Assembly: GCA_024742935.1 (NCBI GenBank)
Contig: JANSXN010000001.1
Span: 37,613-101,612 of the forward strand
Direction of reading: 5' to 3'
DNA: 64,000 nucleotides
Source: Flavobacteriaceae bacterium
GTDB lineage: Bacteria > Bacteroidota > Bacteroidia > Flavobacteriales > Flavobacteriaceae
Shown: positions 1-64,000 of the stretch, piece by piece
Layout: each line of letters starts with the position of its first letter
Numbering within the stretch: position 1 is the stretch's first letter
Program-made: the position numbers and the translations under genes
Notes under the pieces: model-generated
What the model was told of the DNA's origin: nothing
Databases searched by the model: none
What the model saw: only the letters and a program-made list of their open reading frames with translations

Positions 1-1
1 T

Positions 2-1051
2 CGCGAAACCAGCACTTTCAACACCTTGCTTGCATCTGCCTTTTTGCTGTTGACGCTCAATCCAAACCTACTATTTCACATTGGATTTCAAATGAGCTAT
101 CTCGCGGTTTTTGCAATTATTTGGATCAACCCTATGTTGCAAAAACACTATCATCCCAAAACGATTGTTGACAGAAAACTCTGGGAAATTTTTACGGTGA
201 GTTGTTCTGCACAACTGGGTGTTAGTTTTTTGAGCATTTATTATTTTAATCATTTCCCCGGTTTGTTTTTTGTGACCAATCTGGTGGTTTTACCTTTTTT
301 GGGATTGATTCTCGGCTTTGGAATTTTAGTAATCCTTCTGGCGACCTTCAAAGCTTTACCCCAGTTTATGATTGATGGCTATACAGCTTTACTGGATGGC
401 CTGGTCTATTTTATCAATTGGGCGGCAAGCCAAAAGAGCTTTTATTTTGATGGGCTCACATTCACAAAACTACAGGTTGTTTTACTTTATTTAATTATAA
501 TTACTTTAATCCTGGTGCTCCAAAAGTTTTCGGGTAGGCGAGTTGTTTACGTTCTATCTGCAGTTATTTGCTTGCAAGTTGTTTTTATTTGGAATAAAAG
601 GAAAGCCGCCCATCAAGAATTTGTAGTTTTTCACAAAAGCCGAAACTCCATTTTTGGCATTAAAAATGGGAATCAACTCAACTTGTTTTCAAATCTGGAT
701 GCTGAACAAATGAACAAGGAAACTTTGATTAAGAATTACAAGACCAAATCAAAAATCAAACACAATGCTACAAAATCTGTTTTGGAAACATTTCGGTATA
801 AACACAAAACTATTGTAGTCATTGACAGCCTGAGTGTGTATCCTTCGGTTCAAGACGGGGTTGATTTAGTGATTTTGAGAAACAGCCCGCGTGTTCACTT
901 AGAGCGAATGATAGATAGTTTGAAACCAAAGAGAATCATTGCAGATGGCAGTAACTATACCACTTATGTGAATCGCTGGCGCGAAACGGCTCAAAAAAGA
1001 AAACTCCCGTTTCACCATACCGGAAAAGAGGGAGCGTTTGTGTTGGATTGA
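2..1051 (+). CDS. ComEC/Rec2-type competence membrane protein, C-terminal part (5' truncated by window edge)
   Basis: Open frame runs to the window start (RETSTFNTLLASAFLLLTLNPNLLFHIGFQMSYLAV), typical ComEC core; multiple TM segments; metallo-hydrolase-like tail. Confidence 0.85.
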   Translation, partial: RETSTFNTLLASAFLLLTLNPNLLFHIGFQMSYLAVFAIIWINPMLQKHYHPKTIVDRKLWEIFTVSCSAQLGVSFLSIYYFNHFPGLFFVTNLVVLPFLGLILGFGILVILLATFKALPQFMIDGYTALLDGLVYFINWAASQKSFYFDGLTFTKLQVVLLYLIIITLILVLQKFSGRRVVYVLSAVICLQVVFIWNKRKAAHQEFVVFHKSRNSIFGIKNGNQLNLFSNLDAEQMNKETLIKNYKTKSKIKHNATKSVLETFRYKHKTIVVIDSLSVYPSVQDGVDLVILRNSPRVHLERMIDSLKPKRIIADGSNYTTYVNRWRETAQKRKLPFHHTGKEGAFVLD

Positions 1052-1227
1052 AGGTTTATTTTAAATTCGCGATTTAAGTTTTTAAAAATAAACAAATCGT
1101 TTATACAGCCCATTAGGTGTATATAGACTATAAATCAAAACAATATAGTATATTAGGAATGGAATATATCAGCAACAAATGATATATTTATATTGTATAT
1201 ACTATGTTATCTGCCATATAAAAACGA

Positions 1228-1995
1228 ATGAAAATAATACTACTAACATTAAGTTTTATATTTCTAACAAGCCTCTCCTACTCTCAAACAAAGAAGAAAG
1301 ATTTGGTTGGAGAATGGTACTCAGATAATCAATTCGGACAATATTATAAGAACGACACCATCCTATTTACTCGAACTTTAAAAAATCTTGAGAAAAAGCT
1401 CTGCGAATTTGTAAAGTGGGAAATAGAAAAAAGAACTTTTAAAATAAGTGAAGTTAATCTTTGTACCTCAAAAACAAAAAGAATAAATCATTCTGATAAG
1501 GAAAAATTTAAAATACGTAAAACGGACTTTGGTCAAGTTATAGTACATTATCAAGATAGTAACCTAATTGAAAAATTTAGAATCGTTCAGCTTAAAAAAA
1601 ATAATGATTCGGAACTTAAAATAATGAGGTTTGACAACTTGTCTGAGCAGAAACTATACAAATATGTTGATTCTTTAATCTTAAAGGTTCTAAAATTCAA
1701 TCCAGATGCAGATGGTAGTGAAAACAGCTATGGAGTAACAGTTTCACATGGAAATCCTGATATTAAAATAAGTGATACCAGAAACAGAAACCCTGAACCT
1801 TTAGTAATTGTAAATGGATATCCGATAGCAAATAGAGAAATACTAAAAAAATTACTGTTAGTTGAAACTTATAATATAACATATTTGACAAAAGAAAAGT
1901 CAGCAGAGTTCACTTCTATGGCTATAAATAGAATCATTATTTTACAAACATCTGAAAAACGATTTCAAAAAGTCCGAAAAAAATACGGCAGGTAA
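1228..1995 (+). CDS. Secreted protein of unknown function with a TonB-receptor plug-like C-terminal segment
   Basis: Signal peptide MKIILLTLSFIFLTSLSYSQ; C-terminal PLVIVNGYPI...ITYLTKEKSAEFTSMAINRIIILQT resembles plug-domain motifs. Confidence 0.6.
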   Translation: MKIILLTLSFIFLTSLSYSQTKKKDLVGEWYSDNQFGQYYKNDTILFTRTLKNLEKKLCEFVKWEIEKRTFKISEVNLCTSKTKRINHSDKEKFKIRKTDFGQVIVHYQDSNLIEKFRIVQLKKNNDSELKIMRFDNLSEQKLYKYVDSLILKVLKFNPDADGSENSYGVTVSHGNPDIKISDTRNRNPEPLVIVNGYPIANREILKKLLLVETYNITYLTKEKSAEFTSMAINRIIILQTSEKRFQKVRKKYGR

Positions 1996-2044
1996 CATCG
2001 GCTCATAATCTATGGCTTCTCCCCGCCCACTTGGAAAACCCTTT

Positions 2045-2584
2045 TTATTGAAAAGTACTCACAAAGTTTTTTTGGTACTCGTTCCAGGCCTCAGTGGTGG
2101 TTAATTTTTTGTAATCATCTGTCGCCATCATTTTTAGAAAAATCTCCAATTGCTGGGGTGTTCTGTATCCGGCAACTGCTTGAATAAAATTACCCTTTTC
2201 ATCAAAATAAGCAAGGCTGGGATATCCGGTTACTTTTAGAGCAGAGGTAAATTGATGGGTACCGTTTCTTCCCTTTCGCCCTTCCTGGTAACGCGGATTT
2301 GTATATGTAAATCCCTTGAATGTAACCTCTTCTGTACCTTCAGCATTGAATTTAACTGAATAAAAATTCTTGTTTAAATAATTGATGACGTCTTTGTTTG
2401 TAAAGGTGTTTCTATCAAGCAATTTGCAGGGGCCACACCAGACGGTATAGACATCCATAAATATTTTTTTGGGATTTTTCTTTTGTGCCTCCAGAGCTTC
2501 ATTCATCGTCATCCAGTTGATTTCCTGAGCTTGAGCAAGCTGTGGAGCCAAAACAAATGCAATTAATAAAATAATATACTTCAT
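2045..2584 (-). CDS. Secreted thioredoxin-family protein
   Basis: Signal peptide plus VWCGPCK motif and cis-Pro region (VTGYPSLAYFD). Confidence 0.85.
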   Translation of the reverse strand: MKYIILLIAFVLAPQLAQAQEINWMTMNEALEAQKKNPKKIFMDVYTVWCGPCKLLDRNTFTNKDVINYLNKNFYSVKFNAEGTEEVTFKGFTYTNPRYQEGRKGRNGTHQFTSALKVTGYPSLAYFDEKGNFIQAVAGYRTPQQLEIFLKMMATDDYKKLTTTEAWNEYQKNFVSTFQ

Positions 2585-2700
2585 AATAACTGTTTTAATT
2601 TAAGTCGGTTTTCGCTGAAAAGCTTACGAAAATAGGACAAAAAGCGTTCCAAAAATACTAAATTTATTTTGCACTACTAAATGCCCAGACAACTTGATTT

Positions 2701-4245
2701 TTAATTATTTAATTCCCTATCTACTCCGTGCATCAATTTTTTAATGAGTGGCGAGATTGCTAATAATAATGCCCCGGAAACTACTCCAATGATAAACAAC
2801 AACTCAAACAACTCAAGATAAGCAGCTTTGGCTTTTGCTAAATCAACTACCTCACCAACAGAATCAACCGAAGCAATTTGAGCCAAAACAACTGCCAGGT
2901 ATTCTGAAGCTGCTGTTGCTAAAAACCAAACACCCATCATAAATCCAACAATTTTTCCGGGAGAAAGTTTTGTTACTGCTGATAAACCTACGGGAGACAA
3001 ACACAATTCGCCCATCGTATGAAACAAATAAGTTATTACTAAAAATATTGCGGCTACTTTACCTGTTTCTGAAATATTTATACCAAAGACAAGTACCCCA
3101 AAACCAAGACCTACCAGTAAAATTGCGATACCAAACTTAACAGCCGTATTGGGGTTATATTTCCCCATTTTTATCCATAACCAAGCAAAAACAGGAGCTA
3201 AAGTAATTATGAATAAGGAGTTTAAACTTAAAAAGTATGGCGCCAAAATTTCCCATCCAAAAATATTGAGATCAATCACACGGTCTGCAAATAAATTTAA
3301 TGACCCATAAGCTTGTTCAAACAAAGCCCAAAAAACAATCGTAAAAATAATTAACAGCAGTAATGCCATCAATCTATCTCTCACTACTTTATCCGGTTGT
3401 GAAAAAGCAAAGTAAAATATAGCGACAAAAGACCCCACAATACCCACAATCAAGAGCCATTCAACAACTGTGTGTCTTTGAACCATTTGCCAAATTAGTA
3501 CTAACGATAAAATACTTAACACATAAATAAGATGCTCTGTTTTAAGTCCAAAAACCCTTTTGTTAAGTTTCTCAAGGTCTTTGGGCTCTCCTTTTCCAAG
3601 GTAATAGGGTCTTCCATAGATAAATGTTAACAGTCCAAAAACCATCCCTAAACCTGCTGCACCAAAACCGTAACCCCAACCATAATTCTCACCCAACCAT
3701 CCACAAATAAAAGTGGCCGCAAAAGCACCCAGATTGATGCCCATATAAAAAATAGTAAACCCGGAATCTCTTCTTCTGTCACCCACTTCATAAAGTTCTC
3801 CAACTAAAGAGGAAATATTTGCTTTTAAAAACCCAACTCCCAGAATAATTAAAGCCAATGAGAAGTAAAAAACTTGAAGTGCAAAATTATCCTGAGTAAT
3901 TAAACCGTTTGAAGCTACACTTGCTTGATTGCCTTCAAACGCCAAGCCTAAATGACCACAAACCAGTAAAATCGCCCCAAAAATGATTGCTTTTCTAAAA
4001 CCCAAATATCGATCTGCCAGATAGCCTCCCAGCACAGGCATTGCATAAACCAGCGCCGCGTAGCTACCTATCAAAACATAACTTGCATCATCAGTAAAAA
4101 GGTGATATTTTGTTAAATAAAAAATTAGCAGGGCTTTCATACCATAGAAGCTAAATCGTTCCCACAATTCTGTAAGAAACATAATGTAAAGACCCGCGGG
4201 GTGCCCTAAAAACTCCTTTTGGAGTTTTGATTCTGTTGTAGTCAT
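2701..4245 (-). CDS. POT/PTR family proton-coupled oligopeptide transporter (MFS)
   Basis: ELWERFSFYGMKALLIFYL, FYMGINLGAF, 12+ TM. Confidence 0.92.
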   Translation of the reverse strand: MTTTESKLQKEFLGHPAGLYIMFLTELWERFSFYGMKALLIFYLTKYHLFTDDASYVLIGSYAALVYAMPVLGGYLADRYLGFRKAIIFGAILLVCGHLGLAFEGNQASVASNGLITQDNFALQVFYFSLALIILGVGFLKANISSLVGELYEVGDRRRDSGFTIFYMGINLGAFAATFICGWLGENYGWGYGFGAAGLGMVFGLLTFIYGRPYYLGKGEPKDLEKLNKRVFGLKTEHLIYVLSILSLVLIWQMVQRHTVVEWLLIVGIVGSFVAIFYFAFSQPDKVVRDRLMALLLLIIFTIVFWALFEQAYGSLNLFADRVIDLNIFGWEILAPYFLSLNSLFIITLAPVFAWLWIKMGKYNPNTAVKFGIAILLVGLGFGVLVFGINISETGKVAAIFLVITYLFHTMGELCLSPVGLSAVTKLSPGKIVGFMMGVWFLATAASEYLAVVLAQIASVDSVGEVVDLAKAKAAYLELFELLFIIGVVSGALLLAISPLIKKLMHGVDRELNN

Positions 4246-4283
4246 CTTTTAATTTATATTAAATTTTTAGTTTATAAAGTGTT

Positions 4284-5663
4284 TTAAGCATAGCCAACCA
4301 TCACTGCAATAACAATAACAACAGCAGCAGCAGCAAGAAGTTTAAACAATAATGGCAAACAAAACTTAAACCATTTGTCATAAGGAATACCTGCCAAGCC
4401 AAGAATTCCCATTAAAACGGCATTGGTGGGTACCAGCATATTTGCAAAACCATCACCAAAGAGGAATGCCAATACAGAAATGGGTCTGGAAACACCCACT
4501 AAATCTCCCAATGGTGCCATAAGCGGCATCGTTACAAAAGCCTGTCCGCTTCCTGAGGGCACAAAAAAGTTGAGAATTGTTTGCATACCCATCATTCCCA
4601 CTCCGGCAATTTCAGGACCTACAGAAGATAAAGGAACCGAAAGCCCTTGAACAATGGTATGTAAAATCTGACCGTCTTCCATGATGAGTGCAATTCCTCT
4701 GGCAACACCAACAAGCAGGGCTGTTTCTGCCAGATCTTTAGCACCAATAACAAATTTTTCGGCGGCCAAACTAGGACCAATTTTCCCAATAATTGCCGTA
4801 AAGACTCCCAAAATAAGGAATGCTGCGCCTAATTCTGTTAAATACCATCCTCGGGTTGCAATTCCCCATACAGCAGTGCCTAATGCGGCAAAAAATCCTA
4901 AAAGAATCACTAAGTGTCTCCATTTAAGTAATGGGTATTCTTTGGGTGGCTCAGCTCCGGCAGGCGGTTCAATTCCATATACCAAGCTTGATGTTGCATT
5001 TTTCTTAACTTTTAAGGAATATCTGTAAATATGATGTCCGGCGATTAAAGAAAAGGGAACCAGAATTGCCAAACGCAAAGGCCAGCCATCATAAGCGTCC
5101 AAACCGGCAATGGGATTTGCAACCACTACCGTGTATTGGTTAAAAGCGGCCGTTCCATAGCCCACTCCATAACCCGCGATAATGATGCCCACAGCCGTCA
5201 AGCTATCGAGATTCATCGCCCTGCACATCGCTACCAGAATGAGAACAAAAGGGATATACTCTGCAGATGCGCCCATCACGCTTGAAAGTAGTGCAAATAC
5301 AAAAACAACGGTAAAGATTAAAGTACCCGGTTTTTTTCCAAGGCTTTCCAGTAATTTGCCTAATAAAGCATCTACTGTGCCTGTTGTTTTGATAATAGCG
5401 AGAACACCACCAATAATGAACAGAAAGAAAATAATCCCTTGTGCATCTGCAAAAGCTCTTGGAATTGCCGTAAACAAAGAAACCGGACTCAAATAGTGGT
5501 GGTCTTCTGCCACTTGGTAGGAACCGGGAACTACCATTTCCCTTCCACTTTCACTAAGTTGGGTATCAAATTGTCCTTGAGGAATTATCCAGGTAGCAAC
5601 CAAAGCTAAAACCATTAAAAAAAATAGTAATGCTAAAGTGTTGGGCATTTTAAATTTAATCAT
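4284..5663 (-). CDS. YfcC family / C4-dicarboxylate anaerobic carrier-like membrane transporter
   Basis: Hydrophobic; PQGQFD...LFTAIPRAFADAQGIIFFLFIIGG, VPSGSGQAFVTMPLMAPLGDLVGVSR typical of the family. Confidence 0.85.
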   Translation of the reverse strand: MIKFKMPNTLALLFFLMVLALVATWIIPQGQFDTQLSESGREMVVPGSYQVAEDHHYLSPVSLFTAIPRAFADAQGIIFFLFIIGGVLAIIKTTGTVDALLGKLLESLGKKPGTLIFTVVFVFALLSSVMGASAEYIPFVLILVAMCRAMNLDSLTAVGIIIAGYGVGYGTAAFNQYTVVVANPIAGLDAYDGWPLRLAILVPFSLIAGHHIYRYSLKVKKNATSSLVYGIEPPAGAEPPKEYPLLKWRHLVILLGFFAALGTAVWGIATRGWYLTELGAAFLILGVFTAIIGKIGPSLAAEKFVIGAKDLAETALLVGVARGIALIMEDGQILHTIVQGLSVPLSSVGPEIAGVGMMGMQTILNFFVPSGSGQAFVTMPLMAPLGDLVGVSRPISVLAFLFGDGFANMLVPTNAVLMGILGLAGIPYDKWFKFCLPLLFKLLAAAAVVIVIAVMVGYA

Positions 5664-5687
5664 CTTGAAAGGCTGTTTTTACAGGAA

Positions 5688-7859
5688 TTAAAGATTGTCT
5701 TTTACAAATTTGGTCATTTTATTGTATAAGTGAAGTCGTGTATTACCACCAAATATTCCGTGATTTTTATCGGGATAAATCAGCCAATCAAAATCCTTAT
5801 TTGCTTGAACCAATTCCTCTACCAGGCGAGTCGTGTTTTGAACGTGCACATTGTCATCTGCACTACCGTGAACCAGAAGATAGCTTCCTTCAAGTTTATC
5901 AACATGATAAATGGGAGAGTTTTTGTCATAGCCGTCAGGGTTTTCTTGTGGCGTCAACATATAGCGTTCTGTATAAATGGTATCATAAAATCGCCAGCTG
6001 GTCACCGGCGCTACTGCTATAGCCATTGAAAATGTATCCGCGCCCTGGAACAAAGCATTTGAAGACATAAATCCGCCATAACTCCAACCCCAAATCCCAA
6101 TGCGGTTTTCATCAATGTAAGGAAGCTGTCCCAGCTTTTTTGCTGCATCAATCTGGTCGATTGTTTCAAATTTACCCAGTTCTTTTTGAGTCATTTTTTT
6201 AAAATCCCTGCCTTTTAAGCCGGTACCTCTGCCGTCAACACTCACTATAATGTAGCCTTCCTGTGCCAGCATCTGATGCCAGTAGTCATTATTATTGTGC
6301 CAAGTATCTGCAACCGTTTGAGAACCCGGACCTGAGTATTGAAACATAAACAATGGGTATTTTTTATTGGGGTCAAAATCTTGGGGCTTTATCATATACA
6401 TATTGAGTTCATAACCATTAAGGGTAATGGTTGAAAACTCTTTAGGTGACATTACATAAGATTCTAATTTTTTTTGAAGTTCTGTATTGTCTTTAATTAC
6501 ACGCACAAGCTTACCATCTTTTGCATTTCGCAAAGAATAAACAGGTGGTGTTGTAGTGCTGGAATAAGTGTGGATAAACAAACTAAAGTCAGCACTAAAA
6601 GAGGCTTCATTTCTTCCCGGAGAAACTGCGAGTTGTGTCTTATCCTTTCCATTCACTTTTATGGAATAAACTCCTCTGTTGATACTACCATTTTCTGTAC
6701 TTTGATAGAAAACACGATTGGTTTTTTCATCAAATCCATAATAGCGGGTTACTTCCCAGTTTCCATCTGTAATCTGGTTTAGTAATTTTCCGGTTTTATC
6801 GTAATGATAAATGTGGTTCCAACCACTTTTTTCACTGGTCCAAATAAAGCTGTTATCATCCAGAAAAGTAAGGTCAAAGGTGACATCTACGTATGCATCA
6901 TCTCTTTCATTTAAAATAAGTTTAGAAGTGTTTTTTGTGACATCATAAAAAACTAGATTAAGCTCGTTTTGTTGTCTTCCCATTAACTGAAAGCTTAAAA
7001 TATTAGTATCGTTTGTCCATTGCAATCTGGGTATGTAGTAACTATTGAAATCACTCAAATCAATTTTGGAAGTTGTTTTAGATTTTGAGTCATACAGGTG
7101 CAGGGAAACTTCCGCATTGGTTTCGCCTGCTTTTGGGTATTTAAACACTTCTTGCGTTGGGTAAAGTTTATCACCATAAACATCCATAGAGAATTCGGGC
7201 ACATTTGTTTCATCAAAACGAATAAACGCCAATTGATCACCAGATGCATTCCAGTCAAAGGCCCTTACGATATAAAACTCTTCTTCATACACCCAGTCAC
7301 CTATACCGTTGATGATGTGATTTTTCTTTCCATCAAAGGTAATTTGAATGGATTCACCACTTTCAAGGTCTTTTATGTAAAGATTATTTTCATACCCATA
7401 AGCAATTTTTGATCCATCAGGAGTAAATAAAGGTTCTTGAATCTCGTTTTCTGAAACCAATGTGAGTTTTTTTGAATCTAAATCATATACATAATAACTT
7501 CCCAGAGTTGACCTTCTGTAAATAGATTTTATTGAAGCAGCGATCAACATCTTTTTTTCATCTTTGCTGAAGCTGTATGAAACAATTTGATCTATCTCTG
7601 AAAGGTCTGCAGAGTTAATTAAAGTAGCTACTTTTTCTGAAGTGTTGTAATCATATACATCCACAGTGGATGTTCTTGTGGTTCTGTCATAATTTAAAAC
7701 CGAATATTGATTCCCGTTTTCAAGGGAATGGAGCCGTTCAAGAGAGGACGTTCTAAATTCACCACCCCATATTTCTTCTAGGGTAATTTGGTTTGTTTGA
7801 GAAATTAAACCAACGGTAAAAAATAGGAAAACAAAAAGATTTGTATGATGAAAACGCAT
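5688..7859 (-). CDS. S9 family peptidase, dipeptidyl peptidase IV type
   Basis: GWSYGGFMS nucleophile motif, DPPIV N-terminal propeller, DKNHGIFG His motif; the ATG at 7859 followed by a signal peptide is preferred over the longer ORF. Confidence 0.92.
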   Translation of the reverse strand: MRFHHTNLFVFLFFTVGLISQTNQITLEEIWGGEFRTSSLERLHSLENGNQYSVLNYDRTTRTSTVDVYDYNTSEKVATLINSADLSEIDQIVSYSFSKDEKKMLIAASIKSIYRRSTLGSYYVYDLDSKKLTLVSENEIQEPLFTPDGSKIAYGYENNLYIKDLESGESIQITFDGKKNHIINGIGDWVYEEEFYIVRAFDWNASGDQLAFIRFDETNVPEFSMDVYGDKLYPTQEVFKYPKAGETNAEVSLHLYDSKSKTTSKIDLSDFNSYYIPRLQWTNDTNILSFQLMGRQQNELNLVFYDVTKNTSKLILNERDDAYVDVTFDLTFLDDNSFIWTSEKSGWNHIYHYDKTGKLLNQITDGNWEVTRYYGFDEKTNRVFYQSTENGSINRGVYSIKVNGKDKTQLAVSPGRNEASFSADFSLFIHTYSSTTTPPVYSLRNAKDGKLVRVIKDNTELQKKLESYVMSPKEFSTITLNGYELNMYMIKPQDFDPNKKYPLFMFQYSGPGSQTVADTWHNNNDYWHQMLAQEGYIIVSVDGRGTGLKGRDFKKMTQKELGKFETIDQIDAAKKLGQLPYIDENRIGIWGWSYGGFMSSNALFQGADTFSMAIAVAPVTSWRFYDTIYTERYMLTPQENPDGYDKNSPIYHVDKLEGSYLLVHGSADDNVHVQNTTRLVEELVQANKDFDWLIYPDKNHGIFGGNTRLHLYNKMTKFVKDNL

Positions 7860-8014
7860 AATGATATAGTTAAAAAATTGTAACGTCAAGTTTACTAAAA
7901 AATAAGCAAAAATTGGCATTTTTTACCCATTAAATACAAGGCTCTATACCATTTTTTGAAAATAAATGAATGAAAAGCCGGGATAAAAACATTCCAAAAC
8001 GTTTCAGGAAGTCT

Positions 8015-8022
8015 TATCTTTG
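8015..8022 (+). promoter_or_regulatory. Bacteroidetes -7 box (TATCTTTG) for HMG-CoA reductase
   Basis: TAnnTTTG match 19 bp before the ATG at 8041; implies the upstream start at 8020 is not used. Confidence 0.5.
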
Positions 8023-8040
8023 CTTTTCAATTTTAGAAAA

Positions 8041-9354
8041 ATGTCAAAAAAAGTTTCCGGGTTTTCAAAACTTAATAAAACACAAAAAATAGACTGGCTT
8101 CTTGAACATTACTTTCAAGAAAATGAGACATTTAAAGAGATATTGCTTTCATACTGGAACAGTAACAGCAAATTACAACAGCTTCACGACGAGTTTATAG
8201 AAAACACCATCAGCAACTTTTATCTTCCTTTTGCTATTGCACCAAACTTTCTTATTAACGATAAACTATTCACAATCCCAATGGTTATTGAAGAGAGCTC
8301 TGTGGTTGCTGCTGCAAGTAATGCTGCAAAATTTTGGCTCGATCGGGGTGGTTTTAAAGCTGAAGTTCTTTCAACTACAAAAAACGGTCAGGTGCACTTT
8401 AATTATTTTGGTGATAAAGAAAAACTTACTGCCTTTTTTAAAACGGTAAAACCCAGGCTTATTGAAAGCGTAGCTGACTTTTCTAAAAACATGAAAAAAA
8501 GAGGCGGTGGTGTTTTAGATATTCAACTCATAGACAAAACAGCAACTCTTGAAGGTTATTATCACATCCACTGTACTTTTGAAACAGCAGATGCCATGGG
8601 TGCCAATTTTATAAACAGTTGCCTCGAGCAATTTGCCAAAACTTTCAAAGAGGAAGCCTTGAAGTTTGATGGCTTTTCGTCGAGCGAAAAAGAAATTGAA
8701 GTGGTGATGAGCATCCTTTCAAACTATGTCCCTGAGTGCCTTGTGAGAGCCGAAGTTTCATGTAAAATCGACTCACTTACAACACCCGAGTTTGAAGGCC
8801 ATTATTTTGCTGAAAAATTTGTAAGGGCTATCCAGATTGCCAAAGCAGAACCCAGACGTGCAGTCACACACAACAAAGGTATCATGAACGGTCTTGATGC
8901 AGTTGTTCTCGCCACTGGAAATGACTTTAGAGCTGTAGAAGCCGGTGTACATGCCTTTGCCTCAAGAACCGGTCACTATTCCAGTTTAACAAATGCAGAA
9001 ATTCACGGAGATACCTTTCGCTTTTGGATAGAAATACCATTGGCCGTTGGAACTGTAGGTGGCCTTACTTCCTTACACCCTCTGGTAAAAGTAGCTTTAG
9101 CCATTCTTCAAAAACCAACTGCAAAAGAGCTCATGCAAATAATGGCAGTGACAGGTTTAGCTCAAAATTTTGCCGCTGTTAAATCACTTATCACCACAGG
9201 CATACAAGAAGGCCATATGAAAATGCATTTGATGAATATTCTCAATCAATTAAATGCCAACACAGTAGAAAAAGAAAAAACGATAGCATATTTTCAAAAT
9301 ACAACCATTTCTCATAGTGCAGTTATTGCATTTATTGATTCCCTAAGAAATTAA
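8041..9354 (+). CDS. Hydroxymethylglutaryl-CoA reductase, degradative (class II) type
   Basis: KLNKTQKIDWL, AAASNAAKFWLDRGGF, NKGIMNGLDAVVLATGNDFRAVEAG, GTVGGLTSLHP; start moved to the ATG at 8041. Confidence 0.93.
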   Translation: MSKKVSGFSKLNKTQKIDWLLEHYFQENETFKEILLSYWNSNSKLQQLHDEFIENTISNFYLPFAIAPNFLINDKLFTIPMVIEESSVVAAASNAAKFWLDRGGFKAEVLSTTKNGQVHFNYFGDKEKLTAFFKTVKPRLIESVADFSKNMKKRGGGVLDIQLIDKTATLEGYYHIHCTFETADAMGANFINSCLEQFAKTFKEEALKFDGFSSSEKEIEVVMSILSNYVPECLVRAEVSCKIDSLTTPEFEGHYFAEKFVRAIQIAKAEPRRAVTHNKGIMNGLDAVVLATGNDFRAVEAGVHAFASRTGHYSSLTNAEIHGDTFRFWIEIPLAVGTVGGLTSLHPLVKVALAILQKPTAKELMQIMAVTGLAQNFAAVKSLITTGIQEGHMKMHLMNILNQLNANTVEKEKTIAYFQNTTISHSAVIAFIDSLRN

Positions 9355-9403
9355 AAAGTACCAAATTCCAAAATAAAAAAATTACATAAAATCCATAAAG
9401 TAC

Positions 9404-9423
9404 AGCTGTAATATATGACGGCT
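9404..9423. repeat. Short intergenic hairpin element, copy A (AGCTGTAATATATGACGGCT)
   Basis: 6-bp stem including a G-U pair; related 20-mer at 23127. Confidence 0.45.
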
Positions 9424-9477
9424 CAAACAAAAAACAGAAACGAGCAAAGCGGCTTGTGCGAATCAAAACCATAAACC

Positions 9478-10386
9478 TTGAAAAAACACTTTTACAGCAA
9501 CGGAAAACTATTACTCACATCAGAGTATCTGGTACTTGATGGTGCAGAAGCACTGGCAATTCCCACGGTTTATGGTCAGGATTTAATGGTGAGCACGACA
9601 GAAAAAGATGGTATAAACTGGACAAGCAAAAATGAAGAAGGAGCTGTTTGGTTTGAAGCAGCTTTCAAAATAAACCCAAAATTAACTATCAAATCAAGTA
9701 CTGATCAAAAAATTGCTGAAACACTTTTGGACATATTACTTTCAGCAAAAAAATTAAATGAGGCATTTCTTTCCGGTTCTTCAGGTTTTGAGGTTGTCAC
9801 AACTATGAATTTCCCTCGGGAATGGGGTCTGGGTACTTCTTCGACATTGATAAACAATTGTGCACAGTGGGCTGAGGTGAACGCCTTTAAACTTCTGGAA
9901 AAAAGCTTTCGCGGAAGCGGTTATGACATCGCCTGTGCCCAATCTGATGTACCGTTAGTTTACTCAAATTCTCAACAGCCTCCAAAATTTCAAAAACTAA
10001 ATCTAAACTGGAATTTTACTGAGGAACTCTATTTTGTTTATCTCAATAAAAAACAGGATAGTAAAAAAGCCATCGCTCATTACAATGCGCTATCTGAAAA
10101 CAAGGAGGCGCTTATACAAGACGCAAACAAGCTCACTGAAGCGTTTATCAATTGCGCAACTTTATCTCAATTTGAATCGCTAATTGAAAGACATGAAAAT
10201 CTGCTATCAGGTTTATTAAAAATCCCAAAAATTAAGGAAAGCCTGTTTTCGGATTACAACGGGAGTGTAAAAAGCCTAGGAGCCTGGGGTGGTGATTTTA
10301 TTCTGGCAACCGGCAAACAAGCTCCTCTTTATTTTGAAGAAAAAGGGTATACTACTATTATTCCGTTTAAGAAGATGTTGAAATAA
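9478..10386 (+). CDS. GHMP kinase, GYDIA family (mevalonate pathway-type kinase)
   Basis: YSNGKLLLTSEYLVLDGAEALAIPT; GLGTSSTLINN; GSGYDIACA motif; TTG start. Confidence 0.92.
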   Translation: MKKHFYSNGKLLLTSEYLVLDGAEALAIPTVYGQDLMVSTTEKDGINWTSKNEEGAVWFEAAFKINPKLTIKSSTDQKIAETLLDILLSAKKLNEAFLSGSSGFEVVTTMNFPREWGLGTSSTLINNCAQWAEVNAFKLLEKSFRGSGYDIACAQSDVPLVYSNSQQPPKFQKLNLNWNFTEELYFVYLNKKQDSKKAIAHYNALSENKEALIQDANKLTEAFINCATLSQFESLIERHENLLSGLLKIPKIKESLFSDYNGSVKSLGAWGGDFILATGKQAPLYFEEKGYTTIIPFKKMLK

Positions 10387-10417
10387 AAAAAGCCCTTCAG
10401 TTTTGAAAGGCTTTTTT
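10386..10417. terminator. Bidirectional intrinsic terminator
   Basis: AAAAAAGCC(c)TTCA-GTTT-TGAA(a)GGCTTTTTT between convergent genes. Confidence 0.8.
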
Positions 10418-10437
10418 AAATAATTTAAGTCGAATTC

Positions 10438-12561
10438 TTAATATAAATTTGCTCTACGGTCTTCTATCTTGGCTTTCTTTTTAAGCGCATTGAAAACAGT
10501 TGCATTGATATTGGATGCCCGTCTGTTGTTAATTTGTGTGATATAGGAAGTAAAATCTTCTCTTTGAGCAGCTTCTGTGGTAGAAAGCACCCTCACCATA
10601 TAGATTCCATTTTTACCCTCAATGAGTCCAGAGGATTGCCCTTGGCTTAGGCCAAATGCAGTACCCACAACTTTTGGTTCTGTACCGGCATCGGGAATGA
10701 GTGGTGACTTTCTATTAAGGGCGTTTGCACGCTTTACCTGAACATTGTTTGCAGAAGCCAGTTCCTCTAGTGTTGTCGCTTTATTGTTGTCTAAAATGCG
10801 TTTTGCTTTTTTCTCATTTCTAACCAAAGGAGTTACTTGAGCCGATGCTTCTGAAGCGGGCATCAAACCTTTTGGGTTTTTATTTGTGAGTTGTACTATA
10901 GCATACCCATTATTAACATTAAATCTTTTGATAGCTCCTACTTTTGTTTCTTTTTCAAAGGCCCAATTCACAATTTCGCGATTTGCTCCAATGCCGGGAA
11001 TATTTTCTTCCAATTCACCCACTCGATTGACAGGTCTCACATCACTAATTTCATCTTCCTTAGCTGCCGAAATAAAATCTGTACTCAATGCTTTGGATTC
11101 AAAACGTGTTGCTTCTGTGAAGGTTTGATTAAGAGTTTGTTCTGAAGGTTGTATCGTTTTAACTATATAGGCTACTTTAATAGCTTTTTGTATGTTTTTC
11201 TGTTCCTCAATTTTAATAATGAAGTAACCCAATTCTGTTTCAATGATTTCGATATCTCCTCTGTTATTTTCAAAGGCAAAATCATTAAATTCTTTAATAG
11301 AAACTGAACCGGGAGTTAAATATCCAAGGTCACCTTTGTTTTCTTCTACGCCCGGATCATCAGAAAATTGAATTGCGAGGTCTTCAAATTTTGACGCATC
11401 TCTTTTAATAACATTTAAAAGACTGTCTGCAAGTGACTTTGCTCCTTCTTTTGTTCTGCTGTTTGAACCTGCGGTTTCAAGGCCATCCCAGGAAATCATA
11501 ATATGCTTAGTTTTTACAGAATCTGCCATTTGGCGGATGTCTGTAACCTTTGCTAAATTAATTCGTCCTTGTGTTTTATAAGGCCCATATACTTCGCCTT
11601 TGTTAAGACTAAAAAGGGTGTCGGCATCTGGATTAAGCTGTTGTTTAAATACCCACCTGTCTGTGAATTGCCCTTCTGAGTGCTGAGAAACAAATGCTGC
11701 AATATCTGTTGCCTCCTGAAAGCTTGGAAGTGTATCGTTTAACCCGGAAATTGAATTGTATTTGATTTGAGGTTGTAAAAGTTCTTTTATTTCGTTTTCA
11801 ATAGTTGTTTCGTCATCTTCTGAAGGATTTTCAGCGAAAAGAACATATTGAAAATCAACAGCTGCTTCTACTTCATATTTTTTTGCATTTCGCTTTATGT
11901 AGTCTTCGATGTCTTTTTCAGTAACTTCAATTTCTTCATCAGGAATACTTGAGAAGGGAATTTGTACAAATTCAATATCTACTTTATCATTTTCTAATTT
12001 GTGTTCTTGTTTTCCTTCAAAAGTGGTCGCTGTTAAACCGGCTCTTATTAAGCTATAATATGTTTGTTCAATGGCATTTTGGCTTAAGCTTTTTTCAAAC
12101 TCCACAAATTGGGCATATTGCTGTGGAGCATTTTCCTTTACGTCTGCAAGGTACTCTTGTACTTTAAAAGGGTCATAAATACCGGCTTCATTTGAAAATG
12201 TGGGGTTTCCGCTTAGATTTTGTGCCAATGCATTTTGCAATTGTTCATCACTTATTTGTAAGCCCAATTTTTCAAATTGTTCTCTAAACAAGTTTGCACG
12301 CACCTCATTGTTCCAAACAGCATTTGCTGCTTGTAGGTTTGTGGCGTTTGCTCCCATATTTCGTAGAGCATTCTCTACTTTATTTAGAAAATCATTTCGG
12401 GAAATATCAGTCCCATTAATTGTTCCTACTGTATTTTGCTCTTTGTTGGATGAAAATCCACCGTTTTGAAATACATCTGCCAATACAAATGCAAAGAGTG
12501 CCATTGCAATAATGATAATCAAAAATACCGAGCGTTGTCTAATTTTATTTAATACTGCCAT
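10438..12561 (-). CDS. Peptidylprolyl isomerase, SurA/PpiD-like with parvulin domain
   Basis: N-terminal TM (SVFLIIIIAMALFAFVLADVF), SurA_N region, parvulin KTKHIMIS...FSDDPGVEENKGDLGYLTPGS. Confidence 0.9.
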   Translation of the reverse strand: MAVLNKIRQRSVFLIIIIAMALFAFVLADVFQNGGFSSNKEQNTVGTINGTDISRNDFLNKVENALRNMGANATNLQAANAVWNNEVRANLFREQFEKLGLQISDEQLQNALAQNLSGNPTFSNEAGIYDPFKVQEYLADVKENAPQQYAQFVEFEKSLSQNAIEQTYYSLIRAGLTATTFEGKQEHKLENDKVDIEFVQIPFSSIPDEEIEVTEKDIEDYIKRNAKKYEVEAAVDFQYVLFAENPSEDDETTIENEIKELLQPQIKYNSISGLNDTLPSFQEATDIAAFVSQHSEGQFTDRWVFKQQLNPDADTLFSLNKGEVYGPYKTQGRINLAKVTDIRQMADSVKTKHIMISWDGLETAGSNSRTKEGAKSLADSLLNVIKRDASKFEDLAIQFSDDPGVEENKGDLGYLTPGSVSIKEFNDFAFENNRGDIEIIETELGYFIIKIEEQKNIQKAIKVAYIVKTIQPSEQTLNQTFTEATRFESKALSTDFISAAKEDEISDVRPVNRVGELEENIPGIGANREIVNWAFEKETKVGAIKRFNVNNGYAIVQLTNKNPKGLMPASEASAQVTPLVRNEKKAKRILDNNKATTLEELASANNVQVKRANALNRKSPLIPDAGTEPKVVGTAFGLSQGQSSGLIEGKNGIYMVRVLSTTEAAQREDFTSYITQINNRRASNINATVFNALKKKAKIEDRRANLY

Positions 12562-12715
12562 TTTTTATGAAATTTTATAGGGGGCGAAAATACCATTTTT
12601 GAACAACTTATGAAAAACTTATTGCTCAAAAATTCACATATTATTAAAAATAATTTTGCTATGGAATATATTCTGTTAAAATGACCTTATTTTATATGAA
12701 GATCTAGTTTCTAAA

Positions 12716-12741
12716 AACTCATAATGAGTCATTTATGAGTT
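12716..12741 (-). terminator. Hairpin, likely minus-strand terminator of the small membrane protein gene
   Basis: AACTCATAA-TGAGTCAT-TTATGAGTT, followed on the minus strand by TTTTT. Confidence 0.6.
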
Positions 12742-12754
12742 ATACAAATAAAAT

Positions 12755-12958
12755 TTATTTTTTGTTTTGTTGACGCTTTTCCAGCTTTTTCCTAAAGTTG
12801 CGTTTAAAGAAGAACATAAATAATGCCACTACACCAAAGAATATAAATAAATTAGCCCTATCGGGATTGCTATTCCAATTGCTTATAACTGCAAAAAGAG
12901 ATAGTAAAAACATAGCTAAATATGCGTATTCAAAAAATTTGTAAACTGTTTTATTCAT
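12755..12958 (-). CDS. Small membrane protein of unknown function
   Basis: 67 aa with two TM segments; overlaps the lptC stop region in operon order. Confidence 0.65.
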   Translation of the reverse strand: MNKTVYKFFEYAYLAMFLLSLFAVISNWNSNPDRANLFIFFGVVALFMFFFKRNFRKKLEKRQQNKK

Positions 12959-13520
12959 CGTCTATGGTTTTATCAACATATTGTACCCCAACATTCTTTC
13001 TTGACATAAAGGTATTGAAATCTTCACTTGAATCAAAACGGCCTCCATCATTGAAAGAGCCGTCTTTAAATATTATTTTATAAGGTTGGTCTGTGAAAAC
13101 CCATTTATTGTTTTGATCCCAGTAGAGTTGATTAGCATTCAACCTCAGGCTATCACTTGTAATTAAAACTACGTTACCTCTTAAATCGACCAAATTTGCT
13201 TCATCAAAATGAATTCCATAGTCTGATGTAACTGTACTTTTATCTCCTTTTTCGTTCCAAAATTGCACTTCAAGACCATCTGGAAATTCTGAAAAAGAAT
13301 AATTATAATTTGAAAAATCAAGCAAAGTGGGTGTTATAAGATTTGCCACCAGTTTGCCGGAGTCTGTGTATTTTAAATCAACACCGCTACCCTCTGCAAT
13401 GGGGCCCAGGTCTGCAACAGACAATTGCTGTATTTCCCTGTAATTTCCTTCACATGAAAAAAGCGTTAGGACTGTAATTACAATCATAACGCTTTTTAAG
13501 CTATGTGATAAAAAATTCAT
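12951..13520 (-). CDS. LPS export ABC transporter periplasmic protein LptC-like
   Basis: Lipoprotein-like N-terminus, LYTDSGKLVANLITP..., DYGIHFDEANLVDLRGNVVLITSDSLRLNANQLYWDQ; start set at MNFLSHS. Confidence 0.85.
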   Translation of the reverse strand: MNFLSHSLKSVMIVITVLTLFSCEGNYREIQQLSVADLGPIAEGSGVDLKYTDSGKLVANLITPTLLDFSNYNYSFSEFPDGLEVQFWNEKGDKSTVTSDYGIHFDEANLVDLRGNVVLITSDSLRLNANQLYWDQNNKWVFTDQPYKIIFKDGSFNDGGRFDSSEDFNTFMSRKNVGVQYVDKTIDDE

Positions 13521-13521
13521 T

Positions 13522-14892
13522 TTAAAGGTTTGGTACTCTAACACTACCGCCTACCCAGCACTTAAAGCTGATAGTCTTTCCTGCCATTCCCTCTTGAAAT
13601 ATATCTGCATTTTGTGGAGCACGCTCCATATAGCTTTGTGCTGCAGCATTTGCATTACTTGCGACAGAAGGATCCACACGTGCTGCTTTTCTGGCTTCCT
13701 CAGCAGCTAGCCAGTTGATGGCTCTTTTTTCAAATATGGTTTCCCCACAATTATTAGAACTTTCAGCATACATTCTAGCTATTTGAAGGTATGCTCTTCC
13801 GTAAGAAGGTTTAGCCTCGAGTGTCTTTCTGTAGAACGACCTTGCTGTACTAGAATTGCCAGATTTTCTATAGTTTTCTGCGAGCTTGTAATAAGTATTT
13901 GCTTTTCTGTTTTCATCTGTTTCTAGTTCTGCAGACTGGATAAAGTATTCAAGTGCAACTTTTGGTTTACCATCTGCTTCTGCTAATTGACCCAAATAGT
14001 AAGCAGATCTTGCAGAAGGGTTTAAATTATGCAACTCCTGTACTAATTTAAAGAATAAAGGATCTTCACATTCTTTTGCAGAAAGTCTTCCAGCAGCGCC
14101 TTGCAGCCAGTTTAAATCTCCTTTTTTCTGCTCAAAATCCCTTTCATACAATGGTATGAGATTTTCACAATCTGCTAGTATCCCCAGTTTTCCATTTACA
14201 CTTCCTTTTACTTGTGAGTAAGCCTTAAGGTTTGTTTCCCCTGCACTCAAAAGTTTTGTTTGAGATTGATTGAGCGTTTCACCGGCATCTTGCTTTTCAA
14301 TTAAAGGAGTTATTTTGGATGCTAAAGTATTCTCTTCAAATTCAATTTTTCTTATCAATTCATCATAAAGGTCAAACACTTCTTGAATATCTTTTTCTCC
14401 GGAATCGTGCAGATCAATGGCAAGTGAAAAATAGGTATATAAGGCCTTAGGGCTTGTAAAATTATCTTTGTCTTTTTTATAAGCAGCATCAAAGGCGTCA
14501 AACTGTTCTTGAGTCGAGCCAATTTTGTTATCAAACATTACTTGAGCAAAGTCAGCTAAAATACCTCCTTCTGTAGTTTTGTTTGGAAAATGTTGTAAAC
14601 GCTCTCTAAGTAACTTCTTATACTCGTTATATTGAGTCATTTTTTGATCTTGAGGTGCGTTTTCAATACTGTTTTTGTATAATCTTTCTCCATATTGATA
14701 GATAGTCAAATGGAAAGAAGCACAATTTTTTCGCAACTCTTCAAGGTAAGGAAGAGCCGCTTTGTAATTTTCAATTTTTGCCGCTTCAGCAAAAAGTGAT
14801 AGCGTGACTGTACAATCTTCATTGTTTGAGGCATAGCTAGTTTTACCTGCAAAAAGCAATGCCAAAAATAAGAATGTGATTTTAGTTTTCAT
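13522..14892 (-). CDS. Secreted tetratricopeptide repeat protein
   Basis: Signal peptide MKTKITFLFLALLFAGKTSYA; TPR-like helices; the ATG at 14892 avoids overlap with the upstream gene. Confidence 0.8.
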   Translation of the reverse strand: MKTKITFLFLALLFAGKTSYASNNEDCTVTLSLFAEAAKIENYKAALPYLEELRKNCASFHLTIYQYGERLYKNSIENAPQDQKMTQYNEYKKLLRERLQHFPNKTTEGGILADFAQVMFDNKIGSTQEQFDAFDAAYKKDKDNFTSPKALYTYFSLAIDLHDSGEKDIQEVFDLYDELIRKIEFEENTLASKITPLIEKQDAGETLNQSQTKLLSAGETNLKAYSQVKGSVNGKLGILADCENLIPLYERDFEQKKGDLNWLQGAAGRLSAKECEDPLFFKLVQELHNLNPSARSAYYLGQLAEADGKPKVALEYFIQSAELETDENRKANTYYKLAENYRKSGNSSTARSFYRKTLEAKPSYGRAYLQIARMYAESSNNCGETIFEKRAINWLAAEEARKAARVDPSVASNANAAAQSYMERAPQNADIFQEGMAGKTISFKCWVGGSVRVPNL

Positions 14893-14915
14893 TGGTACTA
14901 ATTTTTTATGAAATA

Positions 14916-16160
14916 TTAATCGTAAAGTGTTTTTATAAACCATCTGTCATTTAATGATAAGCTTATTATTGTATTGAAAAAGTTTTCTTTTACCAGCCCA
15001 TTATTTGTAGTGCCTCTGTTTCCATACTCAAAACCGATGTTTACATTTGAAAACAATCTCCCTACAGGCATTCCTACTCCAAAAGATATGCCAAACTCAT
15101 TTATCTTCTCATCGTTAATGACCAATCCTGTATTTTCATACCTAACCCCTGCCCTGTATGTTATTTTTTTAAAATAGCCTGAAAGTGCATTGTGTCTGGG
15201 AACATAGAACCCTCCCAGTTTATATTTTGAAGAATTGGTAAAGCTTACATTATCAATTGTGAAAGCTCTGTTTGTAAAATTACTTGTTTCTTGCAGTGTA
15301 TATTCACCACCCACAAACCACCTTCTGGGTTCTCCAATTCCAAAACCAAGAGTGTATTGAGAGGGTAATGTTAATTTAGAATCTTCTACATCCACATCTC
15401 GTGGATCTACTTCAATTTGAAAATCTAGATTAGGCACAAAAACACTTGCAAATCGCCTGGAATTTTCAGAATCTAAATTAGTTTCAGGCGTGTATGTAAT
15501 ACTTGAAAACATTTCTAATTTTTCAGTAATCAACCTTCTGTAGGTGGCTCCAAAATTGAGACTAAATCCAGATAAATCTGACCTGTTTGTTTCTTTTGTA
15601 GCAAACTCAACGTCCGGACTGAAAAGTAATGAATTATTTTCAATATTACCAAAGTTATAGTTTGCATCAATACCCACACTTAGGTGATCTGAAATAAGAT
15701 AGCCCAGAGACAAAAAAACTTTATTCATACCTCCTTGACCGGTGTTTTGTACAATACTCTCGCCAGATTGATTTTCTAAATTATACCCCACAGAAGTTAT
15801 GGGTATAATTCCAAAACCGGCACCAAACTTTTCTCCAAGAGGAACTCCAAGTGCAAGATAATTAATGGAAGTTGACGAAGCTGTGCCTTTTTCTTGGGTT
15901 GTTTCCTGAGTGACATATTTATGAGCACCCCCCACTGAAAAAGCGACTAATTTTAAATGTGCATATCCGGAAGGATTTTGTAAATTAAGGTGGATACTAT
16001 CTGAATACATACTAATACCTCCCATACTTCTATTTTCAACAGTACCCCTGAAGTTTGTTGAGCCAACTCCAAAAAAAGAATAGGGAGATGAAGTTGCTTC
16101 TTGTGCAGAAGTTACTGTAGTAATACATACCAGAATTATTACTAAAAGCCTTTTTATCAT
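14916..16160 (-). CDS. Outer membrane beta-barrel protein
   Basis: Signal peptide; SSPYSFFGVGSTNFRGTVENRSMGGI; alternating beta-strand pattern. Confidence 0.75.
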   Translation of the reverse strand: MIKRLLVIILVCITTVTSAQEATSSPYSFFGVGSTNFRGTVENRSMGGISMYSDSIHLNLQNPSGYAHLKLVAFSVGGAHKYVTQETTQEKGTASSTSINYLALGVPLGEKFGAGFGIIPITSVGYNLENQSGESIVQNTGQGGMNKVFLSLGYLISDHLSVGIDANYNFGNIENNSLLFSPDVEFATKETNRSDLSGFSLNFGATYRRLITEKLEMFSSITYTPETNLDSENSRRFASVFVPNLDFQIEVDPRDVDVEDSKLTLPSQYTLGFGIGEPRRWFVGGEYTLQETSNFTNRAFTIDNVSFTNSSKYKLGGFYVPRHNALSGYFKKITYRAGVRYENTGLVINDEKINEFGISFGVGMPVGRLFSNVNIGFEYGNRGTTNNGLVKENFFNTIISLSLNDRWFIKTLYD

Positions 16161-16163
16161 GTA

Positions 16164-16889
16164 TTAATGATTATATTCTAATAAATAGTTTAAACCTTCC
16201 AGAAGAAAATTTGAATTGGCAAATATGCTATTTTTTAATCTATCTCGCAAAAAATGTGCATTACCGCCTGTTAAAATAACTGTTAAATCTTTAAAATCTT
16301 GTTTGTAATGACTTATGACCCCATCAATCTCCAATGTTACACCAAAAATCACACCAGAGTGAATGGATGTTTGAGTGGAATTACCCAGGATTGTATTTGG
16401 AGTGTTTGCATCAAGCAAAGGTAATTTCTCTGTAAAAGTGTGTAAGGCTTTATACCTCATATTAATTCCAGGAGAAATAGATCCACCTTTGTAATGCCCT
16501 TCAGTGTTTAAAAAATCATAGGTAATGCAAGTACCCACGTCAATGATTAAAGTATTTTTTTTAGGATAATGGCCAATTGCAGCACTAACCAAAGCAATCC
16601 TGTCAACACCAAGACTCAGTGGCGTTGCATAATCGTTAACAAAAGGTGTTTTAATCTGTGATGTAATTTCAAAAACATTGAAATGCCTGTTCAATTTTTG
16701 TTTTGATTTTTCAGAAAATCCACCCACGACACTCAATGCCGCTCTATTTATTGATGGGAATTCTTCTAAAATAAACTCAATATTCTTATCAAAATCAGAC
16801 TTTACATCAATTTTTTTGTAAACCAAAACCTTGTTATCAAAAATTGCCATTTTGATTAAGGTATTTCCTACATCTACTACTAAGTTCAT
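16164..16889 (-). CDS. coaX: Type III pantothenate kinase
   Basis: MNLVVDVGNTLIKMAIF, IDVGTCITYDFL, GGSISPGINMRYKALH. Confidence 0.95.
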   Translation of the reverse strand: MNLVVDVGNTLIKMAIFDNKVLVYKKIDVKSDFDKNIEFILEEFPSINRAALSVVGGFSEKSKQKLNRHFNVFEITSQIKTPFVNDYATPLSLGVDRIALVSAAIGHYPKKNTLIIDVGTCITYDFLNTEGHYKGGSISPGINMRYKALHTFTEKLPLLDANTPNTILGNSTQTSIHSGVIFGVTLEIDGVISHYKQDFKDLTVILTGGNAHFLRDRLKNSIFANSNFLLEGLNYLLEYNH

Positions 16890-16978
16890 TTATAATCAAA
16901 TAAGCGACAAAAATACAATTTGAAAATTTATTATATACAAACCACTTAAAGAAATTAAAACTTTTTTTATTTTTATGC

Positions 16979-17008
16979 TTTGCGCAAAATAAAATAAATT
17001 TATATTTG
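16979..17008 (+). promoter_or_regulatory. Bacteroidetes promoter for tRNA-Phe
   Basis: TTTG (16979-16982), 18 nt, TATATTTG (17001-17008). Confidence 0.75.
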
Positions 17009-17069
17009 CACCCTCTTATTAAGCATTAACTACGTTTTGCTTTGACGGGCTCAGCCCAAAACACATACT

Positions 17070-17142
<73 letters not shown>

Positions 17143-17145
17143 CTT

Positions 17146-17182
17146 AAAATCCCCAATACAGCTAATGTTTGGGGATTTTTTA
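17146..17182 (+). terminator. Intrinsic terminator after tRNA-Phe
   Basis: AAAATCCCCAA...TTGGGGATTTTTT. Confidence 0.8.
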
Positions 17183-17227
17183 GTTTTGGATATTTTCTAG
17201 CAGCTTAGTTTTTAATTGATTAGAATG

Positions 17228-17791
17228 TCAATTTGTACAGTTTTCATTGTAAAAAACAACGACTTCCTCAATTTCTCTTTTCTTAAACTCCTTATTCTCA
17301 AGTTTAGAAACTAATTTTGGGCAATCGGAAAAAAAGTCTATTGAAGTCTTTTTGTAACTTTTAAACAAATCGTTTATACCAATATTTACAGCAATTTTCT
17401 CATCAGCTCTTTTTACATAAAAGCTGGTTTTACTTGAAGTAGTAGGCCCCATTGGACCAGCACCTGTAACAACAATTTCACTTCTTTTATATAATGAAGC
17501 TATTCCATCAACGAGTTCTATCATTAAAGTACCGGCTTCTTCAGAATAATAAATGTATTTTTTTGTAAAGTTTTGATTTTCTTTTTTTCCGGTGTACATT
17601 ATTTTATCTATTTGCGAATAAGGTATGTTTTGTCTCTTTTTATTCGAATTAAAAGAAATATCATCTTTATGTGTTGAATATTTTTTTGTAAAATAAGTAA
17701 CTCCTTCTTTAGTATAAATTGTATGTCCCTTCTCTTGACAAATTACAATACTACTTAGTGACAAAAAGAAAAGTAAAAATAAGTTTTTCAT
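17228..17791 (-). CDS. Secreted hypothetical protein
   Basis: 187 aa with signal peptide; no recognised domain. Confidence 0.6.
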   Translation of the reverse strand: MKNLFLLFFLSLSSIVICQEKGHTIYTKEGVTYFTKKYSTHKDDISFNSNKKRQNIPYSQIDKIMYTGKKENQNFTKKYIYYSEEAGTLMIELVDGIASLYKRSEIVVTGAGPMGPTTSSKTSFYVKRADEKIAVNIGINDLFKSYKKTSIDFFSDCPKLVSKLENKEFKKREIEEVVVFYNENCTN

Positions 17792-17859
17792 TTAGGATTT
17801 TTTTAAAGCTCCAAAATTAGGAATTAATTGGACATAGCTTAAGGAAATAAAATTTAGTT

Positions 17860-18591
17860 TCACTCCCTCACAACCCTTACTGAAAAGCCATTCCTATTGT
17901 CATTGTAGAACTCAACGACATAGGTATTACTGTAACTCAAGTGCCTTATCCAGGCTTGAAGTTCGTCATAATTTGTTTCGGTCCAAAAAATCCCCAGATT
18001 ATCAACCATAGTAAAATCACCTTTACTGCTTCTACCACCACCGGGCAATGCAGAAAAACCACTGGTATTAACAGCTCCCACATTAGGTGTCATCCAGTGT
18101 GAAGATCCAATTTCTTTTAATTTACCACCGGCTACATTTTCACCCCCAAGACAATCTGTTAACTCTTTCCAGTCCGCTTTTGTAGCAACAAGCCATCCTT
18201 CAGGGGCTATTCCCCTTGAATCATTTACCGCATACCAGTTGTATAATTTACCAAAAACGGCTCCATAAGAACTGTCATTCAAATAATAGCACCAAGCCCC
18301 TGTTGTAAGATTAGCCCACTCTTCTGGGTCCTGAACTTGAGGAATATCGTCTCCGTTTCTATACTTTGAAACATTTAGGTTTTCAATCATCCACTCATTT
18401 CCGTCGCACATTTCCAGGTAACGATAAACGTTGCCGTCAATATCAGAGATTGTCCCCGATTTTTGAATAGAAGTCATAACTTCTTGGGAAGAGGATTGAA
18501 TATTTTGAGTGGTTTTTTTATTTTCCTTACAACTCACTAAAAATAGCAACAGCAAGCCAAAGCAGAATGAGATTCTTAAAGAACTATGCAT
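17860..18591 (-). CDS. Lipoprotein with FISUMP (Fibrobacter major paralogous) domain
   Basis: Lipobox LLLFLVSC; GTISDIDGNVYRYLEMCDGNEWMIENLNVSKYRNGDDIP...GWLVATKADWKELTD...SGFSALPGGGRSSKGDF. Confidence 0.85.
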   Translation of the reverse strand: MHSSLRISFCFGLLLLFLVSCKENKKTTQNIQSSSQEVMTSIQKSGTISDIDGNVYRYLEMCDGNEWMIENLNVSKYRNGDDIPQVQDPEEWANLTTGAWCYYLNDSSYGAVFGKLYNWYAVNDSRGIAPEGWLVATKADWKELTDCLGGENVAGGKLKEIGSSHWMTPNVGAVNTSGFSALPGGGRSSKGDFTMVDNLGIFWTETNYDELQAWIRHLSYSNTYVVEFYNDNRNGFSVRVVRE

Positions 18592-18705
18592 TTCGTTAAC
18601 ATTTTATTAACGAATATAAACATTTTTAATTAGTTTATTAAACTTTCTTTTTTTCATAAAATTTGTTAGGAATTACCTGAAGTTTTCGACAGAAGGAGTA
18701 TATTT

Positions 18706-19380
18706 ATGACAATGAATCAAAAAACAGCTATTTTAATTTTTGCGCAATCTGCAAGTTTAGAGTGTAAAAACAAATACTTCCCTAAAGGATTGGAATTATT
18801 TTCTGAATTAAATCATCAGCTTTTTAAAAAAGTAAAAAAAACAGGACAGCCCTATTTTATTATAACTGAAAAAGAGCAAAATGGGGCCACATTTGGAGAA
18901 CGCTTTACAAATGCTATAGATTTTGTTTTCAAAAAAGGTTTTTCAAACATTATAACCATTGGCAATGACAGTCCTGAATTAAATCACAGACAATTGTGGC
19001 AGGCAACGTTAAATCTAAATGAATCAAAAACAACCATCGGTCCCACTTTTGATGGCGGTTTTTATCTACTATCTTTTCACAAAAGCCTATTTGATAAAAA
19101 CGCATTTCTAAAACTCCCTTGGCAAAAAAAATCATTACGAAAAGAATTAGTCAAACTCCTTGAGAATAATGGCGCTTTAATTACAACTTTTCGTTTTTAT
19201 AATGATTTAGATAACATAAATGATACAGATTATTACCTCACTCATAATTTTACAATCACCTCAGAAATTTTTAAATTGCTTCAAATTAATTTGGTTTCAA
19301 AACCAAATGTATCGTCTTGGAATTCTATAAAAAGTAACTTTACTTCCACCTCTTTCAATAAGGGTTCCCCCGAAAGTTAA
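18706..19380 (+). CDS. DUF2064-family (TIGR04282-like) glycosyltransferase-like protein, divergent paralogue
   Basis: IGNDSPEL...IGPTFDGGFYLLSFHKSLF matches the C-half of DUF2064; the KTRL region is not conserved. Confidence 0.75.
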   Translation: MTMNQKTAILIFAQSASLECKNKYFPKGLELFSELNHQLFKKVKKTGQPYFIITEKEQNGATFGERFTNAIDFVFKKGFSNIITIGNDSPELNHRQLWQATLNLNESKTTIGPTFDGGFYLLSFHKSLFDKNAFLKLPWQKKSLRKELVKLLENNGALITTFRFYNDLDNINDTDYYLTHNFTITSEIFKLLQINLVSKPNVSSWNSIKSNFTSTSFNKGSPES

Positions 19381-19466
19381 ACCCTTTCCATAAAAATAAT
19401 CTCGACCAAATAAAAAACCAAAGCAGCAATGCTTTCGTATATTTTATTAACTAACATATTGAAAAA

Positions 19467-19802
19467 ATGAACAACAATTATTACGATCCTAAAGACCTTA
19501 AAAAATTTGGTGACATCACCCAATGGAGCGAAGAACTCGGAACAAAATTTTTTGATTATTACGTAAAAGTCTTCGAAGAAGGTGCCCTCACAGCTCGTGA
19601 AAAAGCCCTTATTGCACTTGCCGTGGCACACACTGAGCAATGTCCTTACTGCATTGACGCTTACACAAAAGATACCCTGCAACGTGGCGTCACCAAAGAA
19701 GAAATGATGGAAGCCATACACGTAGGTGCAGCTATAAAGAGCGGAGCAACACTCGTGCACGGGGTGATGATGATGAATAAAGTAAATAAACTGGACGGTT
19801 AA
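19467..19802 (+). CDS. Arsenosugar biosynthesis-associated peroxidase-like protein (CMD family)
   Basis: ALIALAVAHTEQCPYCIDAYTKDTLQRGVTKEEMMEAIHVGAAIKSGATLVHG; directly upstream of arsS. Confidence 0.85.
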   Translation: MNNNYYDPKDLKKFGDITQWSEELGTKFFDYYVKVFEEGALTAREKALIALAVAHTEQCPYCIDAYTKDTLQRGVTKEEMMEAIHVGAAIKSGATLVHGVMMMNKVNKLDG

Positions 19803-19860
19803 CGGTCCAAGGTTTAAAATTCAAGGTTCAAGGTTTATTTGTGCCGATTAAATTATTATT

Positions 19861-20925
19861 ATGACAAAATTAAAAACACAATCCCTACATAAAAGAGAAA
19901 GCGAACTCGCGCAAACAAACCGCCAACTGGAAATTCTCTCAAATGGAATTTTCAAAAGCGGTGAGTTGCCCAAGTTTAAAGATAAAATTGCTGAAACTGG
20001 TCAGTTTCCCCTAAGGCCCAAAAAGCTGGAAATCCTGCAAATCAATCTGGGTTATATGTGCAATCAGGTTTGTGAGCATTGCCACGTTGATGCCGGTCCC
20101 GACCGGAAAGAAATCATGACCCGTGAAACGATGATGCAGTGCCTTGATGTGATAAAAAACACAGGAGCGCATACTCTGGATTTAACAGGTGGCGCTCCTG
20201 AAATGAACCCCGATTTTCGCTGGTTCGTGGAAGAAGCTTCCAAAGCCGGTATTGCAGATTTTATTGTGCGTTCTAATTTGACAATTATTCGTGCCAATAA
20301 GAAATACTATGACCTCCCTGATTTTTTCAAAAAACACAATGTGCACGTTGTCTCCTCGATGCCTCACTGGACAAGAGGAAAAACAGACAAACAACGCGGC
20401 GACGGTGTTTTTGACAAATCCATAAAAGCCTTGCAGGAACTCAATGCTGTGGGGTATGGTATGCCGGGCAGTTCTTTGAGACTTGACTTGGTGTATAATC
20501 CTTCAGGAGCATTTCTACCCGGTGACCAGGCAACTATGGAAAAAGACTTCAAAAAAGCACTGAAAGAAGATTTTGATATTCAGTTTCACAATCTTTTTGC
20601 AATCACCAACTTGCCTATCGCACGATTTCTAGATTACCTCATTGCTTCAGAAAACTATGAAGACTATATGACTTCACTGGTGGAAGCTTACAATCCTGCA
20701 GCAGTTGAAAATGTGATGTGTACCAATACCATTTCCATTAGCTGGGATGGGTGGCTGTATGACTGCGATTTTAACCAGATGCTGGAGTTGAAGGTGGACA
20801 GTAAAGTGAAACACATTAAAGATTATAATGAAGACCTCTTAAACGACAGGAATATCATTATTTCACAACACTGTTATGGTTGCACGGCCGGTGCCGGGAG
20901 CAGCTGTCAGGGAAAAGTAACTTAG
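19861..20925 (+). CDS. arsS: Arsenosugar biosynthesis radical SAM protein ArsS
   Basis: CNQVCEHCHVDAGPDRKE radical SAM motif; C-terminal QHCYGCTAGAGSSCQGKV. Confidence 0.93.
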   Translation: MTKLKTQSLHKRESELAQTNRQLEILSNGIFKSGELPKFKDKIAETGQFPLRPKKLEILQINLGYMCNQVCEHCHVDAGPDRKEIMTRETMMQCLDVIKNTGAHTLDLTGGAPEMNPDFRWFVEEASKAGIADFIVRSNLTIIRANKKYYDLPDFFKKHNVHVVSSMPHWTRGKTDKQRGDGVFDKSIKALQELNAVGYGMPGSSLRLDLVYNPSGAFLPGDQATMEKDFKKALKEDFDIQFHNLFAITNLPIARFLDYLIASENYEDYMTSLVEAYNPAAVENVMCTNTISISWDGWLYDCDFNQMLELKVDSKVKHIKDYNEDLLNDRNIIISQHCYGCTAGAGSSCQGKVT

Positions 20926-20928
20926 TAC

Positions 20929-21426
20929 ATGGTAAAAACGTTTCAACTCATAGCACTTTTAATAGGTTTCGGAGCGTCGGCTCAGGATTCACTGGATACT
21001 GTTTTATCCAAATTCAATGATGAAAGCATCCCCTATATTTCTGCTGAAGAATTAAAAATGCAACAAAACAATTCCGATTTTCTTTTGATGGATACCCGCG
21101 AAAGAAAAGAATTTGAAGTTAGTAAAATTGAAGGAGCTGTCTATATTGGTTACAATCAATTTTCCATAAATCAATTCGTCAATTTTGCAACAGATAAAAC
21201 CCGGCCTATTGTAGTTTACTGCTCTCTGGGAATCCGCTCTGAAGACATTGGTGAAAAACTAAAAAAAGCCGGTTATACTAACGTAAAAAATCTCTATGGA
21301 GGCATTTTTGAATGGAAAAACAAAGGTTTTCCGGTCGTTGATTCTGATGGAAATAAAACCGAAAAAGTCCACGCTTATTCAAAACAATGGGGAAAATGGC
21401 TTTTAAAGGGCGAAAAAGTGTTTTAA
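20929..21426 (+). CDS. Secreted rhodanese-like domain protein
   Basis: Signal peptide; LLMDTRERKEFEVSKIEGAVYIGY; active-site loop CSLGIRS. Confidence 0.9.
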   Translation: MVKTFQLIALLIGFGASAQDSLDTVLSKFNDESIPYISAEELKMQQNNSDFLLMDTRERKEFEVSKIEGAVYIGYNQFSINQFVNFATDKTRPIVVYCSLGIRSEDIGEKLKKAGYTNVKNLYGGIFEWKNKGFPVVDSDGNKTEKVHAYSKQWGKWLLKGEKVF

Positions 21427-22109
21427 CGAAAAAAGAAAGAAACTTGAAAACCGATAAAAAAACCAAATCTGCAAATAAAGACGAGGTACCCGCCTTCGCG
21501 GGTACTGGTTTACTCATAATTTTCACAAGAAACCCGGAACTTGGAAAATGCAAAACCCGACTGGCAAAAACCATTGGGGATGAAGCAGCTTTGGAAATCT
21601 ATAAATTTCTTTTACAACATACTGTGTCCATCACTGAAAATTTGCCTGTTGACGTTGAGGTACATTATTCAGAAAAAGTACATCACAACGATCTCTGGGA
21701 TGAGGATATCTTCATAAAGAAGCAACAAATAGAAGGGGATTTAGGCGAAAAAATGCAACACGCCTTTCTTTCTGCGTTTAAAAACGGATATAGAAACGTC
21801 ATTATTATAGGAAGTGACCTCTATGATATCACTCAGGAAGATTTGGAAGAAGCCTTTAAAGCACTGGAAAGGTTTGAATATGTGCTGGGGCCATCAGAAG
21901 ACGGAGGTTATTACCTTTTAGGGATGAACCTCTTTAAGCCGGAACTCTTCAAAAACAAAGCATGGGGTACAGATACAGTTTTACGCGACACACTTATAGA
22001 CCTCAAAGATGAACACTTAGAATTACTCGAAGAGCGCAACGACATTGACGTCTATGACGACATCAAAGACGAACCCATTTTTCAACAATTTTTAAATAAA
22101 ACTAACTAA
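21387..22109 (+). CDS. TIGR04282/DUF2064-type arsenosugar-associated glycosyltransferase (N-terminus uncertain)
   Basis: LLIIFTRNPELGKCKTRLAKTIGDEAALEIY, IIGSDLYDITQEDL, LGPSEDGGYYLLGM; ORF overlaps the rhodanese gene by 40 nt. Confidence 0.88.
   Translation: MGKMAFKGRKSVLTKKERNLKTDKKTKSANKDEVPAFAGTGLLIIFTRNPELGKCKTRLAKTIGDEAALEIYKFLLQHTVSITENLPVDVEVHYSEKVHHNDLWDEDIFIKKQQIEGDLGEKMQHAFLSAFKNGYRNVIIIGSDLYDITQEDLEEAFKALERFEYVLGPSEDGGYYLLGMNLFKPELFKNKAWGTDTVLRDTLIDLKDEHLELLEERNDIDVYDDIKDEPIFQQFLNKTN
21486..21505. repeat. REP-like palindrome inside a coding frame
   Basis: GTACCCGC-CTTC-GCGGGTAC, perfect 8-bp stem. Confidence 0.75.
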
Positions 22110-22121
22110 ATATGCCCCAAT

Positions 22122-22162
22122 CCCCCCTCCGGTTACTGAGCAGAGTCGAAGTATGGAGGGGG
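22122..22162. repeat. REP-like inverted repeat upstream of the purine nucleoside phosphorylase gene
   Basis: CCCCCTCC...GGAGGGGG enclosing TACTGAGCAGAGTCGAAGTA. Confidence 0.7.
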
Positions 22163-22176
22163 TTAGGGGGAGGACT

Positions 22177-22989
22177 ATGAAAGAACATTTAAACAAAACC
22201 GTACAATTTTTAAAAGACCGCGGATTCGGCACTCCTGAAGTTGGGATTATTCTTGGGACCGGTCTGGGACAACTCATCAACGCCATTACAATCGAAGTAG
22301 AAGTAAGCTACAACCACATCCCTTATTTCCCCACAGCTACTGTAGAGTTTCATCAGGGGAAATTTATTTTTGGCGAACTCTCCGGCAAGAAAGTCGTTGT
22401 GATGCAAGGTCGATTTCATGTATATGAAGGCTACAGCATGCAGGATGTCACTTATCCCGTGCGCATTATGGAACAACTGGGAATCAAAACCCTTTTGGTT
22501 TCCAATGCAGCCGGTGCTGTCAATCTCGATTTCAAAAAAGGTGAATTGATGCTCATTGATGACCATATCAATTTGCAGGGGAATTCGCCACTGGCTTTTA
22601 AAGGCGTTTCCCAGCTGGGCGAGCGCTTTGCAGATATGAGTGCTCCTTATGATCTAGAAATCAATAAAAAAATCAAAGAGATTGCAAAAAACCATAGTAT
22701 TAAACTTCACGAAGGGGTTTATGCCTCAGTTGTTGGTCCGCAATTAGAAACCCGCGCAGAATATCGTATGCTCAAAATTTTAGGTGCAGATGCCGTGGGG
22801 ATGAGTACCGTGCCCGAAGTCATTGTCGCAAATCACCTTAGCTTGCCCGTGGTGGCGGTCTCCGTTTTGACAGATGAATGTGACCCGGATAATCTGGCGC
22901 CGGTCAACATAAAGGAAATTTTTGCCATGGCCGCCAAAGCAGAACCACAATTGGTTGCACTTTTCGGCCATTTGATAAAAGAATTATAA
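22177..22989 (+). CDS. Purine-nucleoside phosphorylase (PNP class I, trimeric type)
   Basis: GIILGTGLG, HIPYFPTATVEFHQGK, MQGRFHVYEGY, SNAAGAVN, VVGPQLETRAEYRM; start moved from 22153 to the ATG at 22177, just after the REP element. Confidence 0.92.
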   Translation: MKEHLNKTVQFLKDRGFGTPEVGIILGTGLGQLINAITIEVEVSYNHIPYFPTATVEFHQGKFIFGELSGKKVVVMQGRFHVYEGYSMQDVTYPVRIMEQLGIKTLLVSNAAGAVNLDFKKGELMLIDDHINLQGNSPLAFKGVSQLGERFADMSAPYDLEINKKIKEIAKNHSIKLHEGVYASVVGPQLETRAEYRMLKILGADAVGMSTVPEVIVANHLSLPVVAVSVLTDECDPDNLAPVNIKEIFAMAAKAEPQLVALFGHLIKEL

Positions 22990-23004
22990 TGAATCAGGGA
23001 AAGC

Positions 23005-23043
23005 GTTCCCTCCCCGCCATAGACGGGAGGGCTAGGGAGGGGA
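23005..23043. repeat. REP-like GC-rich inverted repeat downstream of the PNP gene
   Basis: TTCCCTCCCCGCCATAGACGGGAGGGCTAGGGAGGGGAA. Confidence 0.6.
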
Positions 23044-23126
23044 ATCTGCTATCGGGGCTAAAACCTGAACTATTTTTTAATCGTATATAAAATAAAGAAT
23101 ATTAATAAAAGAATTTATCAAAGTAA

Positions 23127-23146
23127 AGCCGCAATATAGTACGGCT
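23127..23146. repeat. Short intergenic hairpin element, copy B (AGCCGCAATATAGTACGGCT)
   Basis: AGCCG/CGGCT stem; related 20-mer at 9404 in matching flank context. Confidence 0.45.
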
Positions 23147-23179
23147 CAAAAATTAATAATTAACAAAAAACAAAAAAGT

Positions 23180-24148
23180 ATGAGCTATTTAGATACCACT
23201 TACGATGTCTACAAAGAAGCAGCCCTAACACCTGACGTGGGCTTATGCTGCACCACTAACCCAATATGGGAATTACCCGGATTAAAAATCCCAAAAATCA
23301 TGCAGGAAATGAACTACGGTTGCGGAAGCACTGTTCATGCCCGTGACCTATCCAACAACCCAAAAATGCTCTATGTGGGCGTGGGCGGCGGTATGGAACT
23401 GCTTCAATTTGCCTATTTTAACCGGCAAAAAGGAGGTGTTGTGGGTGTTGATATGGTAGACGAAATGCTGGAAGCTTCGCGCAAAAACTTTATAGAGGCC
23501 GAAGCACAAAACCCCTGGTTTAAAAGTGACTTTGTCGAACTCAAAAAAGGCGATGCACTTAACCTTCCCGTAGAAGACAATTCCATTGATGTGGCTGCTC
23601 AAAACTGCCTGTTCAACATCTTTAAAGCCGAAGATTTAAAAATGGCTATTGAAGAAATGTATCGCGTTCTTAAACCTCATGGAAAACTGGTGATGAGCGA
23701 CCCTACTTGTGAGCAACCCATGAACGGCACCCTGCGCAATGACGATCGCCTTCGTGCGCTATGCCTCAGCGGAAGTTTACCCATTGCGGATTATGTAAAA
23801 GCACTCACTGATGCGGGATTTGGAACCATAGAAATTCGCGCCAGAAAACCCTATCGCATTCTCGACCCAAAACACTACCCAACTGATGAATTGATTTACA
23901 TCGAGTCTATTGAAGTTGCCGCCATCAAAGACCCGATGCCCGCAGACGGCCCCTGTGTTTTTACCGGCAAAGCGGCTATTTATTTTGGTGACGAACCATT
24001 TCTGGACGACAAGAAAGGACATATTTTATTAAAAAATCAGCCGTTGGCTATTTGTGATAAAACTGCCGGTGCATTGGCAGATCTGGGTCGTGATGATATT
24101 TTTATCAGTGAATCGACCTTCCACTATGATGGTGGCGGTTGTTGTTAA
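23180..24148 (+). CDS. arsM: Arsenosugar biosynthesis arsenite methyltransferase ArsM
   Basis: LYVGVGGGMELLQFAYFNRQKGGVVGVDMVDEML SAM-binding region; conserved Cys (GLCCTTNP, AAQNCLF); C-terminal DGGGCC. Confidence 0.92.
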   Translation: MSYLDTTYDVYKEAALTPDVGLCCTTNPIWELPGLKIPKIMQEMNYGCGSTVHARDLSNNPKMLYVGVGGGMELLQFAYFNRQKGGVVGVDMVDEMLEASRKNFIEAEAQNPWFKSDFVELKKGDALNLPVEDNSIDVAAQNCLFNIFKAEDLKMAIEEMYRVLKPHGKLVMSDPTCEQPMNGTLRNDDRLRALCLSGSLPIADYVKALTDAGFGTIEIRARKPYRILDPKHYPTDELIYIESIEVAAIKDPMPADGPCVFTGKAAIYFGDEPFLDDKKGHILLKNQPLAICDKTAGALADLGRDDIFISESTFHYDGGGCC

Positions 24149-24165
24149 TATATAAACCGTAAATT

Positions 24166-25287
24166 ATGATTTTGATACTGCTTTTTCTTGCAGCCTGTTT
24201 TTTAGCGTATACAAATGGAGCTAATGATAACTTCAAAGGGGTGGCAACGCTTTTTGGGAGTAATACCACCAATTATAAAAGGGCCATCACCTGGGCAACA
24301 CTAACCACATTTGTAGGGTCTGTAGCGGCTATTTTTTTGGCAAGTGCATTGATCAAGAACTTTTCCGGAAACGGATTGGTACCAGATGAATTAACCCAGA
24401 TGCCTGTTTTTGCGATTTCGGTGGCTTCGGGAGCGGCATTAACAGTTTTTCTGGCTACTAAAATCGGTATGCCCATTTCCACTACTCACGGGTTGGTGGG
24501 TGCTCTTTTTGGAACGGGACTGATGGCCGTGGGTATGGAATTCAATTTTTCTAAACTGGGGGCTTCCTTTTTAATTCCCTTACTGCTAAGCCCTCTTATG
24601 GCTGCTGTATTCAGTTTTATTGCCTACTTGATTTTTCGGTTTATAAGGGAGAAAACAGGTGTCTCAAAAAGCAGTTGTCTTTGTGTGAATGAAATGGAAG
24701 GAAGTTCTGTTCAGTTGCAAGCCAATTCGTTTGTCGTTTCTAAATCTTCACATATCGAAATAGTAAGTTGTAAAAAGGAACTCTATACCGAAAAATATGA
24801 TGGTGAAATTTTTGGAATAACCATCCAAAAAGTAATGGATGCCCTGCACTTTTTGAGTGCCGGAGTAGTAAGTTTTGCACGTGGTTTAAATGATACCCCA
24901 AAAATTGTGGGGCTTCTTTTGGTCATTAACGCGTTCAATATACAATGGGGCATGCTCGCCATTGGTCTTGCAATGGCAGTGGGTGGAATTCTCAATGCAA
25001 AAAAAGTGGGATTGACAAAGAGCAAAAAAATCACACCCATGAGTTCAGGGCAAGGATTGAGCGCAAACCTCATCACTGGTTTACTGGTCACAACCGCAAG
25101 CATTCACGGTTTGCCTGTTTCCACCACCCATGTGTCTGTAGGCTCTATTTTCGGAATTGGAACTGTGACTAAAAAAGCAGATATTAGAGTGGTTTCAAAG
25201 ATAGTTTTGTCCTGGGTATTGACCCTTCCAATCGCTGCCTTTTTTGGAGCTTTGGTCTATTTATCTTTACAGTTCATAAATACCTAA
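24166..25287 (+). CDS. Inorganic phosphate transporter, PiT family
   Basis: YTNGANDNFKGVATLFGS, PISTTHGLVGALFG, SFARGLNDTPKI, GLPVSTTHVSVGSIFG. Confidence 0.93.
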   Translation: MILILLFLAACFLAYTNGANDNFKGVATLFGSNTTNYKRAITWATLTTFVGSVAAIFLASALIKNFSGNGLVPDELTQMPVFAISVASGAALTVFLATKIGMPISTTHGLVGALFGTGLMAVGMEFNFSKLGASFLIPLLLSPLMAAVFSFIAYLIFRFIREKTGVSKSSCLCVNEMEGSSVQLQANSFVVSKSSHIEIVSCKKELYTEKYDGEIFGITIQKVMDALHFLSAGVVSFARGLNDTPKIVGLLLVINAFNIQWGMLAIGLAMAVGGILNAKKVGLTKSKKITPMSSGQGLSANLITGLLVTTASIHGLPVSTTHVSVGSIFGIGTVTKKADIRVVSKIVLSWVLTLPIAAFFGALVYLSLQFINT

Positions 25288-25290
25288 ACA

Positions 25291-26100
25291 ATGAAAAAAT
25301 CAATTTTTATACTATTACTTTCAATAAGTTTATTTGCATTTACAACCACCGGCTGCGCCCTATTGTCTGCGGCAGGTCTCACAAACAGAGGGCTTCCCAC
25401 GCCACAAGTTCCTGAAAAATTAACCTCCACAACGGCAAATTCTTCCGTAAATCTGGATCACAGTGACTGGACTGCTTTGCTAAAAAAACACGTGGATAAA
25501 GAGGGAAATGTAGATTACAAAGGTTTTAAAAAAGACCGTGCCGCATTGACTTCTTATCTCAATTACCTCTCCCAAAACAAACCCGATAAGGATTGGTCTG
25601 TTCAGGAATTACTGGCTTATTACATCAATGTTTACAATGCTTTTACGGTGGAGTTAATAGTGGAAAATTATCCTGTGAATAGTATAAAAGACATCAATGG
25701 ACCCTGGACCCGTGCCATTGTTCCCATTGGAAATATCAACATGTCATTGGGTGGCGTAGAAAACGGACTGTTAAAAAAAATGAACGATCCGCGTTTTCAT
25801 TTTGCCATTAACTGTGCTTCGGTTTCCTGTCCCAAATTGCTGGATGAAGCTTACACTGCAGCATCCATCAATGAGCAACTCGACAGAGCCGCTAGGGAGT
25901 TTATCAATTCCCTTGAAAATAAAATTTCCGAAAACAAAGCAGAACTCTCCAGAATTTTTGACTGGTATGAGAAGGATTTTAAAGTAAATAATATCGAAAG
26001 CGTCATTGAATATGTCAACCAATACAGCAACACAAAAATAAACCCCGGTGCAACCATCACCTATTTGGAATATGACTGGGGCTTGAATGAGAAAAAATAA
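25291..26100 (+). CDS. DUF547 domain lipoprotein
   Basis: Lipobox FAFTTTGCAL; FHFAINCASVSCPKLLDEAY. Confidence 0.88.
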   Translation: MKKSIFILLLSISLFAFTTTGCALLSAAGLTNRGLPTPQVPEKLTSTTANSSVNLDHSDWTALLKKHVDKEGNVDYKGFKKDRAALTSYLNYLSQNKPDKDWSVQELLAYYINVYNAFTVELIVENYPVNSIKDINGPWTRAIVPIGNINMSLGGVENGLLKKMNDPRFHFAINCASVSCPKLLDEAYTAASINEQLDRAAREFINSLENKISENKAELSRIFDWYEKDFKVNNIESVIEYVNQYSNTKINPGATITYLEYDWGLNEKK

Positions 26101-26118
26101 GCATATTTGTCCAGTTCT

Positions 26119-26808
26119 ATGAAGATTAGTATCATTATTCCCGTTTTAAATGAAGAAGAGGCTATTGCAGTTCTTTTACCCTATTTGAAACAAAATTCTA
26201 ATTCAGAAAACATTTCAGAAATTATTGTGGTGGATGGAGGCAGTGATGATACCACTGTTGCTATAGCAAAAGCTGAAAATGTACTTTTAATTTCTTCGGA
26301 AAAAGGCAGGGCAAAACAAATGAATGCCAGTGCAAAACAAGCAACCGGTGATATTCTCTATTTTCTTCACGCAGATTCATTTCCGCCGAAAGGCTTTGAC
26401 CAATTTATTCTTGACGAGGTAACAAAAGGAAATCCTGCCGGATGTTTCCAAATGAGGTTTGACCACAATCACTGGTGGTTGAGGCTGGCAAGCTGGCTCA
26501 CTAAATTTAGCTGGCGTGCGTGTCGAGGTGGCGATCAAAGCCAGTTTATTACCCGGTCACTCTTTGATGAAATAGGCGGTTATGATGAGTCCTATATTAT
26601 CTACGAAGACAATATCCTCATTAATGAACTTTATAAACGAAAGCAATTTGTGGTAATCCCACAGTGGCTGACTACTTCTGCAAGACGTTATGAGGATAAG
26701 GGTATTTGGAGATTGCAATACCACTTCTGGACCATTTATGTAAAAAAATGGTTTGGTGCTTCTGCAGATGACATTTACCGTTATTATTTAAGGAACATCA
26801 AAACTTAA
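26119..26808 (+). CDS. TIGR04283-type arsenosugar-associated family 2 glycosyltransferase
   Basis: ISIIIPVLNEEEAIAVLLPYL, VVDGGSDDTT, GRAKQMNASAKQATGDILYFLHADS, RGGDQSQFI. Confidence 0.9.
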   Translation: MKISIIIPVLNEEEAIAVLLPYLKQNSNSENISEIIVVDGGSDDTTVAIAKAENVLLISSEKGRAKQMNASAKQATGDILYFLHADSFPPKGFDQFILDEVTKGNPAGCFQMRFDHNHWWLRLASWLTKFSWRACRGGDQSQFITRSLFDEIGGYDESYIIYEDNILINELYKRKQFVVIPQWLTTSARRYEDKGIWRLQYHFWTIYVKKWFGASADDIYRYYLRNIKT

Positions 26809-27824
26809 TAAGATGTACTGTAATGTTTTTTTACAACTGTTTCGGTAGGTTTGTTTTGTACTGTAAACTGATTGTTTTCCAAGCCACCTGCTCGTTCGTG
26901 GTCATGAAACCATTTCCAGTGAAAACCACCGGCAAACCATGGTTCGTTCCAGAATTCTTCAAACAAAGCTTTGGTTAAATTTTCCTGTGCAAGGTGATTG
27001 ACTTCCCCTTCCACTCGTTCAGATTCCCAGGGTGTTTTACCGGCAAAATCTCTGCTTCGGTAGCCGTATTCTGTGAATAGTATAGGTAAATTGTATTGCT
27101 TGTGCAGGTCGAGGATTTCCAACTTATGCTTTTGCCAACCCAGACGTGCTTCTTCCACCGTGGGGGTTTTGCTTTCGGAAACAGGATAGTAAGCATCGAT
27201 ACCTATGTAATCGAGTTGGTCCCAAAAAGAAACGCGCCTTTTGGCATCCCAGTTCTCCGCATAGGTGAGTTTGCCTTTGTAAACGGTTTTTATTTCGGTG
27301 ATGAGCTGCTTCCAAAAATGAGGTCTTGAAAAAACAAACCCATTTAATTCTGTGCCGATACAGAATAATTCTGCGCCGGTTTCTTCGGCCAAATGGGCAT
27401 ATAACAAGATAAAATCTTTGTAATTTTTTTCCAGCTCTAACCATTCTTCCTCTTTTTGCATGGCGATGTTTCCGGTAAATTCGCCACGTCTTATCCATAT
27501 TTGGGGTTTGACCATTACTTTAATCCCTCTTTGCTTCATTAAATGAATTGTCTTTTTGGCACCTTCTTCCCGCTCGCCCCACCATTGCCTTTCGATATTG
27601 AAAACAATTGCGCTCGTGTCCTTTGATTGCATAAAGGCAAAAGGCATTACTGCAGCCCAGTTTGCGTTTACCTCCACTACCGGTTGAATATGGGTGCTGT
27701 CAATCACATCACGTGAAGCGACAAAACTTACGCCGTTGATTTTTGAAACTCGCTCTTTTTCCTGAGAAGAGCATGAAGTAAATGTGATAAAAAGCAGCAA
27801 GCAAGATATATACCGAATAATCAT
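26805..27824 (-). CDS. GH113-like glycoside hydrolase lipoprotein
   Basis: Lipobox LFITFTSC; TIM-barrel landmarks KPQIWIRRGEF, FCIGTELNGF, IGIDAYYPVSE, LFTEYGYRS, GGFHWKWF. Confidence 0.8.
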   Translation of the reverse strand: MIIRYISCLLLFITFTSCSSQEKERVSKINGVSFVASRDVIDSTHIQPVVEVNANWAAVMPFAFMQSKDTSAIVFNIERQWWGEREEGAKKTIHLMKQRGIKVMVKPQIWIRRGEFTGNIAMQKEEEWLELEKNYKDFILLYAHLAEETGAELFCIGTELNGFVFSRPHFWKQLITEIKTVYKGKLTYAENWDAKRRVSFWDQLDYIGIDAYYPVSESKTPTVEEARLGWQKHKLEILDLHKQYNLPILFTEYGYRSRDFAGKTPWESERVEGEVNHLAQENLTKALFEEFWNEPWFAGGFHWKWFHDHERAGGLENNQFTVQNKPTETVVKKHYSTSY

Positions 27825-27868
27825 TGGAACTATTTTTCTACAATAGTAAGAAAAAAAGAAATGGAAAT

Positions 27869-28582
27869 TTATTTTCCATTCAATCGCCAGTCATATTCAT
27901 AAAAACCTTCCTCACAATCTTCAGAAATTTTTTCTTTTCTGTATTTGTTTGTGAATTGAATAAGAGATTGCCCGTTTTTGGTAAAATCTTCATTGTACCA
28001 TTTCATGATTTGGGAAAAAAGAACTTTTTTTCCTTTAAGTTGTAGAAATTGAGCATCATTTAATGCTTTTACCGTTTGCTCTTGCAATTGCTTTTCCAAA
28101 GTTTCCGGGCGATACGCTTTATTGATTATTGGAGGACAGCTTACAGCGGCACAGACCAGTACAAAATGAAAACGCGGCTCGTCAAATACTGCCTGCAACA
28201 TTTCCTTTTGAATACCATCTAAGGTAATTGATTTACCACCGATGTCGTATGTTGTTTTGTCAAAAAAACCGGTCACATCCAGCGGCGATTTTAAGGGATA
28301 GTTATTCACCACACCTTTAATCGTTGCAATATTATAAGCATTGATCCAAAAGGCTTGATAAGTTTTGGCATTGCTCTTATCCACCTGAATATATTTCGCT
28401 TTAGCTAACAAACTGTTTAATAATTCAGGATTCTTTTTAATGGCGGCATAATCTACCAAGCCGTTGGTCACATATTTGCCAAACAGCGCGTCTGCCTCAT
28501 CAAAAAACTGCGTAGTTTTATCTTGCGAATAATTTGCTGCACTAAGAAAAAGGAATGTAAAAAGTAGTGTTATTGTTTTCAT
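27869..28582 (-). CDS. DUF547 domain secreted protein (second copy)
   Basis: Signal peptide; FHFVLVCAAVSCPPIINKAY. Confidence 0.88.
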   Translation of the reverse strand: MKTITLLFTFLFLSAANYSQDKTTQFFDEADALFGKYVTNGLVDYAAIKKNPELLNSLLAKAKYIQVDKSNAKTYQAFWINAYNIATIKGVVNNYPLKSPLDVTGFFDKTTYDIGGKSITLDGIQKEMLQAVFDEPRFHFVLVCAAVSCPPIINKAYRPETLEKQLQEQTVKALNDAQFLQLKGKKVLFSQIMKWYNEDFTKNGQSLIQFTNKYRKEKISEDCEEGFYEYDWRLNGK

Positions 28583-28634
28583 TTTTATTGTTTTATAGGT
28601 TTTAAGTCGAATGAAGTATTCAATTGCTTACAAT

Positions 28635-28680
28635 TTTATATACGCAAAACATCCGTAAACGGTTTAAAGACGTATATAAA
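28635..28680. promoter_or_regulatory. 46-bp nested dyad, candidate operator in divergent intergenic region
   Basis: TTTATATACG-N8-CCGT-AA-ACGG-N8-CGTATATAAA, exactly symmetric. Confidence 0.6.
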
Positions 28681-28778
28681 GATATGGAACTTTAAAATTC
28701 TTCAGAAAAGTATTAAGTTTATAGAAACTATTACGACCTAAAGTTTGTTGCAGTCGTTATAAGAACAAATTTACCCTT

Positions 28779-30080
28779 ATGGAACACGTCATCATCATAG
28801 GAAATGGAATTTCAGGAGTTACCGCCGCAAGGCATATAAGAAAACTATCAGATAAAAAAATCACCATCATCTCTGGTGAGACCGATTACTTTTTCTCACG
28901 AACGGCACTGATGTATATCTATATGGGTCATATGAACTATGAACACACAAAGCCTTACGAAGACTGGTTCTGGGAGAAAAACCGTATTAAATTAAAAAAG
29001 GCATGGGTTTCCAAAGTTTCCCCAAATGAAAACAAAATCACACTCGCTACCGGCGAAACAATGCATTATGATAAACTCATCATTGCTACAGGTTCAAAAC
29101 CGAATAAATTTGGCTGGCCGGGACAGGATTTAAAGGGCGTGCAAGGTTTGTATTCCAAACAAGATTTGGATCTCCTGGAAGAAAACGCACCAAACAACAA
29201 GGTGTGTAAACGCGCTGTGATAGTTGGCGGCGGTTTGATTGGCATCGAACTTGCTGAAATGCTCTCCACCCGAAAAATTCCCGTTACTTTTCTCGTTAGG
29301 GAACACAATTTTTGGGGAAATGTACTTCCTGAAAAAGATGCAAAAGCTATTAACAACCATATCAAAGAACACCATATCGATTTACGTTTGAATACAAATC
29401 TAAAAGAAATGATCGCCGATAAAAATGGGCGGGTGAGAGCAGTTGTTGTTGAAGAAACCGGGGAAGAAATTGCTTGTGATTTAGTTGGCTTAACTGCCGG
29501 GGTAAGTCCTAATATGGATTTTCTAAAAGACAGTGGAATTGATTTTGGCAGAGGTGTTAAAGTAAACCGCTTTCTGGAGACTAATTTTAAAAATATTTAT
29601 GCACTAGGCGATTGTGCAGAGCAACAGGAAACCACCGGTGAACGCAGACCCATTGAAGCCGTTTGGTACACCGGCAGAATGATGGGCGAAGTGGTCGCTC
29701 AAACCATTTGTGGCAACAAAACTGCTTACAAACCGGGACATTGGTTTAACAGTGCCAAATTTTTTGATATTGAATACCAAACCTATGGCTGGGTGTTTCC
29801 TCAACCTCGCGACGGAGAAGCTCATTTTCACTGGTTGCATGAAGATGGTAAGAAATGCATCACCATTAATTACCAAATAGCATCTAGGAAATTTGTGGGC
29901 ATCAATACATTTGGAATCAGAATGCGTCACGAGGTTTTTGATCGATGGCTCACCGAAAAACACACCGTAGATGAAATCATAGAAAACTTAGAACAAGCCC
30001 ATTTTGACCCGGAGTTTTATAAACGATATGAAAAACATATTAAGGAACAATTCAAAAATGAATTAAAAATTAACGCATAA
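28779..30080 (+). CDS. NAD(P)/FAD-dependent oxidoreductase
   Basis: VIIIGNGISGVTAARHIRKL, IATGSKPN, AVIVGGGLIGIELAEML, NIYALGDCAE. Confidence 0.92.
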   Translation: MEHVIIIGNGISGVTAARHIRKLSDKKITIISGETDYFFSRTALMYIYMGHMNYEHTKPYEDWFWEKNRIKLKKAWVSKVSPNENKITLATGETMHYDKLIIATGSKPNKFGWPGQDLKGVQGLYSKQDLDLLEENAPNNKVCKRAVIVGGGLIGIELAEMLSTRKIPVTFLVREHNFWGNVLPEKDAKAINNHIKEHHIDLRLNTNLKEMIADKNGRVRAVVVEETGEEIACDLVGLTAGVSPNMDFLKDSGIDFGRGVKVNRFLETNFKNIYALGDCAEQQETTGERRPIEAVWYTGRMMGEVVAQTICGNKTAYKPGHWFNSAKFFDIEYQTYGWVFPQPRDGEAHFHWLHEDGKKCITINYQIASRKFVGINTFGIRMRHEVFDRWLTEKHTVDEIIENLEQAHFDPEFYKRYEKHIKEQFKNELKINA

Positions 30081-30082
30081 TT

Positions 30083-31666
30083 ATGGCCCATAACATTTCA
30101 GCAACCGGAGATACAACTTATACCCTCTCGCTTCAGCAAAAATTAGCAACACTTCTGGGCTTTACAGGTCTTTTTATCCTCTTATTGGCGACTTTTAATG
30201 TTAGTTTTCCAAACAAAACCTTGTGGCTTACACTTTCCCTTAGTGCCATTTGTGTTGGTATTGTATGGTTTGGGGTCAATCAGTACCAGAACAAAATTGC
30301 CGGTATAAAAAATGACGGTATTCAATTCAGCTCCTTGACTTCCCGAGGGATTTTGGCATGGATGCTAGGGCTCTTTCTCACGGGTTTTTACATTGTACTT
30401 TATTTTTATCCTCAATATTTGGGTTTAACCGCAGAGGACCAAAACAACACCGGTATCATCGCTCTTTTTGACCCTTTGAGTTACTTGCTCAGCGGTAATC
30501 CGGCCAGCCAGTGGTTTGTCTATGGTACATTTTATACCATTGCTGTGGTGTTTTTTGGAATTAAATTTATTTACAAATACCGCCACAATCATTATCAACG
30601 ACTGCGCACATTTTCTGTGATGTTCTTTCAACTGGGATTTGCTTTTTTGATACCGGAATTTATGGCCCGCTTAAACAGCGAAAGTTTTTCGCTACCATAT
30701 TATGACCTAAAAAACATCTGGCCACTAAATCACTACAATTTTGAACAATATCGTGTGGACGAATTCATCAGTGCCGGTAACATTGGCATTGCTTTGCTCA
30801 TTTTTGGTGTGGCATCCATTTTTATTATCACGCCCATTCTCACTTACAAATATGGCAAACGCTGGTACTGCTCCTGGGTGTGTGGTTGCGGCGGACTTGC
30901 AGAAACTGCAGGTGACCCTTTTAGACATCTTAGCGATAAACGATTGTCTGCCTGGAAAGTAGAACGATGGGTGGTACATAGTGTCGTGGTATTTGTGGTT
31001 GTGATGACAACTGCCGTGATTTACTCCTATCTGGGCGATGCCTCAAAAGGCTATTGGCTCACGCGCGACACATTTTTAATTGGTGTAGCTATATTACTTA
31101 CGCTTGTTTTTGCAGGGGTGATTGTCTTTAAACGCAACGAGTTTAAAAAAGATGCGCTTTATGGTGCAGTGGGGTATTTGGCCATAATTCTTGTTTTGAT
31201 TGGACTTCATTATTTTCAAGGGTCACAATTGTTTTTGTTTGAAACCGAAACCTTAAGAAGCACATACGGCTTCCTAATAGGGAGTATTTTTGCCGGGGTG
31301 ATTGGCACCGGGTTTTATCCCATTTTTGGCAACCGGGTTTGGTGCAGAATGGGCTGCCCCATGGCGGCAATCCTTGGCTTTCAGCAACGGTTATTTTCTA
31401 AATTTAGAATTACCACCAACGGCGGACAATGCATCTCTTGCGGTAACTGTTCTACGTATTGCGAAATGGGTATCGACGTGCGCGCCTATGCTCAAAAGGG
31501 TGAAAACATCGTGCGCTCCAGTTGTGTAGGTTGCGGTATATGTGCAGCTGTATGTCCACGTGGCGTATTAAAACTGGAAAACGACAGCATGAAAGGACGC
31601 ATTAACTCTAATGATGTTCTTTTAGGAAATGATGTGGATTTGATGAAGTTGGTGAATGAGAGATAG
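30083..31666 (+). CDS. Membrane 4Fe-4S polyferredoxin (NapH/CcoG-like)
   Basis: Multiple TM; WYCSWVCGCGG, WCRMGCPMA, CISCGNCSTYCEMGID, SSCVGCGICAAVCPRGVL. Confidence 0.88.
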   Translation: MAHNISATGDTTYTLSLQQKLATLLGFTGLFILLLATFNVSFPNKTLWLTLSLSAICVGIVWFGVNQYQNKIAGIKNDGIQFSSLTSRGILAWMLGLFLTGFYIVLYFYPQYLGLTAEDQNNTGIIALFDPLSYLLSGNPASQWFVYGTFYTIAVVFFGIKFIYKYRHNHYQRLRTFSVMFFQLGFAFLIPEFMARLNSESFSLPYYDLKNIWPLNHYNFEQYRVDEFISAGNIGIALLIFGVASIFIITPILTYKYGKRWYCSWVCGCGGLAETAGDPFRHLSDKRLSAWKVERWVVHSVVVFVVVMTTAVIYSYLGDASKGYWLTRDTFLIGVAILLTLVFAGVIVFKRNEFKKDALYGAVGYLAIILVLIGLHYFQGSQLFLFETETLRSTYGFLIGSIFAGVIGTGFYPIFGNRVWCRMGCPMAAILGFQQRLFSKFRITTNGGQCISCGNCSTYCEMGIDVRAYAQKGENIVRSSCVGCGICAAVCPRGVLKLENDSMKGRINSNDVLLGNDVDLMKLVNER

Positions 31667-31761
31667 AATAAGTTGACAACTAAAAACAAATAAGAGATTA
31701 ATTTGTCTATTCCTTTCAAGTTATAAATAATCAATAAAATAAACTATTTTAGTGCTTCTTT

Positions 31762-32829
31762 ATGAACAGACGCACAAAAATCATCCTTACACTACTGCTC
31801 ATTGCTCAAATGATAGGGCTTCGGGTACTCTCCTATTTTCCGGAGTTTGTGGAAAAATATTACAGCCTGGGAGTGTTTCCTGTGATTTCTAAAATTTTCA
31901 GGCACCTCTTTGGGTGGATTCCGTTTTCTGTGGGTGATGTGTTTTACAGTGGGTTGATTATTTTGGGTGTTCGCTGGATCTGCCTCAACCTTAAGCGCAT
32001 TAAAACAAAGCCGCTAGGTTTTTTTCTCGACATCACAGCTACTTTATCTATTGCCTACTTTTTGATTAATATGCTTTGGGGTTTTAACTACTACAGGGTT
32101 CCGTTACACCAAACACTGGGTGTTGAACGAGAATACACTACAGAGCAACTCACTTCATTTACCCAAGATTTAATTCAGAAAGCAAATCACCTTCATCGGG
32201 AACTAGGTTATAAAGATTCGGTTAAAGTTGAAATACCCTATAATCACAAAGAAATTTTTAAACGCTCCACAAATGGTTATGACAACCTAAGTGAAACATT
32301 TCCCACCTTTTCCTATCATCCCAAAAGCATAAAACCTTCTGCCTGGAGTTTGGGCCTCAGCTATATGGGCTACAGTGGCTACTACAACCCTTTTACTGCA
32401 GAAGCTCAGGTAAATGACATGATTTTAGGGCATCGTTTCACAGTTGTTACTTGCCACGAGGAAGCACATCAATTGGGTTATGCTGCTGAAAATGAAGCCA
32501 ATTTTCTGGCATACCTTGCAACCACTCATAATGACGATTTGTATTTTCAGTATGCCGGAACCATTTTTGCATTAAGGTATTGCGTCAATGAACTCGCCAG
32601 AAGAGATATGGATTTGTATGACGATATCATAGATACTGTTAATTTTGGAATTCTTGAAAGTTACCGTGAAGTAAGGGAATTTTGGCAAAGTTATGAAGGT
32701 CCGCTGGAATTCATTTCCAAAACCTTTTTTGATAGATTCCTAAAAGCCAACAATCAGGAGAAAGGAATTAAAAGCTATAGCTATATGGTTGCACTTCTTG
32801 TAAACTACCATCAAGAAAAACCACTTTAA
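31762..32829 (+). CDS. DUF3810 family membrane protein
   Basis: N-terminal TMs, NMLWGFNYYR, VTCHEEAHQLGYAAENEANFLAYLA. Confidence 0.88.
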   Translation: MNRRTKIILTLLLIAQMIGLRVLSYFPEFVEKYYSLGVFPVISKIFRHLFGWIPFSVGDVFYSGLIILGVRWICLNLKRIKTKPLGFFLDITATLSIAYFLINMLWGFNYYRVPLHQTLGVEREYTTEQLTSFTQDLIQKANHLHRELGYKDSVKVEIPYNHKEIFKRSTNGYDNLSETFPTFSYHPKSIKPSAWSLGLSYMGYSGYYNPFTAEAQVNDMILGHRFTVVTCHEEAHQLGYAAENEANFLAYLATTHNDDLYFQYAGTIFALRYCVNELARRDMDLYDDIIDTVNFGILESYREVREFWQSYEGPLEFISKTFFDRFLKANNQEKGIKSYSYMVALLVNYHQEKPL

Positions 32830-32933
32830 AAACCCATACTCTCTTAAATTCCTGTTAAAAGGTCCTATGATTCACTTAATATGAGAAGTGTTTTTTATTT
32901 TTAGAGATTAAATCTTTCTAATTTAAAACACCA

Positions 32934-35930
32934 ATGAAAAAAAAGTTACTCCTTTTCCCCCTATTCTTTTTTATTCTTCTCGCCTCGGCACAAGACTATT
33001 TTCCAAAGAATGATGGCGTAAGCCACACAAACCAAAACTTTACTGCTTTCACAAACGCAACTTTGTATTTGACACCCACTCAAAAAATTGAAGGAGGCAC
33101 ACTACTCATCCAAAATGGAGTTGTTGTTGACGCAGGTAAAAATGTAAACATCCCCGCAAACACAACCACAATCAATCTTGAAGGCAAACACATTTATCCT
33201 TCATTTGTAGACCCATACAGTGATTTTGGAATAGAAAAACCCAAACGTTCCGGAGGCGGTCGCTCTGCACAGTATGAAGCTTCTCGAAGTGGCTATTACT
33301 GGAATGACCATATAAGAACAGAAATTAATGCTTTTGAAAAATTTAAGTTTGATGACAAAAAAGCCAAAGAACTTATTGAGGCAGGTTTTGGTGCGGTGAG
33401 CACACATCATCAAGATGGAGTTGCACGCGGTACCGGGATGGTCGTTACCCTTAATACAAAAGGAAACAACAACGAACGCATCCTTCAACAGAAAGCAACT
33501 CAACATTTCTCCTTTACTCGCAGTCTTGAAATGGAACAAGCATATCCCAGTTCAGTTATGGGTTCTATGGCATTGTTACGACAGATGTATTATGACGCCC
33601 AATGGTATGAGGGAGGAAACTCCACCACAAAAGACCTGGCTTTGGAAGCACTATTAGCTCACAAAAACCTGCCGGCCATTTTTGAATCCAAAGACAAACT
33701 AAATAACCTTAGAGCTGACAAAGTGGGCGATCTTTTTAACATTCAATACACTATTGTGGGAAGTGGTTATGAATATGAAAACATTAAAGAAGTAAAAGCA
33801 ACAAATGCCACATATATCATTCCGCTGAATTTTCCTGATGCCTATGATGTTTCAAACCCTTATCAGGCAACTTATGTTTCCCTTTCAGACATGAGAAAAT
33901 GGAACCAAGCCCCTCAAAACCCAAAGATTCTGGCTGAGAATGACATACCTTTCGCTTTTACTATCCATGATTTAAAGTCCTCTAAAGAGTTAATGGGTAA
34001 AATCCAAAAGGCAATGGAATATGGCCTCTCTTTTGAAAAAGCACTGGAAGCTTTAACTACTGTACCTGCTCAAATTTTAAAAAACAATCGACTGGGCAAT
34101 CTCAATAAAAATGCTTTCGCAAACTTTATCATCACCTCCGGTCCACTTTTCGAAAAGGAAACAACTCTTTATGAAAACTGGATTCAAGGAGAACGTCAAG
34201 AGATTAATGATATGAGTCAAAAAGACATTCGCGGTGAGTACAACCTCATCGTTGCCGGTTCTTCTTACGACTTATCAATCAAAGGTGAGCCTGCTAAACC
34301 GAAGGTCGAAATAAAACAAGACACCATTAAACACAAGTCAACACTAAGCTATTCCAAAAACTGGATTGAACTTTCTATGACTAAAGATGATGAGACATAC
34401 AGAATGACCGGAATTGTTAGCAATGATTCAGAGAACCTTAGCGGACGACTCATTTTACCTAATGGGAATGAATCTACCTTTAGAGCCAACAAAACAGCTC
34501 CAATGGGAGAAAATGACGAAAAAAAGGATGATAAGGATGAAAAGGACGAAAATGAAGATAGCACACCCAAAGTACTGCCTCTCACCTACCCCAACATGGC
34601 TTATGGAAACACCAGTCTTCCCAAACCTCAGGATATTTTATTTAGAAATGCCACCGTTTGGACGGGAGAAGATACCGGTATTCTTGAAGCAACCGATGTG
34701 TTAATCAAAAACGGAAAAATCTCTAAGATTGGCAAAAACCTTGCTGCAGGTGGGGCTCGCGTGGTGGATGCCACCGGAAAGCATTTAACCGCAGGCATCA
34801 TCGATGAACACTCCCATCTGGCACTTTCATCAGTCAATGAAGGGGGTCACAATTCATCTGCTGAAGTAAAAATGGAAGACGTGGTTGATCCTGACGATAT
34901 AGGAGTTTATAGAGCTCTCGCTGGCGGCGTTACCTCTGCACAATTGCTCCACGGTTCGGCAAACCCCATTGGTGGCCGTTCAGCCATTGTAAAATTCAAA
35001 TGGGGTGAAACTGCAGATAATATGATTTATAAGAATTCGCCTAAGTTCATCAAATTTGCCCTCGGCGAAAATGTAAAACAATCAAATTGGGGTTCAAATA
35101 GCAGATTTCCACAAACCAGAATGGGTGTGGAACAAGTTTATATGGACTTCTTTAACCGCGCCAAGGAATATGAAGCAAAAAAGAAAAGTGGCGCCGCTTT
35201 TCGCTATGACGAAGAGATGGAAACACTTGTTGAAATTCTTAACGGCGATCGTTTTATAAGCTGTCACTCTTATGTACAAAGCGAAATCAACATGTTGATG
35301 AAAGTTGCAGAAAAGTTTAATTTCAATGTCAATACATTCACACACATACTGGAAGGCTACAAAGTTGCAGAAATTATGGAAAAACACGGAGTTGTAGGTG
35401 CCTCTACCTTCAGCGACTGGTGGGGTTATAAATTTGAAGTAAACGATGCCATACCTCACAATGCAGCCATTATGTATGATGCCGGTTTAAACGTAAGCAT
35501 TAATAGTGACGATGGCGAAATGATTAGAAGATTGAATCAGGAAGCCGCTAAGGCTGTAAAGTATGGCGATGTTCCGGAATATGAAGCCTGGAAAATGGTG
35601 ACCATCAATCCCGCAAAAATGCTTCACATTGATGACAGGGTTGGCAGTATAAAAGAAGGTAAAGATGCCGATGTGGTATTATGGAATAATAACCCTTTAT
35701 CGATGTATGCAAAACCCGAAAAAACACTTATTGAAGGTGCTGTTTACTTTGATATGGAAGATGATATTCTAAAACGCAACGCCATTAAAAAAGAACGCAA
35801 CGATTTGATTAAAATGATGCTGGATGAAAAAAATGGAGGTGGTAAAACACAAGCTCCCAGAAGAATGCCCCAACGTGATTTTCACTGTGAAACAGATCAT
35901 TTGGCAGAAGGATTTCACGATCATCATTAA
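32934..35930 (+). CDS. Amidohydrolase family protein with two amidohydrolase-like halves and an acidic linker
   Basis: Signal peptide; C-half HLTAGIIDEHSHLALSS, INPAKMLHIDDRVGSIKEGKDADVVLW; N-half VYPSFVDPYSDFG lacks HxH; linker GENDEKKDDKDEKDENEDS. Confidence 0.88.
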   Translation: MKKKLLLFPLFFFILLASAQDYFPKNDGVSHTNQNFTAFTNATLYLTPTQKIEGGTLLIQNGVVVDAGKNVNIPANTTTINLEGKHIYPSFVDPYSDFGIEKPKRSGGGRSAQYEASRSGYYWNDHIRTEINAFEKFKFDDKKAKELIEAGFGAVSTHHQDGVARGTGMVVTLNTKGNNNERILQQKATQHFSFTRSLEMEQAYPSSVMGSMALLRQMYYDAQWYEGGNSTTKDLALEALLAHKNLPAIFESKDKLNNLRADKVGDLFNIQYTIVGSGYEYENIKEVKATNATYIIPLNFPDAYDVSNPYQATYVSLSDMRKWNQAPQNPKILAENDIPFAFTIHDLKSSKELMGKIQKAMEYGLSFEKALEALTTVPAQILKNNRLGNLNKNAFANFIITSGPLFEKETTLYENWIQGERQEINDMSQKDIRGEYNLIVAGSSYDLSIKGEPAKPKVEIKQDTIKHKSTLSYSKNWIELSMTKDDETYRMTGIVSNDSENLSGRLILPNGNESTFRANKTAPMGENDEKKDDKDEKDENEDSTPKVLPLTYPNMAYGNTSLPKPQDILFRNATVWTGEDTGILEATDVLIKNGKISKIGKNLAAGGARVVDATGKHLTAGIIDEHSHLALSSVNEGGHNSSAEVKMEDVVDPDDIGVYRALAGGVTSAQLLHGSANPIGGRSAIVKFKWGETADNMIYKNSPKFIKFALGENVKQSNWGSNSRFPQTRMGVEQVYMDFFNRAKEYEAKKKSGAAFRYDEEMETLVEILNGDRFISCHSYVQSEINMLMKVAEKFNFNVNTFTHILEGYKVAEIMEKHGVVGASTFSDWWGYKFEVNDAIPHNAAIMYDAGLNVSINSDDGEMIRRLNQEAAKAVKYGDVPEYEAWKMVTINPAKMLHIDDRVGSIKEGKDADVVLWNNNPLSMYAKPEKTLIEGAVYFDMEDDILKRNAIKKERNDLIKMMLDEKNGGGKTQAPRRMPQRDFHCETDHLAEGFHDHH

Positions 35931-35963
35931 TTTATTCATTGCATAATCTTAAAAAACACTTTT

Positions 35964-37259
35964 ATGAAAAATATATATAAAATAACCTGCCTTTTTCTGC
36001 TATCCCTTTTTAGCATCCCATTAACGGCACAACAAACTCCTGCGCCTGCTCAATCACAGGCTATTTCAATTACAGGAGTTACCGCCCACATTGGCAACGG
36101 AACCGTCATTGAAAATGCCACCCTTGTTTTTGAAAACGGAAAAATTACAGCACTGGCAAATGGTGCAACTACCAAAGGAAAAGTTATTAACGCCCAAGGC
36201 AAACATGTGTATCCGGGTTTTATAACCATTAACAATACCCTAGGATTGGGAGAAATTGATGCAGTAAGAGCCAGTATGGATGTAAATGAAATTGGCACCA
36301 TTACACCCAACGTAAGAAGCTTAATTGCCTACAATGCAGAAAGCAAGCTTGTTGAAAGCATGCGACCCAACGGGGTTCTTATTGGACAAATTGTACCCCG
36401 TGGAGGAAGAATTACAGGAACCTCATCGGTTGTGCAATTTGATGCCTGGAACTGGGAAGATGCCGCCGTCAAAGTAGATGACGCAATCCATATGAACTGG
36501 CCCGATAGTTTTAGAAGAGGCCGCTGGTGGATGGGCGAATCAAGAGCCTATCAGCCTAACAAAGACTACAACGACAACATTAAGGAAGCCCGTGACTTTT
36601 TTGTTGAAGCCATAGCCTATCACAAAACCACTCCTAAAGAAAAAAATCTTGCCTTTGAGTCGGTTAAAGGATTGTTTGATGGCAGTAAAAAGTTTTATGT
36701 GAATGCTTCAAGCGAAAAAGAAATTATTGATGCTGTAACTTTTGCAAAAGAATTAGGCATTCAAAAAACGGTTTTGGTGGGTGGATATCACGCCTATAAA
36801 ATCACCGAATTTCTCAAACAAAACAACATAGCCGTTGTTGTGGGAAGAACACAAAGCACTCCCAATTTTGAAGATGACGATTATGACCTTCCTTATAAAG
36901 CACCAAAACTGCTTCATGACGCAGGACTTTTAGTGTCAATTGATCCGGGAGGACGCATGGAGCGAATGAACACAAGAAATCTTCCCTTTTACGCAGGTCA
37001 GGTTGTGGGTCAAGGAATGAGTAAGGAAGAAGCGCTTCAATTAATCACCTTGAATGCTGCAAAAATATTGGGCATTGATGCAGATTACGGTACACTGGAA
37101 GTAGGAAAAAGTGCTACTTTATTTATCTCAGAAGGAGATGCATTGGATGTGAGAGGAAATAAGCTAACGCAGGCTTTTATTGATGGAAGAGAAGTTTCGC
37201 TGCAAAGCCATCATACCATATTATACAATAGATATTCAGATAAGTTAAATACAGATTAA
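35964..37259 (+). CDS. Amidohydrolase-like protein, apparently lacking the metal-binding HxH
   Basis: Signal peptide; VYPGFITINNTLG in place of HxH; C-terminal TLNAAKILGIDADYGTLEVGKSATLFI. Confidence 0.85.
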   Translation: MKNIYKITCLFLLSLFSIPLTAQQTPAPAQSQAISITGVTAHIGNGTVIENATLVFENGKITALANGATTKGKVINAQGKHVYPGFITINNTLGLGEIDAVRASMDVNEIGTITPNVRSLIAYNAESKLVESMRPNGVLIGQIVPRGGRITGTSSVVQFDAWNWEDAAVKVDDAIHMNWPDSFRRGRWWMGESRAYQPNKDYNDNIKEARDFFVEAIAYHKTTPKEKNLAFESVKGLFDGSKKFYVNASSEKEIIDAVTFAKELGIQKTVLVGGYHAYKITEFLKQNNIAVVVGRTQSTPNFEDDDYDLPYKAPKLLHDAGLLVSIDPGGRMERMNTRNLPFYAGQVVGQGMSKEEALQLITLNAAKILGIDADYGTLEVGKSATLFISEGDALDVRGNKLTQAFIDGREVSLQSHHTILYNRYSDKLNTD

Positions 37260-37280
37260 ATAGGGTATTTAAAATCATTG

Positions 37281-37312
37281 AACCTGCTTTTCCATTGATG
37301 GAAAAGCAGGTT
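37281..37312. terminator. Bidirectional intrinsic terminator
   Basis: AACCTGCTTTTCCA-TTGA-TGGAAAAGCAGGTT then T-tract; convergent genes. Confidence 0.9.
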
Positions 37313-37314
37313 TT

Positions 37315-38097
37315 TTATTCATAAACAGCATTTGGAGGTGCTATAAATAAACTATCAGCCGGAGGAGTTTCAGAAACCTCTACCTCTGAAAATGACATTG
37401 TTTGAGAGGGTTTCAACGGCTTATCATTTTTGACATCATACCAAATTAATTTCTCAGGAAGTAACAAGCCATTTTCCTCAAGCCATTGATCATATTTGAT
37501 TAAATGCCACTCTGTACTTTTTTCTCCTTCAAAATAAGTGACGGTGTAACCCAGCCATTCCATTCTATTAGTTTCTTTATCATAATATATGATGTATTCG
37601 TCATCAGGCGAATCCCCCACACTTCTACCAAACCCAATGTGAATTGCTCCCAGATTTTTTCTTTCAAAAACCACATCTTTACGTTCTGTATAAAAGGCTC
37701 CCGGGTCTGAAATGATAAAAGGCATGGCATGAAAATAAAAAATGAGATTGTAATAAAAGTTTGCATTTCCCTTAAAAGTTGCGTCGGGATCAAGCTTCCA
37801 AACATTTCTTCCATCAAAGCCCAAGGTGAAAGTCTCTGCTTCAATTCGGGTTTTTCGGGATTTTAAATCAGTCATATGGACTTCAGCACCATCACTTTTT
37901 TGAACTTTAAACCTGAAACCATTCATCTTTTTCCAGTTTTCAAGGCCCCCGTGAGCTTCAAATATTTTATTCAAAACTAAAGGAAACTTCTTACCCTCTT
38001 CAACTTTAGGGGTTAGCTGTCTTGGTTCTTGTTCTTTACTTTGGTTACAAGAATAAAATAGAACGACACTCAAAATCAATACTAAAAAACGTTTCAT
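37315..38097 (-). CDS. DUF6503-like lipoprotein
   Basis: Lipobox VVLFYSC; FEAHGGLENWKKMNGFRFKVQ. Confidence 0.65.
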   Translation of the reverse strand: MKRFLVLILSVVLFYSCNQSKEQEPRQLTPKVEEGKKFPLVLNKIFEAHGGLENWKKMNGFRFKVQKSDGAEVHMTDLKSRKTRIEAETFTLGFDGRNVWKLDPDATFKGNANFYYNLIFYFHAMPFIISDPGAFYTERKDVVFERKNLGAIHIGFGRSVGDSPDDEYIIYYDKETNRMEWLGYTVTYFEGEKSTEWHLIKYDQWLEENGLLLPEKLIWYDVKNDKPLKPSQTMSFSEVEVSETPPADSLFIAPPNAVYE

Positions 38098-38193
38098 AAA
38101 ATCATTTTAATCTATGTATAAAGATATTTATAATTAAGGTCTTAATCCAAACCTTTGCTGCTAAAGTTTCTAAAAAAGAAATACCTTTGTTGT

Positions 38194-38991
38194 ATGCAAA
38201 AACACATCAGCAGCTTACAAAACCCATTGATAAAACAACTGTTATTACTCCAGGAAAAATCCCGAGAGCGAAAAAAATCCGGGCTATTTGTAGTGGAAGG
38301 AGAACGCGAAATTTCGCTTGCTGTAAAAGCAGGGTATGAACTTCTTTCTCTTATTTACTGTAATGAAATTTATTCTGAAAATGTCTTGATGCACTTAACC
38401 GGGCAACCCATTGACCGCATTGAAGTGCCCATTGAAATTTATCGTAAAATCGCTTACCGCGAAAGTACAGAGGGAATTATCGCTATTGCAAAATCTAAAT
38501 CCCACAACCTGGAATCACTTTTTTTCAAATCAGAAAATCCTCTAATTCTCATAGCCGAAGCTCCTGAAAAACCCGGAAACATTGGTGCTTTATTACGAAC
38601 GGCAGATGCAGCAAACCTTGATGCGGTTATTATTGCCAACCCTAAAACAGACCTTTACAATCCCAATGTGATACGAAGTAGTGTGGGTTGCTTGTTTACC
38701 AATCAAGTTGCAACAGGAAGCACACAGGATATCATTTCGTTCCTTAAAGAAAAAAACATCGCTATTTATGGAGCAGCTTTGGAAGCCTCCATAAATTATA
38801 CAACCATTGATTATAAACAAGCCTGTGCAATTGTTGTTGGAACTGAATCTACCGGTTTGAGTGATGAATGGACACAAAACACCACACAAAACGTCATCAT
38901 TCCAATGGATGGTGAAATTGACTCTATGAACGTCTCAGTTGCAGCCGCAATTCTTATCTTTGAAGCGAAAAGACAGAGGAGAAATAACTAA
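38194..38991 (+). CDS. TrmH/SpoU family RNA methyltransferase
   Basis: ISSLQNPLIKQLLLLQEKSRERKKSGLFVVEGERE, EKPGNIGALLRTADAANLDAVI, IPMDGEIDSMNVSVAAAI; start at the ATG at 38194. Confidence 0.92.
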   Translation: MQKHISSLQNPLIKQLLLLQEKSRERKKSGLFVVEGEREISLAVKAGYELLSLIYCNEIYSENVLMHLTGQPIDRIEVPIEIYRKIAYRESTEGIIAIAKSKSHNLESLFFKSENPLILIAEAPEKPGNIGALLRTADAANLDAVIIANPKTDLYNPNVIRSSVGCLFTNQVATGSTQDIISFLKEKNIAIYGAALEASINYTTIDYKQACAIVVGTESTGLSDEWTQNTTQNVIIPMDGEIDSMNVSVAAAILIFEAKRQRRNN

Positions 38992-39081
38992 GCACAAAAA
39001 AGAAAAAATTAATAAGCACCAAACTCCAAGTATCAAAATCATATCTATAAATTTGGAATTTGAAAAATTGGAATTTTATAC

Positions 39082-40314
39082 ATGACTTCGCAAACACTTT
39101 TTTATATATTAATCGCCATCATTGTTGTTAGTTTTCTGGCTGAAAAATGGCTTAATTTTCTCAATTTCAAACGGTTTAATGACCCCATACCCGAGGAATT
39201 GAGCGATGTATATGACAAAGCTGAATATGAAAAATCACAAGAATACAAAAAAGTAAATTTCAAATTTTCTCTTTTGACTTCGTCAATTTCAATTGTTGCT
39301 ACATTATTGTTTTTCTTTTTGGATGGTTTTGCCTTTGTTGATGAAATCGCAAGAAGTTACTCAGAAAACTCAATTGTGATTGCCCTAATTTTCTTCGGAA
39401 TTATTTTTATTGCAAGTGACTTGTTATCAACACCGTTCTCCTATTATGATACGTTTGTGATTGAAGAAAAATTTGGTTTTAACAAGACCACCAGAAAATT
39501 ATTTTTTATTGACAAACTTAAAGGGTGGCTTTTAGGAGCAATTCTGGGTGGAGGTATTTTAGCACTCATTATTTGGTTTTATGAGTCAGCAGGTAGCTAT
39601 TTTTGGCTTTATGCCTGGGGTTTTATGACCTTTTTCACACTGTTTATGAATCTGTTTTACGCTAAATTGATTGTACCCCTTTTTAACAAACAAACACCTT
39701 TGGAAACCGGAACTTTAAGGAACAGTATTGAAGAATATGCCTCAAAAGTAGGGTTTAAACTCGACAATATATTTGTGATTGACGGGTCAAAAAGAAGTAC
39801 AAAAGCCAATGCCTATTTTTCGGGCTTTGGAAAAGAAAAACGCATCACGCTTTATGACACACTAATCAACGATCTTGATGAAGAGGAAATCGTTGCCGTT
39901 TTAGCTCACGAAGTGGGACATTACAAACGAAATCACATTATTTTTAACTTGATATCAAGTGTGCTTTTAACAGGTTTGACATTATGGTTACTTTCTTTAT
40001 TTGTGGGAAGTCCACTCTTGTCTGAAGCGCTGGGTGTATCCATTCCTTCTTTTCACATTGGTTTGATTGCTTTTTTTATATTGTATAGCCCCTTATCAAC
40101 TATAACCGGTCTCTTGATGAACTATATATCACGAGTGTTTGAATATCAGGCAGATAATTATGCAAAAGAAACATTCAAGGGAGAACCCTTGATTTCGTCT
40201 CTTAAAAAATTATCCAAAAACAATTTGAGCAATCTCACACCCCACCCGCTTTATGTTTTTGCACACTATTCTCACCCCACATTATTGCAACGCTATCACA
40301 ATTTAAAGGCATAA
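39082..40314 (+). CDS. M48 family metallopeptidase (Ste24/CAAX protease-like)
   Basis: LAHEVGHYKRNH, KANAYFSGFGKEKRITLYDTL, EYQADNYA. Confidence 0.95.
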   Translation: MTSQTLFYILIAIIVVSFLAEKWLNFLNFKRFNDPIPEELSDVYDKAEYEKSQEYKKVNFKFSLLTSSISIVATLLFFFLDGFAFVDEIARSYSENSIVIALIFFGIIFIASDLLSTPFSYYDTFVIEEKFGFNKTTRKLFFIDKLKGWLLGAILGGGILALIIWFYESAGSYFWLYAWGFMTFFTLFMNLFYAKLIVPLFNKQTPLETGTLRNSIEEYASKVGFKLDNIFVIDGSKRSTKANAYFSGFGKEKRITLYDTLINDLDEEEIVAVLAHEVGHYKRNHIIFNLISSVLLTGLTLWLLSLFVGSPLLSEALGVSIPSFHIGLIAFFILYSPLSTITGLLMNYISRVFEYQADNYAKETFKGEPLISSLKKLSKNNLSNLTPHPLYVFAHYSHPTLLQRYHNLKA

Positions 40315-40355
40315 ATATTGTTGTATCTTAAAAAAGTTAGTTGTACTTTTAGGTT

Positions 40356-42560
40356 ATGACCCAGGATGTTTTAGAAAAAGAAAACAAAGAAATTGCTAAG
40401 CAGTACAAAGAGCTACTTAAAATCAGTTACAGAACGCTTTCCACTGACGATAAAAAACTGATTAGAAAAGCCTTTGACATTGCTGTAGATGCACATAAAG
40501 AACAACGACGCAAATCGGGTGAAGCTTACATTTTTCATCCCATTGCCGTTGCTAAAATTGTCGCGTCAGAAATTGGCCTGGATGCTACATCAATTGCAGC
40601 CGCTTTGCTTCATGATGTTGTTGAAGACACAAGTTATACTCTCAATGACATAGAACAACTCTTTGGTGCAACAGTAGCTCACATTGTTGATGGTCTAACA
40701 AAAATTTCAGCCATAGAACAGGAGCGGGATGTTTCACTACAGGCAGAAAATTTTAGAAAAATGCTACTCACGCTCAATGAAGATGTGCGTGTGATTATCA
40801 TTAAAATTGCAGACCGCTTGCACAATATGCAAACGATGGAGTCCATGAGACAGGACAAGCAAATTAAAATAGCTTCAGAAACACTTTACATTTATGCTCC
40901 ACTTGCCCACAGAATAGGTCTATACAACATTAAAACCGAGCTAGAAGATTTAGGACTCAAATACACAGAACCTGAAGTATATAATGACATTTTTTATAAA
41001 ATAAAAGAAAGTAAAGAGGAGCAGGATAAATACATTCAAGAGTTCAACACTATTATAAAATCATCCCTAGACAAAGAACAACTAGATTATGAAATAAAAG
41101 GACGCCCAAAGTCCATATTTTCGATTCGCAGAAAAATGCTGATGCAAAATGTTTCTTATGAGGAGGTTTATGACAAATTTGCGGTGAGAATTATTTACAA
41201 ATGTGATTTAGAGCAGGAAAAATTTATCGCTTGGAAGATATACTCCATCGTAACTGATCATTTCAGGCCAAATCCAACACGTCTTCGGGATTGGATTTCT
41301 TCGCCAAAATCAACCGGTTATGAAGCACTTCACATCACAGTGATGGGTCCCAAAGGACGCTGGGTTGAAGTTCAGATTAGAAGCGAGCGTATGAATGAAA
41401 TTGCCGAAAAAGGCTTTGCCGCTCATTACAAATACAAAAACAACGAAGAAGAAGATCAAAACCTGGAGTTATGGCTCAATCGTCTTCAGGATGCTCTTGA
41501 AGATTCTGAAACAAATGCCGTTGACTTTGTTGAACAATTTAAACTCAATTTGTATGCTAAAGAAATATTTGTTTTCACTCCCAATGGTGATTTAATTTCA
41601 CTTCCCAAAGGCGCCACAGCACTTGATTTTGCTTTTAGCATACACACAGAAGTGGGCATCAAAACCCGTGGCACAAAGGTCAATGGAAAACTAATGCCGC
41701 TAAGTACACAGTTAAAAAGCGGTGACCAGGTGGAAGTCATAACTTCAGAAAATGCAAAACCAAATGCAAACTGGTTAAATTATACCACTACTGCTAAAGC
41801 GAAATCAAAAATAAAATCTTCTCTCAAAGAAGAAAAGAAAAAAATTGCAGAAGATGGAAAAGAGATTTTAACCCGAAAGTTGAAATCCTTGAAAATAAAT
41901 CTTGATGAAAAAACCATCAATCAAATGGTGGTCTTTTTTAAAGTAAAAACAAGCCTTGATTTATTTTACAGAGTGGGAAATGGCATTATTGACAACCAGC
42001 AACTAAGGAACTTTGCCGGTTCAAGAAGCAATGCATTTATCGGGTTTTTCAAAAACAAAATACGCAAACAGGCAGACCCTGTTGAGATTGAAAAAGATGA
42101 ACTTTCTGTCAAGTATGACCAACTTGTTTTTGGAAAAGAGGAAGAAAAACTTGATTATACTATTGCAAATTGCTGTAATCCAATACCCGGTGATCCTGTT
42201 TTTGGGTTTATAACAGTAAGTGACGGCATTAAAATTCATAAAAACAATTGTCCCAATGCGCTTCAACTCCAGAGTAATTTTACCTATAGAATTATTCAGG
42301 CAAAATGGATAGACTCTTCACAGCAAGATTTCAAAGCTCAGTTGAAAATTACAGGTATTGACAATCTGGGATTGGTAAATTCTGTTACAAAAGTGATTTC
42401 AAATCATATGAATATTGACATAAAAAGTCTTAGTTTTGATAGTGATGACGGCGTTTTTACCGGTAACATCATCGTGATCGTAAAGAATAAAAACATATTA
42501 AATGAAGTTATCACCAAAATCAAAAAAATTAATGGGATTGATAAAGTGACCAGAGTGTAA
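40356..42560 (+). CDS. Bifunctional (p)ppGpp synthetase/hydrolase (RelA/SpoT)
   Basis: HD domain (HPIAVAKIVASEIGLDATSIAAALLHDVVEDT), synthetase (SPKSTGYEALHITVMGPKGRWVEVQIRS), TGS and ACT domains. Confidence 0.96.
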   Translation: MTQDVLEKENKEIAKQYKELLKISYRTLSTDDKKLIRKAFDIAVDAHKEQRRKSGEAYIFHPIAVAKIVASEIGLDATSIAAALLHDVVEDTSYTLNDIEQLFGATVAHIVDGLTKISAIEQERDVSLQAENFRKMLLTLNEDVRVIIIKIADRLHNMQTMESMRQDKQIKIASETLYIYAPLAHRIGLYNIKTELEDLGLKYTEPEVYNDIFYKIKESKEEQDKYIQEFNTIIKSSLDKEQLDYEIKGRPKSIFSIRRKMLMQNVSYEEVYDKFAVRIIYKCDLEQEKFIAWKIYSIVTDHFRPNPTRLRDWISSPKSTGYEALHITVMGPKGRWVEVQIRSERMNEIAEKGFAAHYKYKNNEEEDQNLELWLNRLQDALEDSETNAVDFVEQFKLNLYAKEIFVFTPNGDLISLPKGATALDFAFSIHTEVGIKTRGTKVNGKLMPLSTQLKSGDQVEVITSENAKPNANWLNYTTTAKAKSKIKSSLKEEKKKIAEDGKEILTRKLKSLKINLDEKTINQMVVFFKVKTSLDLFYRVGNGIIDNQQLRNFAGSRSNAFIGFFKNKIRKQADPVEIEKDELSVKYDQLVFGKEEEKLDYTIANCCNPIPGDPVFGFITVSDGIKIHKNNCPNALQLQSNFTYRIIQAKWIDSSQQDFKAQLKITGIDNLGLVNSVTKVISNHMNIDIKSLSFDSDDGVFTGNIIVIVKNKNILNEVITKIKKINGIDKVTRV

Positions 42561-42568
42561 AAAAAACG

Positions 42569-42576
42569 TAAATTTG
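42569..42576 (+). promoter_or_regulatory. Bacteroidetes -7 box (TAAATTTG) upstream of the fur-family gene
   Basis: TAnnTTTG 10 bp before the ATG at 42587. Confidence 0.5.
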
Positions 42577-42586
42577 CAGTTGAAAA

Positions 42587-43051
42587 ATGACAGATACAAA
42601 AACAAATATAAGTAACAACCAGGCAATCGTTAAAAATGTTTTTACAAACTTTTTAGAAGAAAAAGGACACCGTAAAACACCAGAACGCTTTGCTATTCTT
42701 CAGGAAATTTACAACAGTACAGAGCATTTTGATATAGAATCACTCTACATCAAAATGAAGAACAAAAAATACCGTGTGAGCAGGGCAACACTCTACAACA
42801 CCATTGAGTTGCTTCTTGATTGTGGTTTGGTGCGCAAACATCAGTTTGGTAAAAATCAGGCGCATTATGAAAAATCTTATTTTGACCGCCAGCACGACCA
42901 TGTTATTTTAACTGATACCGGCGAGGTTATAGAGTTTTGTGACCCACGCATACAGTCAATAAAAAAAACCATAGAAGAGGTTTTTGACATCGAAATAACA
43001 AATCATTCACTTTACTTTTACGGAAACAAAAAACAACCGAATAATACTTAA
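42587..43051 (+). CDS. Fur family transcriptional regulator
   Basis: [60 protein letters not shown]. Confidence 0.93.
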
Positions 43052-43054
43052 AAA

Positions 43055-44326
43055 ATGGCAGTAGATTTACTACTTGGTCTGCAATGGGGAGACGAGGGAA
43101 AAGGAAAAATAGTGGACGTTTTAACCCAAAACTATGACATTGTAGCAAGATTTCAAGGCGGTCCCAATGCCGGGCACACGCTAGAATTTGATGGCATAAA
43201 ACACGTCCTGAGAACCATTCCATCAGGTATTTTTCACCCAAAAACAATCAACCTAATTGGAAACGGTGTCGTCATCGATCCTGTAGTGTTTGTCAAAGAA
43301 CTGGAAGGTCTTGACAAATTCAAAATTGACTATAAAAGCAAACTTTTTATTTCGCGTAAAGCACACGTAATACTTCCCACCCATCGACTACTGGATGCGG
43401 CTTCTGAAGCTTCAAAAGGAAAAGCAAAGATAGGCTCAACTCTCAAAGGAATCGGTCCTACTTATATGGATAAAACAGGAAGAAACGGCTTGCGGATTGG
43501 CGACTTGGAAATGCCAAATTGGGAGAAAAATTATCGTGCGCTCGCAGAAAAGCATCTGGGGCTTATCGACTTTTATAATGTGGATGTACAGTTTGACCTC
43601 GATGAAATGGAAGACGAATTTTTTGCTGCTGTTGAAATACTAAAAACACTTACATTTATTGATAGTGAAGAATACCTTCATCAAGCTCAAAAAGAAGGTA
43701 AATCTATTCTTGCAGAAGGTGCTCAAGGCTCACTTCTCGATATCGATTTTGGAACATATCCCTTTGTAACCTCCTCAAACACCACAGCTGCTGGTGCTTG
43801 TACCGGTTTGGGAATTGCCCCCAATAAAGTGAAAGAAGTGTATGGCATCTTTAAAGCTTACACAACGCGTGTGGGAAGTGGACCTTTCCCTACTGAACTC
43901 TTTGATCAAGTGGGAGAAAAAATGGCAAAAATTGGCAATGAATTTGGCGCAGTAACTGGAAGACCCAGACGCTGCGGCTGGCTGGATTTAGTCGCGCTAA
44001 AATATGCCGTTGCCGTAAACGGAGTCACTCAACTTATGATGATGAAAGGAGACGTTTTAAGTGGGTTTAAAACCCTGAAAGTCTGTACTGCATACAAATA
44101 CAAAGGAGAGACAATACATCACTTACCCTTCAATATTGAACCTGAAAATGTAACACCCGTGTACATTGAAATGAAAGGCTGGAAAGAAGACCTTACAAAA
44201 ATTAAAGAGACCAACAAGTTCCCCGAAGAACTTAACGAGTATATCGACTTTCTGGAAAAAGAACTTGAAGTCCCCATTAAATTAGTTTCTGTGGGACCAG
44301 ACAGAACGCAAACAATTCACAGATAA
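43055..44326 (+). CDS. purA: Adenylosuccinate synthase
   Basis: LGLQWGDEGKGKIVD, GGPNAGHT, GPTYMDK, SVGPDRTQTI. Confidence 0.97.
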   Translation: MAVDLLLGLQWGDEGKGKIVDVLTQNYDIVARFQGGPNAGHTLEFDGIKHVLRTIPSGIFHPKTINLIGNGVVIDPVVFVKELEGLDKFKIDYKSKLFISRKAHVILPTHRLLDAASEASKGKAKIGSTLKGIGPTYMDKTGRNGLRIGDLEMPNWEKNYRALAEKHLGLIDFYNVDVQFDLDEMEDEFFAAVEILKTLTFIDSEEYLHQAQKEGKSILAEGAQGSLLDIDFGTYPFVTSSNTTAAGACTGLGIAPNKVKEVYGIFKAYTTRVGSGPFPTELFDQVGEKMAKIGNEFGAVTGRPRRCGWLDLVALKYAVAVNGVTQLMMMKGDVLSGFKTLKVCTAYKYKGETIHHLPFNIEPENVTPVYIEMKGWKEDLTKIKETNKFPEELNEYIDFLEKELEVPIKLVSVGPDRTQTIHR

Positions 44327-44338
44327 ACCCCAGAAACT

Positions 44339-46084
44339 TTGCTGATGGTAGTACCAAATCGATACACAACAAAAGTACTGATGGTTCTCCTGTTTGCTGT
44401 GAACATACCCTTTCTATTTGCTCAAGAACCCCAAAAAGTGGAGGTTCAATCAGGTTTTTTAGATATAAGACCCGATGTACCTAATGCTGTGATATGGACA
44501 CGGGAAGCAAATGAACAAGTTTACATAGTTCATGAAGGTATTGAAATGTGGTGCGACTTAGCATTTATGTACAATAAAGATAATTTTGTAAAAGCCTTTG
44601 GAAATGTGCGTATTACCCAAGGAGATACTATGACTCTGAATAGTCAATATGCAGAATACAATGGCAACACAAAATTTGCTTTTGCGAGTGGTGATGTGAT
44701 TTTAAAAGAACCCAATTCCACTTTAACAACAGATACTCTTTATTTTGACAGAAACAAACAACAGGGGTTTTACCGCAGTGGCGGGAAAGTTGTAGATACC
44801 GCCAGTACACTTACCAGCCGTATTGGACGCTATTTTGCTGAAACAAAACGTTATCAGTTTTTATCAAATGTGGTTTTAGTAAATCCGGATTACACCATTA
44901 ATACAAATCAACTCGACTTTTATACTGAAACAGGGCATGCCTATTTATATGGCCCCTCAACGATAACCGGCGAAACCAGTGATGTCTATTGTGAGCGCGG
45001 CTTTTATGACACTCGAAACGACAAAGGTCATTTTTCCAAAAATGCAAAAATTGATTATGAAAACAGAACTGTGTTTGGCGACAGCCTCTACTTTGACCGA
45101 AATAAAAATTTTGCGTCTGCGACAAACAATATAAAAATACTGGACACCCTAAACAATAGTATTGTAAGAGGACATTATGCAGAAATTTTCAGAGACAAAG
45201 ACTCTGTATTTATTACAAAGCGTGCCGTTGCCGTTACCGTGAGAGATAATGACTCGATATATATGCACGCAGACACCCTTAGAATTACCGGAAAACCAGA
45301 CCATCGCATCCTTAGAGGATTTTATGATGCCCGCATATACAAAAGCGATATGAGCGGCAAATCTGATTCTATTTACAGCGATGAAAAAACCGGAATCACA
45401 AAAATGATACGTAACCCTGTGATGTGGAGTGGTGAAAGTCAAATGACAGGAGACACTATTCACCTGCTATCAAACACCCTAACTGACAAACTCGACACAC
45501 TCAAAGTGTTCAACAACGCTTTCCTCATTCAAAAAGACAGTGCCGGTTACAATCAGGTTAAAGGTGATATTCTCATTGGTTTGTTTACAGACAATGAACT
45601 AGACACCATCAACATCAACAGAAATGCAGAAGTCATTTTTTATACACGAAATGATAACGATGAACTTGTGGGTATCAATCACTCCCGTTCCAGCTCGTTG
45701 CAAATCACTTTAAAAGAACAGGAGATAGAAACCATCAGATTCATTAGACAAGCAGATGGAAAACTGCATCCGGACTCTCAGTTTCCCGAAAATGCCAGAA
45801 TACTAAGAGGCTTTGAGTGGCGTGGAGAAGAACGATTGCTTTCCAAAGAAGATTTATTCAAAGGAAAGCCCATCCCCATTTTACCAAAGATTACCGGCAT
45901 ACCCTTACCAAAACTGGAAGAAGCATTTTTTGACGATACACCTGAGGAAGACATTAACATCCCGGAAGCCTCGCGTTTACTTCCTAAAGATTTACAAAAC
46001 CTCCCCGATGATTTTAAACCCCTGAGTGAGGAAGATGAGGAAGAGGTAAAGGAGGAACAAAAAAACGTAACTATTGATAAATAG
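44339..46084 (+). CDS. OstA-like (LptA/LptD N-terminal-like) protein
   Basis: Signal peptide; repeated OstA pattern (NVRITQGDTMTLNSQYAEYNGNTKFAFASGDVILKEPNSTLTTDTLYFDRNKQQGFY). Confidence 0.88.
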   Translation: MLMVVPNRYTTKVLMVLLFAVNIPFLFAQEPQKVEVQSGFLDIRPDVPNAVIWTREANEQVYIVHEGIEMWCDLAFMYNKDNFVKAFGNVRITQGDTMTLNSQYAEYNGNTKFAFASGDVILKEPNSTLTTDTLYFDRNKQQGFYRSGGKVVDTASTLTSRIGRYFAETKRYQFLSNVVLVNPDYTINTNQLDFYTETGHAYLYGPSTITGETSDVYCERGFYDTRNDKGHFSKNAKIDYENRTVFGDSLYFDRNKNFASATNNIKILDTLNNSIVRGHYAEIFRDKDSVFITKRAVAVTVRDNDSIYMHADTLRITGKPDHRILRGFYDARIYKSDMSGKSDSIYSDEKTGITKMIRNPVMWSGESQMTGDTIHLLSNTLTDKLDTLKVFNNAFLIQKDSAGYNQVKGDILIGLFTDNELDTININRNAEVIFYTRNDNDELVGINHSRSSSLQITLKEQEIETIRFIRQADGKLHPDSQFPENARILRGFEWRGEERLLSKEDLFKGKPIPILPKITGIPLPKLEEAFFDDTPEEDINIPEASRLLPKDLQNLPDDFKPLSEEDEEEVKEEQKNVTIDK

Positions 46085-46135
46085 GATTACTAGCAAATAA
46101 ACCTGACAGGTTTTGCCATAAACCCACAAAACAGG

Positions 46136-47317
46136 ATGTCAAACAAAGAAGATTTCTTCACATATCAAGCGCAAACCACTCCACATCCACTTGCGATGGA
46201 AATCTCCCACGCAAAAGGGTCTTACATTTATGACACAACCGGCAAAGCCCACCTTGACTTTGTAGCAGGTGTTTCAGCCTGTACTTTAGGTCACTGCCAT
46301 CCCAGCGTTGTAGCCGCCATAAAAGAACAAACAGAAACCTATTTACACGTGATGGTTTATGGCGAATACATTCAAAAACCAGCCTTAGAATTTACGAAAC
46401 TTTTGGCATCCCATTTACCAAAAACCCTATCTACAACCTATTTAACAAACAGCGGTACCGAAGCCATTGAAGGCGCCATCAAACTAGCTAGGCGCATCAC
46501 CGGAAGATCTCAAATTATAAGCGCACACAACGCCTATCACGGTAACACGATGGGGTCGTTAAGTATTATGGGGTTTGAAGAACGTAAAAGTGCATTCAGG
46601 CCTTTAATGCCCGATGTCTCTTTTATTTCGTTCAACGACGAAAGTGACCTTCAAAAAATCACAAATAAAACCGCGGGAGTGGTGCTGGAAACCATACAAG
46701 GCGGCGCCGGATTTATAATGCCTAAAAATGAGTATCTAAAAAAAGTAAGACATCGCTGTGATGAAACAGGCGCTCAATTAATCCTTGACGAGATTCAACC
46801 GGGATTTGGTCGCACCGGTACACTTTTTGGATTTCAAAACTTTGAGTGCATACCGGATATTTTGGCAGTTGGAAAAGGCATGGCCGGCGGTATGCCGGTG
46901 GGGGCCTTTATTTCGTCAAACCAAAAAATGAAATTACTACAAGACAAACCAAAACTTGGACACATCACTACATTTGGCGGACATCCGGTAATTGCTGCAG
47001 CAGCATTGGCGACACTCAAAGAATTAACAACATCAAACCTCATTGCTGAAACTCTTGAAAAAGAAAAACTCTTCCGAAAGTTATTAAATCATCCATTGAT
47101 TCAAGAGGTTAGAGGAATGGGATTAATGCTAGCCCTTATTGTAAAGGATGAAGATATTGCTACTCAGGTAATTCTTAAATGTAAAGATAAAGGATTGATC
47201 CTTTTTTGGCTGCTTTTTGAAGGAAAAGCCATACGCATCACCCCTCCATTAACCATTTCAAATGAGGAAATTGAGGAAGGCTGCCATATTTTATTAGATG
47301 TTCTTGATACAATTTAA
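46136..47317 (+). CDS. Class III aminotransferase (aspartate aminotransferase family)
   Basis: NSGTEAIEGAIKLARR, LILDEIQPGFGRTGTLFGF, DILAVGKGMAGGMPVGAF. Confidence 0.92.
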   Translation: MSNKEDFFTYQAQTTPHPLAMEISHAKGSYIYDTTGKAHLDFVAGVSACTLGHCHPSVVAAIKEQTETYLHVMVYGEYIQKPALEFTKLLASHLPKTLSTTYLTNSGTEAIEGAIKLARRITGRSQIISAHNAYHGNTMGSLSIMGFEERKSAFRPLMPDVSFISFNDESDLQKITNKTAGVVLETIQGGAGFIMPKNEYLKKVRHRCDETGAQLILDEIQPGFGRTGTLFGFQNFECIPDILAVGKGMAGGMPVGAFISSNQKMKLLQDKPKLGHITTFGGHPVIAAAALATLKELTTSNLIAETLEKEKLFRKLLNHPLIQEVRGMGLMLALIVKDEDIATQVILKCKDKGLILFWLLFEGKAIRITPPLTISNEEIEEGCHILLDVLDTI

Positions 47318-47467
47318 ACATAATTTATCATTTATTTGTCTGATTTTATGAAGTTTAACTCAATTTTGATGTTGATTAATTTGTTAACAAGATATTAGGC
47401 ACAAACTTTGAATATAGATTTACATTAGTAAATTTAGTTAAAGAAGAAATCCCATAAATCCACGTCT

Positions 47468-48868
47468 ATGCATTTAAGCCATAACGAAGACAAAAATTTC
47501 TCACTTTCCCGTTTTGAATCCATGTTAAAAACTAATAATGTTCTTTTCTTTGACTCAGAAGAATTTGAAGATATTATTAATTATTACATGGAAAACGGAA
47601 AAATCGCTTTGGCCAAAAAAGCGACAAAACTTGGTCTGGAACAACATCCCACGTCAACCAATTTAAAATTGTTTCAGGTAGAGATGTATATTTTTGAGGA
47701 TAAACTGGAAGTTGCTGAAGAATTGCTTAACGAATTGCAACTTCTTGACAGCTCAAACGAGGAAATTTATATTCAGCGAGCAAATATCTATTCAAGAAAA
47801 GACAATCACAAAAAGGCTATTCGTTTGCTTGAAAAAGCACTTGAATTAACTGAAGATGAGGCAGACGTTCTGAATCTTATTGGGATGGAATATCTTTTTC
47901 TCGAGGATTATGAAAATGCCCGTTATTATTTTATGAAATGTGTCGAGATTGACATCTATGATTATTCCTCACTTTACAATGTGATTTACTGTTATGAATT
48001 TATGGAACTTCACAATGAAGCCATAGATTACTTAAACATCTATCTCAATTCAAACCCATACTGTGAAGTGGCCTGGCATCAAGTGGGTAAGCAGTATTTT
48101 ATGATGAAGAACTTCAAGAAAGCACTGGCTGCTTTTGACTTTGCCATCATTTCAGATGATACCTTTGTGGGAGCCTATCTTGAGAAAGGCAAAGTGCTGG
48201 AAAAAATGAAGCGTTTTAATGAAGCAATAGAAAACTATACAATCACCTTAAACCTTGAAGATCCAACCTCTTTTGCCTTATTGCGCATAGGCAAGTGTCA
48301 TGAAAAACTGGGAAACAAAGACCTGGCTCTTGAATATTATCAAAAATGTGTCGAAGAGGACGCACTTTTAGACAAAGGCTGGATTGCCATCACCGATTTT
48401 TACATCAAAAAAAGAAACTTTCAAAAAGCACTTTACTACATAGATAAAGCCATCAATATTGACAGTGAAAATGTTCACTACTGGAAACGATACGGCAATA
48501 TAAACTTTAAATTGGGACTCTTTGAGGAGGCTGAAATTGGCTACAGGCGTTCCATTGAATTGGGAAATTATGAACTGCAAACCTGGTTAAGCAGAACAGA
48601 CCTTTTAATGCAACTCGGTGAGTTTGAGGCAGCAATCAACAACCTGTTTCAGGCAACTGAGTTTTATCCTGAAAATGCAGAGCTTGAATACCGATTGAGT
48701 GGTTTATTTTATTTTTTAAACGACACAATTAAAGGAAAATTCCACCTTGAAAATGGGTTAAAAATTGATTCAGATTACAGCATGGTTTTAGAAATACTCT
48801 TTCCAAGTGTTTTTGAAATGGAAGAGGTTCAAAATTTAATCAATCCCTTCAGAAAAAGTTCCCAATAA
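47468..48868 (+). CDS. Tetratricopeptide repeat protein
   Basis: Multiple TPR motifs through 466 aa. Confidence 0.9.
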   Translation: MHLSHNEDKNFSLSRFESMLKTNNVLFFDSEEFEDIINYYMENGKIALAKKATKLGLEQHPTSTNLKLFQVEMYIFEDKLEVAEELLNELQLLDSSNEEIYIQRANIYSRKDNHKKAIRLLEKALELTEDEADVLNLIGMEYLFLEDYENARYYFMKCVEIDIYDYSSLYNVIYCYEFMELHNEAIDYLNIYLNSNPYCEVAWHQVGKQYFMMKNFKKALAAFDFAIISDDTFVGAYLEKGKVLEKMKRFNEAIENYTITLNLEDPTSFALLRIGKCHEKLGNKDLALEYYQKCVEEDALLDKGWIAITDFYIKKRNFQKALYYIDKAINIDSENVHYWKRYGNINFKLGLFEEAEIGYRRSIELGNYELQTWLSRTDLLMQLGEFEAAINNLFQATEFYPENAELEYRLSGLFYFLNDTIKGKFHLENGLKIDSDYSMVLEILFPSVFEMEEVQNLINPFRKSSQ

Positions 48869-48902
48869 ATTTCTTTATTTTTGGGCTAAAATCAACCCAT
48901 TA

Positions 48903-49877
48903 ATGAAAGAAAAACACACCCTGCAACACTTTTTTTTATTTCTAAAAGGAATCGCTATGGGAGCAGCAGATGTCGTTCCTGGTGTATCTGGAGGAACCAT
49001 TGCTTTTATCTCAGGTATTTATGAAGAGTTGGTGTCTACCATTCATAATTTAAACTTTAGGTTTTTTTCAATTTGGAAAGAAAAGGGATTTCTAACTGCC
49101 TGGAAACTTTACAATCTTAGTTTTTTAGTAACTCTATTTGGCGGTGTTTTAACAAGCATACTCACTCTTGCAAAACTAATTGGATGGCTTCTTGAAAACC
49201 AGCCTATTTTAGTTTGGTCTTTCTTTTTTGGGCTTATTGTTGCAAGTATTGTCTATATTGGGAAACAAATAAAACTCTGGAATATAAAGATTATACTTGC
49301 TATTTTATTAGCAACTTTTGGCTCTTTCTACATTACACTTGCAGAACCAATGACCTCACCTGAAAGCAATTGGTATATTTTCTTTTCAGGGTTTATAGCT
49401 ATCATCGCGATGATACTTCCAGGGATATCTGGCTCATTTATTTTACTATTAATGGGTTCTTATGAAGTTATCTTAAAAACACTTAATAATTTCAGGGAAT
49501 CACTTTTTGAAGCAAATTGGGAACTATTGGGAGAGTCAATACTTAAATTAACTATCTTTTTAATCGGAGCCGTTATAGGTTTAAAGCTTTTTTCGGGTGT
49601 TCTCACCTGGCTTTTTAAAAACTTTAGAAACCTGACATTAGCTATTTTAACCGGCTTTATGATTGGTGCACTAAATAAGGTTTGGCCATGGAAAGATGTC
49701 CTTTCGTGGCGATTAAACAGTAGTGGTGAAAATGTACCTTTCCTGGAAGAAAGTGTTTTGCCCTCAGATTTTATTGGAAATCCACAACTCATAGGTGCAA
49801 TAATATCTATGCTTATAGGGTTTCTAAGTATATTTATTCTGGAAAGAATCGCTTCTAAAAAGGCAGAAAAAATATGA
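48903..49877 (+). CDS. DUF368 membrane protein (polyprenyl-phosphate transporter family)
   Basis: KGIAMGAADVVPGVSGGTIAFISGIYEELV; LPGISGSFILLLMGSY. Confidence 0.92.
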   Translation: MKEKHTLQHFFLFLKGIAMGAADVVPGVSGGTIAFISGIYEELVSTIHNLNFRFFSIWKEKGFLTAWKLYNLSFLVTLFGGVLTSILTLAKLIGWLLENQPILVWSFFFGLIVASIVYIGKQIKLWNIKIILAILLATFGSFYITLAEPMTSPESNWYIFFSGFIAIIAMILPGISGSFILLLMGSYEVILKTLNNFRESLFEANWELLGESILKLTIFLIGAVIGLKLFSGVLTWLFKNFRNLTLAILTGFMIGALNKVWPWKDVLSWRLNSSGENVPFLEESVLPSDFIGNPQLIGAIISMLIGFLSIFILERIASKKAEKI

Positions 49878-50893
49878 CACAACCCCGCACATTCTCAGAC
49901 AAAGTATGGCTTTTATTGAAAGGTCTTGCAATGGGTGCCGCAAATAAAGTGCCCGGTGTGTCTGGGGGCGTGGTTGCTTTTGTCGCCGGATTTTATGAGG
50001 AATTTATCTACTCACTTCAAAAAATAAACAGAAAAGCATTCAAGTTAATCATTGACGGAAGGTATCGCAGTTTTTATCGTTACATAAACGGACAGTTTTT
50101 GGGGGTGTTAATCTTGGGTATGCTTATAAGCTACTTTAGTGTCTCTCAATTGCTCGATTATTTGATTATTCATTATGAACTCTTTGTTTGGAGTTCCTTC
50201 TTTGGAATGATCATTGGCTCTATCTATTATATTGCAAAAGATTTTGACGAATGGTCAAAAAGAAACATCGCAATCCTGCTTTGTGGAATTATTGCCGGTG
50301 TAAGCATTAGCTTTCTGGAGCCGGCTACTGAAAATGACAACCTTATTTTTGTTTTCTTTTGCGGAATTATTAGTGTTTCAGGGATGACTCTACCGGGGCT
50401 TTCAGGTTCATTTATTTTAATTTTACTAGGAAACTATGTATTATTACTTGTTGACTCAGTCAATGCTCTTTATGATACAATGGCAGAATTGATTCTTTTT
50501 GATTTTAGTTTTGTTGAAAATACTGAAAGACTAAGGCTTTTGAGAGTGTTAATCTCTTTTTCACTAGGTTCTCTCGCCGGGTTGGTAACACTTTCTCATT
50601 TATTAGGATATCTTTTAAAACATTTCAAAAGCGCCACTTATGCGGGCATCATTGGGTTTATTGCAGGTTCTTTAGGTGTGGTTTGGCCCTGGAAAGAAAA
50701 AATAGTAGCAAAAGACAATCTGGGAAACACCCTTTTTGATGCCCAAGGAGACGAAATTCTCACCAATTATAAAAGATTTATCCCAAATTCAATAGATTTA
50801 GAAACAATCATCGCAATCTTTTTTATATTTGTAGGCATTCTCATCGTTTTGGCTTTAGGCTGGTATGGAGAGAAGACAAAAAAAACAAATTAA
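49874..50893 (+). CDS. DUF368 membrane protein, second tandem copy
   Basis: KGLAMGAANKVPGVSGGVVAFVAGFYEEFI; LPGLSGSFILILLGNY; 4-bp overlap with previous gene. Confidence 0.92.
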   Translation: MTQPRTFSDKVWLLLKGLAMGAANKVPGVSGGVVAFVAGFYEEFIYSLQKINRKAFKLIIDGRYRSFYRYINGQFLGVLILGMLISYFSVSQLLDYLIIHYELFVWSSFFGMIIGSIYYIAKDFDEWSKRNIAILLCGIIAGVSISFLEPATENDNLIFVFFCGIISVSGMTLPGLSGSFILILLGNYVLLLVDSVNALYDTMAELILFDFSFVENTERLRLLRVLISFSLGSLAGLVTLSHLLGYLLKHFKSATYAGIIGFIAGSLGVVWPWKEKIVAKDNLGNTLFDAQGDEILTNYKRFIPNSIDLETIIAIFFIFVGILIVLALGWYGEKTKKTN

Positions 50894-50940
50894 GTATTTT
50901 TAATCCCCAATGATACTAATAACTAATCCAAATTTTAATT

Positions 50941-51672
50941 ATGGCTACCTACGGTCTTTTGGGGAAAAACATTTCATATTCCTTTTCAAAAAAATATTTT
51001 GAAACTTTTTTTGAAAAGAAACAATTAAATCATCGTTACATTAATTTTGACCTTGAATCCATTGATGAAATTCAAAATATTCTCTCTGAAGTAAAAAACC
51101 TAAAAGGTTTAAATGTAACCATTCCATATAAAGAACAAATAATCCCCTTCCTTTATAAAATGGATAAAGAAGCTAAGGAAATTGGTGCTGTAAATACCGT
51201 AAAAATTTCTAAGAAAGGAAACTTGATTGGTTATAATTCTGACCATTATGGATTTGCAAAATCACTGGCTGAACATTTTCCCATTGAAGGAAAGAAAGCA
51301 TTAATTCTGGGAACCGGAGGTGCTTCAAAAGCCGTTGCTTATGTATTAAAAAGTTTAAATTTTGATTACAAATATGTGTCCCGGGATAAAAAAGAAAACG
51401 CTTATAGTTATGATGATCTTACTACAAATATCATTGAAAGTCATAAACTTATAATCAACTGTACCCCTTTAGGGACGAGTCCAAACATTAATTCCTACCC
51501 GAAGATTCCATTTGAGGGTGTGGGAACCAAACACCTCCTTTTTGATTTAATTTACAATCCAAGGCTTACTTTATTTTTAAAATTAGGGAAAGACCAAGGG
51601 GCCAGAATCGTAAACGGAGAGGCCATGCTCAACTATCAGGCAAAAAAATCATGGGAAATTTGGAATTCTTGA
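50941..51672 (+). CDS. aroE: Shikimate dehydrogenase
   Basis: YGLLGKNISYSFSKKYF, LNVTIPYKEQIIPFL, GAVNTV, ILGTGGASKAVAY, NCTPLGTSP. Confidence 0.95.
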   Translation: MATYGLLGKNISYSFSKKYFETFFEKKQLNHRYINFDLESIDEIQNILSEVKNLKGLNVTIPYKEQIIPFLYKMDKEAKEIGAVNTVKISKKGNLIGYNSDHYGFAKSLAEHFPIEGKKALILGTGGASKAVAYVLKSLNFDYKYVSRDKKENAYSYDDLTTNIIESHKLIINCTPLGTSPNINSYPKIPFEGVGTKHLLFDLIYNPRLTLFLKLGKDQGARIVNGEAMLNYQAKKSWEIWNS

Positions 51673-51770
51673 ACTAAAAGTCAATCAAAATAGCTGTTAA
51701 ACTTTGCAATTCCAAGAGTTGTCACTATCTTTCCATCCTCAACAAGTTGTGAACCTTAACATTGAAACAA

Positions 51771-53861
51771 ATGTCTGAAGAAGAAAATAAAGCCAAAAGC
51801 AAAGAAGTACTTAACTCGGAAAAAGACCAAAACAAGCCGCTTGACTCAAGTGACGAATCAACTTCTGAAGAAAACGAAATACAAAACAAATCTGAAGAAG
51901 CAGAAACACCAACCCCAGAGGCTGCAAGTGATGACTTAAATGATAATTCTGATGTTCTTGAGAATGAAAGTCAACCGAAGGAAACCTCTGAAGAAAAGTC
52001 CTCTGAAAGTTCTACTGAAGAGAAATTAGACACCGAAACTACCACTCCCTTAACAGATGAAAGTGAAGATGAAGACGAAGTAACCTCATCAGACGAAGAT
52101 GAGGATGACGAAAATGATGATGAAAACGATGATGCTGCCGATAAAAAATCAATAGACTATCACAGCATGACCCAAACTCAGCTTGTGGCAGCTTTAAAAA
52201 ATGTACTTACTACAGGAAAAATTCAAGATATTAAAAAAGATGTTGAGGCAATTCGTGTTGAATTTAACAATCAATTTGATGAAGAGTTAAATGAGAAAAA
52301 GGAAGAATTTTTAGCTCAAGGCGGAAACATTATTGATTTTCACTACTCCACTCCCTTAAAAAATGAGTTCAACTCATTACATTTTGAATATCGCGAAAAA
52401 CGCAACAACTACTATAAAAATCTTAAGAAAGATCTCCAAGCCAATTTACAAAAAAGACTTGCACTTATCGAAGAGCTAAAAGGTCTCATAAGTGTTGAAG
52501 AAAACATAAACACCACATACAAACATTTTAAAGACATTCAGGAACGCTGGCGAGAAGCAGGGCCAATACCACGTGACGGTTACAATACTGTTTGGAACAA
52601 TTACCATCACCATGTTGAAAACTTCTATGATTTCCTTCACCTCAACAGAGAGTTTAGAGATTTAGATTTTAAACACAACTTAGAACAAAAGTTAAAAATC
52701 ATCAACAGAGCAGAGGAACTCGCAGATGAAACAAACATCAATAAGGCATTTAGAGAACTGCAAATGCTTCACAAAATGTGGAAAGAAGACATCGGGCCTG
52801 TAGCCAAAGAGTACCGTGACGAAGTTTGGGATCGCTTTAGCGCTGCCACAAAAGTTTTGCACGACAAACGCGCAGAACACCAAAAGGAAATTGAAAAAGA
52901 TTTTGAAAAAAATCTTGAAATCAAAACCGAAATAACAAATCAAATCAACCTCTTAACCCAAAATACCAAAGACAGTCATCAAGCTTGGCAAAACGGAATT
53001 AAAACATTGGAGGATTTAAGAGATCAGTTTTTTAAAGCAGGGAAAGTACCTTCACAACACAATGAGGAAACCTGGACTGCATTTAAAACAGCTGTTAGAA
53101 ATTTTAATAAAAAGAAAAATCTCTTTTATAAAAATCAAAAGAAAGAACAATTTTCCAATCTTGCCAAAAAACAGGAACTCATCAAAATTGCCGAAGAAAA
53201 TAAAGACAGTGAAGACTTTGATGTAGTAACTCCTTTAATGAAAAAAATCCAGAATGACTGGAAGCAAATTGGTCATGTCCCCAGGAAAGACAGTGATAAA
53301 ATCTGGAAAAAATTTAAAGCAGCTTGTAACCACTATTTTGACAGACTTCACGCAGACCGCAATAAAGAAAATGAAGAAGAGGTAAAAGCATTGGAATTAA
53401 AGAATGCCCTTCTAGAACAATTAAAATCTTTTGAACTTACAGAAAAGCCAAAAGAAGATTTAAAATTTGTCAAAGAAAAAATCGCAAATTGGAAAGAAAT
53501 TGGTCGCGTACCTTTCAATAAAAAGAACATAGAAAGCAAGTTTAATAAAGTAATTGATGGCCTTTTCAAAAAACTCGACATGAGTAAAAAAGAAATTGAG
53601 CTTCTCAAGTATGACAATAAATTAAACAACATCACCTCCCACGACGATGAAAGAAAAATTCAAAATGAACGCTTTTTCATTACAAAAAAGATTGACGAGG
53701 TAAAACAAGAAATCAACCAACTGGAAAACAACCTTGGATTTTTTCAACATGTTGATGATAAAAACCCACTGGTAAAAGAAGTTCACAAAAACATCCAGCG
53801 CCACAAAGACGAACTTGAGCTCTGGAAAGAAAAATTAAAAAAGTTGAAGGAGGTTATGTAA
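51771..53861 (+). CDS. DUF349 domain protein with acidic low-complexity N-terminus
   Basis: Repeated W(K/R)xxGxxPR motifs (RWREAGPIPRDGYN, DWKQIGHVPRKDSDKIWKKFKAACNHYF). Confidence 0.92.
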   Translation: MSEEENKAKSKEVLNSEKDQNKPLDSSDESTSEENEIQNKSEEAETPTPEAASDDLNDNSDVLENESQPKETSEEKSSESSTEEKLDTETTTPLTDESEDEDEVTSSDEDEDDENDDENDDAADKKSIDYHSMTQTQLVAALKNVLTTGKIQDIKKDVEAIRVEFNNQFDEELNEKKEEFLAQGGNIIDFHYSTPLKNEFNSLHFEYREKRNNYYKNLKKDLQANLQKRLALIEELKGLISVEENINTTYKHFKDIQERWREAGPIPRDGYNTVWNNYHHHVENFYDFLHLNREFRDLDFKHNLEQKLKIINRAEELADETNINKAFRELQMLHKMWKEDIGPVAKEYRDEVWDRFSAATKVLHDKRAEHQKEIEKDFEKNLEIKTEITNQINLLTQNTKDSHQAWQNGIKTLEDLRDQFFKAGKVPSQHNEETWTAFKTAVRNFNKKKNLFYKNQKKEQFSNLAKKQELIKIAEENKDSEDFDVVTPLMKKIQNDWKQIGHVPRKDSDKIWKKFKAACNHYFDRLHADRNKENEEEVKALELKNALLEQLKSFELTEKPKEDLKFVKEKIANWKEIGRVPFNKKNIESKFNKVIDGLFKKLDMSKKEIELLKYDNKLNNITSHDDERKIQNERFFITKKIDEVKQEINQLENNLGFFQHVDDKNPLVKEVHKNIQRHKDELELWKEKLKKLKEVM

Positions 53862-53911
53862 TACCCGCTCTTTATTTAATTTATTATAACCCAATTCTTA
53901 TTTCCTGAAAA

Positions 53912-54541
53912 ATGAACTGTATCCTCTGTAACTCCAGGTTATTAGAGCCCATTCACATTGAAAAACCACATCGGTTTTATGACTGTAGCTGTTGTGGGTC
54001 AATCGTGAGAAGTCCAGATACTTTTCCCGATGACATCCTAGAGAAAGAGCGATATGAAACACATCACAATGATGTCAATGACCCAAGATATCAAGCATTT
54101 GTCTCTCCCATCACACTGGCTGTACAAGCAGACTTTAATCCTCAAAATACTTTAGGACTGGATTTTGGTGCCGGTACAGGTCCTGTCATAACCAAAGTGC
54201 TCAACGACAAAGGCTATCAACTAAACTTGTATGATCCCTTTTTTTACCCTGATAAAAAGGTGCTTCACTTACACTATGACTATATTGTTTGCTGTGAAGT
54301 CATTGAGCATTTTCATAGGCCATTAAAAGAATTTGAGTTACTTAAATCCCTTTTAAAACCGGGTGGGAAACTTTATTGTATGACAGATATTTTTAAGATT
54401 GAAAAGGATTTTGCCAATTGGTATTATAAAAACGATCCCACTCATGTAATCTTTTATACAGAAAAGTCACTGCAATGGATTCAAAAGAAAATGGGTTTTA
54501 ATGAACTTAAAATAGACAAGCGGTTAATTATTTTCAGTTAA
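53912..54541 (+). CDS. Class I SAM-dependent methyltransferase with N-terminal Cys cluster
   Basis: CILCNSRL...CSCCGS; LGLDFGAGTGPVI; YIVCCEVIEHFHRPLKEFELLKSLLKPGGKL. Confidence 0.88.
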   Translation: MNCILCNSRLLEPIHIEKPHRFYDCSCCGSIVRSPDTFPDDILEKERYETHHNDVNDPRYQAFVSPITLAVQADFNPQNTLGLDFGAGTGPVITKVLNDKGYQLNLYDPFFYPDKKVLHLHYDYIVCCEVIEHFHRPLKEFELLKSLLKPGGKLYCMTDIFKIEKDFANWYYKNDPTHVIFYTEKSLQWIQKKMGFNELKIDKRLIIFS

Positions 54542-55110
54542 ATTTCTTCGGAAAGTAATTTATCGAGTAGCTCTCTCAACTTGCGGCTATTCCAATCGGC
54601 GACTCCGGTTTTTTTAATCAAGATTTCACCCTTTTTGTCTATCACATACGTAGTGGGCAGCGCATTCGAATTTAATTTAGCGGGAGCTTCTTCAAGGGCT
54701 TGATAAATTGGAAATGTATAATTATGTTTTTCCATAAACCGATTGATGATTTCACTTTTTTCGTTTGAAACGAAATAAAAAGCCACCCGATCACCATAAT
54801 CTTCATAAAGTGCCTGAAAAGAAGGCATTTCAGCCACACAAGGCGGACACCAGGTTGCCCAAAGATTGATAATAATCACTTCATTTTTTGCTGCTTCTAG
54901 GTTCGTATTGGCAGCGTTAAGTTCCCTAAGTTTCCAGGAATAATCGTGCATGATTTCTCTTTTCTCTTCAGAAATGGTTGAAGGGCTAAAAGCAATGAGA
55001 CGCTGTACAAAAACCTGAATAGGCATTCGCGTTTGCGGAATAATCAACAAAAGAATAAATACGCCAAAAATGAGATTGGACTTGTGCTTTTTTAGAAATT
55101 TAAGGAACAC
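54538..55110 (-). CDS. TlpA-like thioredoxin-family protein
   Basis: NLWATWCPPCVAEMPSFQALYEDY. Confidence 0.92.
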   Translation of the reverse strand: MFLKFLKKHKSNLIFGVFILLLIIPQTRMPIQVFVQRLIAFSPSTISEEKREIMHDYSWKLRELNAANTNLEAAKNEVIIINLWATWCPPCVAEMPSFQALYEDYGDRVAFYFVSNEKSEIINRFMEKHNYTFPIYQALEEAPAKLNSNALPTTYVIDKKGEILIKKTGVADWNSRKLRELLDKLLSEEI

Positions 55111-55131
55111 TTGATAAGATATTTTTTGTAT

Positions 55132-55656
55132 TTATTTATTAAACTTTTGAAACAACACTTCGTCTTTGAACGTCCCGGCATAAAAATTCCAATCTTTTTT
55201 TAACCCGGCTCTTTTGAAACCTGCTTTTTCAAACAGTGCCATACTTTTTGTATTGTCTTCACCTATGTTTGCATATACTTGGTGAACAGCCAGTTGAGAA
55301 AAGGCATAGTCACAAAGTAAATTGATGGCTTCCAATGCAAACCCTTTGCCCCTGTTTTTTTCTTCGGTAATGATTATGGCTACACCCACTCTTTTGTTTT
55401 TGGGATCAAAATCATACAGGTCAATAAGTCCAAGCATAGCATCCTCCAGGTTTGTGATTACAAGCCGCAGTTGTTTGACTTCATAAATATCACGAAGGGC
55501 GTTGTCGAGATATTGCTTGAGAACAAATCTTGAAAGGGGCGTTTGGGTTGTACCATATTCCCAAAATGAAGTATTGTTTTCAATTTCATAGAGAAAGTCC
55601 AAATCCTTTGGCTCCAAGGCTCTTAATTTTATTTTTTTTCCTGTAATCATTCCCAT
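55132..55656 (-). CDS. GNAT family N-acetyltransferase
   Basis: IKLRALEPKDLDFLYEIEN, GKGFALEAINLLCDYAF, NTKSMALFEKAGF. Confidence 0.92.
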   Translation of the reverse strand: MGMITGKKIKLRALEPKDLDFLYEIENNTSFWEYGTTQTPLSRFVLKQYLDNALRDIYEVKQLRLVITNLEDAMLGLIDLYDFDPKNKRVGVAIIITEEKNRGKGFALEAINLLCDYAFSQLAVHQVYANIGEDNTKSMALFEKAGFKRAGLKKDWNFYAGTFKDEVLFQKFNK

Positions 55657-56420
55657 TCCCCTTTAAAAACCTGCACCGCAGGTCCTACTAAATAAATATT
55701 TGTGTAGTGGCTTCCCTCCTTTTGGAACTGCACTTTTAAGTTACCTCCCGGTGTTTTTAAGTTGATTTCATTTGAACTAGATTTTCCATTAGCGTGCATG
55801 GCTATGGCAACAGCTGTTACACCGGTTCCACAAGAAAGGGTTTCTGCTTCAACACCTCTTTCGTAAGTTCGCACAGCAAAGGTATTTTCATCAAGCTTTT
55901 TTACAAAATTGATATTGGCTCCTTCTTTTCCATACAGGTTGTGGCGCAGTTTTGCACCTTCGGTTTCGATATCAAGTTGTTCTAAGGACTCACAGAGAGT
56001 CACGTGATGTGGCGAACCTGTGTTTAAAAACGTATGATCCTTTTCTATTTTTACTAAGGTAACATCATTCATTTTTAAAGAAACGATATCGTTATCAATT
56101 TCTGCGGTATGAAGGCCATCAATGGCTTCAAAAACTGCTTTGTTTTCTATTATATTCAGGAAGTTTGCAAAATGAACCAAACATCTGCCACCGTTGCCAC
56201 ACATAGAGCTTTGATGCCCGTCTGCATTGTAATAAACCATATTAAAATCCAGCGTAGGATGGTTTTCAAGTAGAATCAAACCGTCAGCTCCTATGCCAAA
56301 TTTTCGGTCACATACTTGTGCAATGAGTTTGGTATTATTTTTGGAAAAATATGATTGACGATTGTCTATTATGACAAAATCGTTCCCTGTGCCCTGATAT
56401 TTATAAAACGAAAAGTTCAT
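55647..56420 (-). CDS. dapF: Diaminopimelate epimerase
   Basis: KYQGTGNDFVIIDN, FYNADGHQSSMCGNGGRC pattern, ERGVEAETLSCGTG. Confidence 0.96.
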   Translation of the reverse strand: MNFSFYKYQGTGNDFVIIDNRQSYFSKNNTKLIAQVCDRKFGIGADGLILLENHPTLDFNMVYYNADGHQSSMCGNGGRCLVHFANFLNIIENKAVFEAIDGLHTAEIDNDIVSLKMNDVTLVKIEKDHTFLNTGSPHHVTLCESLEQLDIETEGAKLRHNLYGKEGANINFVKKLDENTFAVRTYERGVEAETLSCGTGVTAVAIAMHANGKSSSNEINLKTPGGNLKVQFQKEGSHYTNIYLVGPAVQVFKGEWE

Positions 56421-56542
56421 AAATACAAAGGTAAGGGTATTAAAAATTTTTTTGCTGTTAATTACTCGTTAAAAGCATTTTTGGAATAAATACAACTTTT
56501 AATTTTACGTTATTAAAGTCAAACAATTAAAAATATAAACAG

Positions 56543-57940
56543 ATGAAAAAAATCGCAACTTTATTTATCATCGCGCTATTTTCGGGAGTGATTACATTGG
56601 GTGGCTATAAGTATTTTATAGAAGAAAACCCTTCTACATCATATCTGCAGACAGAAACTTCTTCAATTATTCCCACAAGTTTCAACAGCCCAAACTTTCT
56701 TGAAGGTACAAATATTGATTTTACATTCGCTGCAGAAAAAACCGTTCACGCCGTTGTACACATCAAAAACAGAACGACTGCCACCGCTCCAACAAATATT
56801 TTTGAATATCTGTATGGAAGAGGTCAACAACGCGAAATTGTGGGCTCCGGGAGTGGTGTCATCATTAGTCCTGATGGTTATATCGTGACAAACAACCATG
56901 TGATTGACAATGCTTCAGAAATCGAAGTTGTTCTCAATAACAATCAATCTTATGATGCTGAGCTGATGGGAACAGACCCCAAAACAGATATTGCTTTATT
57001 AAAAATAAAATCTGAAAACAATTTGCCATATGTTCCATTTGCTGATTCAAATGCAATAAAAGTTGGAGAATGGGTATTGGCAGTGGGAAACCCCTTTAAT
57101 CTCACCTCAACGGTCACCGCCGGAATTGTAAGTGCCAAAGCACGAAACCTCAACGAATTTGATGGAAATCCGCAATCGTTTATTCAAACTGATGCCGCTG
57201 TAAACCGCGGAAATAGTGGTGGCGCCCTGGTAAATGCCAATGGCGAACTTGTTGGCATTAACACTGCTATTAGCTCTCAAACAGGAGCCTTTATTGGTTA
57301 TTCATTTGCAGTTCCTTCAAACATTACCCGAAAAGTGGTTGAGGACATCCTCGAATTTGGGAATGTACAAAGAGCTATTTTAGGCATTCAGGTTTTAAAC
57401 ATAAATTCGAGCCAAGCAAAAGAAATGGGCGTTGATAAAATTCAGGGTGTCTATATTGCTGACGTTGAAAAAGGAAGTGGTGCCGACCTTGGCGGAATTA
57501 AAAAGGGAGATATCATTAAAAAACTCGACGAAATCAAAATCACTAAATTTTCTGATTTATCGGGCTACCTAAGCACAAAAAGGCCTAACGATATAGTGAG
57601 CGTTTTAATTGAGCGTAACGGGAAAGAGAGAATCATACCCGTAACACTTGTGAAATTGGAAACCTATGAGATAGAAAGTCTGGGTCTGGAAGTGAAAAAT
57701 CTCAATAAAGAAGAGCTCAAAAGCATTGGCGCAAAAAATGGCGTGATTGTTACCCGCCCTCTGTCAAGAGATATGGCACAGTACAATCTTTCCGGTATTG
57801 TCATTACAAAAATCAACGATGAAAACATTCAGGATATTGATGATGTAAAATCAATTATGAACAGTAGAAGTCCAAACACGCCCATTAAAATTACGTTTAT
57901 CGATCAAAAAGGAGAAACAAACACCTTTATTTTCAGATAA
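56543..57940 (+). CDS. HtrA/DegP-type serine protease with two PDZ domains
   Basis: GSGVIISPDGYIVTNNHVIDNA, TDIALLKI, NRGNSGGALVNANGELVGINTAI. Confidence 0.95.
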   Translation: MKKIATLFIIALFSGVITLGGYKYFIEENPSTSYLQTETSSIIPTSFNSPNFLEGTNIDFTFAAEKTVHAVVHIKNRTTATAPTNIFEYLYGRGQQREIVGSGSGVIISPDGYIVTNNHVIDNASEIEVVLNNNQSYDAELMGTDPKTDIALLKIKSENNLPYVPFADSNAIKVGEWVLAVGNPFNLTSTVTAGIVSAKARNLNEFDGNPQSFIQTDAAVNRGNSGGALVNANGELVGINTAISSQTGAFIGYSFAVPSNITRKVVEDILEFGNVQRAILGIQVLNINSSQAKEMGVDKIQGVYIADVEKGSGADLGGIKKGDIIKKLDEIKITKFSDLSGYLSTKRPNDIVSVLIERNGKERIIPVTLVKLETYEIESLGLEVKNLNKEELKSIGAKNGVIVTRPLSRDMAQYNLSGIVITKINDENIQDIDDVKSIMNSRSPNTPIKITFIDQKGETNTFIFR

Positions 57941-57964
57941 TTTCCAATTCTAAACTAAATGAAG

Positions 57965-57998
57965 CTACCCCTTTGAAAATCAAACTTCAAAGGGGTAG
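57965..57998 (+). terminator. Intrinsic terminator
   Basis: CTACCCCTTTGAA-N8-TTCAAAGGGGTAG then T-rich. Confidence 0.85.
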
Positions 57999-58089
57999 TT
58001 ATTTTTATGATTATCCTTTACTAAAACGTTTGAAATAACTAATTTTGCACTAAAATAAAATCCACACCTAACCCTTTAACAACACAGCT

Positions 58090-59538
58090 ATGAGTTATCA
58101 AGAAGTTTATGAAAAAGAACTTTCTTTTCAGGCCGATAGAAGACGTGCTTCGGTAGAATTTATTAAAATTATAAGCGACCTTTGGTATGATAAATCCATC
58201 GAGCTCGTCTTATTCAAAAATCAACTGATTGACAAAAATGTGAGCGAAATTTTAAACCTGCACGAGTATGCCGGTGAATTTGTTCAAAAACCCATTTCTA
58301 TATTTGATTCAGTTGAAATTGCCCAGGCTATCAAAATGCTTGACCTTCCACCCGCAAAGCTCGATATAGGCAAACTCACTTATGAGTTTCACCTTGAAGA
58401 TGATAAATACAGTGATGCGCTGGCTTTTGTTTCAGATAAATTAAAAAATGCTTCTCAAGAGAAAAGTAAAAAGCCAAAAGACGTGGTGCTTTATGGTTTT
58501 GGACGCATTGGCAGGCTACTCGCCCGTGAATTAATGGCAAGAACCGGAAAAGGAAGTCAATTGCGACTTAGAGCTATTGTAACTCGTGGTTCTGTTGATC
58601 AAAGTGTCCTTGAAAAAAGAGCTTCTTTACTACAATATGACTCTGTTCATGGGGACTTTATGGGTACTGTTCAAACTGATATAGAAAACCAAGCCTTGAT
58701 TATTAACGGAACCACCGTTCATATGATTTCAGCAAACGCACCTGAAGAAATTGATTATACAAAATATGGAATTAAAGATGCATTGGTTATAGATAATACC
58801 GGAGCTTTCAGAGATGAAAAACAATTGGGACGTCATCTTCAGTCAAAAGGAGCTTCAAAAGTGTTGCTCACTGCTCCCGGAAAAGGAGTGCCAAATATAG
58901 TTCACGGTGTCAATCAAAACGAATACAATCCAGACAACGTTGATATTTTTTCAGCAGCTTCCTGTACGACCAATGCCATCACACCGGTATTAAAAGCAAT
59001 AGAAGATACCTTTGGAATTGTTCAAGGTCATTTGGAAACCATACACGCCTATACCAACGACCAAAACTTGGTTGACAATATGCACAACAAATACCGCAGA
59101 GGCCGTGCAGCAGCATTAAATATGGTGATTACCGAAACCGGTGCCGGTAGCGCTGTCGCGAAAGCCCTTCCGGAATTGGCAGGAAAACTCACCTCAAATG
59201 CCATAAGGGTTCCTGTGCCAAACGGCTCTTTAGTTGTTTTGAATTTAGAACTTAAAACCGAAACTTCAAAAGAAGGTATCAACTCGGCGATTAAAAAATA
59301 TGCATTGGAAGGCGATCTCGTTGAACAAATAAAATACTCTTTAAACAATGAGTTGGTTTCAAGTGATATTGTGGGAACTTCAGCACCGGCAATTTTTGAC
59401 AGTAATGCAACCATTGTCAATGAAGCAGGAAAAAACGCTGTTCTTTATGTGTGGTATGACAACGAGTATGGATACAGCCACCAAGTCATTCGTCTGGCAA
59501 AATACATAGCAAAAGTAAGACGTTATACATATTATTAG
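58090..59538 (+). CDS. Glyceraldehyde-3-phosphate dehydrogenase with N-terminal extension of about 130 aa
   Basis: VVLYGFGRIGRLLARELM, SAASCTTNAITPVLKAIEDTFGI, WYDNEYGYSHQV. Confidence 0.95.
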   Translation: MSYQEVYEKELSFQADRRRASVEFIKIISDLWYDKSIELVLFKNQLIDKNVSEILNLHEYAGEFVQKPISIFDSVEIAQAIKMLDLPPAKLDIGKLTYEFHLEDDKYSDALAFVSDKLKNASQEKSKKPKDVVLYGFGRIGRLLARELMARTGKGSQLRLRAIVTRGSVDQSVLEKRASLLQYDSVHGDFMGTVQTDIENQALIINGTTVHMISANAPEEIDYTKYGIKDALVIDNTGAFRDEKQLGRHLQSKGASKVLLTAPGKGVPNIVHGVNQNEYNPDNVDIFSAASCTTNAITPVLKAIEDTFGIVQGHLETIHAYTNDQNLVDNMHNKYRRGRAAALNMVITETGAGSAVAKALPELAGKLTSNAIRVPVPNGSLVVLNLELKTETSKEGINSAIKKYALEGDLVEQIKYSLNNELVSSDIVGTSAPAIFDSNATIVNEAGKNAVLYVWYDNEYGYSHQVIRLAKYIAKVRRYTYY

Positions 59539-59557
59539 TAGATATTATAATTTAAGT

Positions 59558-59591
59558 AAAAACCACTTTAGATTGTTCTAAAGTGGTTTTT
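59558..59591 (+). terminator. Intrinsic terminator
   Basis: AAAAACCACTTTAGA-TTGT-TCTAAAGTGGTTTTT. Confidence 0.88.
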
Positions 59592-59624
59592 TATTCAATC
59601 TGAAAATTTCAAAGATTATATTGG

Positions 59625-59632
59625 TAAATTTG
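59625..59632 (+). promoter_or_regulatory. Bacteroidetes -7 box (TAAATTTG)
   Basis: TAnnTTTG 27 bp before the ATG at 59660. Confidence 0.45.
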
Positions 59633-59659
59633 CATCAATAACTTCCAAAATTAGGCACT

Positions 59660-60151
59660 ATGGACCAGGCAACAAAACACGAAGAACTCTTAAACCAGGC
59701 AAATCTTGACATCAAAGATGGTTTTTTTGAAGAGGCTTCAAAAAAACTAGATCAAATTATAAGTGAGAACCCAAACTTTGGAAAAGCATACAATCACTTG
59801 GGCTACTTATATGAAGTCAAATTCAGGGACCTTGAAAAAGGAGAAACCCTATATAAATTAGCGCTTGAAAAAAGCCCTTTATATACTGCAACTTACTATA
59901 ACTATGCAATTTTGCTTTCAACACTAGGAAAATATAACGAACTAAAAGAATTACTTGACACAGCTCTAACTTTACCCGGAATTATAAAATCTACCATTTA
60001 CAATGAATATGGAATCATGGTTGAGCAACAAGGAAAATTTGATGATGCCATTTCATATTATCGACTATGTGCTCTGGATTCGCTTGACATCAATGTTATA
60101 GACAGAGCCAAGAAATCAATTGAACGCTGTAATCTAAAAAAAGAAATTTAA
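59660..60151 (+). CDS. Tetratricopeptide repeat protein
   Basis: TPR motifs; KAYNHLGYLYEVKFRDLEKGETLYKLALEKSP. Confidence 0.82.
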   Translation: MDQATKHEELLNQANLDIKDGFFEEASKKLDQIISENPNFGKAYNHLGYLYEVKFRDLEKGETLYKLALEKSPLYTATYYNYAILLSTLGKYNELKELLDTALTLPGIIKSTIYNEYGIMVEQQGKFDDAISYYRLCALDSLDINVIDRAKKSIERCNLKKEI

Positions 60152-60208
60152 AACCACCCTACCATAAATCTTCAGTGGACGAAGCCAGAAACTTGAAACC
60201 CAAACCCC

Positions 60209-60886
60209 ATGAGAATCGACATCATCACCGTTTTACCGGAATTACTCACAAGTCCTTTTGATGCTTCCATTTTAAAAAGAGCCATCGAAAAAGGATTGGT
60301 TGAAATTCACCTGCATAATTTGAGAGATTATGTTACAGATAATTACAAACAGGTGGATGATTATCAATTTGGTGGTGGTGCCGGAATGGTTATGATGATT
60401 GAACCCATTGATAAATGTATTAGTAAGCTTAAAAGCGAAAGGGATTATGACGAGGTAATTTATATGACTCCTGATGGTGAAACCTTAAAGCAACGAATGG
60501 CAAATCAACTTTCATTAAAGGAAAACCTCATCATACTCTGTGGGCATTACAAAGGAGTTGATCAGCGAGTGAGAGACCATTTTATTACCAAAGAAATTTC
60601 TATAGGCGATTATGTAATGAGTGGTGGTGAGCTGGGAGCGGCTGTTTTATGTGATACCATCATCAGATTAATTCCCGGTGTGTTGGGAAATGAGTCAAGC
60701 GCATTGACAGATTCCTTTCAAGATGATTTGCTGGCTCCGCCCATTTATACACGCCCTTCCGACTACAAAGGCTGGAAAGTACCTGAAATCTTATTGAGTG
60801 GCAACACGCCAAAAATTGAAGAGTGGCGTGAAGAGGAAGCCTACAAACGAACCCAACAAAAAAGACCTGATTTATTGAACGAATAA
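60209..60886 (+). CDS. trmD: tRNA (guanine-N1)-methyltransferase
   Basis: [64 protein letters not shown]. Confidence 0.97.
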
Positions 60887-60922
60887 TTATTCAGTAAGGC
60901 TATAAAATTAAATTTAAATATT

Positions 60923-60930
60923 TATATTTG
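60923..60930 (+). promoter_or_regulatory. Bacteroidetes -7 box (TATATTTG) upstream of rplS
   Basis: TATATTTGCACCCGC, same context as the tRNA-Phe promoter. Confidence 0.6.
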
Positions 60931-60935
60931 CACCC

Positions 60936-60949
60936 GCATTGAAAAATGC
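60936..60949 (+). promoter_or_regulatory. Small hairpin at the 5' end of the rplS leader
   Basis: GCATT-GAAA-AATGC, GNRA tetraloop. Confidence 0.45.
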
Positions 60950-61014
60950 AATCACTTCAACCTCTGGCGAAAATCGTGAATGTTGTTTTGATTTTAATTC
61001 CAACATAAGTAACA

Positions 61015-61365
61015 ATGGAAGATTTAGTAAAATTTGTACAAGACGAATTCGTTTCCAAAAAAGAATTCCCAAAATTTAGTGCCGGTGATACCATCACGGT
61101 ATATTATGAAATTAGAGAAGGTGAAAAAACAAGAACACAGTTCTTTAGAGGAGTTGTGATTCAGTTAAGAGGAACCGGTTCTTCACAAACCTTTACCATC
61201 AGAAAAATGTCTGGAGATGTTGGTGTAGAACGTATCTTCCCAATCAACCTCCCGGCATTGCAAAAAATTGAAATCAATAAAAAAGGTAGTGTTCGCAGAA
61301 AACGTATTTTCTACTTCAGAGAACTTACCGGTAAGAAAGCAAAAATTAAAGAAAAAAGAAGTTAA
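61015..61365 (+). CDS. rplS: 50S ribosomal protein L19
   Basis: FSAGDTITVYYEIREGEKTRTQFFRGVVIQLRGTGSSQTFTIRKMSGDVGVERIFPI. Confidence 0.97.
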   Translation: MEDLVKFVQDEFVSKKEFPKFSAGDTITVYYEIREGEKTRTQFFRGVVIQLRGTGSSQTFTIRKMSGDVGVERIFPINLPALQKIEINKKGSVRRKRIFYFRELTGKKAKIKEKRS

Positions 61366-61392
61366 TTTTTCTTTATCATCAACAAAAATGAG

Positions 61393-61417
61393 GCCTCGTT
61401 ATACGAGGCTTTTTTTA
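61393..61417 (+). terminator. Intrinsic terminator of rplS
   Basis: GCCTCG-TTATA-CGAGGC-TTTTTTT. Confidence 0.9.
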
Positions 61418-61474
61418 TGAACTATTGTTGATAACCCCGGTGAATAAGTTGTTGATTTCTAATAGCCTGAAAAA

Positions 61475-61505
61475 TTTGTATATTAAAAAGGAGACACTAT
61501 ATTTG
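61475..61505 (+). promoter_or_regulatory. Bacteroidetes promoter with exact consensus, no downstream ORF
   Basis: TTTG (61475-61478), 19 nt, TATATTTG (61498-61505). Confidence 0.75.
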
Positions 61506-61514
61506 AATATCAAA

Positions 61515-61783
61515 ATTACAATTCGAAGCAGTTAACACTAAATTGAAAAGGCATTTTGATCTTAATTTAAGTTCTTTGTCAAACTTTTTTATTTGCTTGA
61601 AATGCCAGTTCAAATCTCAGGATTACCGATTTGGCACTAGAATAAAAAAGCGTGGATAAAACTTTAATTTTGAAAACCGGTTTTCGGATTGGTGATTAGG
61701 AATTTTAAGTTGAAGTCCGTAAAATAGTTCACGATACAGGATCTGTAATAATCCTGTCTTGTCATCGCAAGATGAGTCGGCAA
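61515..61783 (+). repeat. Tandem module 1
   Basis: Starts attacaattcGAAGCAGTTAACACTAAATT, ends TTCACGATACAGGA...TCCTGTCTTGTCATCGCAAGATGAGTCGGCAA. Confidence 0.75.
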
Positions 61784-61801
61784 AGAGTTGTTTTATTTAA
61801 A

Positions 61802-62060
61802 AATACAGTTTGAAGCAGTTAACACTAAATTAAAATGTATTTTTTGACAAAGTGTCTTACTTTATGATGACTTTTACCGTTTGCCTGAGTATCATCTGGG
61901 TTTTCCGAAATTCAGCTCTGGTATGAGAATGTAAGAGTCAGGATAAAATCAAGTTTAAATACCCTTAGGGGTCGTTAAATGACGGTTTTAATCCAGTGAG
62001 GTAATTCACGATACAGGACTCATAATGATCCTGTCTTGTCATCGCAAGATGAGTCGGCAA
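61802..62060 (+). repeat. Tandem module 2
   Basis: Same 5' and 3' conserved blocks as module 1, diverged interior. Confidence 0.75.
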
Positions 62061-62075
62061 CGAATTATTATCAAG

Positions 62076-62107
62076 AAAGCCATCCACCTCTCGAGGCGGA
62101 TGGCTTT
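62076..62107. terminator. Strong terminator-like hairpin (possibly bidirectional)
   Basis: AAAGCCATCC-A-CCTC-TC-GAGG-C-GGATGGCTTT then T. Confidence 0.75.
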
Positions 62108-62317
62108 TGTCATTTAGTGGGTTTTGATATGATGCTTTGGAAATTGTTGGAGTATAATTATATATTGAATCCACCCCGATACCGCACTCCCGAAACTTAG
62201 AGGGCATCCTTTGGTTACCTGTTATCATTAAAAATTCTTCTCCACAACACAAAACGTAAGTTTTTGTAGCCGGGATGCTCTAAAAAAGTAACTATTTTAT
62301 TTCTGAAAATAAATCAC

Positions 62318-64000
62318 TTAATCCTGCCCGGCCAGCTGCTTAAATTTTCCTTTGCTTTTTCTAATGCGCACAGCAACCACTTTGTATTCAGGGCACTTGG
62401 CTTCAGAGTCGTGTACATCACCGGTAATCATATTAATCATTATTTCAGGAAAATGGAAGGTCGTGCTCAATACTCCTTGTTTAACCTCGTCAGTGATTCG
62501 GGCTTTGACATCCACTTTTCCTCGGGGTGACTCCACACAAACATAATCTCCTTCAGAAATAAAATGTGCTGAGGCGTCTGCCGGGTGTATCATCAAATAA
62601 TCATCTCCCAGTAGTTCTTCATTGGATGTTCTGCGTGTCATTGCGCCACAATTGTAATGCTCCAGCTCTCGGTTTGTGGTAAGTATGTATGGATAGTCTT
62701 TTGCGTTTTCAACCAATTCCTGGGTTTCGCGCCAGGGTTTAAAAATAAATTGACCTTTACCTATTTTAAAGGTTTCCTTGTGAAGAATTTGAGTGTCTGT
62801 TCCATCTTTTGCAACCGGCCATTGTTTTCCGTTTTTGCCTAAATTTTCCCATGTGATCCCTGCAAAGAAAGGAACAATTTGCGAAATTTCTTCCAACATT
62901 GTTTTGGGGTCATAATCAGGTTGTGGATAGCCCATTCGGTTCATTATATCTACAATAATTTGCCCGTCTGCTTTTGCCATTCCTGCAGGTTTTACAACTT
63001 GTCTTACCGCTTGAACACGTCGTTCACCATTGGTAAACGTGCCACTCTTTTCTAAAAAGGATGCTCCGGGAAGAACTACATCAGCATATTTTGCTGTTTC
63101 GGTCATAAACAATTCCTGAACAATCACTAAATCTGTATTTTCCAGGGCATTAATCACTTTTTGTGTGTTGGGGTCTGTTTGAACAATATCCTCACCAATC
63201 ACCCAAAGGGCTTTGAGTTTTCCCTTGAGTGCCGCATCAAACATTTCAGGAATTTTATAGCCAATGTGGCTGGGGACATCAACACCATAAAATGTGTTGT
63301 AAAGTTTATTAACTTCAGGTTTTGTAATGTCTAAATATCCGGCACCTTGATGCGGCTGAACACCCATATCTGCACTGCCTTGCACGTTGTTTTGACCGCG
63401 CAACGGATTTACGCCCACGCCTCTTCTACCAATATTTCCGGTTAGTAAGGCTAAATCAGCAATCTGCATCACAGTGAATGTGCCCTGAGAGTGTTCGGTA
63501 ACTCCTAAACCGTGAAATGACATCGCGTTAGGTGCTTTCGCGTAAGCAATTGCAGCTTCTTTTACAAGATTTCTATCAACTCCACTTACCTGTTCAATAT
63601 GGTCTAAATCTATTGCCTTTATTTCCTCAATGAAGTCATCATAACCCTCTGTGCGCGTTTCAATAAATGAGGTATCGACGAGACCTTCTTCAATGATATA
63701 ATACATCATCATATTAAGCACGGCAACATTGGTACCGGGTCTTAGCGGGATGTGATAGGTGGCATATTTTGCCAATTCTGTGCGTCGGGGGTCAATGACG
63801 ATGGACACATTTCCGGTTTTCATAGCAAACTGTTTCATTTTTGCTCCCGTCACCGGATGTGCATCAGTGGGATTTGCGCCAATCACAAGTATGCAATTGG
63901 TATCTTTGATATCATCTATAGAGTTTGTGGCTGCACCGGTCCCAAAAGTTCTTTGCATTCCCAGTGCTGTAGGTGAATGACATACCCGCGCACATCCATC
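62318..64000 (-). CDS. Molybdopterin oxidoreductase, formate dehydrogenase alpha-subunit-like (5' part outside the window)
   Basis: Open frame continues to the window edge (DGCARVCHSPTALGMQRTFGTGAATNSIDDI); IGANPTDAHPVTGAKMKQ, MSFHGLGVTEHSQGT, NPLRGQNNVQGSADMG. Confidence 0.93.
   Translation of the reverse strand, partial: DGCARVCHSPTALGMQRTFGTGAATNSIDDIKDTNCILVIGANPTDAHPVTGAKMKQFAMKTGNVSIVIDPRRTELAKYATYHIPLRPGTNVAVLNMMMYYIIEEGLVDTSFIETRTEGYDDFIEEIKAIDLDHIEQVSGVDRNLVKEAAIAYAKAPNAMSFHGLGVTEHSQGTFTVMQIADLALLTGNIGRRGVGVNPLRGQNNVQGSADMGVQPHQGAGYLDITKPEVNKLYNTFYGVDVPSHIGYKIPEMFDAALKGKLKALWVIGEDIVQTDPNTQKVINALENTDLVIVQELFMTETAKYADVVLPGASFLEKSGTFTNGERRVQAVRQVVKPAGMAKADGQIIVDIMNRMGYPQPDYDPKTMLEEISQIVPFFAGITWENLGKNGKQWPVAKDGTDTQILHKETFKIGKGQFIFKPWRETQELVENAKDYPYILTTNRELEHYNCGAMTRRTSNEELLGDDYLMIHPADASAHFISEGDYVCVESPRGKVDVKARITDEVKQGVLSTTFHFPEIMINMITGDVHDSEAKCPEYKVVAVRIRKSKGKFKQLAGQD

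Follow-up and report, generated by a model that had tools for sequence, protein, structure and literature searches.

Downstream of rplS, the gene for ribosomal protein L19, the 64,000-nt stretch of Flavobacteriaceae DNA analysed here (the window) contains what is very likely a genuine structured noncoding RNA (ncRNA) that is family-wide, absent from Rfam and tandemly duplicated at this locus, although no expression data are available. Homology, synteny, a secondary structure with covariation, the lack of coding potential and the lack of an Rfam family were all shown by computation. Flavobacteriaceae rank among the most common marine bacteria, and little work has been done on their RNA biology. 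A structured RNA, about 300 nt long or longer, that occupies a fixed locus in most surveyed genera, carries compensatory changes and is absent from Rfam suggests a widespread function that has gone unnoticed.

The locus downstream of rplS

The features of the locus and of its two RNA copies (modules) are listed below; R2 is a covariance model described in the next section, and features marked "sequence" were read from the sequence.

60958–60985, +: L19-Flavobacteria ribosomal leader (RF03130; 47.8 bits, gathering score 31.5)
61015–61365, +: rplS, 50S ribosomal protein L19 (TIGR01024, 132.5 bits); conserved upstream neighbour
61393–61417, +: rplS terminator (sequence; conserved in genus); separates rplS from the RNA unit
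61475–61505, +: promoter TTTG-N19-TATATTTG (sequence)
about 61510–61799, +: module 1, first copy of the structured RNA (internal homology, genus comparison, R2 match)
61584–61650, +: module 1 P4 stem-loop, arms 61584–61593/61641–61650, inner stem 61603–61607/61632–61636 (sequence)
61654–61718, +: module 1 P5 stem-loop, 61660–61664/61707–61711, closed by 61654–61657/61715–61718 (sequence and window fold)
61719–61792, +: module 1 3′ domain (R2 match 61719–61808, 34.6 bits, E 1e-5; covariation)
61724–61730/61785–61791 and 61732–61735/61776–61779, +: module 1 3′ domain helices P2 and P3
61736–61741/61752–61757 and 61762–61766/61771–61775, +: module 1 3′ domain hairpins H1 and H2 (GCAA loop)
about 61800–62071, +: module 2, second copy of the structured RNA (internal homology, genus comparison, R2 match)
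61849–61863, +: module 2 P1b-like hairpin AAAGU-gucuu-ACUUU (sequence; counterpart of the family hairpin)
61871–61937, +: module 2 P4 stem-loop, 61871–61877/61931–61937, inner 61890–61893/61920–61923 (sequence; conserved in genus)
61996–62070, +: module 2 3′ domain (R2 match 61996–62085, 35.7 bits, E 6e-6)
62001–62007/62062–62068 and 62009–62012/62053–62056, +: module 2 3′ domain helices P2 and P3
62013–62018/62029–62034 and 62039–62043/62048–62052, +: module 2 3′ domain hairpins H1 and H2
62076–62112, +: intrinsic terminator, arms 62076–62090/62093–62107 (conserved in genus and family)
62318–63958, −: fdhA, formate dehydrogenase alpha (TIGR01591, 602.6 bits); convergent neighbour

The promoter is an exact Bacteroidetes promoter, with TTTG at 61475–61478, a 19-nt spacer and the −7 box TATATTTG at 61498–61505, and a transcription start near 61508–61511 is inferred from sequence alone. 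The terminator reads GCCATCC...GGATGGC followed by TTTTG and is the counterpart of the family's AAGCCATATCA...TGATATGGCTTTT. The RF03130 leader lies upstream of rplS, outside the RNA unit, and marks most of the homologous loci as well. fdhA is the downstream gene in this genome, and relatives often have icd in that place; fdhA lacks its N-terminal part here, the contig ending where the window ends. The two modules are alike over 46 nt at 83% identity (61512/61799) and over 83 nt at 81% (61710/61987), their middles having diverged. The whole unit folds at −161.7 kcal/mol vs. −128.9 ± 6.1 kcal/mol for dinucleotide shuffles (z −5.4; 0/100).

Much of this had been proposed in an earlier note made without database searches. 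Its exact TTTG-N19-TAnnTTTG promoter at 61475–61505 held as stated, as did its hairpin terminator at 62076–62107 and its naming of rplS and formate dehydrogenase (TIGR01024, TIGR01591); its claim that the supplied list shows no plus-strand open reading frame in the unit also held, none longer than 39 aa being found inside the modules. The two tandem homologous modules with diverged middles were confirmed, with their limits (61515–61783 and 61802–62060) slightly corrected: each module measures about 270–290 nt once the closing helices are included. Its central claim of an undescribed ncRNA transcription unit finds support in the conserved promoter and terminator, family-wide synteny, compensatory changes and the absence of an Rfam match, with transcription itself inferred from the signals. 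The note had missed that the RNA is family-wide and that relatives commonly show the gene order rplS–RNA–icd.

Conservation, architecture and distribution of the RNA

The two-module unit is present downstream of rplS in all four other genomes of the genus (5/5 with the window); the −7 box is identical in all five, and the start GAATATCAAAA and the terminator are also conserved. Between close species, orthologous modules resemble each other more than the two modules inside one genome do (e.g., 93% vs. 65–68%), and the module 2 copies cluster together in the tree (support 83/90); the duplication therefore predates these species, the tree position of module 1 of genome G003 being unsure. The 3′ part of the genus modules forms two covarying hairpins, the first with arms TCATC/GATGA, TAATC/GATTA, and AAATC/GATTT and the second with arms CAGGA/TCCTG, CAGGT/ACCTG, and ATAGAAT/ATTCTAT. 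Across ten genus modules, 6 of the 12 pairs show changes in both partners, a count equalled by 1 of 500 shuffles.

A covariance model of this 3′ part built from the genus (R1) matched about ten other genera, and the relatives found with it revealed a larger fold, in which a helix (P2) encloses an internal loop (CAC/GGUAAC), a further helix (P3) and the hairpins H1 and H2. The second model, R2, was built from eight genera with the window genus left out; in 20 kb it finds both window modules, at E 6e-6 and 1e-5, which supports their identification as copies of one RNA family. R2 matches at least 38 of 400 family genomes and at least 23 of 237 genera, both counts being minima, since no more than a few candidates are scored in each genome searched. 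The gene directly upstream, on the same strand, is rplS in all R2 loci tested except L062, which lies at a contig edge, and L027, which has no rplS upstream and keeps downstream a gene that we take to be icd (NADP isocitrate dehydrogenase), as recognised from its sequence. Carriers include Ulvibacter, Altibacter, Aureitalea, Cochleicola, Marixanthomonas, Marinirhabdus, Halomarinibacterium, and Pukyongia, and outside the window genus the RNA is mostly single copy. Plain BLAST outside the genus returned nothing beyond short chance-level matches, and an exact 26-nt motif scan of named genomes returned no match.

Single-copy forms are 295–324 nt long and present, in order, TATC(A/G)A, P1, P1b, P4, P5, the 3′ domain, and the terminator; in other genera TAnnTT(T/A)G stands immediately 5′ of the conserved TATC(A/G)A. 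The 3′ domain consists of four helices, P2(P3(H1,H2)), P4 is a long stem-loop with an asymmetric internal loop, and the P1b hairpin AUAAAG-UAACGUU-CUUUAU is near-invariant across genera. Covariation within the 3′ domain is very strong: 10 of 24 pairs change on both sides in the eight non-window genera and 22 of 24 in an alignment of 44 matches, where 95% of cells are paired vs. 26–46% with the partners slid; in the P1 hairpin, six of seven pairs do so. Because alignment A5 was made against the model, its pair counts are biased toward the structure; alignments A2 and A4 were made without it, although the structure was read from them. Individual minimum-free-energy folds recovered P4, the terminator and the 3′ helices in 33/33 relatives, P1b in 30/33, P2 in 29/33, and P1 in 28/33. 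The register of P4 in the MAFFT alignment was too poor for pair counts, and P4 and P5 thus rest on individual folds. Length varies regardless of codons, which argues against a conserved protein.

The near-invariant unpaired pieces are UAACGUU (P1b loop), UAAUAA (H1 loop), and GGUAACG (internal loop); variants of the P1b loop are AGCGUU, GGCGUU, GACGUU, AAUGUU, UACGUU, UGCGUU, and CACGUU. The window modules hold P4, P5, and the 3′ domain. P4 has a counterpart in all 33 single-module relatives, and for module 1 the evidence for P5 is weaker than that for P4. P1b is degenerate in window module 1 and near-intact in module 1 of G001 and G002; window module 2 retains the hairpin with a changed loop sequence, and the palindrome is gone. 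A pseudoknot between the P1b loop and GGUAACG (CGUU/AACG) was rejected, as inspection showed it to be broken in window module 2 and in L061. At two loci of genus g205 (L051 and L053) the RNA lies downstream of rplS with P1b apparently lost or rearranged.

The region downstream of rplS was also surveyed for the P1b and terminator motifs in 60 Flavobacteriaceae genera, nearly all of them without an R2 match. One or both motifs occur in 45 of the 60: P1b in 31 (shuffle mean 1.6) and the AAGCCAT...ATGGCTTTT terminator in 41 (shuffle mean 0.0). The terminator test does not distinguish the strands: 15 reverse strands match too, as expected of a near-palindromic hairpin. Longer forms, with up to about 690 nt from the rplS stop to the terminator, were found, many with a P2-like helix beside the terminator; their link to the family rests on synteny, P1b, terminator, and P2, the model having given no significant match for them in whole genomes. 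Of 13 positive genomes, 12 contain a single copy of the 14-mer AAGTAACGTTCTTT, in each case at the locus downstream of rplS. Neither motif was found downstream of rplS in 13 genomes of the large genus g143, which we take by inference to be Flavobacterium, or in 19 genomes from other families, and R2 had no match genome-wide in g143. Two stray AAGTAACGTTCTTT matches in g143 were rejected, lying in or beside protein genes and without a terminator. Elsewhere in the window, a terminator-like hairpin with CAAGAAGCCATCC at 49182–49222 on the minus strand gave a weak R2 match (15.6 bits, E 0.16) and is likely a similar terminator, not the RNA.

Relation to known RNAs

The earlier note had seen no features of RNase P RNA, transfer-messenger RNA (tmRNA), SRP RNA or 6S RNA, and covariance-model searches upheld this; the Rfam comparison that it had suggested was run and gave no match at the RNA. 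With Rfam 15 (cmscan, lax thresholds, window and relatives), only chance-level matches below gathering scores were obtained at the RNA, and tmRNA, SRP RNA, and riboswitches had no cmscan match at the locus. 6S RNA (6S-Flavo, RF01685), which these genomes also encode as an independent, structured ncRNA, was rejected: it has no match at the locus, and the genome's own 6S-Flavo match is on another contig (G000:C50). RNase P RNA (RF00010) was rejected in the same way, with no match at the locus and RNase P at G000:C48. Flavo-1 (RF01705) is also a structured RNA motif of Bacteroidetes, but its sole match was sub-threshold (30.9 bits, cut-off 42) in one relative (L036:608–679), upstream of the rplS leader, rplS, and the RNA rather than at the RNA.

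Rfp18 and the other Rfp small RNAs (sRNAs) of Flavobacterium psychrophilum are likewise conserved, structured, independent sRNAs in Flavobacteriaceae, and Rfp18, the flavobacterial sRNA that has been studied best, controls protease mRNAs (PMC9723704). Rfp18's genus, represented by the Flavobacterium-like g143, appears to lack the RNA downstream of rplS by both locus and R2 search, and identity with Rfp18 is unsupported by locus or model; this evidence is indirect, no direct comparison with the Rfp18 sequence having been made. OLE, ROOL, and GOLLD (PMC12286853) are comparable as large, highly structured bacterial RNAs without a settled function, OLE also having protein partners; the RNA described here differs in being shorter (about 300 nt per copy), in occurring in other taxa and in having no Rfam match to those families. 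A search of the available literature found no paper on rplS-linked or marine flavobacterial ncRNAs and none that describes this RNA.

Proposed role and rival explanations

In the preferred reading, one transcription unit of ~600 nt, with a housekeeping-type promoter and an intrinsic terminator, would carry two tandem RNA copies. Transcription from 61475–61505 and action in trans as a free RNA are likely, the latter because the RNA comes with a promoter and terminator of its own and is followed by a gene that is not conserved; both are inferred, without transcript data. The RNA would fold co-transcriptionally into a compact multi-helix scaffold, whose near-invariant unpaired pieces (P1b UAACGUU, H1 UAAUAA, and the GGUAACG internal loop) may contact a partner. 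A protein partner is favoured since the fold is maintained although most of the sequence is not. Of the functions proposed, the most likely is thus a protein-binding scaffold or regulator, an inference that could as easily prove wrong as right, with no protein partner identified. Duplication in the window genus would then double the partner sites per transcript.

Ranked second is a trans-acting, base-pairing (antisense) sRNA in which the P1b loop or the loops of the 3′ domain would seed on mRNAs. The almost constant sequence of the P1b loop and stem across genera and the Flavobacterium precedent for this way of working, Rfp18 (PMC9723704), speak for it; however, most of the RNA keeps structure rather than sequence, no long unstructured seed is evident and the conserved hairpin loops are short. 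On balance it is less likely than not. A homo-oligomerising RNA, in which the palindromic AACGUU of P1b would form symmetric kissing loops and the tandem unit would be a covalent dimer, is unlikely. AACGUU is self-complementary, AGCGUU, GGCGUU, GACGUU, and AAUGUU remain so with G-U pairs, and symmetric kissing loops are a feature of OLE, ROOL, and GOLLD (PMC12286853), whereas the variants UACGUU, UGCGUU, and CACGUU are not self-complementary and the palindrome is lost in window module 2. A bolder, joint reading, in which the RNA dimerises via the P1b palindrome and also binds a common protein, the genus having made the dimer a covalent tandem with diverged halves, is also improbable; if true, it would describe a family-wide, RNA-scaffolded complex of a new class.

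A cis element, either a 3′ UTR or a leader, that acts on rplS or the gene that follows would fit the constant location, with rplS on one side and, in many relatives, icd on the other. This is very unlikely, given that the rplS terminator comes first, that the RNA is equipped with a promoter and terminator of its own, that the next gene here is the convergent fdhA and that L027 has no rplS upstream. A decayed gene or mobile-element relic without function, which the earlier note had named as a possible refutation, could account for the tandem repeat and the AT-rich sequence; it was not borne out, and compensatory changes, constant hairpins, family-wide synteny, and one copy per genome all but exclude it. 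Unless the alignment is wrong, the covariation refutes it.

The RNA lends itself to testing through its clean structure, single-copy position and cultured carriers (e.g., Ulvibacter litoralis, Altibacter, Marixanthomonas, and Aureitalea), and nature provides a ready-made tool in the covalent tandem. Another type of internal duplication was observed at L065, L067, and L069, where the P4 stem-loop (AATTGTTTGA...TTGAGATT) is tandemly doubled 5′ of the 3′ domain.
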